From: a virus
Reading direction: 5' to 3' (one strand)
DNA: 25,663 nucleotides
Virus record (IMG/VR): IMGVR_UViG_3300006101_000059
Coordinates: 1 to 25,663 of that record
A program made the position numbers and the translations under genes. How positions within the stretch are numbered: position 1 is the first letter of the stretch; every line of letters begins with the position of its first letter. Positions 1 through 25,663 of the stretch are shown piece after piece. Below the pieces are notes generated by a model, which saw only the letters and a list, made by a program, of their open reading frames with translations, did not search any database and had not been told where the DNA came from.

Positions 1-507
1 TTTATCAAGTTTGATCTGAGCTTTAGTTAGCTTTTCTTGAGCATCTAATAACTTATCAGAGTCACCAGAGTCATAAGCATCCTTATATTCCTTTTTAGCT
101 TTTTCTAACTCAGCTTTTGCTGCATCTTTAGACGCAGTATTTAACTCTTTTTCACCTGATTGCAACTGTTTTTTGAGTCGTTTATTCTCATCTAGGATTG
201 CTTGCGCCGCCGCTAAAGCTTCTTGTTGCTCGCGCAACGCTGCTTCTTTAGCACGTCTTTCTTCATGCCAAGCCTTTTTATACTGAGAAAACTTGTCTTT
301 TACATTCTTAGAATACTCTTCAGACTCGTCTAGATTCTCCAATTGCGCCTTAGCTTCTGGCTCAAGTGGCTTTCTATTACGATCTTCTTTAGGAGTATCG
401 TCAACTATCTCTATACTAATATCATCATTATCATCAGTATCTTGATTAGTATCTACGGGTTTACCCTGATCTTCTATTTCATCAGGAAATTTAAATTCGT
501 CTGGCAT
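1..507 (-). CDS. Putative scaffolding / head assembly protein (3' part off window)
   Basis: The reading frame is open from an ATG at 507 to the left edge (169 codons seen), so the C-terminus is missing. The start is fixed by AGGAG six bases upstream, which overlaps the stop of the preceding gene (TAAGGAG). The N-terminal third is very acidic (runs of D/E around residues 18-45). From about residue 60 onward the protein is rich in K, E, A and Q, with heptad-like spacing and long predicted helices, and no cysteine is visible. An acidic head plus coiled-coil body just after the portal is typical of scaffolding proteins in podovirus-like phages, where the major capsid gene would follow (off window). 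The role is inferred from composition and gene order, not from a catalytic motif. Confidence 0.6.
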   Translation of the reverse strand, partial: MPDEFKFPDEIEDQGKPVDTNQDTDDNDDISIEIVDDTPKEDRNRKPLEPEAKAQLENLDESEEYSKNVKDKFSQYKKAWHEERRAKEAALREQQEALAAAQAILDENKRLKKQLQSGEKELNTASKDAAKAELEKAKKEYKDAYDSGDSDKLLDAQEKLTKAQIKLDK

Positions 508-517
508 TTATAGCTCC

Positions 518-931
518 TTAAATGAATTTGCGAGTAATCCCACGAGGATCTTGGACTACAGCCTCTACGGAATCATCATTAATAATGCGAAACTCACGAC
601 CGTGAATTACAAGGCGTGTACCTGCATTCGGCCTTGTCAACACAAAGTCGCCCTCTTGGCAATAAGGTCCAGTTGGAAAGCGCTCTGGGTCTTTGTAGCA
701 ATCTGGTCCCATTTTGACTACAAATAGCACTGTAGTTAGGAGTTCATCATGCCGACGAGTTTCATCTGATTTAAGGATGCCACTATCAAAAGCCTCTTCT
801 GCTTCTGGGATTGCACACAAAATGCGATAACCCTTTGGTTCTGGAAGCTGTTTGGCTTTATCTTCAGCTTCTTTCATTACCGCTCGTAAGTCAATTGCTT
901 GACTCAAATCTACTACCGTTTGGTCACTCAT
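518..931 (-). CDS. GroES-like cochaperonin (phage Cpn10)
   Basis: 137 aa. From residue 34 on, the sequence follows the Cpn10 pattern. A first strand (GYRILCAIPEAEE, 34-46) leads into a glycine-containing mobile-loop-like stretch with a hydrophobic tripeptide (SGILKSDET, 50-58). Then comes KMGPD (73-77), the GD pair (EGDFVLTR, 93-100) and the final G-E-F-I-x-D-x-x-x-A-V-V signature (111-126). Residues 1-33 are an extra helix-rich N-terminus. By family knowledge such proteins cap the host GroEL and help fold the capsid protein, as T4 gp31 does; no GroEL partner is present here. It lies between the portal and scaffold genes, in keeping with a capsid-folding job. The start has GGAG eight bases upstream, inside the tail of the preceding gene, with an 8-bp overlap. 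Alternative: a GroES-fold structural protein without chaperonin activity. Confidence 0.72.
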   Translation of the reverse strand: MSDQTVVDLSQAIDLRAVMKEAEDKAKQLPEPKGYRILCAIPEAEEAFDSGILKSDETRRHDELLTTVLFVVKMGPDCYKDPERFPTGPYCQEGDFVLTRPNAGTRLVIHGREFRIINDDSVEAVVQDPRGITRKFI

Positions 932-1121
932 CGGAGTTCTCCATCGTTTTATTAAGGTCCGTTATAAAGTTTCGTGCGGTAAAGAGACCTCTCACTTCTC
1001 CGCATACTTTCTTGTACTCTTCAATTGTTTTGCAGTTGTCGTCTGCTAGACTTTCTTGGAGTTGCAAAATTCTTTCATCTAACTGTCGTGTTATATGAGC
1101 CAACGCTTGGCTTGCGTCCAT
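924..1121 (-). CDS. Small helical protein between portal and GroES-like gene
   Basis: 65 aa, not assigned to a named family. It is predicted to be nearly all helix (QALAHITRQLDERILQLQESLAD at the N-terminus, then a second helix with one Cys and a GEVRGL turn). Its ATG overlaps the portal stop by one base (TAATG), which points to translation by termination-reinitiation. It overlaps the GroES-like start by 8 bp, so all three are translationally linked. Comparable short helical genes follow the portal in many podovirus-like phages. A head-assembly accessory role is inference only. Confidence 0.75.
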   Translation of the reverse strand: MDASQALAHITRQLDERILQLQESLADDNCKTIEEYKKVCGEVRGLFTARNFITDLNKTMENSDE

Positions 1122-3694
1122 TATTTACCTTTCGTTTCCTTTTTAATTTCTTTAGTTCGCGCTTGGGTTTCAGCTTGTTTTGCGGCTAACTCCCTTTGCA
1201 CATCCGTCTGCATTGTTGCTACTTCTTTTTGATGCTGATGTTGTTCACGTTGTTTACCTAGATCAATAGCCATGCGAGCACCTTCAGTTTCCTGTTGGTT
1301 CTTCTCTTTATGCTTAGCTAATGATGCTTGGATAGCCATCTTTGCTCCTTCAGTTTCCTGCTGCTTAGCAATACGTTCGCGTTCAAGTTGAATCTGCGCC
1401 AACTTAAGCTGGAAGTCGTCTTGGTCTTTTTTAGCTTTGCGTTGCTGCTCTTGAGCTTTGATCTGTAACTCTTGTTGTTGTAACTGGATGATTGGATCTT
1501 GAGCTTGTTGTTGTGCTTGCTGTTGTTGAGCTTCCTGTTGATGCTGTTGCAACATCTGTGTTGCCGCTTGCGCTGCCATTTGAGAAATCTGCTCTTCCAT
1601 TTGCGGAGACATATTTGGCTCCTTATCATCTGGGTCTTGTGGAACTGCGGGCAATAGCGTACCCATCCGTTGCTCCATCTGTTTGCGGTACTCCATTCCC
1701 AAGTGCTCAGCTACGTGAGCAGACAACTCGGCTTGAATCTGTTGAGCTAGTTGTGGGTTTTGTTGTATCAACATTTGGATATGTGGATCTTGCGCCATAC
1801 TCATATGCACCGTGATATGAGATTGGTGATCTTGCGCCAAGAATGCTTTGACAGGTTTATTCATCAAAATATTCTGGTTCTCAGAAACTGGATCACGAGG
1901 CTTCATATCGTCAGGCATCGGTACTAGCTTCTGATAATTTTTGATTCCCAACACGTCTAACATTTGACGATGCAGAAGTGGAAGATCATAGAGCTGCGGT
2001 GCGGTTTGAGCGAGTTGTAGAGCTGCTTGATACTGCACGACTTTTTGCGCCATAGTAGCCGCGTTGGGATCGGACACAGGAATTACAGTGACCATGTCAT
2101 AGTCAGACTGTTTAGCCATACGATCACCTTCAACTGGATCGTAGCTGTAATCTTCTGGTGTGTAATCTCTGATGATGTCTTTAAGAAGCCCAAACTCTTG
2201 CTTCATTGCGTAGTGAATACGAGCTTGTATCGCACTCATTGACTTCAATGTTCTTTCTAGAATTGCTAGTGTTGTTCCAACTGGCGCATTAGCGCTCATG
2301 TCAGATGCTTGAATCTCTGCAGACCCAGCAAACTTACGACCCTCTTCTACAATAGTTCCTAACAAACTATATAAAACTTGGCTTGGTTCTTTGTATGGAA
2401 GTGGTAACAAGTTGTCACGCATTGTCCCTGCTGGAACATCTACGTCACGCCATTCACCTGGAGCTATTGGTGTGTCATCGCCTTTGACTCGCATCCCACG
2501 GGCCTTAAAGCCGCCTGGCAGATTTGATAGTGTCCCTGCATCAACCAATTGCCTGATAAGAGAAGTACCAGACTTAGCAAAAGCGCCGATAAGGTGGATA
2601 AGGCCAAAAGCATAAAAACCAAAGCCTGGAATGTATGGATAATGGACGAAATGGTTTCTCTTATGGTGTTTCTCATCTTCTGGTCTCCAGTTGCGACGAA
2701 TCGCTAAGATAGTATTAGTACCCTTCTCGATTGTGACTACATAAGGTAGACCAATGCCAGTGGGTTCACCGTCTTCATCTGTATGCTCAAACCCTTCAAG
2801 GTCAAGCTCCACATGCATCTCTAATAATTTGTAACGATCATCTGTAGTTGCCCTAAAGCCAAGCTTCTCAGCAATCTTTTTCTCAATCTCGTCCATTACT
2901 TGAACTGGCTCACCCAAGTCTACGTCTCGGTAGAAACCTTCATGCTGGAGGCGACGCACATCGTTCTCTGTTTTGCGCATCACATGCGTGACACGCTCAG
3001 CTGACTCTAAGCTAGAAGCTCCATAGGGGACGACCACATCTTCTGCTGGGACATACATGGATACTTGACGATCTAATGATGGGTCAAAGTAAACTTTCTT
3101 AAACGCATTACCTGCTAAGCCTAAGCCCCACAGCATGCGCTCATGCTCGGGTCTAAACTCTTTCATCACGTCCATCAACTGATAGTTCATATCGTCTTGA
3201 ACACGTTCAGCTGCAGCTTTTTTCTCTGGGGTTTCTTTGCCAATGATCTGAGTCTTTACTGGACCAGCTGCTGGAATCGTTTCCATCATGGTCTCAGCTT
3301 GGAATTTAACTACTGCTTCAGAGAGGAGTGGATGGTACACGCCACAGGCGCCTTCCCAAGGTTCAGCACGCTCTTCAATTTTAAGGCCCAGAAGTTCTAG
3401 ACCATCCACATAAGTTTGTATCCAATCTTTTCTAGAGGCTATGTCATTATCAAAATCAGCAGTTAAGTCGCTAGCTAATGTAGCTAATAATCTGTCATCT
3501 AAAACTTCAGCAAGGTTATCATCAAAGCCATCTGGCTCTTCATCTTTCTCCATACGCATGATTGGCTGACCATCAATCCCAATCTCAACAGTCTCTGGAT
3601 CTTCAATAGATATTTCTAATTCTGGCTCGTCACTTTCCTCGCCAAGTTGATCTATTCCTTGAGGGGCTGCGTAAAGTGCCTTATCTATTGCCAT
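1121..3694 (-). CDS. Portal protein
   Basis: 857 aa; it would form the dodecameric ring through which DNA enters and leaves the capsid. The acidic N-terminus (1-70) is followed by a region I recognise from portal proteins of aquatic podovirus-like phages (EPWEGACGVYHPLLSEA, 111-127; later GLAGNAFKKVYFDP and VPAEDVVVPYGA). The body is followed from about residue 695 by an unusual tail of some 160 residues, dominated by Gln, Lys and Glu with long coiled-coil helices. That tail holds a duplicated 11-residue motif (QQETEGA-K/R-MAI) at about 778 and 800. Its start has AAGGA seven bases upstream, and it sits 9 bp after terL. The length exceeds the 500-750 aa usual for portals, mainly because of this tail. 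The family call is strong; no domain search was possible. Confidence 0.88.
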   Translation of the reverse strand: MAIDKALYAAPQGIDQLGEESDEPELEISIEDPETVEIGIDGQPIMRMEKDEEPDGFDDNLAEVLDDRLLATLASDLTADFDNDIASRKDWIQTYVDGLELLGLKIEERAEPWEGACGVYHPLLSEAVVKFQAETMMETIPAAGPVKTQIIGKETPEKKAAAERVQDDMNYQLMDVMKEFRPEHERMLWGLGLAGNAFKKVYFDPSLDRQVSMYVPAEDVVVPYGASSLESAERVTHVMRKTENDVRRLQHEGFYRDVDLGEPVQVMDEIEKKIAEKLGFRATTDDRYKLLEMHVELDLEGFEHTDEDGEPTGIGLPYVVTIEKGTNTILAIRRNWRPEDEKHHKRNHFVHYPYIPGFGFYAFGLIHLIGAFAKSGTSLIRQLVDAGTLSNLPGGFKARGMRVKGDDTPIAPGEWRDVDVPAGTMRDNLLPLPYKEPSQVLYSLLGTIVEEGRKFAGSAEIQASDMSANAPVGTTLAILERTLKSMSAIQARIHYAMKQEFGLLKDIIRDYTPEDYSYDPVEGDRMAKQSDYDMVTVIPVSDPNAATMAQKVVQYQAALQLAQTAPQLYDLPLLHRQMLDVLGIKNYQKLVPMPDDMKPRDPVSENQNILMNKPVKAFLAQDHQSHITVHMSMAQDPHIQMLIQQNPQLAQQIQAELSAHVAEHLGMEYRKQMEQRMGTLLPAVPQDPDDKEPNMSPQMEEQISQMAAQAATQMLQQHQQEAQQQQAQQQAQDPIIQLQQQELQIKAQEQQRKAKKDQDDFQLKLAQIQLERERIAKQQETEGAKMAIQASLAKHKEKNQQETEGARMAIDLGKQREQHQHQKEVATMQTDVQRELAAKQAETQARTKEIKKETKGK

Positions 3695-3703
3695 AATTTA
3701 TCC

Positions 3704-5227
3704 TTAATAATACGCTGCTTTTTTGCGGTATTTGTAAAGCATGTCGTCTTCTGGTTCATCATTGGGTAGACGAATGAATCCACCTTGCCTGAATCTTAAC
3801 AGAGCTAATGTTGTAGAGTCTACCAAGTCATCGTTCAATCCGCTAGGAAAATCATTACATTCCTCAATCACATCTTTTGCCCAGCGGTGCGACGGCGCCC
3901 AAACAACCCCTCCCGAAAAGAGATCTGATATAGCGTTAACACGCGCAATCTTATCTTGCCCCTTGCCAGGCGTGAACTCACCGACTGGGATCCCCATACG
4001 CCTAAGTTCTTGATAGAGCGCCGCACCGTTTGATTTCTTCTCGACCATAAACGCATCTGGTTCCCAAGCTTTATACTCTTCGAGTACAAGCTTCTTGAGT
4101 TCTGGAAACTCCAGCCTCTTTTTAATGGCGTTGAGAAGGATGATGTTGTAATTGTTAACCTCCTCATTGAAAAACACACCCCAGGTCGTAAGCGCGTTAT
4201 AGTCTGCACGGTTATTTGCCTCCTGAGCCGCGTCTAGCGACATGATAATAAACTCACACTCTGGCGGCGTATCTTTTTCCCAGATGTTCCACCACTCCCG
4301 TTTGATCAGCGCACCCTCTTCTGATACTGGGTTTTGCATGTACTGGGCATTCCAATACCTAATATCTAGGGCGGCTTTCTTAGATAGCAGCTCCTCCACA
4401 GGCCAAAACTCGGGCCACAGGCTTTCGCCGTCATCTTTAATTGCAGGAAACTGAATCACTTCCCACTTATCTACGTCATCATTTGCTTCTTGTTGCTTCT
4501 CTATCTGTCCTGTTAAGTCAAGTTTTGACCAGCGGGTCATTACGATAACAATTGCACCACCAGGCATAAGACGCTGGAGAGGACCAGACTGGAACCACTC
4601 CCACGCAGGCAAAAATACATCGGGTCTTCCAGTCTTAGCATCCTGCTCGGAGTGCGGGTCGTCAATAATAAACAAGTCAGCCCCGCGACCAGCAAGGGCG
4701 CCACCGACACCGATTGCAAAATATTCACCATTAAAGTTTGTTCCCCATCGTGATGCTGATTTACTGTCAGCTTGCAGTTCTACTTGCGGAAATATCTCTT
4801 TATAGTCGTCTGAACCGACAAGGTTTCTAACGCGACGACCAAAGTTAACCGCCAAATCTGCTGTGTGAGACGCCATGATAATCTTCTTCTGGGGGTATTT
4901 TCCCAGGAACCAGGCGGGAGCAAGGTAGGATATGAGTTCAGACTTACCGTGTCGTGGAGCAATATTAACAATGACTCGTTTTTTCTTACCGTTAGCAATA
5001 TCTTCAAAAATTTGAGCCAGTTTGAGATGATGTTGCCCGACCATATAGCCTGGGTATACGTGTTTAACAAAGTCCAAAAAGGATACTTTTCCTCGCTCTT
5101 GGGTGAGAAATTCATCGTATTTTTCAATTAAATCCTTGGCTTTTCGCTTAACATCAAGGGGTGTTTTTGGGTTTTCTGCCAATAAACGCAGTTTAAATAG
5201 CTGTTCTTGGGACAATTTACTAGTCAT
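3704..5227 (-). CDS. terL: Terminase large subunit
   Basis: 507 aa; the packaging motor ATPase and headful/cos nuclease. The ATPase domain shows an adenine-binding-like region (Q65-H66), a Walker A variant APRHGKS (90-96), Walker B LFIIDD followed by PHSEQD (185-196) and a coupling motif IVMTRW (228-233). The C-terminal RNase H-like nuclease begins at MSLDAA (D332), continues with FMVEKKSNG (393-401) and ends with LNDDLVDS (464-471), giving the acidic residues needed for two-metal cleavage. Length is normal for the family. The start overlaps the upstream gene by 8 bp, with only a weak AAAGA site, so coupling to that gene is likely. It stands at the head of the virion operon with the portal next. 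Confidence 0.96.
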   Translation of the reverse strand: MTSKLSQEQLFKLRLLAENPKTPLDVKRKAKDLIEKYDEFLTQERGKVSFLDFVKHVYPGYMVGQHHLKLAQIFEDIANGKKKRVIVNIAPRHGKSELISYLAPAWFLGKYPQKKIIMASHTADLAVNFGRRVRNLVGSDDYKEIFPQVELQADSKSASRWGTNFNGEYFAIGVGGALAGRGADLFIIDDPHSEQDAKTGRPDVFLPAWEWFQSGPLQRLMPGGAIVIVMTRWSKLDLTGQIEKQQEANDDVDKWEVIQFPAIKDDGESLWPEFWPVEELLSKKAALDIRYWNAQYMQNPVSEEGALIKREWWNIWEKDTPPECEFIIMSLDAAQEANNRADYNALTTWGVFFNEEVNNYNIILLNAIKKRLEFPELKKLVLEEYKAWEPDAFMVEKKSNGAALYQELRRMGIPVGEFTPGKGQDKIARVNAISDLFSGGVVWAPSHRWAKDVIEECNDFPSGLNDDLVDSTTLALLRFRQGGFIRLPNDEPEDDMLYKYRKKAAYY

Positions 5228-5786
5228 TTTTGTCTTTATTGACTATGTTTTTGGCTTCTACATCTATATATTTACCCTCAACCTCATCCAAAAGTGACAA
5301 TAATTCACTCTCAACCTCTTCTTTTGTCTGGATTTTGACAGTAACTTCGGTTCTTTTCTTAAATGCATCGACCCCATCTATCTCTCCAAGCGCTCTTAGA
5401 GCTGCAATCTTGGTTTTTACATCCTTAGATGCTTCAACCGAATGCAATAGATGGTTAACTACATAAGTTTTTAGTTCAGATAGTTCATCCACAATAGAAA
5501 CATTCATCTGGGCAACCATGCCAGCTAGCATGGCTAGTGTTTCATTGGGGTATTCATTAAATTTTGGGCGAAACTTGGGGTCAGATGCCATTTGCACAGC
5601 TAAAGACTTAGCTTGCTCGACATTTTCTTGCGTCGGAGCGATAGGCTGCCCTGTTAAATCGGACATTAGCTTTACTACATTAGCCCGCATGTTTAGCTCT
5701 TCTTGTGGCGTGAGAGCAGGAAATGCTTCTTGGGCATTTTTTGGCAGAGGAACGTTCTGCTCAATGTCTGGAATGTACGTGTCCAT
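5220..5786 (-). CDS. Probable terminase small subunit
   Basis: 188 aa, mostly helical. Its position directly before terL, with an 8-bp overlap, is the classic place for the small terminase, which recognises phage DNA and forms a ring that regulates TerL. The N-terminus holds a Pro-rich stretch (IEQNVPLPKNAQEAFPAL). The middle has a long helix (ELKTYVVNHLLHSVEAS) and the C-terminus ends in an acidic/basic helix pair (KRTEVTVKIQTKEEVESELL). I see no clear helix-turn-helix. The ATG at 5784-5786 has no Shine-Dalgarno; a sigma70-like promoter places the transcript start almost on it. An internal ATG at residue 33 has a weak purine site and is an alternative start. The TerS role rests mainly on gene order. 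Confidence 0.6.
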   Translation of the reverse strand: MDTYIPDIEQNVPLPKNAQEAFPALTPQEELNMRANVVKLMSDLTGQPIAPTQENVEQAKSLAVQMASDPKFRPKFNEYPNETLAMLAGMVAQMNVSIVDELSELKTYVVNHLLHSVEASKDVKTKIAALRALGEIDGVDAFKKRTEVTVKIQTKEEVESELLSLLDEVEGKYIDVEAKNIVNKDKND

Positions 5787-5792
5787 GCGCAG

Positions 5793-5822
5793 AGTGTATC
5801 TTAATTGTTAAGTATGTGTAAA
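5793..5822 (-). promoter_or_regulatory. Leftward sigma70-like promoter for the virion operon
   Basis: On the minus strand TTTACA (5822-5817) and TACACT (5798-5793) are separated by 18 bp. The expected transcript start, about 7 bp past the -10, falls at the ATG of the first gene (5786), so the mRNA would be leaderless or nearly so. The -10 is only a 4/6 match. It is the best candidate in the first 100 bp, but activation by a phage factor cannot be excluded. Confidence 0.4.
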
Positions 5823-5857
5823 GATTATTTTTACTCACTAACTATTAACTTAAAAAA

Positions 5858-5880
5858 GGGGACTATTAACTTAAGTCCCC
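5858..5880. repeat. Inverted repeat GGGGACT / AGTCCCC
   Basis: Perfect 7-bp arms (5858-5864 and 5874-5880) around a 9-base loop. The loop and part of each arm repeat the 13 bases found just upstream at 5841. No gene ends here on either strand, so a simple terminator role is unlikely; an operator or a leader hairpin is more plausible. Confidence 0.6.
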
Positions 5881-5907
5881 AAAACACCCTCACGTGTTTA
5901 TAAAAGT

Positions 5908-5950
5908 ATACCCCCGTTTTTTATTTGCGGGTCCCTTTGACGGGGGGTAT
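5908..5950. repeat. Inverted repeat ATACCCCCGT / ACGGGGGGTAT
   Basis: Arms at 5908-5917 and 5940-5950 pair except for one extra G, leaving a 22-base AT-rich spacer with a second small CCCG/CGGG pairing. The outer bases repeat the ATACCCC theme of this control region. Confidence 0.6.
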
Positions 5951-6036
5951 TTCGTTTTGCAGAATTGACACCCGTGTGTGGGAATAAGAAGTGGGGTAGG
6001 GGTATACCCTAATAAATATGTAAAGTATTAAATAGG

Positions 6037-6057
6037 TGAATTGGGGGTCGTGTGTTT
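6037..6057. repeat. Copy 1 of tandem 21-bp repeat (GGGGTCGTGTGTTT core)
   Basis: TGAATT-G-GGGGTCGTGTGTTT. It matches the copy at 6116-6136 at 20 of 21 positions, 79 bp apart. GTAAAGT lies about 15 bp upstream of both copies, so the repeated unit is nearer 40 bp. Possible binding site for a phage regulator. Confidence 0.75.
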
Positions 6058-6115
6058 GGAAAAATAATATTATATAAATCAAGGACTTAGCAATATATAA
6101 GTAAAGTTAATAAAA

Positions 6116-6136
6116 TGAATTAGGGGTCGTGTGTTT
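6116..6136. repeat. Copy 2 of tandem 21-bp repeat
   Basis: TGAATT-A-GGGGTCGTGTGTTT, the second copy of the unit at 6037. It is followed by TTAAGTGAAAAAC and then a hairpin AAGGGG/CCCCTT at 6169-6187. Confidence 0.75.
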
Positions 6137-6339
6137 TAAGTGAAAAACTTTATAGAACAAAGAGTTACAAGGGGTCATACCCCCCTTAATTAAGCAATAA
6201 GTACGTCATAAGTGGTAAATAAATATGGGGGCGAATTTGGAAAATTAAGGATGTTATTTGTGTAAATCTTAGAGTAGAGAGGCGAGATGGAACCATTTCT
6301 AAAAAGCGGGGGGTGGGGGGTCGGACTTCGCGCCCAAAC

Positions 6340-6369
6340 TTGACTTATAAGGGGTGGGTCAGCTATATA
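6340..6369 (+). promoter_or_regulatory. Rightward sigma70-like promoter P1
   Basis: TTGACT (6340-6345), 18-bp spacer, TATATA (6364-6369). Its downstream half (GTCAGCTATA, then ATGGCAG) is shared with the promoter at 6731-6760, which supports both. The predicted transcript begins near 6376, immediately at a 6-bp stem-loop. It drives the 69-aa gene. Confidence 0.6.
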
Positions 6370-6376
6370 GATCATA

Positions 6377-6394
6377 TGGCAGTATGTTCTGCCA
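6377..6394 (+). promoter_or_regulatory. 5'-end stem-loop TGGCAG / CTGCCA
   Basis: Perfect 6-bp stem with a 6-base loop (TATGTT) at the predicted 5' end of the P1 transcript, 7 bp before the Shine-Dalgarno. Such 5' hairpins commonly protect mRNAs from decay. An operator role at the start site is the alternative. Confidence 0.55.
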
Positions 6395-6412
6395 CTTACA
6401 AAGGAGAAGCAG

Positions 6413-6622
6413 ATGTACAAACTATTCTATTCAACCAACATGCAACCTGTTCAAGTCGGTGATGTAGTTCACTTCAGTAATCGTGCTTGGACTGTTGAGG
6501 AGATCAACGAGACACCTAAGTTCCTTGAGACTAAGGTTTGGGTTCGCAGTATGGATGAGCAACACCTGATGATCAACGCATGGCAAGGTGACTTCGGTGC
6601 TCGCTGGGTTCTAACCAAGTAA
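6413..6622 (+). CDS. 69-aa early protein, unknown function
   Basis: 69 aa, first gene of the rightward block and alone behind promoter P1. AAGGAGAAGCAG directly precedes the ATG, the stereotyped ribosome binding site of this phage. The sequence alternates short strands: VQVGDVVHFSNRAWTVEEI resembles a small SH3-like or KOW-like beta barrel opening, followed by TKVWVRSMDEQ and ARWVLTK at the end. It has no cysteines and no membrane segment. I do not recognise a family. As the first early transcript it may be a host-takeover protein, but that is inference from position only. Confidence 0.75.
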   Translation: MYKLFYSTNMQPVQVGDVVHFSNRAWTVEEINETPKFLETKVWVRSMDEQHLMINAWQGDFGARWVLTK

Positions 6623-6629
6623 CACTCAA

Positions 6630-6645
6630 CCCAGCGCAAGCTGGG
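6630..6645 (+). terminator. Hairpin CCCAGC-GCAA-GCTGGG
   Basis: A 6-bp GC-rich stem closed by a GNRA tetraloop, 8 bp after the stop of the 69-aa gene. No T-run follows, so it is either a weak terminator or a 3' stabilising hairpin. Confidence 0.5.
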
Positions 6646-6646
6646 A

Positions 6647-6664
6647 TTGAAACCAGTTACTTGT
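6647..6664 (+). repeat. Copy 1 of 18-bp intergenic repeat
   Basis: TTGAAACCAGTTAYTTGT with C at the Y position. It directly follows a gene-end hairpin and lies 66 bp before a dyad element. The same arrangement recurs at 7536. Possible regulator site or remnant of a duplicated intergenic module. Confidence 0.6.
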
Positions 6665-6712
6665 TGTCGGGCGCGGCTTTGTGAGGGCGTGATCAAGCGC
6701 GCTGTTTAGCTA

Positions 6713-6728
6713 TCCACTTAGGCGTGAA
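6713..6728. repeat. Dyad element, 9/10 copy (TCCAC-N6-GTGAA)
   Basis: TCCAC TTAGGC GTGAA, preceded by the conserved left flank GCTGTTTAGCTA. It ends 2 bp before the -35 of the promoter at 6731, a position suited to control of that promoter. Confidence 0.65.
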
Positions 6729-6730
6729 AC

Positions 6731-6760
6731 TTTACTTAACGACCTTGTGTCAGCTATAAG
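6731..6760 (+). promoter_or_regulatory. Rightward sigma70-like promoter P2
   Basis: TTTACT (6731-6736), 18-bp spacer, TATAAG (6755-6760). Spacing and the sequences GTCAGCTATA and ATGGCAG match P1 at 6340. It abuts a dyad element upstream and drives the gene starting at 6825. Confidence 0.55.
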
Positions 6761-6824
6761 TATTACATGGCAGGCAATTTCGCTTGTCATTAACGCAGTA
6801 CTTCATTTTATGAGGAGAAGCAAA

Positions 6825-7469
6825 ATGGCTACTAAAGCCCTAGCAGTAGAAGTAAAAGATCAGATCACCAGTCTAAAAGATGGTGCTTACAAGCAAGCAG
6901 TAGCAAGCGACAAAATGCGTGGCGTTGCTCGCTATGTTTTAACCACTTGTAAGGGTTTCCCTGACGAAGTAGGCGACGAAGTTAAAGAGCAGTTATATGA
7001 CGGCTATCGTTTACGCTTCAACGAAACCAATCCCGCCAAGCGGTACGCAGTTATCAATGATCATTACCTATTGATCGACGGCTCTAATCCTGATCTTGAA
7101 AAGGAAAAGGAAGTTGTTTTGATTGGTACTGACTACTGTTTTGCATTTAGTCAGCAAGAGTATGGCAAGCTAAAGACTAGCGATCCATACAAGCACGCAG
7201 TCATCAAGGAATGGCGTGACAAGATCAATACCTATTGCTCTAATCGCTTAGGTGATCTCAAGCGTCAAGCTCGTACGATCCTCAATGAGGGTAAACAGAA
7301 AGAGCGTGGTGCTACATTAGATTTTGCTCACCGCATTATTGAAGTATTCAAAGGTGATCAGGGTTTAATTCAGAAGTGCAAAAATGCTTCCAAGCGTGGT
7401 GATACCACTGCTGATGAGAAGCGATTGAAGTTGTCCATTGACGCTTTCATGGTTCAATGGAATAAGTAA
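6825..7469 (+). CDS. 214-aa early protein, unknown function
   Basis: 214 aa. The reading frame extends upstream to 6747, but GAGGAGAAGCAAA just before 6825 and the predicted promoter overlapping the longer N-terminus fix this start. The protein is soluble, helix-rich and basic: an N-terminal helical segment (KDQITSLKDGAYKQAVASDK), a central KEKEVVLIGTDYCFAF strand pair, then long charged helices (NRLGDLKRQARTILNEGK). I recognise it only as a type often seen in uncharacterised aquatic phages. It is monocistronic, between promoter P2 and a very strong terminator, suggesting high, independently controlled early expression. A nucleic-acid-binding role would fit its charge but is inference. Confidence 0.85.
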   Translation: MATKALAVEVKDQITSLKDGAYKQAVASDKMRGVARYVLTTCKGFPDEVGDEVKEQLYDGYRLRFNETNPAKRYAVINDHYLLIDGSNPDLEKEKEVVLIGTDYCFAFSQQEYGKLKTSDPYKHAVIKEWRDKINTYCSNRLGDLKRQARTILNEGKQKERGATLDFAHRIIEVFKGDQGLIQKCKNASKRGDTTADEKRLKLSIDAFMVQWNK

Positions 7470-7474
7470 GACCT

Positions 7475-7509
7475 AGCCCTGCCAGTCCTAGACTGGTGGG
7501 GCTTTTTTT
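7475..7509 (+). terminator. Strong intrinsic terminator
   Basis: A 13-bp stem (7475-7487 with 7491-7503, two G-T pairs) and 3-base loop CTA, followed by a run of seven or more T. It begins 5 bp after the preceding stop. Confidence 0.95.
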
Positions 7510-7535
7510 CGCCCTGATTTTTACAAGCCCCCAAT

Positions 7536-7553
7536 TTGAAACCAGTTATTTGT
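7536..7553 (+). repeat. Copy 2 of 18-bp intergenic repeat
   Basis: TTGAAACCAGTTAYTTGT with T at the Y position, 27 bp after a terminator and 88 bp before a dyad element, matching the order seen at 6630-6728. GCGCG follows both copies. Confidence 0.6.
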
Positions 7554-7610
7554 CTTAGAGCGCGTGTGTGCGTGTGTCATTTAGAATTATCAGATTTGAT
7601 AGTGCAAGGT

Positions 7611-7641
7611 CGCTATTTAGCTTTCCACGATGTAGTGGAAA
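7611..7641 (+). repeat. Dyad element, exact copy with full left flank
   Basis: Left flank CGCTATTTAGCT, then TTTCCAC (7622-7628), loop GATGTA, GTGGAAA (7635-7641): 7-bp perfect arms. This is the best representative of the extended element. As RNA it folds into a 7-bp, 6-base-loop hairpin. Confidence 0.85.
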
Positions 7642-8006
7642 TTGAATTACACATAGTCCCGACGTGACTAGCTTGCCGTTATGTGTTTGACCAAAAAAGT
7701 TCTAAAACCGACTCGGAATTTTTACTACGTCTAGAATTTTTTTATTTAGTAAATTCAAAGACTTACAACGAAAATTCTAAATTCCAATCGGATTAGCAGA
7801 GGATGGGGGGTAAAAACATAAAAAAGGTGGGAGAGCAAGGCTTGTTTTCCCAATGCAAAAATGTAACGCAAGGTATTGTCCTCTCTCAAAATTTATTGGA
7901 ACATAGAATTTTTCTTCTTTTCTTTTATTTATTTAATAATAATAATAATAATATATCTATATAAATCATACACTTAACCCCTCAAAAAACATTAGAAATA
8001 AAGTTC

Positions 8007-8035
8007 CAGACTTTAGTAGACTATTGGTTTATACT
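8007..8035 (+). promoter_or_regulatory. Promoter candidate upstream of tandem-HTH gene
   Basis: CAGACT (8007-8012), 17-bp spacer, TATACT (8030-8035). The -10 matches the two strong promoters further right and the spacing is ideal, but the -35 is poor, so activation or weak basal activity is likely. Confidence 0.45.
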
Positions 8036-8071
8036 TGGAATATTCCGCAAAAAACGGAATTTAATTTCCAA
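8035..8071 (+). promoter_or_regulatory. Nested inverted repeat at the start of the leader
   Basis: Outer arms TTGGAA (8035-8040) and TTCCAA (8066-8071), and inner arms ATTCCG (8042-8047) and CGGAAT (8055-8060) around CAAAAAA. It covers the predicted transcript start of the following gene, so it may be an operator, possibly autoregulatory, or a 5' hairpin. GGAATATTCC at 8037-8046 is an alternative palindrome. Confidence 0.55.
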
Positions 8072-8091
8072 ACTAACAAGAAAGGTAAACC

Positions 8092-8451
8092 ATGTTTACA
8101 AATCAAATTTATAAGTTCAAGAATGAATCACGCACTATGAAGCAGTGGGCACAAAAGACAGGCTTATCAGTAGATGTGTTGCGCAGTCGTTGGAACAAGG
8201 GCAAACGAGGCGATAGTTTATTTGCACCAATCCCTGACCAAGATGAGCAGAACAGTTATTGCGTATACATCACGCATGACACAGGCGATGGAGAAGAAAC
8301 AAAGACTCTCAAAGAATGGGCACAGGAGTTCAACATGAACCCTAAAACTTTAGCCGCAAGGTATGGCAAAGGTGAAAGAGATAGCCACGTATTACTACGA
8401 CCAAAAGGAGTTCATGCCAAAGTCATTAAACAAAGATATCGTATCAGCTAA
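8092..8451 (+). CDS. Tandem helix-turn-helix DNA-binding protein
   Basis: 119 aa with AAAGG seven bases before the ATG. It contains two copies of one module: residues 15-48 (MKQWAQKTGLSVDVLRSRW, then KGKRGDSLFAP) and 72-103 (LKEWAQEFNMNPKTLAARY, then GKGERDSHVLLRP). Each copy reads as helix, turn, recognition helix (S/T-hydrophobic-x-x-R-x-x-x-G). The same module ends the HNH-like protein at 23759, as in HNH homing-type nucleases where it binds DNA; here no nuclease domain is present. Two joined HTH units could read a two-fold symmetric site with one polypeptide. The gene has its own promoter candidate and operator-like repeat, so a phage transcription regulator is the most likely role; the target is unknown. 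Confidence 0.82.
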   Translation: MFTNQIYKFKNESRTMKQWAQKTGLSVDVLRSRWNKGKRGDSLFAPIPDQDEQNSYCVYITHDTGDGEETKTLKEWAQEFNMNPKTLAARYGKGERDSHVLLRPKGVHAKVIKQRYRIS

Positions 8452-8468
8452 AAAAGTCATATACCAGC

Positions 8469-8497
8469 TTGATTTATATGTCAAGTTGTGGTATACT
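8469..8497 (+). promoter_or_regulatory. Strong sigma70-like promoter P3 (extended -10)
   Basis: TTGATT (8469-8474), 17 bp, TATACT (8492-8497), with TGG giving an extended -10. It belongs to a roughly 50-bp direct repeat (8450-8500 and 9759-9810) that includes a conserved AAAAAAGTCATA upstream, so the whole promoter was duplicated. It drives the 8602-9195 gene group. Confidence 0.75.
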
Positions 8498-8546
8498 AAT
8501 AATGTCGATGGGCGATCTTTTTCGGTAGTAGCTAGTTGCTCAACGA

Positions 8547-8575
8547 CTATTTAGCTTTCCACGGTGTCGTGGAAA
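8547..8575 (+). repeat. Dyad element, exact copy with left flank
   Basis: ACTATTTAGCT, then TTTCCAC (8556-8562), GGTGTC, GTGGAAA (8569-8575). G-C closure of the loop extends the stem to 8 bp. It lies in the leader between promoter P3 and the gene at 8602. Confidence 0.85.
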
Positions 8576-8601
8576 ACATAACCTAATCAAAGGAGAAACA
8601 A

Positions 8602-8793
8602 ATGGGCAAACTTAAACAATCCCTAATCGAGTTCGAAGAACAACGTGCTTGCAAAGGGCGACCAACCCTCGATCCACGCAATCGTGGAATGGTAGATAGC
8701 GACGAAGAGTGGGCGATCTACGAAGCGGAGTTCAACGACTGGCTGGACAAGTACGAAGCATCGTTCGGTAATCAAGGAGCAAACCATGATTGA
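8602..8793 (+). CDS. 63-aa acidic protein, unknown function
   Basis: 63 aa with AAAGGAGAAACAA before the ATG. It is acidic and helical (QSLIEFEEQRACKGRP, then DSDEEWAIYEAEFNDWLDKYEASF), with no known motif. The coding sequence carries an exact dyad element at 8673-8688. It overlaps the next gene by 8 bp and is the first of three coupled small genes behind promoter P3. Function not recognised. Confidence 0.8.
   Translation: MGKLKQSLIEFEEQRACKGRPTLDPRNRGMVDSDEEWAIYEAEFNDWLDKYEASFGNQGANHD
8673..8688. repeat. Dyad element, exact copy, intragenic
   Basis: TCCAC GCAATC GTGGA inside the 63-aa gene. The left flank is not conserved beyond GA. Confidence 0.8.
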
Positions 8794-9004
8794 TGAGACT
8801 TTTAATCCACAGTGCAAGCTATGCGGTGATACCTACGACGAGCAACGCTTTCGACTGGGCTATGCAGTTTGTTGTCCATGCGGTGATGAGATCGCAAAGA
8901 AGGTGGTTCGCACAGTTGCTCCCATGCACAAGAGCAATTACGTTCTTATCACAGACAAGTCCGACTTGGTAGGACTCAACAACAAAGGGGGGTTGGTGAA
9001 ATGA
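8786..9004 (+). CDS. Small zinc-ribbon-like protein
   Basis: 72 aa with two cysteine pairs, CKLC (residues 10-13) and CCPC (29-32), spaced as in a zinc ribbon or treble-clef knuckle. A basic helix (EIAKKVVRTVAPMHKS) and a short beta-like tail (NYVLITDKSDLVGL) follow. AAGGAG seven bases upstream fixes the start, and the gene overlaps its neighbours by 8 and 4 bp. Zinc knuckles of this size in phages usually bind nucleic acid or a host polymerase; which applies here cannot be told. Confidence 0.8.
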   Translation: MIDETFNPQCKLCGDTYDEQRFRLGYAVCCPCGDEIAKKVVRTVAPMHKSNYVLITDKSDLVGLNNKGGLVK

Positions 9005-9195
9005 AAATCATCAAGCTATACCGCAACCCTAATAAGCCTGAGTTCTACAAGCTAGTCCGTAGCGACGACCATGCTCTATTAGTTAATTACCCGATAGATA
9101 AACCTAACCGCAAGCGAGAGGCGAGGTGGTTTTACTTTGACGAAGTCTACATAGACTGGGTTAGAACATTCATAGGAGAAGAACATGAAGCATGA
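9001..9195 (+). CDS. 64-aa basic/aromatic protein, unknown function
   Basis: 64 aa; ATGA overlap with the preceding stop. It is rich in Lys, Arg and aromatic residues (RNPNKPEFYKLVRSDDH, then KREARWFYFDEVYIDWVRTF) in a pattern of short strands, like a small single-domain DNA- or protein-binding fold. GGGGGG precedes the ATG (from AAAGGGGGGTTGGTGAAATG). No family recognised. Confidence 0.72.
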   Translation: MKIIKLYRNPNKPEFYKLVRSDDHALLVNYPIDKPNRKREARWFYFDEVYIDWVRTFIGEEHEA

Positions 9196-9224
9196 AAGCG
9201 AAGCGATGGCATGGATGGTAAGGG

Positions 9225-9255
9225 TGCTATTTAACTATCCATTACATAGTGGAAA
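9225..9255 (+). repeat. Dyad element, 9/10 copy (TCCAT-N6-GTGGA) with left flank
   Basis: GCTATTTAACTA, then TCCAT TACATA GTGGA (9238-9253), in the leader of the gene at 9297. CTAT/ATAG inside the element gives an alternative pairing. Confidence 0.7.
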
Positions 9256-9296
9256 AGAACCAAAGCGATTTAACACTTATAAAAGGAGAGTCAATC

Positions 9297-9722
9297 ATGG
9301 GTTATAGATCAACAGTTGCGTATTCAATACGCTTTACACCTAACAACCAAGACACTAAACAGGAAGAATTGAAAGGCTCGTTCGAGTTATTCCTAACCCA
9401 AGCTATGAAACATGAAGATACTGCTAGGTGTTTTGATGATAGCGATAGCGATAACTTGTCAGTTGATGTAGATGGGTGCGCAATAAATTTTCTAGCCGAA
9501 GACGTGAAGTGGTATGAGGATTATGCCGACGTTAAATGCCATGAGGACTTACTGCAAATGGCAAGAGACTGGATCGAGGAAGATAACCCTCACTCACAGT
9601 ATTTAGGCTATGCGTTTGCAAGGGTTGGAGAGGATGCCCAAGATATTGTCGAGGAAGTTGGTGGTAATGCCGACTATGACTGGGTGTCTGTATCACGTCA
9701 GGTAATTGTGGATTGGATGTGA
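9297..9722 (+). CDS. 141-aa acidic phage protein, unknown function
   Basis: 141 aa. The frame opens at 9249, but AAAAGGAGAG at 9281-9290 selects the ATG at 9297 (MGYRSTVAYSIRF). It is strongly acidic: DDSDSDNLSVDVDG in the middle, then a helical and aspartate/glutamate-rich C-terminal half. MGYRST-starting proteins are widespread in phages without known function; acidic proteins of this type can be DNA mimics, which is only a suggestion. A dyad element lies in its leader. Confidence 0.82.
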   Translation: MGYRSTVAYSIRFTPNNQDTKQEELKGSFELFLTQAMKHEDTARCFDDSDSDNLSVDVDGCAINFLAEDVKWYEDYADVKCHEDLLQMARDWIEEDNPHSQYLGYAFARVGEDAQDIVEEVGGNADYDWVSVSRQVIVDWM

Positions 9723-9778
9723 AACAAATTAACCGCCAAGAAGTACCGAGTGTCATATAAAAAAGTCATACATCACCA

Positions 9779-9807
9779 TTGACTTATATGTAAAGTTGTA
9801 GTATACT
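9779..9807 (+). promoter_or_regulatory. Strong sigma70-like promoter P4
   Basis: TTGACT (9779-9784), 17 bp, TATACT (9802-9807), near-identical to P3 across about 50 bp. It drives the 25-aa membrane peptide and the DUF3150/MoxR/VWA gene group. Confidence 0.8.
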
Positions 9808-9830
9808 TATCATAGTGAAGGGAGCAATTT

Positions 9831-9908
9831 ATGTTCAAGTTGTTTTTGTTTTTGGTGTGGTTTTATATAGCGATCCACGTCGTAGTGGATTTCAATTTAA
9901 TCAAGTAA
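9831..9908 (+). CDS. 25-aa single-pass membrane peptide
   Basis: A 25-codon frame with AGGGAG seven bases before its ATG, beginning about 17 bases after the predicted start of the P4 transcript. The peptide is almost entirely hydrophobic (FKLFLFLVWFYIAIHVVV) with a short charged end (DFNLIK), so it would span the inner membrane once. The dyad element at 9874-9889 lies inside it. The next gene's Shine-Dalgarno overlaps its stop, so it may alternatively be a leader peptide controlling that gene. No homologue is known to me. Confidence 0.6.
   Translation: MFKLFLFLVWFYIAIHVVVDFNLIK
9873..9890. repeat. Dyad element, exact copy
   Basis: ATCCAC (9873-9878), GTCGTA, GTGGAT (9885-9890). The left flank TTATATAGCG is a degenerate form of the conserved one. 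It sits in the 25-aa peptide, 66 bp downstream of the P4 -10. Confidence 0.85.
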
Positions 9909-9919
9909 AGGAGAAGTAA

Positions 9920-10834
9920 ATGGAAATGAATCTAGAAATGCCTGAGCATTTAATCTCATTGGCGAGTAGTGCGGTGCTAGTCAGCGTTGACATCAGCGTG
10001 TGGTCAGCAACCAAACAGGATCGGGGTATCAGTGATGAGGTTACTACCTCAAAGAACGCTGATAAGTCCGCGGGCAGGTATGTTAAGAATCTCTTAGCTA
10101 ATCATCCCAAACATAAGGCAGTCGTTAACTATCGGCAAACCATCTATAACTGGCTTCAGCGTCGCACCTATCGTTGGAATCAGTCTCAGCAATTACTGCC
10201 AAGTATTGATGTGCCTAAGTTCAAGCAAGAGTATCACGAGCATGAAATAGCTTTCCATGCCCTAGTGGATTCATTGGTAACGGACTATGACTCAATCGTG
10301 TCGGATATGGCTTTCAAGCAAGGCACTATGTTCAATCGTGCAGACTATCCAAGTGCAGAGCAAGTCAAGACGAAGTTCAGCTTGAATCTGTATGTGTCAG
10401 AAGTGCCTACGAATGACTTTAGATGTGGCATAGCTAAGGACATCGCTGATGATTTGTTTACAACACTCAGTAATCAAGCGCAAGGGATTATAGATTCGAT
10501 TGCCCAAGAACAGTCAGAACGCATGGTCGAGGTGATGGAGTCCATCAGTCATTGTTGCGGTGTAGATGAGTATGAGTATGGTAATGAAGTGCGAACCAAG
10601 CGCAGAAAAATTTACGAGGGAACGCTACAAAAAGCTAGAGATTACATCGAAAGTTTTAAGCGATTTAATCTTAAGAATGATTCAGGATTAGAGTTGGCTC
10701 GTGCGTCGCTAGAGAAAGTTTTAAATGGTGTAAAGGCAGAGGACATCCGTGATTCCGATGCGGTGCGCCATCATGTTAAGGAAGGGATAGACGATATTCT
10801 TTCCAAGTTCGGTAGTTTCCAATCCACGATGTAA
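9920..10834 (+). CDS. DUF3150-like protein
   Basis: 304 aa; AAAGGAGAAGTAA precedes the ATG. The N-terminal part (VSVDISVWSATKQDRGISDEV, then KSAGRYVKNLL) resembles DUF3150 proteins, which in phages and plasmids lie beside MoxR-type ATPases and VWA proteins, as here. It is helix-rich, with mid-region YHEHEIAFHALVDSLV and a long charged C-terminal helix; there is one CC pair (SHCCGVDEYEYG, about 210) and no catalytic motif. Likely third component of a MoxR/VWA chaperone-like module; its exact task is unknown. A 9/10 dyad (10254) lies in the gene and a decayed one (10823) spans the stop. Confidence 0.78.
   Translation: MEMNLEMPEHLISLASSAVLVSVDISVWSATKQDRGISDEVTTSKNADKSAGRYVKNLLANHPKHKAVVNYRQTIYNWLQRRTYRWNQSQQLLPSIDVPKFKQEYHEHEIAFHALVDSLVTDYDSIVSDMAFKQGTMFNRADYPSAEQVKTKFSLNLYVSEVPTNDFRCGIAKDIADDLFTTLSNQAQGIIDSIAQEQSERMVEVMESISHCCGVDEYEYGNEVRTKRRKIYEGTLQKARDYIESFKRFNLKNDSGLELARASLEKVLNGVKAEDIRDSDAVRHHVKEGIDDILSKFGSFQSTM
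10254..10269. repeat. Dyad element, 9/10 copy (TCCAT-N6-GTGGA), intragenic
   Basis: TCCAT GCCCTA GTGGA preceded by AATAGCTT, which matches the conserved left flank (TTTAGCTT) despite lying inside a gene. Confidence 0.55.
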
Positions 10835-10838
10835 TGAC
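10823..10838. repeat. Decayed dyad element (8/10)
   Basis: TCCAC GATGTA ATGAC. The left arm and loop are identical to the 7624 copy. It spans the stop codon of the DUF3150-like gene and ends 10 bp before the next Shine-Dalgarno. Confidence 0.4.
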
Positions 10839-10859
10839 ATTCTAAATAAGGAGAAGCAA

Positions 10860-11933
10860 ATGTCTAAATTAAATTTCAATTCCACAGTAACCATCAACGA
10901 GTTACGCAAAACCATTCCTATAATAGGCTCATACCTCACACCAATCATACTGTCTGAACCTGGTTGTGGTAAGACCTCTCTGTTATCTATGATTCGTCAG
11001 GATTTGGGCGAAGACTATGACTATATCTATGTGGACTGCCCTGTCAAGGATATGTCGGACATCGGTATGACTATTCCAAACCACCAAACCCAAAGCCTCG
11101 AATACTATGTGTCATCTCTCTTCATGCTTGACTCTCCTAAGCCAAAGGTCATTTTACTTGACGAGTTCATGAAGTCTCCCAAGCTATTGCAAGTTATCTT
11201 CACCCGTCTGATGTTGGAAAGAATGGTAGGTGATCGTCCACTACCTAGTGGATCAATAGTTTTCGGGACATCAAACAATGCAAGCGATGGGGTAGGCGAC
11301 ACAATGCTTGCCCATGCTGGTAATCGTGTGTGCATCATGGAGATGAGTAAGCCAACAGTTAATGAATGGTTAGAGTGGTCATCAGCTAATGGTATCTCTC
11401 GTGTTGTTCGTGCTTTCGTTGCGATGTTCCCTCGGACATTGGCAAGTTACAGAGATGGCAACCAAGACGACAATCCGTATGTGTTCAATCCTAAGAAGAC
11501 TGCCCTGTCATTCTGTTCTCCTCGTTCTCTTGCTAAGTGCGATGTGATCGTGAAGAATAGAGATTACTTAGGCGATAACGCTACGATGGTCGCATTGGCT
11601 GGCACTATCGGTGCAAGCGGTGCTGGTGATATGTCAGCGTTCCTATCGTTGGAGAAAACTCTAGTCGATGTGAAGGACATTGTGAAATCTCCAGATAGCA
11701 TTAAAGTTCCCGAAGAAATCTCAGCGCAGTTAATGATTATGTTCCAAGCGGTAGACGTGCTAGAGACACAGGATGAGCTAACGAAGTTCATGACTTTCGT
11801 TAATAAAATTCCTAGTTCAGAGGTGCAAGCGGTGTTCTTTACTATGATGATGCGCAATACAAAGTCTATCAAGTTGGCTCGCAACAATCTGCAGATTGCA
11901 GAGTGGGCTAAGAATAACCATGAGTTGTTTTAA
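10860..11933 (+). CDS. MoxR-type AAA+ ATPase
   Basis: 357 aa; AAGGAGAAGCAA before the ATG. It has Walker A SEPGCGKTS (32-40), a Tyr/Asp-rich strand YIYVDCPVKDMSDIG typical of MoxR/dynein-related AAA proteins, Walker B KVILLDE (96-102), sensor 1 IVFGTSNN (133-140) and an arginine-finger candidate in GNR (154-156). The C-terminal helical lid runs from about 200. Members usually remodel or load a VWA-domain partner, and that partner is two genes downstream. It carries an exact dyad at 11237. Located in the cytoplasm; the substrate is unknown. Confidence 0.9.
   Translation: MSKLNFNSTVTINELRKTIPIIGSYLTPIILSEPGCGKTSLLSMIRQDLGEDYDYIYVDCPVKDMSDIGMTIPNHQTQSLEYYVSSLFMLDSPKPKVILLDEFMKSPKLLQVIFTRLMLERMVGDRPLPSGSIVFGTSNNASDGVGDTMLAHAGNRVCIMEMSKPTVNEWLEWSSANGISRVVRAFVAMFPRTLASYRDGNQDDNPYVFNPKKTALSFCSPRSLAKCDVIVKNRDYLGDNATMVALAGTIGASGAGDMSAFLSLEKTLVDVKDIVKSPDSIKVPEEISAQLMIMFQAVDVLETQDELTKFMTFVNKIPSSEVQAVFFTMMMRNTKSIKLARNNLQIAEWAKNNHELF
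11237..11252. repeat. Dyad element, exact copy, intragenic
   Basis: TCCAC TACCTA GTGGA in the MoxR gene. Here the pairing extends to TCCACTA/TAGTGGA with only CC between, a near-perfect 16-bp palindrome. Confidence 0.8.
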
Positions 11934-11940
11934 TTAACTA

Positions 11941-11956
11941 TCCACGAGGTGATGGA
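11941..11956. repeat. Dyad element, 9/10 copy, overlapping a Shine-Dalgarno
   Basis: TCCAC GAGGTG ATGGA, preceded by TTTAATTAACTA (degenerate left flank). The GAGGTG in the loop is the ribosome binding site of the next gene, so the hairpin could expose or hide it. Confidence 0.65.
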
Positions 11957-11957
11957 A

Positions 11958-12149
11958 ATGGAAATAAGTTATAGCGAAGCGTTTTTAATTGTGTGGGCAT
12001 CAGTGATGACTATTCTGTATGTTACCAAGTGTAATGATATGGAAGGGTTTAAGCAGTTCACAGTTCACAAACTTAAGCGAGTAGCAAGTGGTGATGCCCA
12101 TGTAGTAGATCATGGGGATCGTGTAGAAATTATTGAGAAGAGGAGTTAA
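11958..12149 (+). CDS. Small membrane protein in the MoxR/VWA group
   Basis: 63 aa from the ATG at 11958, chosen because GAGGTG (11946-11951) is then 6-7 bases upstream; a GTG at 11949 and an ATG at 11952 are in the same frame. There is one hydrophobic segment near the N-terminus (AFLIVWASVMTILYVT, 8-23), then a basic amphipathic stretch (FKQFTVHKLKRVASGD) and an acidic end. It would anchor to the inner membrane with its tail inside. It stands between the ATPase and its VWA partner, so it may tether that module to the membrane; inference from position. Confidence 0.68.
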   Translation: MEISYSEAFLIVWASVMTILYVTKCNDMEGFKQFTVHKLKRVASGDAHVVDHGDRVEIIEKRS

Positions 12150-12151
12150 TC

Positions 12152-13450
12152 ATGGAAGTCAAAAACAAACAGGAAGTCCGCTTAAAGAAAGCGCATATTG
12201 CCTTAATGAAACACCACGAGACTGCGCTCTATTCGGGCGTGATGTTGATGGGTAAGAGTGAGGTGAGTGATAATCTTTTTACGGCATACACCGATGGTGT
12301 AAACAAGCGTTACTCTCGACCATTCCTAGAGAAAATCATTAGCGAACCAAAGCTTAGAGGTCTGGTGTTGCATGAGAATCTTCATGTGGCATTGAAACAA
12401 ATCCCTCGTGGTAAAGATATGTGGAAGGAAGATGCCAAGATCGCAAACATGGCGGCGGACTTTGTGGTGAACGACATCATAAAGAATATTACTGGCAAGG
12501 TGGCTGGTGGCAACGAGCAGTTGGTGGAGTTGCCTGATGGTGCGCTATACGATCCGTTCTTTCATAACTGGAATATGCGTGAGGTCTATAACTATATCCG
12601 TAAGGAGAATCCTCAGCGACAAAAACCTCAAGAGGGCGGTAACAGTGGTAACTCTGATGAAGGAGATTCAGATAGCAGTCCATCATCTAGTGGAAAGCAA
12701 GATAAGGGTGATGGAAAGATTACTGCCAATGGTAAGGAATACAACATGGGCGGTGATGGCTTTGACGAACATGACTGGGAGAACATGAATCCCGAAGAGG
12801 TCAAAGAGTTGAACGACAAGATTGACCGAGCCTTGCGTGAGGGTGGTATGTTGGCTGGTCGCATGGGTGGGAAGATTCCTAGATCAATCAGCGATCTGCT
12901 TGAACCCAAGATAGATTGGCGAGAAGCGTTGCGTGAGTTTGTGTCATCTACTATGAAAGGCAAGGATGAGTTCACATGGCGCAGAATGAATAAGCGTCAG
13001 ATGGCAAATGATATTTATATGCCAAGCATGGAGAACGAAACTATCGGCGAGGTGGTCGTTGCTATTGATACGTCGGGTTCGATTGGTGGTAAAGAACTTA
13101 CCGAGTTTGCTACGGAACTGGCATCAATTTGCGATCTTGTGTCGCCTGATGCGGTGCGTGTTCTTTGGTGGGATACCGACGTGCATGGTGAGCAGTTGTT
13201 CAAGTCCGACCAGTATCAATCTATTGCATCGCTACTAAAACCATTAGGCGGTGGTGGTACTCATGTGGGGTGTGTTAGCAAGTATATCAATGAGAAGAAA
13301 ATTAACGCAGAAGCCGTCATCGTGTTTACTGATGGGTATGTGGAGAGTGACATCGAGTGGAATATCGTTCCACCAACCCTGTGGATGATTACTCAGAACA
13401 AAGACTTGGACATTCCATGCGGTAAGAAAGTCATGTTCGGTGATGAGTAA
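12152..13450 (+). CDS. Metallopeptidase-like / VWA-domain protein (DUF2201 type)
   Basis: 432 aa; AGAGGAG before the ATG. The N-terminal domain holds a zinc-protease signature HENLH (74-78), as in the putative metallopeptidase half of DUF2201 proteins. A low-complexity linker follows (about 155-200, rich in G, S, D, N, Q). The C-terminal VWA-like domain (about 298-432) has a complete metal-ion adhesion site: DTSGS (306-310), a Thr after the Gly run (GGGGTH, T370) and TDG (D394). VWA proteins of this kind act with a MoxR ATPase, here encoded two genes upstream. Whether the HExxH is proteolytically active is not visible. The gene carries a 9/10 dyad in the linker coding region. Confidence 0.88.
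   Translation: MEVKNKQEVRLKKAHIALMKHHETALYSGVMLMGKSEVSDNLFTAYTDGVNKRYSRPFLEKIISEPKLRGLVLHENLHVALKQIPRGKDMWKEDAKIANMAADFVVNDIIKNITGKVAGGNEQLVELPDGALYDPFFHNWNMREVYNYIRKENPQRQKPQEGGNSGNSDEGDSDSSPSSSGKQDKGDGKITANGKEYNMGGDGFDEHDWENMNPEEVKELNDKIDRALREGGMLAGRMGGKIPRSISDLLEPKIDWREALREFVSSTMKGKDEFTWRRMNKRQMANDIYMPSMENETIGEVVVAIDTSGSIGGKELTEFATELASICDLVSPDAVRVLWWDTDVHGEQLFKSDQYQSIASLLKPLGGGGTHVGCVSKYINEKKINAEAVIVFTDGYVESDIEWNIVPPTLWMITQNKDLDIPCGKKVMFGDE
12679..12694. repeat. Dyad element, 9/10 copy (TCCAT-N6-GTGGA), intragenic
   Basis: TCCAT CATCTA GTGGA in the low-complexity linker of the VWA gene. It keeps the TAGTGGA right half common to most copies. Confidence 0.5.
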
Positions 13451-13464
13451 CTGGGAAGAATGTA

Positions 13465-13698
13465 ATGACGAAAAAAATAGAAACAGAAGAGGAAGAACGA
13501 TGGTATTCGGCTCATCCTGACGACCCAAGATTTAGTAAAGATATTGTGTACTTGCTTAAAGAAACTCATGGTGCAGACCATGCGCATTTATATGCGTTAG
13601 AGAAAATGTTATTAGCGCAAGAACATGATGACTGGCATGGTGTTGAGTTGTGGCGAGGAATATTGACTGCACTTGATAGAGGAGAGAATCATGGGTGA
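13465..13698 (+). CDS. 77-aa protein, first of a paralogous pair
   Basis: 77 aa starting with a charged stretch (KKIETEEEERWYSAHPDD), then helices. The segment from about residue 26 (IVYLLKETHGADHAHLYAL, later DWHGVELWRGILTALDRG) aligns with the next gene product at HG, YAL, WR-x-x-L and LD, so the two are related. The ribosome site is weak (GGGAAG about 11 bases upstream). Overlap with the partner is 8 bp. Function unknown. Confidence 0.72.
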   Translation: MTKKIETEEEERWYSAHPDDPRFSKDIVYLLKETHGADHAHLYALEKMLLAQEHDDWHGVELWRGILTALDRGENHG

Positions 13699-13897
13699 TG
13701 GTGGCTACTCACGAATAAGACATGAACTCGTGCAAGACTTGATCGAACATCATGGTAAAGGTGCGTATAGCTACGCATTACAGAGAATAGATCAGTATGA
13801 AGGCGATGAAATGATTGTAGGTATGTGGCGCAAAGTATTAGAAGAACTTGATGAACATTTTAAAGGAGAAGCAGATGAAAGCATTGGAATGGAATAG
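13691..13897 (+). CDS. 68-aa protein, second of a paralogous pair
   Basis: 68 aa from the ATG at 13691, preceded by GAGGAGAG; a longer form from 13673 lacks a ribosome site. The sequence (RHELVQDLIEHHGKGAYSYAL, then GMWRKVLEELDEHF) shares the HG...YAL...WR-x-x-L-x-x-LD pattern with the preceding protein. All-helical and acidic. It overlaps the next start by 23 bp, and the next gene's ribosome site lies within it. Function unknown. Confidence 0.72.
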   Translation: MGDGGYSRIRHELVQDLIEHHGKGAYSYALQRIDQYEGDEMIVGMWRKVLEELDEHFKGEADESIGME

Positions 13898-14897
13898 ACT
13901 TACTGAGATCACTAAAACTCAGAAACCTTATCGTGGGACTACTAATCGTTTTCCTATCGGCAAGAGAACTCATAACACAAAGTGTTTTTACTTAGAGGAA
14001 AGGGATGGCGAAAAGGTGTATGTGATTACCTATGGTCATAGTCATAAGGCGCACATTCATACCGAGGAAGAATATAAAGCTAACCCGAGTGTGATTCATT
14101 ACCGAGAGTGGGCAGACGAAGGACAAAAGTATGTCAGCTATACACCTGTGCCTTGCGAGATTGGCATTGTGCGTTCGGACAATACCTTTGAGTTTACTGG
14201 GACATATTACGGGCAAGGCGACAATATGTTACTTAGTCAATGGAGTATGGGTACGTTCTTTAGGAGTTCACGACATGGTGGAATGGTATATAGGCAGAAC
14301 TACTCTGATCCCCTCTTCCATCCAATCTTCAAAGGTATGAAAGTTTATTGCGATGATATGAAAGTGCATGAGAGTAGCGAGTATACGTTGACAGGTCGTC
14401 GTGTCAGTCGCAAAGATGCCAATGAATTTCTTAAGCAATACGAAGACTTCTACACTATCAACGAGACGATGTTCAAAGCGATGGAGTGGAAATCCTTTAT
14501 GGATACTGTGCTTGATGTCAGCAGTCAGATGGGGATTGACTATGATAAGAATTGGTATATGACTAACGAGGACAAGTGTCGTCTATTAGAGTTTGCTAAC
14601 AAGTCCTTGAATGATGCGCCGTTAGATAGCTGCGTGTGCTTTCTTCTCGCCTATGATATTAAGAATATGTATGCCAATGCGAGAGGTAATGCAAATCCTA
14701 GCAAAGGTAACTACTATGCTAGAGAGATTCAGTTAGACGTTCTGTTCAGTAATCTCAAACGCAAGCTGAACAAAGAGTTGTATAGCAAGAACCCGACAGT
14801 CATGAAACCCATAGAGTATGAGGCTGGTAAGTATTACCCACCTAGCGAGTGGGGTGTGGAAGTTTATGTTGATGGCAAAGAAGTTGAACAATACTAA
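13875..14897 (+). CDS. 340-aa protein, unknown function
   Basis: 340 aa from the ATG at 13875, selected by AAAGGAGAAGCAG immediately upstream; the frame extends to 13848 without support. Rich in Tyr, Lys and Asn. The N-terminal half looks beta-rich (CFYLEERDGEKVYVITYGH, then CEIGIVRSDNTFEFTG); the C-terminal half is helical with two Cys near 253-255 (DSCVCFLLAYDIKNMYA). No catalytic motif or known family. Located in the run of early genes after the VWA protein; translation coupled to the upstream gene by overlap. A one-mismatch dyad is found at 14267. Confidence 0.82.
   Translation: MKALEWNRLTEITKTQKPYRGTTNRFPIGKRTHNTKCFYLEERDGEKVYVITYGHSHKAHIHTEEEYKANPSVIHYREWADEGQKYVSYTPVPCEIGIVRSDNTFEFTGTYYGQGDNMLLSQWSMGTFFRSSRHGGMVYRQNYSDPLFHPIFKGMKVYCDDMKVHESSEYTLTGRRVSRKDANEFLKQYEDFYTINETMFKAMEWKSFMDTVLDVSSQMGIDYDKNWYMTNEDKCRLLEFANKSLNDAPLDSCVCFLLAYDIKNMYANARGNANPSKGNYYAREIQLDVLFSNLKRKLNKELYSKNPTVMKPIEYEAGKYYPPSEWGVEVYVDGKEVEQY
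14267..14282. repeat. Possible dyad element (TTCAC-N6-GTGGA)
   Basis: TTCAC GACATG GTGGA inside the 340-aa gene, with no conserved flank. One copy with a single mismatch is expected by chance in a window this size, so it may be accidental. Confidence 0.3.
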
Positions 14898-14908
14898 GGA
14901 GAAAGCAA

Positions 14909-15850
14909 ATGAAATACATAGTAGAAGGATTCGCTACTGAACAGCTCAGTGAATCAATCGAGAACTCACCATGTAAGAGACTCATACAAGAACTAAACTT
15001 TAAGTATGGTCTCAAGGTATTAACTAAAGAAGAACCTCATCCACTTATGCGTCGTCAATATGATACGTTCTTACTCACCGAATCTACTGGTGCGTTCGCA
15101 GTAGCAAAGGTGTGGGTAGATAAGGAAGATGGGCATGATGTGTATAACTATCGTAGCCCATTCTATCGTAAGGATCGTGGATCGGACACCTCAGACCGAG
15201 AGACTATCCATAGTAAGAAACTCTCAACGCTGATGGCTACTCTAAAAAGGCAGGATGTTGTTCCACCTATTGATGAAATCATGCGTAGAAGTCATGCGAA
15301 TAATTTTGAGATCGGCAAGAGCCAGCTTGAATCTCATCATGGCAACACTTATAAAAATAATAAGCTGGATGTCGAAGACATACATGATTTATTGCGAGCA
15401 GTTATTAGGGAAACTCCTAATACATTAGACCTAGAAAAATGTAAAAAAGAACTTGACAAATTAGATCAGATAGATAGAATCAAGGAAGAGAAAGAAAAAG
15501 ATATTGAAAGATTCTTTGACACAGAGTTTTATGCGATAGGCGCAGATAGTTTGAATCATTTAGTTATTGGCACAGTTAAGCGAGTGAAGATGGTAGACAA
15601 AGATAGTCATATGTTTGAGGTAGTCAAACCCTTTGTGCGTGTGAAAGATTTATCTAATCACGAACACCTACAACCCATCATGCTGATGCACAAGGTATAC
15701 CACGAAGGTAAAAACGTAGAGAAGTTTTACGCAAATTATATTCCACAGTCTAGTGGATACCTAAATGACCTCGATGTAATCAATGCTACCTATACTCGTG
15801 TAGATGAATATAACCTGACATGGATGCTCACACCATGCTCAACAATCTAA
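14909..15850 (+). CDS. 313-aa protein, unknown function
   Basis: 313 aa; AAGGAGAAAGCAA before the ATG, 11 bp after the previous stop. The N-terminal half is mixed alpha/beta (YDTFLLTESTGAFAVAKVWV). Residues about 170-205 form a strongly charged coiled coil (LEKCKKELDKLDQIDRIKEE, continuing KEKDIERFF). A beta-rich C-terminal half follows (HLVIGTVKRVKMVDKDSHMF). This resembles a structural or scaffold-type adaptor rather than an enzyme. No family recognised. It carries an exact dyad element at 15742 near its end and overlaps the next gene by 31 bp. Confidence 0.82.
   Translation: MKYIVEGFATEQLSESIENSPCKRLIQELNFKYGLKVLTKEEPHPLMRRQYDTFLLTESTGAFAVAKVWVDKEDGHDVYNYRSPFYRKDRGSDTSDRETIHSKKLSTLMATLKRQDVVPPIDEIMRRSHANNFEIGKSQLESHHGNTYKNNKLDVEDIHDLLRAVIRETPNTLDLEKCKKELDKLDQIDRIKEEKEKDIERFFDTEFYAIGADSLNHLVIGTVKRVKMVDKDSHMFEVVKPFVRVKDLSNHEHLQPIMLMHKVYHEGKNVEKFYANYIPQSSGYLNDLDVINATYTRVDEYNLTWMLTPCSTI
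15742..15757. repeat. Dyad element, exact copy, intragenic
   Basis: TCCAC AGTCTA GTGGA near the 3' end of the 313-aa gene, 63 bp before the next start codon. Confidence 0.78.
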
Positions 15851-16170
15851 GTCCAGTCGTGCATCAATATAACTGGGACTTGTATCGTGTGCCACTACGT
15901 CGTGTAGGAAACCATTACACCTTGTATGTTGCTGATGGGTTTACTAGGGAATTTGATGAGCAGACGTTGCCTGATGAAATCAAATCTAAGATGGCGATGA
16001 TCCTTGCAAGGCATAAACAAATCTTGCAAGACCATGAAGTAAATGAGATAGCATTGTTATCCATTTGCCAAGATGAGGATATGCAAGAGGTGGGCTGGCG
16101 ATCAAGCGACAGTTGGTTTGTAATTGTGTTGCCGTATCCATCACTAATGAAACTAAGAGGAGAAAGCTAA
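15820..16170 (+). CDS. 116-aa protein, unknown function
   Basis: 116 aa, starting inside the previous gene without a clear ribosome site; translation is probably coupled, and an ATG five codons on (15835) is equally possible. The N-terminal part is beta-like (YNWDLYRVPLRRVGNHYTLYVAD), the centre helical (EIKSKMAMILARHKQIL), and the end again strand-like (SWFVIVLPYPS). No motif recognised. The stop overlaps the next start by one base (TAATG). Confidence 0.72.
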   Translation: MDAHTMLNNLSPVVHQYNWDLYRVPLRRVGNHYTLYVADGFTREFDEQTLPDEIKSKMAMILARHKQILQDHEVNEIALLSICQDEDMQEVGWRSSDSWFVIVLPYPSLMKLRGES

Positions 16171-16475
16171 TGGCATCAACCCCCGAAGCGAAAGTTAAAG
16201 ATAAGGTTAAGAAGTTTTTAAAGTTAAATGATATTTATTTCACAATGCCGTTTACTGCTGGTTACGGCGCAAGTGGTGTTCCCGATATTCTTGTGTGCTA
16301 TAAAGGAAAGTTCATAGCGATAGAGTGTAAGGCTGGTGGTAACAAGCCAACCGCATTACAGGCTGAACACATGAATAGGATTACACAGGGCGGTGGAATC
16401 GCAGTTGTCGTTGATGAGAATAATACTGATGCGACTATGGTGAAACTATTTAGTGACGAAGATGGGAGATGCTGA
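16170..16475 (+). CDS. VRR-NUC domain nuclease
   Basis: 101 aa from the ATG at 16170, with GAGGAGAAAG upstream; a longer frame from 16113 is unsupported. It is a bare VRR-NUC (PD-(D/E)XK) domain: SGVPDILV (P38-D39), then IAIECKAG (E52, K54), a helix with Q64 (ALQAEHMNRI) and the closing strand GGIAVVVD. Such stand-alone phage domains are thought to resolve branched DNA or nick replication intermediates. The size and the full active-site set agree with the family. It is coupled to both neighbours. Confidence 0.92.
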   Translation: MASTPEAKVKDKVKKFLKLNDIYFTMPFTAGYGASGVPDILVCYKGKFIAIECKAGGNKPTALQAEHMNRITQGGGIAVVVDENNTDATMVKLFSDEDGRC

Positions 16476-16828
16476 TGAACAATGAACCAGTAGCGTGGAT
16501 TGCAATAGGCGATAACACAAGCGTATTTTTTGATTTGGATTGTGCTTTATCTATTGATGACAGTCCAACACCACTTTACACCCATCCAGCAAAAGAACTA
16601 CACCTATCACTTCAAAAAAGTAAAGAAACAGGTGAACTATTAGCCGTTACTTATACAGATGACGAACATAGGATTGTTGAAGTGTTATGGCAAAAACCAC
16701 CAGCAAAGACACTAACAGATGAGGAAATACGAAAAGTAGCAGATGAAGTGTTTAAAAATTACAAGAATTGGCATCACTACCAAATAGATTTTGCTAGAGC
16801 AATACTAAGAAAGGCACAAGAGAAATGA
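16475..16828 (+). CDS. 117-aa protein with PLYTHPAK/LTDEEI module
   Basis: 117 aa; TGATG overlap with the nuclease stop selects the ATG at 16475. It contains EPVAWIAI at the start, PLYTHPAK (about 32-39), then a KTLTDEEIRKVADEVF helix and FARAILRKAQEK at the end. The same three blocks occur in the protein at 16970, and this arrangement is common in phage proteins of unknown role. The repeated ending suggests a helical domain exchanged among neighbouring genes. Function unknown. Confidence 0.8.
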   Translation: MNNEPVAWIAIGDNTSVFFDLDCALSIDDSPTPLYTHPAKELHLSLQKSKETGELLAVTYTDDEHRIVEVLWQKPPAKTLTDEEIRKVADEVFKNYKNWHHYQIDFARAILRKAQEK

Positions 16829-16983
16829 ATAAAGATGAATACGAATTGCGAAAAGAACTAATTGAGTTTCGCCACGACCTTAAATTTTTTAGCAAAGATG
16901 GCTGGATATACAAACTGGGCGATAAATTTTGTACTTGGGTTGAAAACAAGTTAAGAAAGGCACAAAAAAATGAACGCAAATGA
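16825..16983 (+). CDS. 52-aa helical protein
   Basis: 52 codons with an ATGA overlap to the preceding gene; a ribosome site (GGCACAAGAG) is weak. Charged helices (MNKDEYELRKELIEFRHDLK) and an ending LRKAQKN that repeats the ILRKAQEK end of both flanking proteins, so it is probably a shortened member of the same family. It overlaps the next start by 14 bp. Function unknown. Confidence 0.6.
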   Translation: MNKDEYELRKELIEFRHDLKFFSKDGWIYKLGDKFCTWVENKLRKAQKNERK

Positions 16984-17455
16984 ACTAGCTGAAATAATTC
17001 AACACCTTGAAAACGCCAAGTATGTTGGTGCAAGTAAAGCCGCCATTATGCTCCGTGCGCAACAAGAGCAAATTGAAGAGTTGGAGAAAGAAAATACCGA
17101 CTTGCGATATTTGATAGCAACCAAGCTAGAGCAACAAGATGGAATATCTTTAAATTCAATGGCACACCCTATTACCAACACCCCTGAACCAAGTTATGAA
17201 ATAGACCCAAATAAGTTAGAAACTATTGAAATTGATTTACCAAGTCCTAAACCAGTAGCGTGGATGAGTGATGAGTCATTTGAAGTAAGCACTTTAAATA
17301 TAGGAAGGTTTAGTATTCCACTCTACACCCATCCAGCAAAGACACTAACAGATGAGGAAATAACTGAAATCTATATAAGAGAGTGGGGTAATGGTGAACA
17401 TGTATTTGCTAGAGAAATATTAAGAAAGGCGCAAGAGAAAAATGAAAGCAAGTAA
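16970..17455 (+). CDS. 161-aa coiled-coil protein with PLYTHPAK/LTDEEI module
   Basis: 161 aa. The N-terminal 45 residues form a coiled coil (SKAAIMLRAQQEQIEELEKE). A flexible linker leads to KPVAWMSDESFEV, PLYTHPAKTLTDEEI and EHVFAREILRKAQEK, the module shared with the 16475 protein. The N-terminal half (ANELAEIIQHLENAKYVGAS) is a form common in phage proteins of unknown function. The start has AAGAAAGG about 9 bases upstream. Oligomer formation through the coil is likely. Confidence 0.8.
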   Translation: MNANELAEIIQHLENAKYVGASKAAIMLRAQQEQIEELEKENTDLRYLIATKLEQQDGISLNSMAHPITNTPEPSYEIDPNKLETIEIDLPSPKPVAWMSDESFEVSTLNIGRFSIPLYTHPAKTLTDEEITEIYIREWGNGEHVFAREILRKAQEKNESK

Positions 17456-17594
17456 GAAAAAGTATTTAACCTTTGATGATTTAAAGCCATACAAGCCAGC
17501 ACCTCATCCGATGCAACACCGCATTGATGAGTTCCGTTTAGTACCAAGTCTAGTAACAGGGAGAAAATATGAGAGCGACGGAAGAGTATCGTAA
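17442..17594 (+). CDS. 50-aa basic protein
   Basis: 50 codons starting 14 bp before the previous stop, with AAGAGAAAA upstream. It begins KASKKKYLTFDDLKPYKP and is basic and Pro-rich, with HHR-type residues in PHPMQHRIDEFRLV. It overlaps the next ribosome site and start by 26 bp, as coupled genes do in this block. The frame is short, so the call is moderate; function unknown. Confidence 0.5.
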   Translation: MKASKKKYLTFDDLKPYKPAPHPMQHRIDEFRLVPSLVTGRKYESDGRVS

Positions 17595-17799
17595 GTGGTG
17601 CGCACTAGAGCGTCAATGGGAAGAGTCACGATTCAGTCCTCAACAAGAGAAAGCTTATGTGACTGGCTTCAATCGTGCGATTGCGTTAATGGAAACACTT
17701 TTAAAGGAGAGGCAACATGAAACTATCACGAGTATTTCGCCCACAAGTAGTAACAGAACCACCCAAGAAAGAAGTCAAGCCACGTTTAACCGACACTAA
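17569..17799 (+). CDS. 76-aa protein with an over-long 3' overlap
   Basis: 76 aa; AGGGAGAAAAT before the ATG. Residues 1-50 are a well-behaved helical domain (EEYRKWCALERQWEESRF, then YVTGFNRAIALMETLLKER). The last 26 residues are low-complexity Ser/Thr/Arg and are encoded by bases that also encode the N-terminus of the next protein, which has the stronger ribosome site. The C-terminal tail therefore looks like read-through past a lost stop. Function unknown. Confidence 0.68.
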   Translation: MRATEEYRKWCALERQWEESRFSPQQEKAYVTGFNRAIALMETLLKERQHETITSISPTSSNRTTQERSQATFNRH

Positions 17800-17926
17800 C
17801 TCCAAGTTTGTTTGGACTAAAGGCGCTGATGTAATGAAGACTTTTAAGCGACATGGTTTTGTTCCACCATCCGAGTACCGAACAGATTACTTATTTAAAA
17901 AGAATCGAGACTTAACCAATGAATGA
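17717..17926 (+). CDS. 69-aa basic protein, unknown function
   Basis: 69 aa; AAAGGAGAGGCAAC before the ATG is one of the best ribosome sites in the block. Basic, with an N-terminal Pro-rich part (PQVVTEPPKKEVKPRL) and a C-terminal part KTFKRHGFVPPSEYRTDYLFKK. The shape suggests a DNA- or polymerase-binding peptide, but no family is recognised. It overlaps the previous gene by 83 bp in another frame. Confidence 0.75.
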   Translation: MKLSRVFRPQVVTEPPKKEVKPRLTDTNSKFVWTKGADVMKTFKRHGFVPPSEYRTDYLFKKNRDLTNE

Positions 17927-18131
17927 ACAAGACCTAAGAGATTGTTTTGCGATGTTTGCGTTGATGGGTTTAATTACGGCATATAAAGATGACCACACGA
18001 TTAACCACGAGATAGCAGAAAGGGCATATACCCTCGCAGACAGAATGATTGAAGCAAGAAGTAAAACCCCCGACATCGGGATAACCGCAGTAAAACCTAA
18101 AAGGAGAAGTAAAGATGAAGAAGTTAACTAA
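17919..18131 (+). CDS. 70-aa helical protein, unknown function
   Basis: 70 aa; 8-bp overlap with the preceding gene and 17-bp overlap with the next. An N-terminal hydrophobic helix (CFAMFALMGLITAY) too broken to be a sure membrane span, then HEIAERAYTLADRMIEARSK and a basic tail (KPKRRSKDEE). Small helical proteins of this type often lie near DUF3310 genes in phages. Function unknown. Confidence 0.75.
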   Translation: MNEQDLRDCFAMFALMGLITAYKDDHTINHEIAERAYTLADRMIEARSKTPDIGITAVKPKRRSKDEEVN

Positions 18132-18633
18132 AACCGCAAAGGTATTGGCTTATGTTAAGAACAATCCTAATGCAAAAGCAATCGAAGTAGCAAAGGCGAT
18201 TGGTGTTACACCCAATAGCGTGTATCAGATAATTCATAAATCAAAGAAGGTAGCACAGTCTAAACCTAGCACTAACGTGCCTAATGGTCAGATGTCTTTG
18301 GCGCTATTTAGTGATCCACCCAAGCGTGGAAGACCAAGTAAGCTAACAGAGCAAGAATTTAAAAAGCTACCTCTTCCACGAATTGCCTATGATGCTTATG
18401 GTAATAAAAAACAGAGAATTGCTAACTTCCAAGATAACGTCAATCACCCACCCCACTACAAGACAGGCGGGATCGAGACGATTGATTTCATCGAAGCAAA
18501 GTCTCTTAACTATAACCTCGGTAATGTGGTGAAGTATATTACTCGTGCAGACCACAAGGGGAACAAGTTAGAAGATTTGAAGAAAGCCCAATGGTATCTC
18601 AATCGTGAAGTTGGCAAACTAAGTAAGAAGTAA
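18115..18633 (+). CDS. HTH + AT-hook + DUF3310 fusion protein
   Basis: 172 aa; AAAGGAGAAGTAAAG before the ATG. Three parts: an N-terminal winged or simple HTH (KVLAYVKNNPNAKAIEVAKA, GVTPNSVYQII; 9-41); an AT-hook-like KRGRPSK (70-76) that would bind the minor groove of AT-rich DNA; and a C-terminal DUF3310 domain (107-168: NHPPHYKTGGIETIDFIEA, then GNVVKYITRAD and LEDLKKAQWYL). DUF3310 is often annotated as a phage nucleotide kinase-like domain, but no P-loop is visible. A fusion of DNA-binding parts to it suggests a regulator. The AT-hook is encoded across an exact dyad element. Confidence 0.87.
   Translation: MKKLTKTAKVLAYVKNNPNAKAIEVAKAIGVTPNSVYQIIHKSKKVAQSKPSTNVPNGQMSLALFSDPPKRGRPSKLTEQEFKKLPLPRIAYDAYGNKKQRIANFQDNVNHPPHYKTGGIETIDFIEAKSLNYNLGNVVKYITRADHKGNKLEDLKKAQWYLNREVGKLSKK
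18303..18331. repeat. Dyad element, exact copy with left flank, intragenic
   Basis: GCTATTTAGTGA, then TCCAC CCAAGC GTGGA (18315-18330). The conserved left flank is present even though the site lies within a coding frame, so the element is inserted as a unit. It encodes FSDPPKRGR of the fusion protein. Confidence 0.8.
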
Positions 18634-18639
18634 ACCCGA

Positions 18640-18671
18640 GGGAGTTTAGGCTATGCCTTGCTCCCTTTTTT
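18640..18671 (+). terminator. Intrinsic terminator
   Basis: GGGAG (18640-18644) pairs with CTCCC (18661-18665), with an inner GGC/GCC pair, followed by TTTTTT (18666-18671). It starts 7 bp after the DUF3310 stop and separates the small-gene operon from the replication operon. Confidence 0.85.
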
Positions 18672-18705
18672 GTAACTATACAAGACGTTATTTAAGGAGA
18701 AGTAA

Positions 18706-19077
18706 ATGAGTGAAGACATTAAAAAGATGGAAGAAGAAAGCGTTGACCTAGCTGGTATCTGCGGTGGCGGTGTAGGCATCGTGCTGGCAAGGATGGACAC
18801 GCACCCCGAGGAGTTCCATGCCAATAGTGAGAAGTGGAAGTTCATCTATAAAGATTATTTCCGAGACGCTATGAACGAGACCGAGAAGGGCATGATCTTT
18901 GACAAGATTAAACAGATTCGCAAGAACGAGTTTAATCAGATGGTGTTGCAGACGCTAGTCCCACCACAAGAAGAAGAGTGCGAGACAGAAGAAGACGATA
19001 GCCCGTTCGGTCGTGCGGTAGCAAAAGCTCAAGGTAGTGCAATTTCTTATGCTGGTAAAGGGAGATACAAGGTATGA
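18706..19077 (+). CDS. Paralogue 1 of a three-gene tandem family
   Basis: 123 aa; AAGGAGAAGTAA before the ATG, first gene after a terminator. After a 20-residue acidic start comes GGGVGIVLARMDTHPEEF, a spacer, a long helix with KQIRKNEFNQMVLQTLV and an acidic tail. The VGIVLARMDTHPEEF and F-x-x-x-I/V-M/L-Q-x-L blocks recur in the next two genes. Probably a small helical subunit; the three may form one complex. It overlaps the next gene by 4 bp (ATGA). Function unknown. Confidence 0.8.
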   Translation: MSEDIKKMEEESVDLAGICGGGVGIVLARMDTHPEEFHANSEKWKFIYKDYFRDAMNETEKGMIFDKIKQIRKNEFNQMVLQTLVPPQEEECETEEDDSPFGRAVAKAQGSAISYAGKGRYKV

Positions 19078-19442
19078 ACGGCGGAGTAGAAATATTATTA
19101 GCGAGAATGGAGACGCATCCCGAAGAGTTCTTTACCGACAGTCGGTGGCGCTCGCTCATTATGGATTTTGCAAATGATCTTGATAAAGACGATTTAATGG
19201 CTTTAGACAAGAAGATGAGAGAGTGCCGTCAGCAACAGTTTACCGAACTCATCATGCAAAGACTCATTGGTGAAGAGGATGAGGAACGTAAACTAGCACG
19301 TCGTCATGCGATTAAAACTGTTCCTCAATTTCCTACTGGCACTAGGTTTGCTGATTTAGCAGACAAAGACGAAGACATGGCTGAGGATGGTTTTAGCCCA
19401 GCGCAACGCATGGCAATCAAGAGAGCGAAAGGCGAGATATGA
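19074..19442 (+). CDS. Paralogue 2 of a three-gene tandem family
   Basis: 122 aa; ATGA overlaps on both sides. GGVEILLARMETHPEEF (3-19) is nearly identical to paralogue 1, followed by a helix ending QQFTELIMQRLIGEEDE. The C-terminal 45 residues differ and are acidic (RFADLADKDEDMAEDG). The strict 4-bp overlaps predict equal synthesis with its neighbours. Function unknown. Confidence 0.82.
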   Translation: MNGGVEILLARMETHPEEFFTDSRWRSLIMDFANDLDKDDLMALDKKMRECRQQQFTELIMQRLIGEEDEERKLARRHAIKTVPQFPTGTRFADLADKDEDMAEDGFSPAQRMAIKRAKGEI

Positions 19443-19969
19443 ACTCAGGAGTTGAAATACTTTTACAAAGACTTAAAGATAACCCCGAGTATTTTGGGGT
19501 AGACCCTAGCATGTATGGCTCAAATCATCAGAACAAATGGAGTCCTTTCTTGAGTGAGGTTCTTAATACAGAGTACTTTACCGATGAAGAAAAGCAAGCG
19601 GTCAGGACAGCGTTTAACGATGCGAGACGTGAGAACTTTACCGAGCGCATCATGAAAGCACTTACTGGCGAGGACGAAGTGAGTGAAATGGGAAAGCCAG
19701 TCAGAATCACCAGCACCAATCCATACCACTCAGGGTCAGCGCCGTTAACCATGACTACGATGGGCGGTGCGGGGCAGTCAACAGTATCATTTAACAATGC
19801 TACTAGTTCTATAACGCTAGGACAGACTCAGCTTGCAGAGGCGCAATTAAAAGCGATGATGGATGAATTAAAAATTAGACAACAAGCAAGGAAGGATAGA
19901 GAGCAAGAGCGAGAAAAAAGAAGTAAAACTTTGTACGGCAAACTTCACCAATACTTTTCACCAATATGA
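19439..19969 (+). CDS. Paralogue 3 of a three-gene tandem family
   Basis: 176 aa; the N-terminal SGVEILLQRLKDNPEYFG and ENFTERIMKALTGEDE match the two preceding proteins, so the shared domain is about 75 residues. A Ser/Thr/Gly-rich linker (about 100-130) and a charged coiled-coil tail (IRQQARKDREQEREKR) are added. ATGA overlap with the DNA polymerase start ties this family to replication. Possible polymerase accessory or single-strand binding partner; inference from position only. Confidence 0.82.
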   Translation: MNSGVEILLQRLKDNPEYFGVDPSMYGSNHQNKWSPFLSEVLNTEYFTDEEKQAVRTAFNDARRENFTERIMKALTGEDEVSEMGKPVRITSTNPYHSGSAPLTMTTMGGAGQSTVSFNNATSSITLGQTQLAEAQLKAMMDELKIRQQARKDREQEREKRSKTLYGKLHQYFSPI

Positions 19970-21852
19970 ATCTAATTACCCTAGACTTTGAAACCTACTA
20001 CGACTCCAAGATCAAACTTGGTTTTAAGCATCAGACGACTGAGGAATACATCAGAGACAAGCGCTTTGAAGTAATCGGTGTTGGTGTCAAGATAGGTGAG
20101 GGTGTGACTGAATGGTTTTCTGGTTCACACCTCGACATCCAAAAATACCTTTCCACACTCCCGTGGAAAGATTCTGCTTTGCTTTGCCACAATACTTTAT
20201 TTGATGGCTCTATTCTTGCGTGGAAGTTTGGCATCAAGCCATCTTTTTATTTAGACACGCTTTGCATGGGTCGTGCAATTCATGGTGTGGATGTCGGGGG
20301 TTCTTTATCCTATCTTGCCGAGCGTTATAAGCTAGGTGTTAAGGGTCACGAGGTTGTGTTGGCAGAAGGTAAGCAAATAACTGGTTTCACTTCCGCCGAA
20401 CTCACAGCCTACGGCTCATACTGCATCAACGACGTGGAGTTAACTTTTAAGCTCTTCCAAGTATTGTCGAGCGCGTTTCCACCTGATGAGTTGCTTTTGA
20501 TAGATATGACTTTAAAAATGTTTATCAATCCAATCCTAGAGGTTGACGATGCGCTACTCAATGACCGACTAGAGGAACTTAAGCATGAGAAATTACAGTT
20601 ATTAGGGACACTCAAAGCTACCTTGCAATGTGAGAACGAAGAGCAAGTACGCAAGAAGTTAGCCAGTAATAAACAATTCGCTGCCGTGCTAAAGGAGTTT
20701 GGAGTCGAGCCACCGATGAAAGAGAGCAAGACAACTGGCAAGCAGACCTTTGCGCTGGCAAAAAATGACGAAGGGTTTATAGCGCTAACAGAACACGAAG
20801 ACCCAATCGTCCAACAACTCGCTGCCGTGCGACTGGGAACAAAATCAACTATTGAGGAGAGCAGAATTGAACGATTCATTGACGTGGGATCGAGAAACAA
20901 AGGAAGGTTACCTATACCACTTAAGTACTATGGCGCTCATACGGGGCGGTGGGCGGGGTCGGATAAGGTCAACTTTCAGAACTTACCGTCACGGGATAAA
21001 AAGAAAAAGGCACTTAAAAATGCGGTGGTCGCCCCCGAAGGGTATGCGGTTATCAACTGCGACTCGTCTCAGATCGAAGCTCGTGTGCTTGCATGGCTTG
21101 CGGGGCAAGATGATATTGTTAAACAGTTTGCCAATAACGACGATGTGTACTCTATATTTGCAAGCTCCATCTATGACCAACACATCACTAAAGCGAATCC
21201 TGTCGAACGTTTTGTTGGAAAGACTTGCATCCTCGGGCTTGGATATGGGACTGGCGCATTAAAGTTACAGCACACACTAAAGACTAGTCCGCCAGGCGCA
21301 GACCTCACAGAGGATAAGTGTAAGGAAATAGTTAATCTATACAGAGACACCAACGACATGATTGTCAAACTATGGCGAGAAGGCGACAAAGCTCTAAAGA
21401 TTATGGCTGACTGGCAACCCAAACAAAAACCCTTTTATTATGGCAAACACAAATGTGTGCGAGTCACCCAAGAAGGACTGCAATTACCGAACGGGTTATA
21501 CATTCGCTACCCTGATTTACAGATCACTGATGAGTCTAATGGCAGATACCAATACAAGTCACGCAAAGGCCCCGTGTCTCTATGGGGCGGTTCAGTTGTG
21601 GAAAATGTAGTTCAAGGATTGGCACGGATTATTGTAGGTCAGCAAATGATTAAATTAACTGAGCGCTATCGACCCGTGCTAACTGTGCATGATGCGGCGG
21701 TGTGCGTAGTTCCCGAGGATGAAGTAGATGAGGCTTGTGCATGGATCGTCGAGGTCATGTCTACACCACCTGACTGGGCTAAGGGTTTACCAGTAGCTTG
21801 TGAAGCTCACTTTGGTAAGAATTATGGTGAGATGGAGGAGTGGAAAGCGTGA
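19966..21852 (+). CDS. DNA polymerase family A with 3'-5' exonuclease domain
   Basis: 628 aa, the phage replicase. The exonuclease domain carries DEDD motifs LDFETYY (D7, E9), HNTLFD (D80) and YCIND (152-156). The polymerase domain has HTGRWAGSDKVNFQNLP, motif A CDSSQIEAR (D366), motif B RFVGKTCILGLGYG (415-428) and motif C VHDA (575-577). In motif B the residue equivalent to E. coli Pol I Phe762 is Leu (L423), and motif C has Ala where HDE has Glu. It is shorter than T7 DNA polymerase (704 aa). No 5' nuclease domain. Both ends overlap neighbours by 4 bp. An exact dyad lies in the exonuclease coding region. Confidence 0.96.
   Translation: MNLITLDFETYYDSKIKLGFKHQTTEEYIRDKRFEVIGVGVKIGEGVTEWFSGSHLDIQKYLSTLPWKDSALLCHNTLFDGSILAWKFGIKPSFYLDTLCMGRAIHGVDVGGSLSYLAERYKLGVKGHEVVLAEGKQITGFTSAELTAYGSYCINDVELTFKLFQVLSSAFPPDELLLIDMTLKMFINPILEVDDALLNDRLEELKHEKLQLLGTLKATLQCENEEQVRKKLASNKQFAAVLKEFGVEPPMKESKTTGKQTFALAKNDEGFIALTEHEDPIVQQLAAVRLGTKSTIEESRIERFIDVGSRNKGRLPIPLKYYGAHTGRWAGSDKVNFQNLPSRDKKKKALKNAVVAPEGYAVINCDSSQIEARVLAWLAGQDDIVKQFANNDDVYSIFASSIYDQHITKANPVERFVGKTCILGLGYGTGALKLQHTLKTSPPGADLTEDKCKEIVNLYRDTNDMIVKLWREGDKALKIMADWQPKQKPFYYGKHKCVRVTQEGLQLPNGLYIRYPDLQITDESNGRYQYKSRKGPVSLWGGSVVENVVQGLARIIVGQQMIKLTERYRPVLTVHDAAVCVVPEDEVDEACAWIVEVMSTPPDWAKGLPVACEAHFGKNYGEMEEWKA
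20150..20169. repeat. Dyad element, exact copy, intragenic
   Basis: TTTCCAC (20150-20156), ACTCCC, GTGGAAA (20163-20169): 7-bp perfect arms like the 7622 copy, but without the left flank. It encodes LSTLPWKD of the DNA polymerase. Rightmost exact copy in the window. Confidence 0.78.
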
Positions 21853-22616
21853 GTACAATAGATCAGTCAGAAGAATCACCACGGAACTTGATTAGTCTCA
21901 AGGAGTACGAGGCAAAAAAGTATTTATTACAAGTAGAACTTTTGAAATGGCAAAACCATGTTAAAGAAACTAATACACAACATATCATTATTTTTGAAGG
22001 GCGCGATGCCGCAGGTAAAGGTGGGTCAATTAAGCGATTCATGGAACACCTCAACCCAAGAACCGCAAGAGTCGTTGCCCTCTCCAAGCCCACAGAGCAA
22101 GAAGCGAAAGAGTGGTACTGGCAACGCTACATCAAAGAGTTTCCTAAAGCAGGAGAAATCACGTTCTGGGACAGGTCATGGTACAACCGAGCAGGAGTCG
22201 AGCCTGTCATGGGTTTCTGCACAGTTAACCAAACCAAGCAGTTCTTCAAAGAAACGCCCGTTCTTGAAAAAATCTGGGTCGAAGGAGGAATTAAAATTAT
22301 CAAGTTCTGGTACTCCGTCAGCAAAAAAGAGCAAGCCCGTCGCTTCCAAGAACGTGAAACGCACCCGCTCAAGCAAGGCAAACTCAGCCCGATAGATATT
22401 GCTAGTCAGACTATGTGGGATGAATATACCAAAGCAAAAATACAGATGCTTGATAAGACTAGCACTAAAGAATGTCCGTGGATACAAGTACAATCTGATT
22501 GTAAAAGAAGTGCTAGGATTGCTAGTATGCAGTATGTATTATTGAAAAACGATTACCCTGATCGGAACCTTGAAAACATTGGGGCAATTAACCCAAACAT
22601 CCTTAAAGGAGTCTAG
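21849..22616 (+). CDS. ppk2: Polyphosphate kinase 2 (PPK2-type NTP/NDP phosphotransferase)
   Basis: 255 aa. The start is the GTG at 21849 (GTGA overlap with the polymerase stop), with GGAGGAG eight bases upstream; a GTG at 21840 is in frame but too close to that site. It has the PPK2 signatures: Walker A EGRDAAGKGGSIKR (50-63), Walker B/lid FWDRSWYNRAGVEPVMGF (106-123), the arginine-rich lid QARRFQERETHPLKQ (162-176), KLSPID and W-x-x-Y-x-x-AK (178-197), and the closing SDCKRSARI (216-224). By family knowledge it moves phosphate between polyphosphate and nucleotides. Coupled to the DNA polymerase it could make (d)NTPs from host polyphosphate; the direction and substrate are not visible. Length near class I PPK2. 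Confidence 0.93.
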   Translation: MSTIDQSEESPRNLISLKEYEAKKYLLQVELLKWQNHVKETNTQHIIIFEGRDAAGKGGSIKRFMEHLNPRTARVVALSKPTEQEAKEWYWQRYIKEFPKAGEITFWDRSWYNRAGVEPVMGFCTVNQTKQFFKETPVLEKIWVEGGIKIIKFWYSVSKKEQARRFQERETHPLKQGKLSPIDIASQTMWDEYTKAKIQMLDKTSTKECPWIQVQSDCKRSARIASMQYVLLKNDYPDRNLENIGAINPNILKGV

Positions 22617-22617
22617 T

Positions 22618-22908
22618 ATGGCATCTAAAAAATTGACGGTAAAAGCCCCCGCCATCAAAGAAAAATCGGGCAAAATAGTTAAAGCTCCAAACAAGTCATA
22701 TTCACATGATGAGTTGATTGCGAAAGAAGGTAAGAAAGCAAAGGGCGCTAAACATGAATTTGTTTTGTCCGATGGTGAGATTGCTAATCGCAAACGTGCC
22801 GCAAAAGTAGCTGAAGCTGCTGGCGAAGTTCCAAAGTCAGTCGGTAAAAAACTTCATAGTCATGATCTTCGTAGAGCCGTTGGCATCAAGAAAAAGGCAA
22901 TGAAATGA
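22618..22908 (+). CDS. Lysine-rich basic protein after PPK2
   Basis: 96 aa from the ATG at 22618 (AAAGGAG upstream; the longer frame from 22570 lies inside ppk2). About one residue in four is Lys, spread in K-A, K-K and K-x-P patterns (KKLTVKAPAIKEKSGKIVKAP, KKAKGAKHEFVLSDGE, AVGIKKKAMK). This resembles histone H1-like or other nucleic-acid-coating tails. Because it follows the polyphosphate enzyme by 1 bp, a polyanion-binding or polyphosphate-modified role is conceivable but unproven. It overlaps the next gene by 4 bp. No family recognised. Confidence 0.78.
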   Translation: MASKKLTVKAPAIKEKSGKIVKAPNKSYSHDELIAKEGKKAKGAKHEFVLSDGEIANRKRAAKVAEAAGEVPKSVGKKLHSHDLRRAVGIKKKAMK

Positions 22909-23096
22909 GAGAGCCTATTCCTTTTGTAGGTTTTATTGAAGTTGATGAGGAGCCAACACCGTTGATGACTCAAGAAGATATAGCATCAGTTATGGGAGTT
23001 AGTCGTCAGACTGTGCGCAATATAGAAGCTAGTGCATTTAAAAAAATTCGAAAAGAGTTGTTTAAAAGGGGATACAACAAAGACGATTTGTTGTAA
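22905..23096 (+). CDS. Stand-alone sigma-70 region-4-like HTH protein
   Basis: 63 aa; ATGA overlap with the preceding gene. Residues 20-51 (LMTQEDIASVMGVSRQTVRN, then IEASAFKKIRKEL) match sigma region 4.2, the part that reads the -35 element: the helix-turn-helix with GVSRQTVR-x-I-E and the basic closing helix are intact. No other sigma region is present and the protein is only 63 residues. It could bind -35-like DNA, or compete with the host sigma factor for core polymerase. Its place in the replication operon suits a middle/late transcription switch. Confidence 0.85.
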   Translation: MREPIPFVGFIEVDEEPTPLMTQEDIASVMGVSRQTVRNIEASAFKKIRKELFKRGYNKDDLL

Positions 23097-23105
23097 TATG
23101 TAAAC

Positions 23106-23759
23106 ATGAACTTTACTTGGTCATTCTCCTCTCTTAAAGACTACGTTAACTGTCCTAAGCAGTATCAGGAAGTTAAAGTATTAAAGCACTTTGTTAAATA
23201 CCCAACCGAACAAATGCGTTATGGCACGGAAGTCCATAAAGCCTGTGAAGACTATGTAGGTGAGGGTAAACCCTTAGCTGAAAACTATAAGCGGTTTCAG
23301 CCTGTACTAGATTCACTTAGGGAAATCCCTGGGGTCAAGTATCCCGAACATAGAATGGGACTTGATGCCAATAAAAAAGCGTGTGCTTTTGGTAAGGGCT
23401 ATTGGGTACGCGGCATCGTAGACTTGCTGATTGTGGATGGTGAGCGAGCATTTATTGTGGACTACAAGACTGGCTCAAATCGCTACCCTGACCCCAAACA
23501 GTTAAAGCTGATGGCGCTAATGACCTTTGAGCATTTTCCCGAAGTCAAGCATATCAAAGCTGGTCTGCTGTTTGTGATGCACGAGAGTTTCATAGACGAA
23601 GAATACACACGGGATCAGATTCCTAAGTTGTGGAATCAATTTAGTACAGACCTTGAAAGATTAAACATATCCTACGAAAATGATGTATGGAATCCAAATC
23701 CTAGCCCTCTTTGCCCGTGGTGTCCTGTTAAGACCTGCGAGTTTCATAAGGAAAGATGA
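23106..23759 (+). CDS. PD-(D/E)XK nuclease, Cas4/RecB-like with four Cys
   Basis: 217 aa. RecB-family nuclease: SFSSLKDYVNCPKQY at the N-terminus (C16), H44 in GTEVHKACE, D106 in RGIVDLLIV, the DYK motif (D119, K121) and QLKLMAL helix. It ends with CPWCPVKTC (C203, C206, C211), so C16 and the three C-terminal Cys match the iron-sulfur ligands of Cas4/AddB-type exonucleases. It would resect or trim DNA ends, for recombination or replication. No ribosome site is evident before the ATG. No CRISPR genes are near, so a Cas4 role in spacer acquisition is not implied. Confidence 0.9.
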   Translation: MNFTWSFSSLKDYVNCPKQYQEVKVLKHFVKYPTEQMRYGTEVHKACEDYVGEGKPLAENYKRFQPVLDSLREIPGVKYPEHRMGLDANKKACAFGKGYWVRGIVDLLIVDGERAFIVDYKTGSNRYPDPKQLKLMALMTFEHFPEVKHIKAGLLFVMHESFIDEEYTRDQIPKLWNQFSTDLERLNISYENDVWNPNPSPLCPWCPVKTCEFHKER

Positions 23760-24184
23760 TGCGTACACACGGAATGACTAATTCTTTTGAGTTTAGCGTA
23801 TGGACTGCAATGAAGAAGCGCTGTCTTTATACAAAGCATCCAAAATATCATTTGTATGGTGGTAGGGGCATAACTATCTGTGAAAGATGGGCAAACTTTC
23901 AAAACTTTTTTGACGATATGGGTAAATGTCCTTTTAAAAATGGGTCAATAGATAGAATAGATAGTGATGGAAACTATGAGCCTAGTAATTGTAGATGGCT
24001 ACCAAAAGTAGAACAGTCTGCTAATCGTAGGTGCGTTTTTTCGCTAAATGGTATGAGCCTTGAAGCTTATGCTAAATTAAATGATGTACCAGCAAGCACT
24101 TTAAGACTGCGTATAAAACAAGGTTGGACTAAAGATGCTCTCTTAACAATTAAAAGAGAAAGAACTAATAATGCCTTACGTTAA
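23759..24184 (+). CDS. HNH-like protein with C-terminal HTH module
   Basis: 141 aa. Two ATGs in tandem (23756, 23759) follow AAGGAAAG; the second has better spacing. Residues 1-90 match a family common in phages and bacteria (SFEFSVWTAMKKRC, YHLYGGRGITICERW, SIDRIDSDGNYEPSNCRW), an HNH/His-Me-like fold in which the usual first His is Arg here (SIDRID), so activity is uncertain. Residues 100-130 (SLEAYAKLNDVPASTLRLRI) are an HTH module like the two in the protein at 8092. It may be a homing-type nuclease or its DNA-binding derivative. It lies directly after the Cas4-like gene. Confidence 0.8.
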   Translation: MRTHGMTNSFEFSVWTAMKKRCLYTKHPKYHLYGGRGITICERWANFQNFFDDMGKCPFKNGSIDRIDSDGNYEPSNCRWLPKVEQSANRRCVFSLNGMSLEAYAKLNDVPASTLRLRIKQGWTKDALLTIKRERTNNALR

Positions 24185-24515
24185 TAAACCTAGACCCTAT
24201 GCTAAAGAATACCAACAAGAGAAAGCCCGTGGCGAACATGAACGTCGAATGGAAAGACAACGCGCTCGCAGAGCAGTTGATAAACAATTTGCAGATAAAA
24301 ACAAAAACGGTAAAGCGGATATTCGTGAAGGCAAAGATGTGGCTCACGTTAAAGCTTTGGACAAAGGTGGTTCAAATAAAGCTGGTTTGTTTATTGAGAG
24401 CGCGCACGGTAACCGCTCGTTTAAAAGAGATTCAAAAGGTAATTTAGTTTCTGAAAAAGCCAAGGGTGAAAAAGGCGATAAGAAACTAAGCAAGGTAATA
24501 AAACCTAAAAAGTAA
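24171..24515 (+). CDS. Basic HNH-like protein
   Basis: 114 aa; overlaps the previous gene by 14 bp, with AAAGAGAAAG upstream. A basic N-terminal helix (EYQQEKARGEHERRMERQRA, then RRAVDKQF) leads to KNKNGKADIREGKDVAHVKALDKG, GSNKAGLFIESAHGNRSF and a Lys-rich tail. The central D-x-x-H...N...N pattern resembles small HNH-type phage proteins with NRSF endings. Whether it cuts DNA is unsure because the metal-site His/Asn set is not complete by eye. Basic tails suggest DNA contact. Confidence 0.75.
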   Translation: MPYVNKPRPYAKEYQQEKARGEHERRMERQRARRAVDKQFADKNKNGKADIREGKDVAHVKALDKGGSNKAGLFIESAHGNRSFKRDSKGNLVSEKAKGEKGDKKLSKVIKPKK

Positions 24516-24682
24516 GTATCCGCTGTAAGGCATGAGTGGGCGGTAGGGTATTGACTTCCCCTTATAACCGTGTCAGTTGGGCGGCGCTCGAAGTTAATTC
24601 ATTTGGCTTCTCCTTGGCGTGACAGGCTTGACCGACTAACCCCCGTAAGGGGTCACAGTTAAATTTTAGTTAAAGGACAGTT
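24516..24682 (+). promoter_or_regulatory. Structured leader region before helicase gene
   Basis: 167 bp without a gene. It contains the hairpin CCCC-GTAA-GGGG (24641-24652, GNRA loop) and an overlapping alternative pairing TGACC/GGTCA (about 24630-24634 with 24651-24655), which cannot both form. TTGACT at 24552 has no matching -10 at normal spacing, so no promoter is called. It may be a long 5' leader with a switch; evidence is weak. Confidence 0.3.
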
Positions 24683-25663
24683 GTGGAAATAGTTGATAAC
24701 CAAGCCGTTAAATTTAGAGTCAAATCAGATCGAGTCAACCTGATTACGGACTATCTAGAAAAAAGCGAAGTCATAGAAGACAACGGCGATCAAGCAGAAG
24801 TTTTAGTGTATTGGGGCATTGAAGAGATGCAACACATGGTAAAAGTCTGTGGGGATAAAGTTCCTTCACCGATGCAAAGAGATTACGCTTGGCCTGGAAT
24901 GTACACACCATTCAAACATCAAGAAACTACTGCCTCATTCCTTTCACTACAACAACGCGCATTCTGCTTTAATGAAGCGGGTACAGGCAAGACTTCATCG
25001 GTTATATGGGCTGCTGACTATTTGATGACACAAGGCTTGATTAAGCGCGTTTTAATCATCTGCCCACTATCTATTATGTATTCAGCGTGGCAAGCAGATA
25101 TCTTTAAAACTGCCATGCACAGAAGCGTAGCTGTAGCTTATGGCGATGCAGATAAACGCAAGAAAGTTCTTAACGGAGTCTATGAGTTTGTCATCATTAA
25201 CTATGATGGTGTGAACATTGTTAAAGAAGAAATAAGTAAACTAGGGTTTGACCTAATAGTAATTGATGAAGCAAACGCTTATAAAACAGTTACGACCAAA
25301 AGATGGAAAACACTAGCAAAAATAATGAAGCCCTCAACAAAACTTTGGATGCTTACTGGCACACCTGCTTCGCAGTCCCCGCTTGATGCGTTTGGGCTTG
25401 CAAAGCTTGTATCTCCTGGGAATGTACCTAAGTATTTTACGTCATGGCGGGATAAAGTAATGCACCAAGTAACCCGCTTTAAGTATGTGCCAAAGCCCAA
25501 TGCACGGCAAGATGTCTACAACGCGCTACAACCAGCAATTCGTTTTGAGAAAGCCCAATGTTTGGACTTACCGCCTGTGATGTATCAGACCCGTGAAGTG
25601 CCACTTAGTGTTCAAGTTGTTAAATATTACCAAGTTATCAAGAGTCAAATGCTTATTGAAGCG
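24683..25663 (+). CDS. SNF2-type DNA helicase (3' end off window)
   Basis: Frame open from a GTG at 24683 (AAAGGA seven bases upstream) to the right edge, 327 codons seen. After an N-terminal part of about 75 residues come the helicase motifs: Q-like FKHQ (77-80), Walker A NEAGTGKTSS (97-106), motif Ia LIICPLSIMYSAW, Walker B LIVIDEAN (191-198; DEAN in place of DEAH/DEAD) and motif III LTGTPAS. The second RecA domain is mostly missing. Phage SNF2-like helicases are usually linked to replication or recombination; here it follows DNA polymerase and nuclease genes but probably has its own leader. Confidence 0.9.
   Translation, partial: MEIVDNQAVKFRVKSDRVNLITDYLEKSEVIEDNGDQAEVLVYWGIEEMQHMVKVCGDKVPSPMQRDYAWPGMYTPFKHQETTASFLSLQQRAFCFNEAGTGKTSSVIWAADYLMTQGLIKRVLIICPLSIMYSAWQADIFKTAMHRSVAVAYGDADKRKKVLNGVYEFVIINYDGVNIVKEEISKLGFDLIVIDEANAYKTVTTKRWKTLAKIMKPSTKLWMLTGTPASQSPLDAFGLAKLVSPGNVPKYFTSWRDKVMHQVTRFKYVPKPNARQDVYNALQPAIRFEKAQCLDLPPVMYQTREVPLSVQVVKYYQVIKSQMLIEA

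Follow-up and report, generated by a model that had tools for sequence, protein, structure and literature searches.

A single-copy N-terminal peptide, shared with a small Polynucleobacter protein, on a stand-alone sigma-4.2-type helix-turn-helix protein and on unrelated proteins of freshwater phages

Small phage proteins partly related to sigma region 4 have precedents. With the sigma70 family the protein described here shares the sequence of the region 4.2 helix-turn-helix (sigma region 4, PF04545), the modelled fold and the arginine of the recognition helix; it differs in lacking regions 4.1, 2 and 3, in carrying Gln and Asn at the positions that we take to be equivalent to E585 and Q589, and in standing alone behind a foreign N-terminal tag. 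T4 gp33 retains the side of sigma region 4 that binds the beta-flap, and it does not read DNA. Our 63-residue protein is the converse: it has preserved the half that reads DNA and lost the half that binds the flap. Reviews of gp33, a sigma4-like late coactivator, and of gp55 (PMC2988020, PMC7892883) nevertheless describe proteins like it in being small, phage-encoded and partly related to sigma region 4. A protein of the same kind, a stand-alone 4.2 protein of 43 residues, is encoded by an uncultured phage from Manatee Spring (MW202753); its name, “RNA polymerase sigma factor cnrH”, appears to have been assigned automatically, and the protein is itself untagged while lying directly downstream of a gene that begins with one of the tags discussed below (MTTFTTEDR).

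The tag has its own closest parallels. In viral short-linear-motif mimicry, too, unrelated carriers bear a short motif that is disordered and matches a stretch of a host protein exactly, and the tag here agrees with this in its disorder (pLDDT 53-58 over residues 1-20) and in the presence of the motif in a 59-residue host protein. However, the literature we found on such mimicry concerns mostly eukaryotic viruses, whereas in the present case the host is bacterial, the tag occurs once per phage genome and its carriers are exchanged freely. In phage protein domain mosaicism, unrelated phage proteins share a fragment, but the shared units are whole domains (PMC10684548); the tags are peptides of 9-12 residues, present in single copy and found in a host protein as well. 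The single-copy, carrier-switching property belongs to neither phenomenon.

The window, by which we mean the whole stretch of DNA analysed (25,663 bases), is the virus record itself. The features needed here, all on the + strand, are as follows.

19966..21852, +, DNA polymerase A (family F1), upstream; conserved neighbour by gene order
22618..22908, +, 96-residue lysine-rich gene directly upstream; no family found
22905..23096, +, 63-residue protein with N-terminal tag and stand-alone sigma-4.2-type helix-turn-helix; ATG at 22905 to stop at 23096
22911..22946, +, E tag EPIPFVGFIEVD, residues 3-14; sole copy in the window
22965..23054, +, sigma 4.2-type helix-turn-helix, residues 21-50 (Pfam positions 21-50; AlphaFold2 helices 23-30 and 34-54)
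23055..23093, +, C-terminal part of the long helix with the conserved ...KDDLL tail, residues 51-63 (alignment, AlphaFold2)
23106..23759, +, PD-(D/E)XK exonuclease (family F2), downstream; conserved neighbour of the sigma4-like gene by gene order

The 63-residue reading frame sits in an operon, and its start shares four bases (ATGA) with the stop of the 96-residue gene, which makes translational coupling likely. Relatives of its product (MREPIPFVGFIEVDEEPTPLMTQEDIASVMGVSRQTVRNIEASAFKKIRKELFKRGYNKDDLL) fall into one group at 94-97% identity and another at 63-68%, and dN/dS is far below 1 (0.013/0.21 for the window against L006, 0.063/0.96 for L106 against L107). Relatives at two levels of identity together with so low a ratio show that the gene at 22905-23096 is real and under purifying selection, as the preliminary description had assumed. 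The sigma4-like gene belongs to the replication module and is commonly flanked by the DNA polymerase A and the PD-(D/E)XK exonuclease; a tblastn search with the sigma4-like protein against named phages returned two weak matches and no more. The same replication operon holds a complete polyphosphate kinase 2 gene (PPK2, PF03976, E 1e-84; 21840-22616) with no significant PHROG match. Next to the exonuclease lies an HNH endonuclease gene (23756-24184) that is absent from the relatives G001 and L006, whose DNA is continuous from 23762 to 24168, which suggests a recent mobile insertion. Three tandem paralogues (NSGVEILLxRMxxHPEEF type, family F8) occupy 18706-19969 and are present in related phages too.

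The 63-residue protein consists of two parts, of which the first, residues 3-14, is a disordered mobile tag tied to no particular protein. Relatives begin with MTTFTTEDR (the T tag) followed by EPIPFAGMV (the E tag), whereas the window protein has the E tag only. Both strings also occur on unrelated proteins encoded by other reading frames of the sigma4-like loci. Pattern scans of IMG/VR placed the carriers in at least about 39 unrelated protein clusters from freshwater phages. The clusters were made with the tags masked and by crude linkage; a few carriers are truncated at the end of a contig, and in some clusters unlike proteins have been joined. Judged by eye, the carriers include YqaJ-type exonucleases, NAD-synthetase-like, glycosyltransferase-like and zinc-ribbon-like proteins, coiled coils and membrane proteins. 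Among the matches listed, 115 of 127 distinct E carriers have the tag inside their first 40 residues.

Conservation of the tags is at the protein level. Third codon positions vary nearly freely while the amino acids are kept, conservation at codon positions 1 and 2 extends past the residues used in the search, and in the DNA upstream of MTTFTTEDR a ribosome-binding signal alone stands out. A DNA-level element such as an att site, a promoter or a cassette was rejected on account of the free third positions and of that upstream signal standing by itself. EPIPF also resembles the C-terminus of SSB (DDIPF), a likeness that we set aside because in SSB this end has to be free, whereas the tag lies inside its carrier. 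The unit of about 10 residues is unnamed in the domain libraries searched here, a full-text search for the tag strings found no paper in the literature covered, tblastn of a coiled-coil carrier against named phages gave nothing useful, and Rfam matched neither the window nor the host loci. More N-terminal peptides are common to unrelated phage proteins, among them PPHIVDSGAS, EKDGSFTVNV and EEAPYHPGYE (L131, L133, L137, L203, L316, L232, L317).

Scanning linear contigs of 26-65 kb with position-specific matrices, we found exactly one E tag in all 14, window included, and one T tag in 11 of the 14; shuffled controls, run in eight of these contigs, left the tag scores clearly separated. None of 376 viral loci contained two E or two T tags. 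Moreover, the tag switches carrier: where the sigma4-like protein bears the E tag, no other E tag occurs in the locus (0/16), and where it does not, another gene has it in 38 of 56 loci (Fisher p = 5e-7 for mutual exclusion). The loci were collected through the tag motifs, so that presence of a tag is biased, whereas copy number and exclusion were not chosen; polymerase-related phages without any tag do exist.

The tags also occur in a bacterial protein. The T pattern matched 21 times in 84,980 prokaryote species genomes, where about 0.5 matches would be expected by chance under uniform composition; most lie in Polynucleobacter or in betaproteobacterial MAGs. Two were phage-like contigs and the other 19 were a chromosomal protein of 59 residues (MTTFTTEDRELVEKEPIPFYGYCYLTDP...VEYRVDDSSEDLED) that contains both T and E, the E positions having played no part in its retrieval. 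In an alignment of 17 sequences both tags were conserved parts of the protein, and nonsynonymous change per codon was 0.06 in the E motif versus 0.44-0.50 in the flanks; after the common core the phage consensus EPIPFAGMVD and the host form EPIPFYGYC differ. Most of the host protein is disordered in its model, the T tag coinciding with a short helix, and Pfam and NCBIfam returned nothing of note for it. Among sequenced genomes the protein is almost confined to Polynucleobacter, where its gene was detected at E <= 0.01 in 21 of 121 genomes; of 299 genomes sampled from the family seven had it, most of them already in the genus samples or the Polynucleobacter loci. Since the gene is found in so few genomes, the partner of its product may be patchy too. 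The tag sharing, together with a similar GC content (42.4% in the window, 40-41% in the host loci), makes Polynucleobacter the probable, though not certain, host of the window phage.

A divergent gene for an 80-residue protein lies about 300 bases from the 59-residue gene and co-occurs with it in 11 of 11 cases (p 3e-9); the similarity of this protein (L393:4941-5177) to ptaRNA1_toxin is weak and not significant. The 59-residue gene and its relatives are preceded by a structured leader RNA of about 76 nt with some covarying pairs (L393:5379-5455, that is G031:C1:845379-845455), which also precedes other small reading frames (L490, L494). It has no Rfam match at gathering scores, was not found in the phage contigs, and is possibly a new RNA family.

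Our preferred reading, to which we give a probability of roughly one half, is that the tag mimics the host protein, acts in trans whatever its carrier, and is here mounted on a 4.2-type DNA-binding protein. The sequences firmly establish the two parts of the protein, the single copy, the change of carrier, the conservation at the protein level and the copy in the host; binding to DNA, action in trans, the target and the host genus are inferred from them. A peptide present once in each tagged phage, on any one of dozens of unrelated proteins, and indifferent to carrier, position and neighbor, fits action in trans; a sorting signal acting in cis would hardly behave in this way. That the tag also occurs in a host protein under constraint suggests binding of phage tag and host protein to the same host partner. 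The phage peptide would then occupy the partner of the 59-residue protein and thereby mimic or block that protein; judged from the shared sequence, the phages appear to imitate a protein of the host. More tentatively, and with the odds somewhat against it, the tag may represent a phage element of a new class, in which each genome encodes one effector peptide, 9-12 residues long, that rides on whatever early protein is convenient. Such a peptide would pass from carrier to carrier among unrelated phages of a single host genus, and would derive from, or be common to, a small regulator of the host, which it would mimic or neutralize. Phage genes are annotated by their domains, and the tag is a conserved unit outside the domain libraries searched that nevertheless spans many freshwater phages and their probable host. 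Should the tag act in trans on a host protein, it would show how an inhibitor peptide can be delivered free of any set carrier, tie uncultured phages to Polynucleobacter from sequence alone and lead to a host target.

The tag could instead act in cis, docking each carrier at a common site such as the replisome, the polymerase or the membrane. Many of the carriers are indeed replication or early proteins, including the YqaJ-type exonucleases and the sigma4-like protein itself, and in most of them the tag is short, disordered and N-terminal. We nevertheless consider docking unlikely, since the carriers extend to proteins as unlike as those read as NAD-synthetase-like, glycosyltransferase-like and membrane proteins, each genome has a single copy, and in other phages the sigma4-like family lacks the tag while another gene bears it. 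A docking tag used in several copies was rejected because no phage locus has two.

It could also be argued that the tags are neutral leaders, gene starts or recombination joints spread by phage recombination with no function of the peptide. The N-terminal elements are shared and combined in various ways (MTTFTTEDR, SGAS, EKDGSFTVNV, EEAPYHPGYE, EPIPFAG), and deletion by recombination between repeats could reduce a tag to a single copy. This explanation appears quite improbable to us: synonymous sites vary while the amino acids stay, conservation of the upstream DNA is limited to the ribosome-binding signal, the E tag also lies within 20 residues of the C-terminus in 17 of 127 distinct E carriers among the matches listed, and the 59-residue host protein is strongly constrained.

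The second part of the protein is the sigma-like one. Pfam Sigma70_r4 (PF04545) matches with E 5.7e-9 and 35.8 bits (curated cut-off 24.1), covering only positions 21-50 of the 50 in the profile, that is the 4.2 helix-turn-helix (residues 21-50). No other sigma region was matched by Pfam, and the region 4.2 helix-turn-helix first described is borne out. Sigma region 4 as a whole is not complete, however, for the protein has no region 4.1: the match begins at profile position 21 and the model has no helix before residue 23. The AlphaFold2 model, built from 32 relatives, places helices at 23-30, 34-54 and 59-62, with a confident middle (block means 89-92). A sequence search of the PDB led to sigma region 4 of SigA, RpoD and RpoS. 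Comparison of the fold with known structures agreed: the best Foldseek matches came mostly from sigma region 4 of polymerases with solved structures (TMq up to 0.64; against sigma-S, rmsd 1.1 across 43 columns). None reached E <= 0.001, which is no surprise in a domain of this size. The helix-turn-helix core and an acidic C-terminal tail are kept in the family of 72 non-redundant stand-alone members gathered from phage loci. In a hand-counted alignment, using sigma70 numbering, the recognition-helix arginine R584 is kept and the equivalents of E585 and Q589 are presumably Gln and Asn, so that the DNA site is probably not TTGACA.

Residues 21-62 are a sigma-4.2-type helix-turn-helix reduced to its minimum, in which the recognition helix is extended and region 4.1 is missing. 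The absence of region 4.1, and of sigma region 2 (PF04542) from 19 related contigs in which controls were detected, indicates that the protein is probably a small DNA-binding regulator and not a sigma factor. With DNA binding assumed from the fold, it would most likely act from the DNA on genes of the phage itself, by recruiting host RNA polymerase or by blocking it, and not as a sigma subunit. A sigma-type factor, either replacing or displacing sigma region 4 on the host polymerase to reach phage promoters or serving as half of a split sigma, was rejected as the leading idea and is very doubtful, for its clear relationship to sigma 4.2 (Pfam, PDB sequences, fold search), its presence in 11 of the 14 contigs of 26-65 kb, window counted, and the lack of any other sigma or PF00940 polymerase in the related contigs searched are set against the missing beta-flap binding part, the missing region 2 and an N-terminus that is a tag common to unrelated proteins instead of a polymerase-binding domain.

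The preliminary description had proposed that the protein redirects host polymerase as a sigma or displaces the host sigma region 4. Neither is supported: region 4.1, needed for seating on the beta-flap, is lacking in sequence and model, and no region 2 partner was found in the 19 contigs. Displacement may still occur but is made less likely by the missing region 4.1. It had also noted that no phage RNA polymerase was in view: the single-subunit type (PF00940) was indeed unmatched in nine related contigs, which is weak evidence as no control was detected there either. What stands is a helix-turn-helix protein that probably regulates transcription; what was overlooked is its conserved N-terminal tag (residues 3-14). 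No ArpU/RinA-type late activator model appeared among the best 25 NCBIfam matches, and sigma70-like sites over 5600-8200 numbered 8 against 7.1 expected from shuffles, with no enrichment in the 5787-6412 region. In these phages the stand-alone 4.2 protein is a common regulator, apparently unstudied, and bears on the control of host polymerase.

Elsewhere in the window, the divergent intergenic region between the virion and early blocks contains a direct repeat, TTAAATAGGTGAATTGGGGGTCGTGTGTTT (6028-6057 and 6107-6136, 83%), a candidate operator or origin. At 7475-7503, 3' of an early gene, lies a site that strongly resembles an intrinsic terminator, with a stem of 13 pairs and a run of T. In the early block, 10860-13450 encodes a MoxR-like ATPase and a VWA-like protein (phrog_1297, phrog_1314), for the second of which the PHROGs name, HNH endonuclease, looks wrong. 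The virion block includes a gene for a GroES-like co-chaperonin (518-931, phrog_3188).
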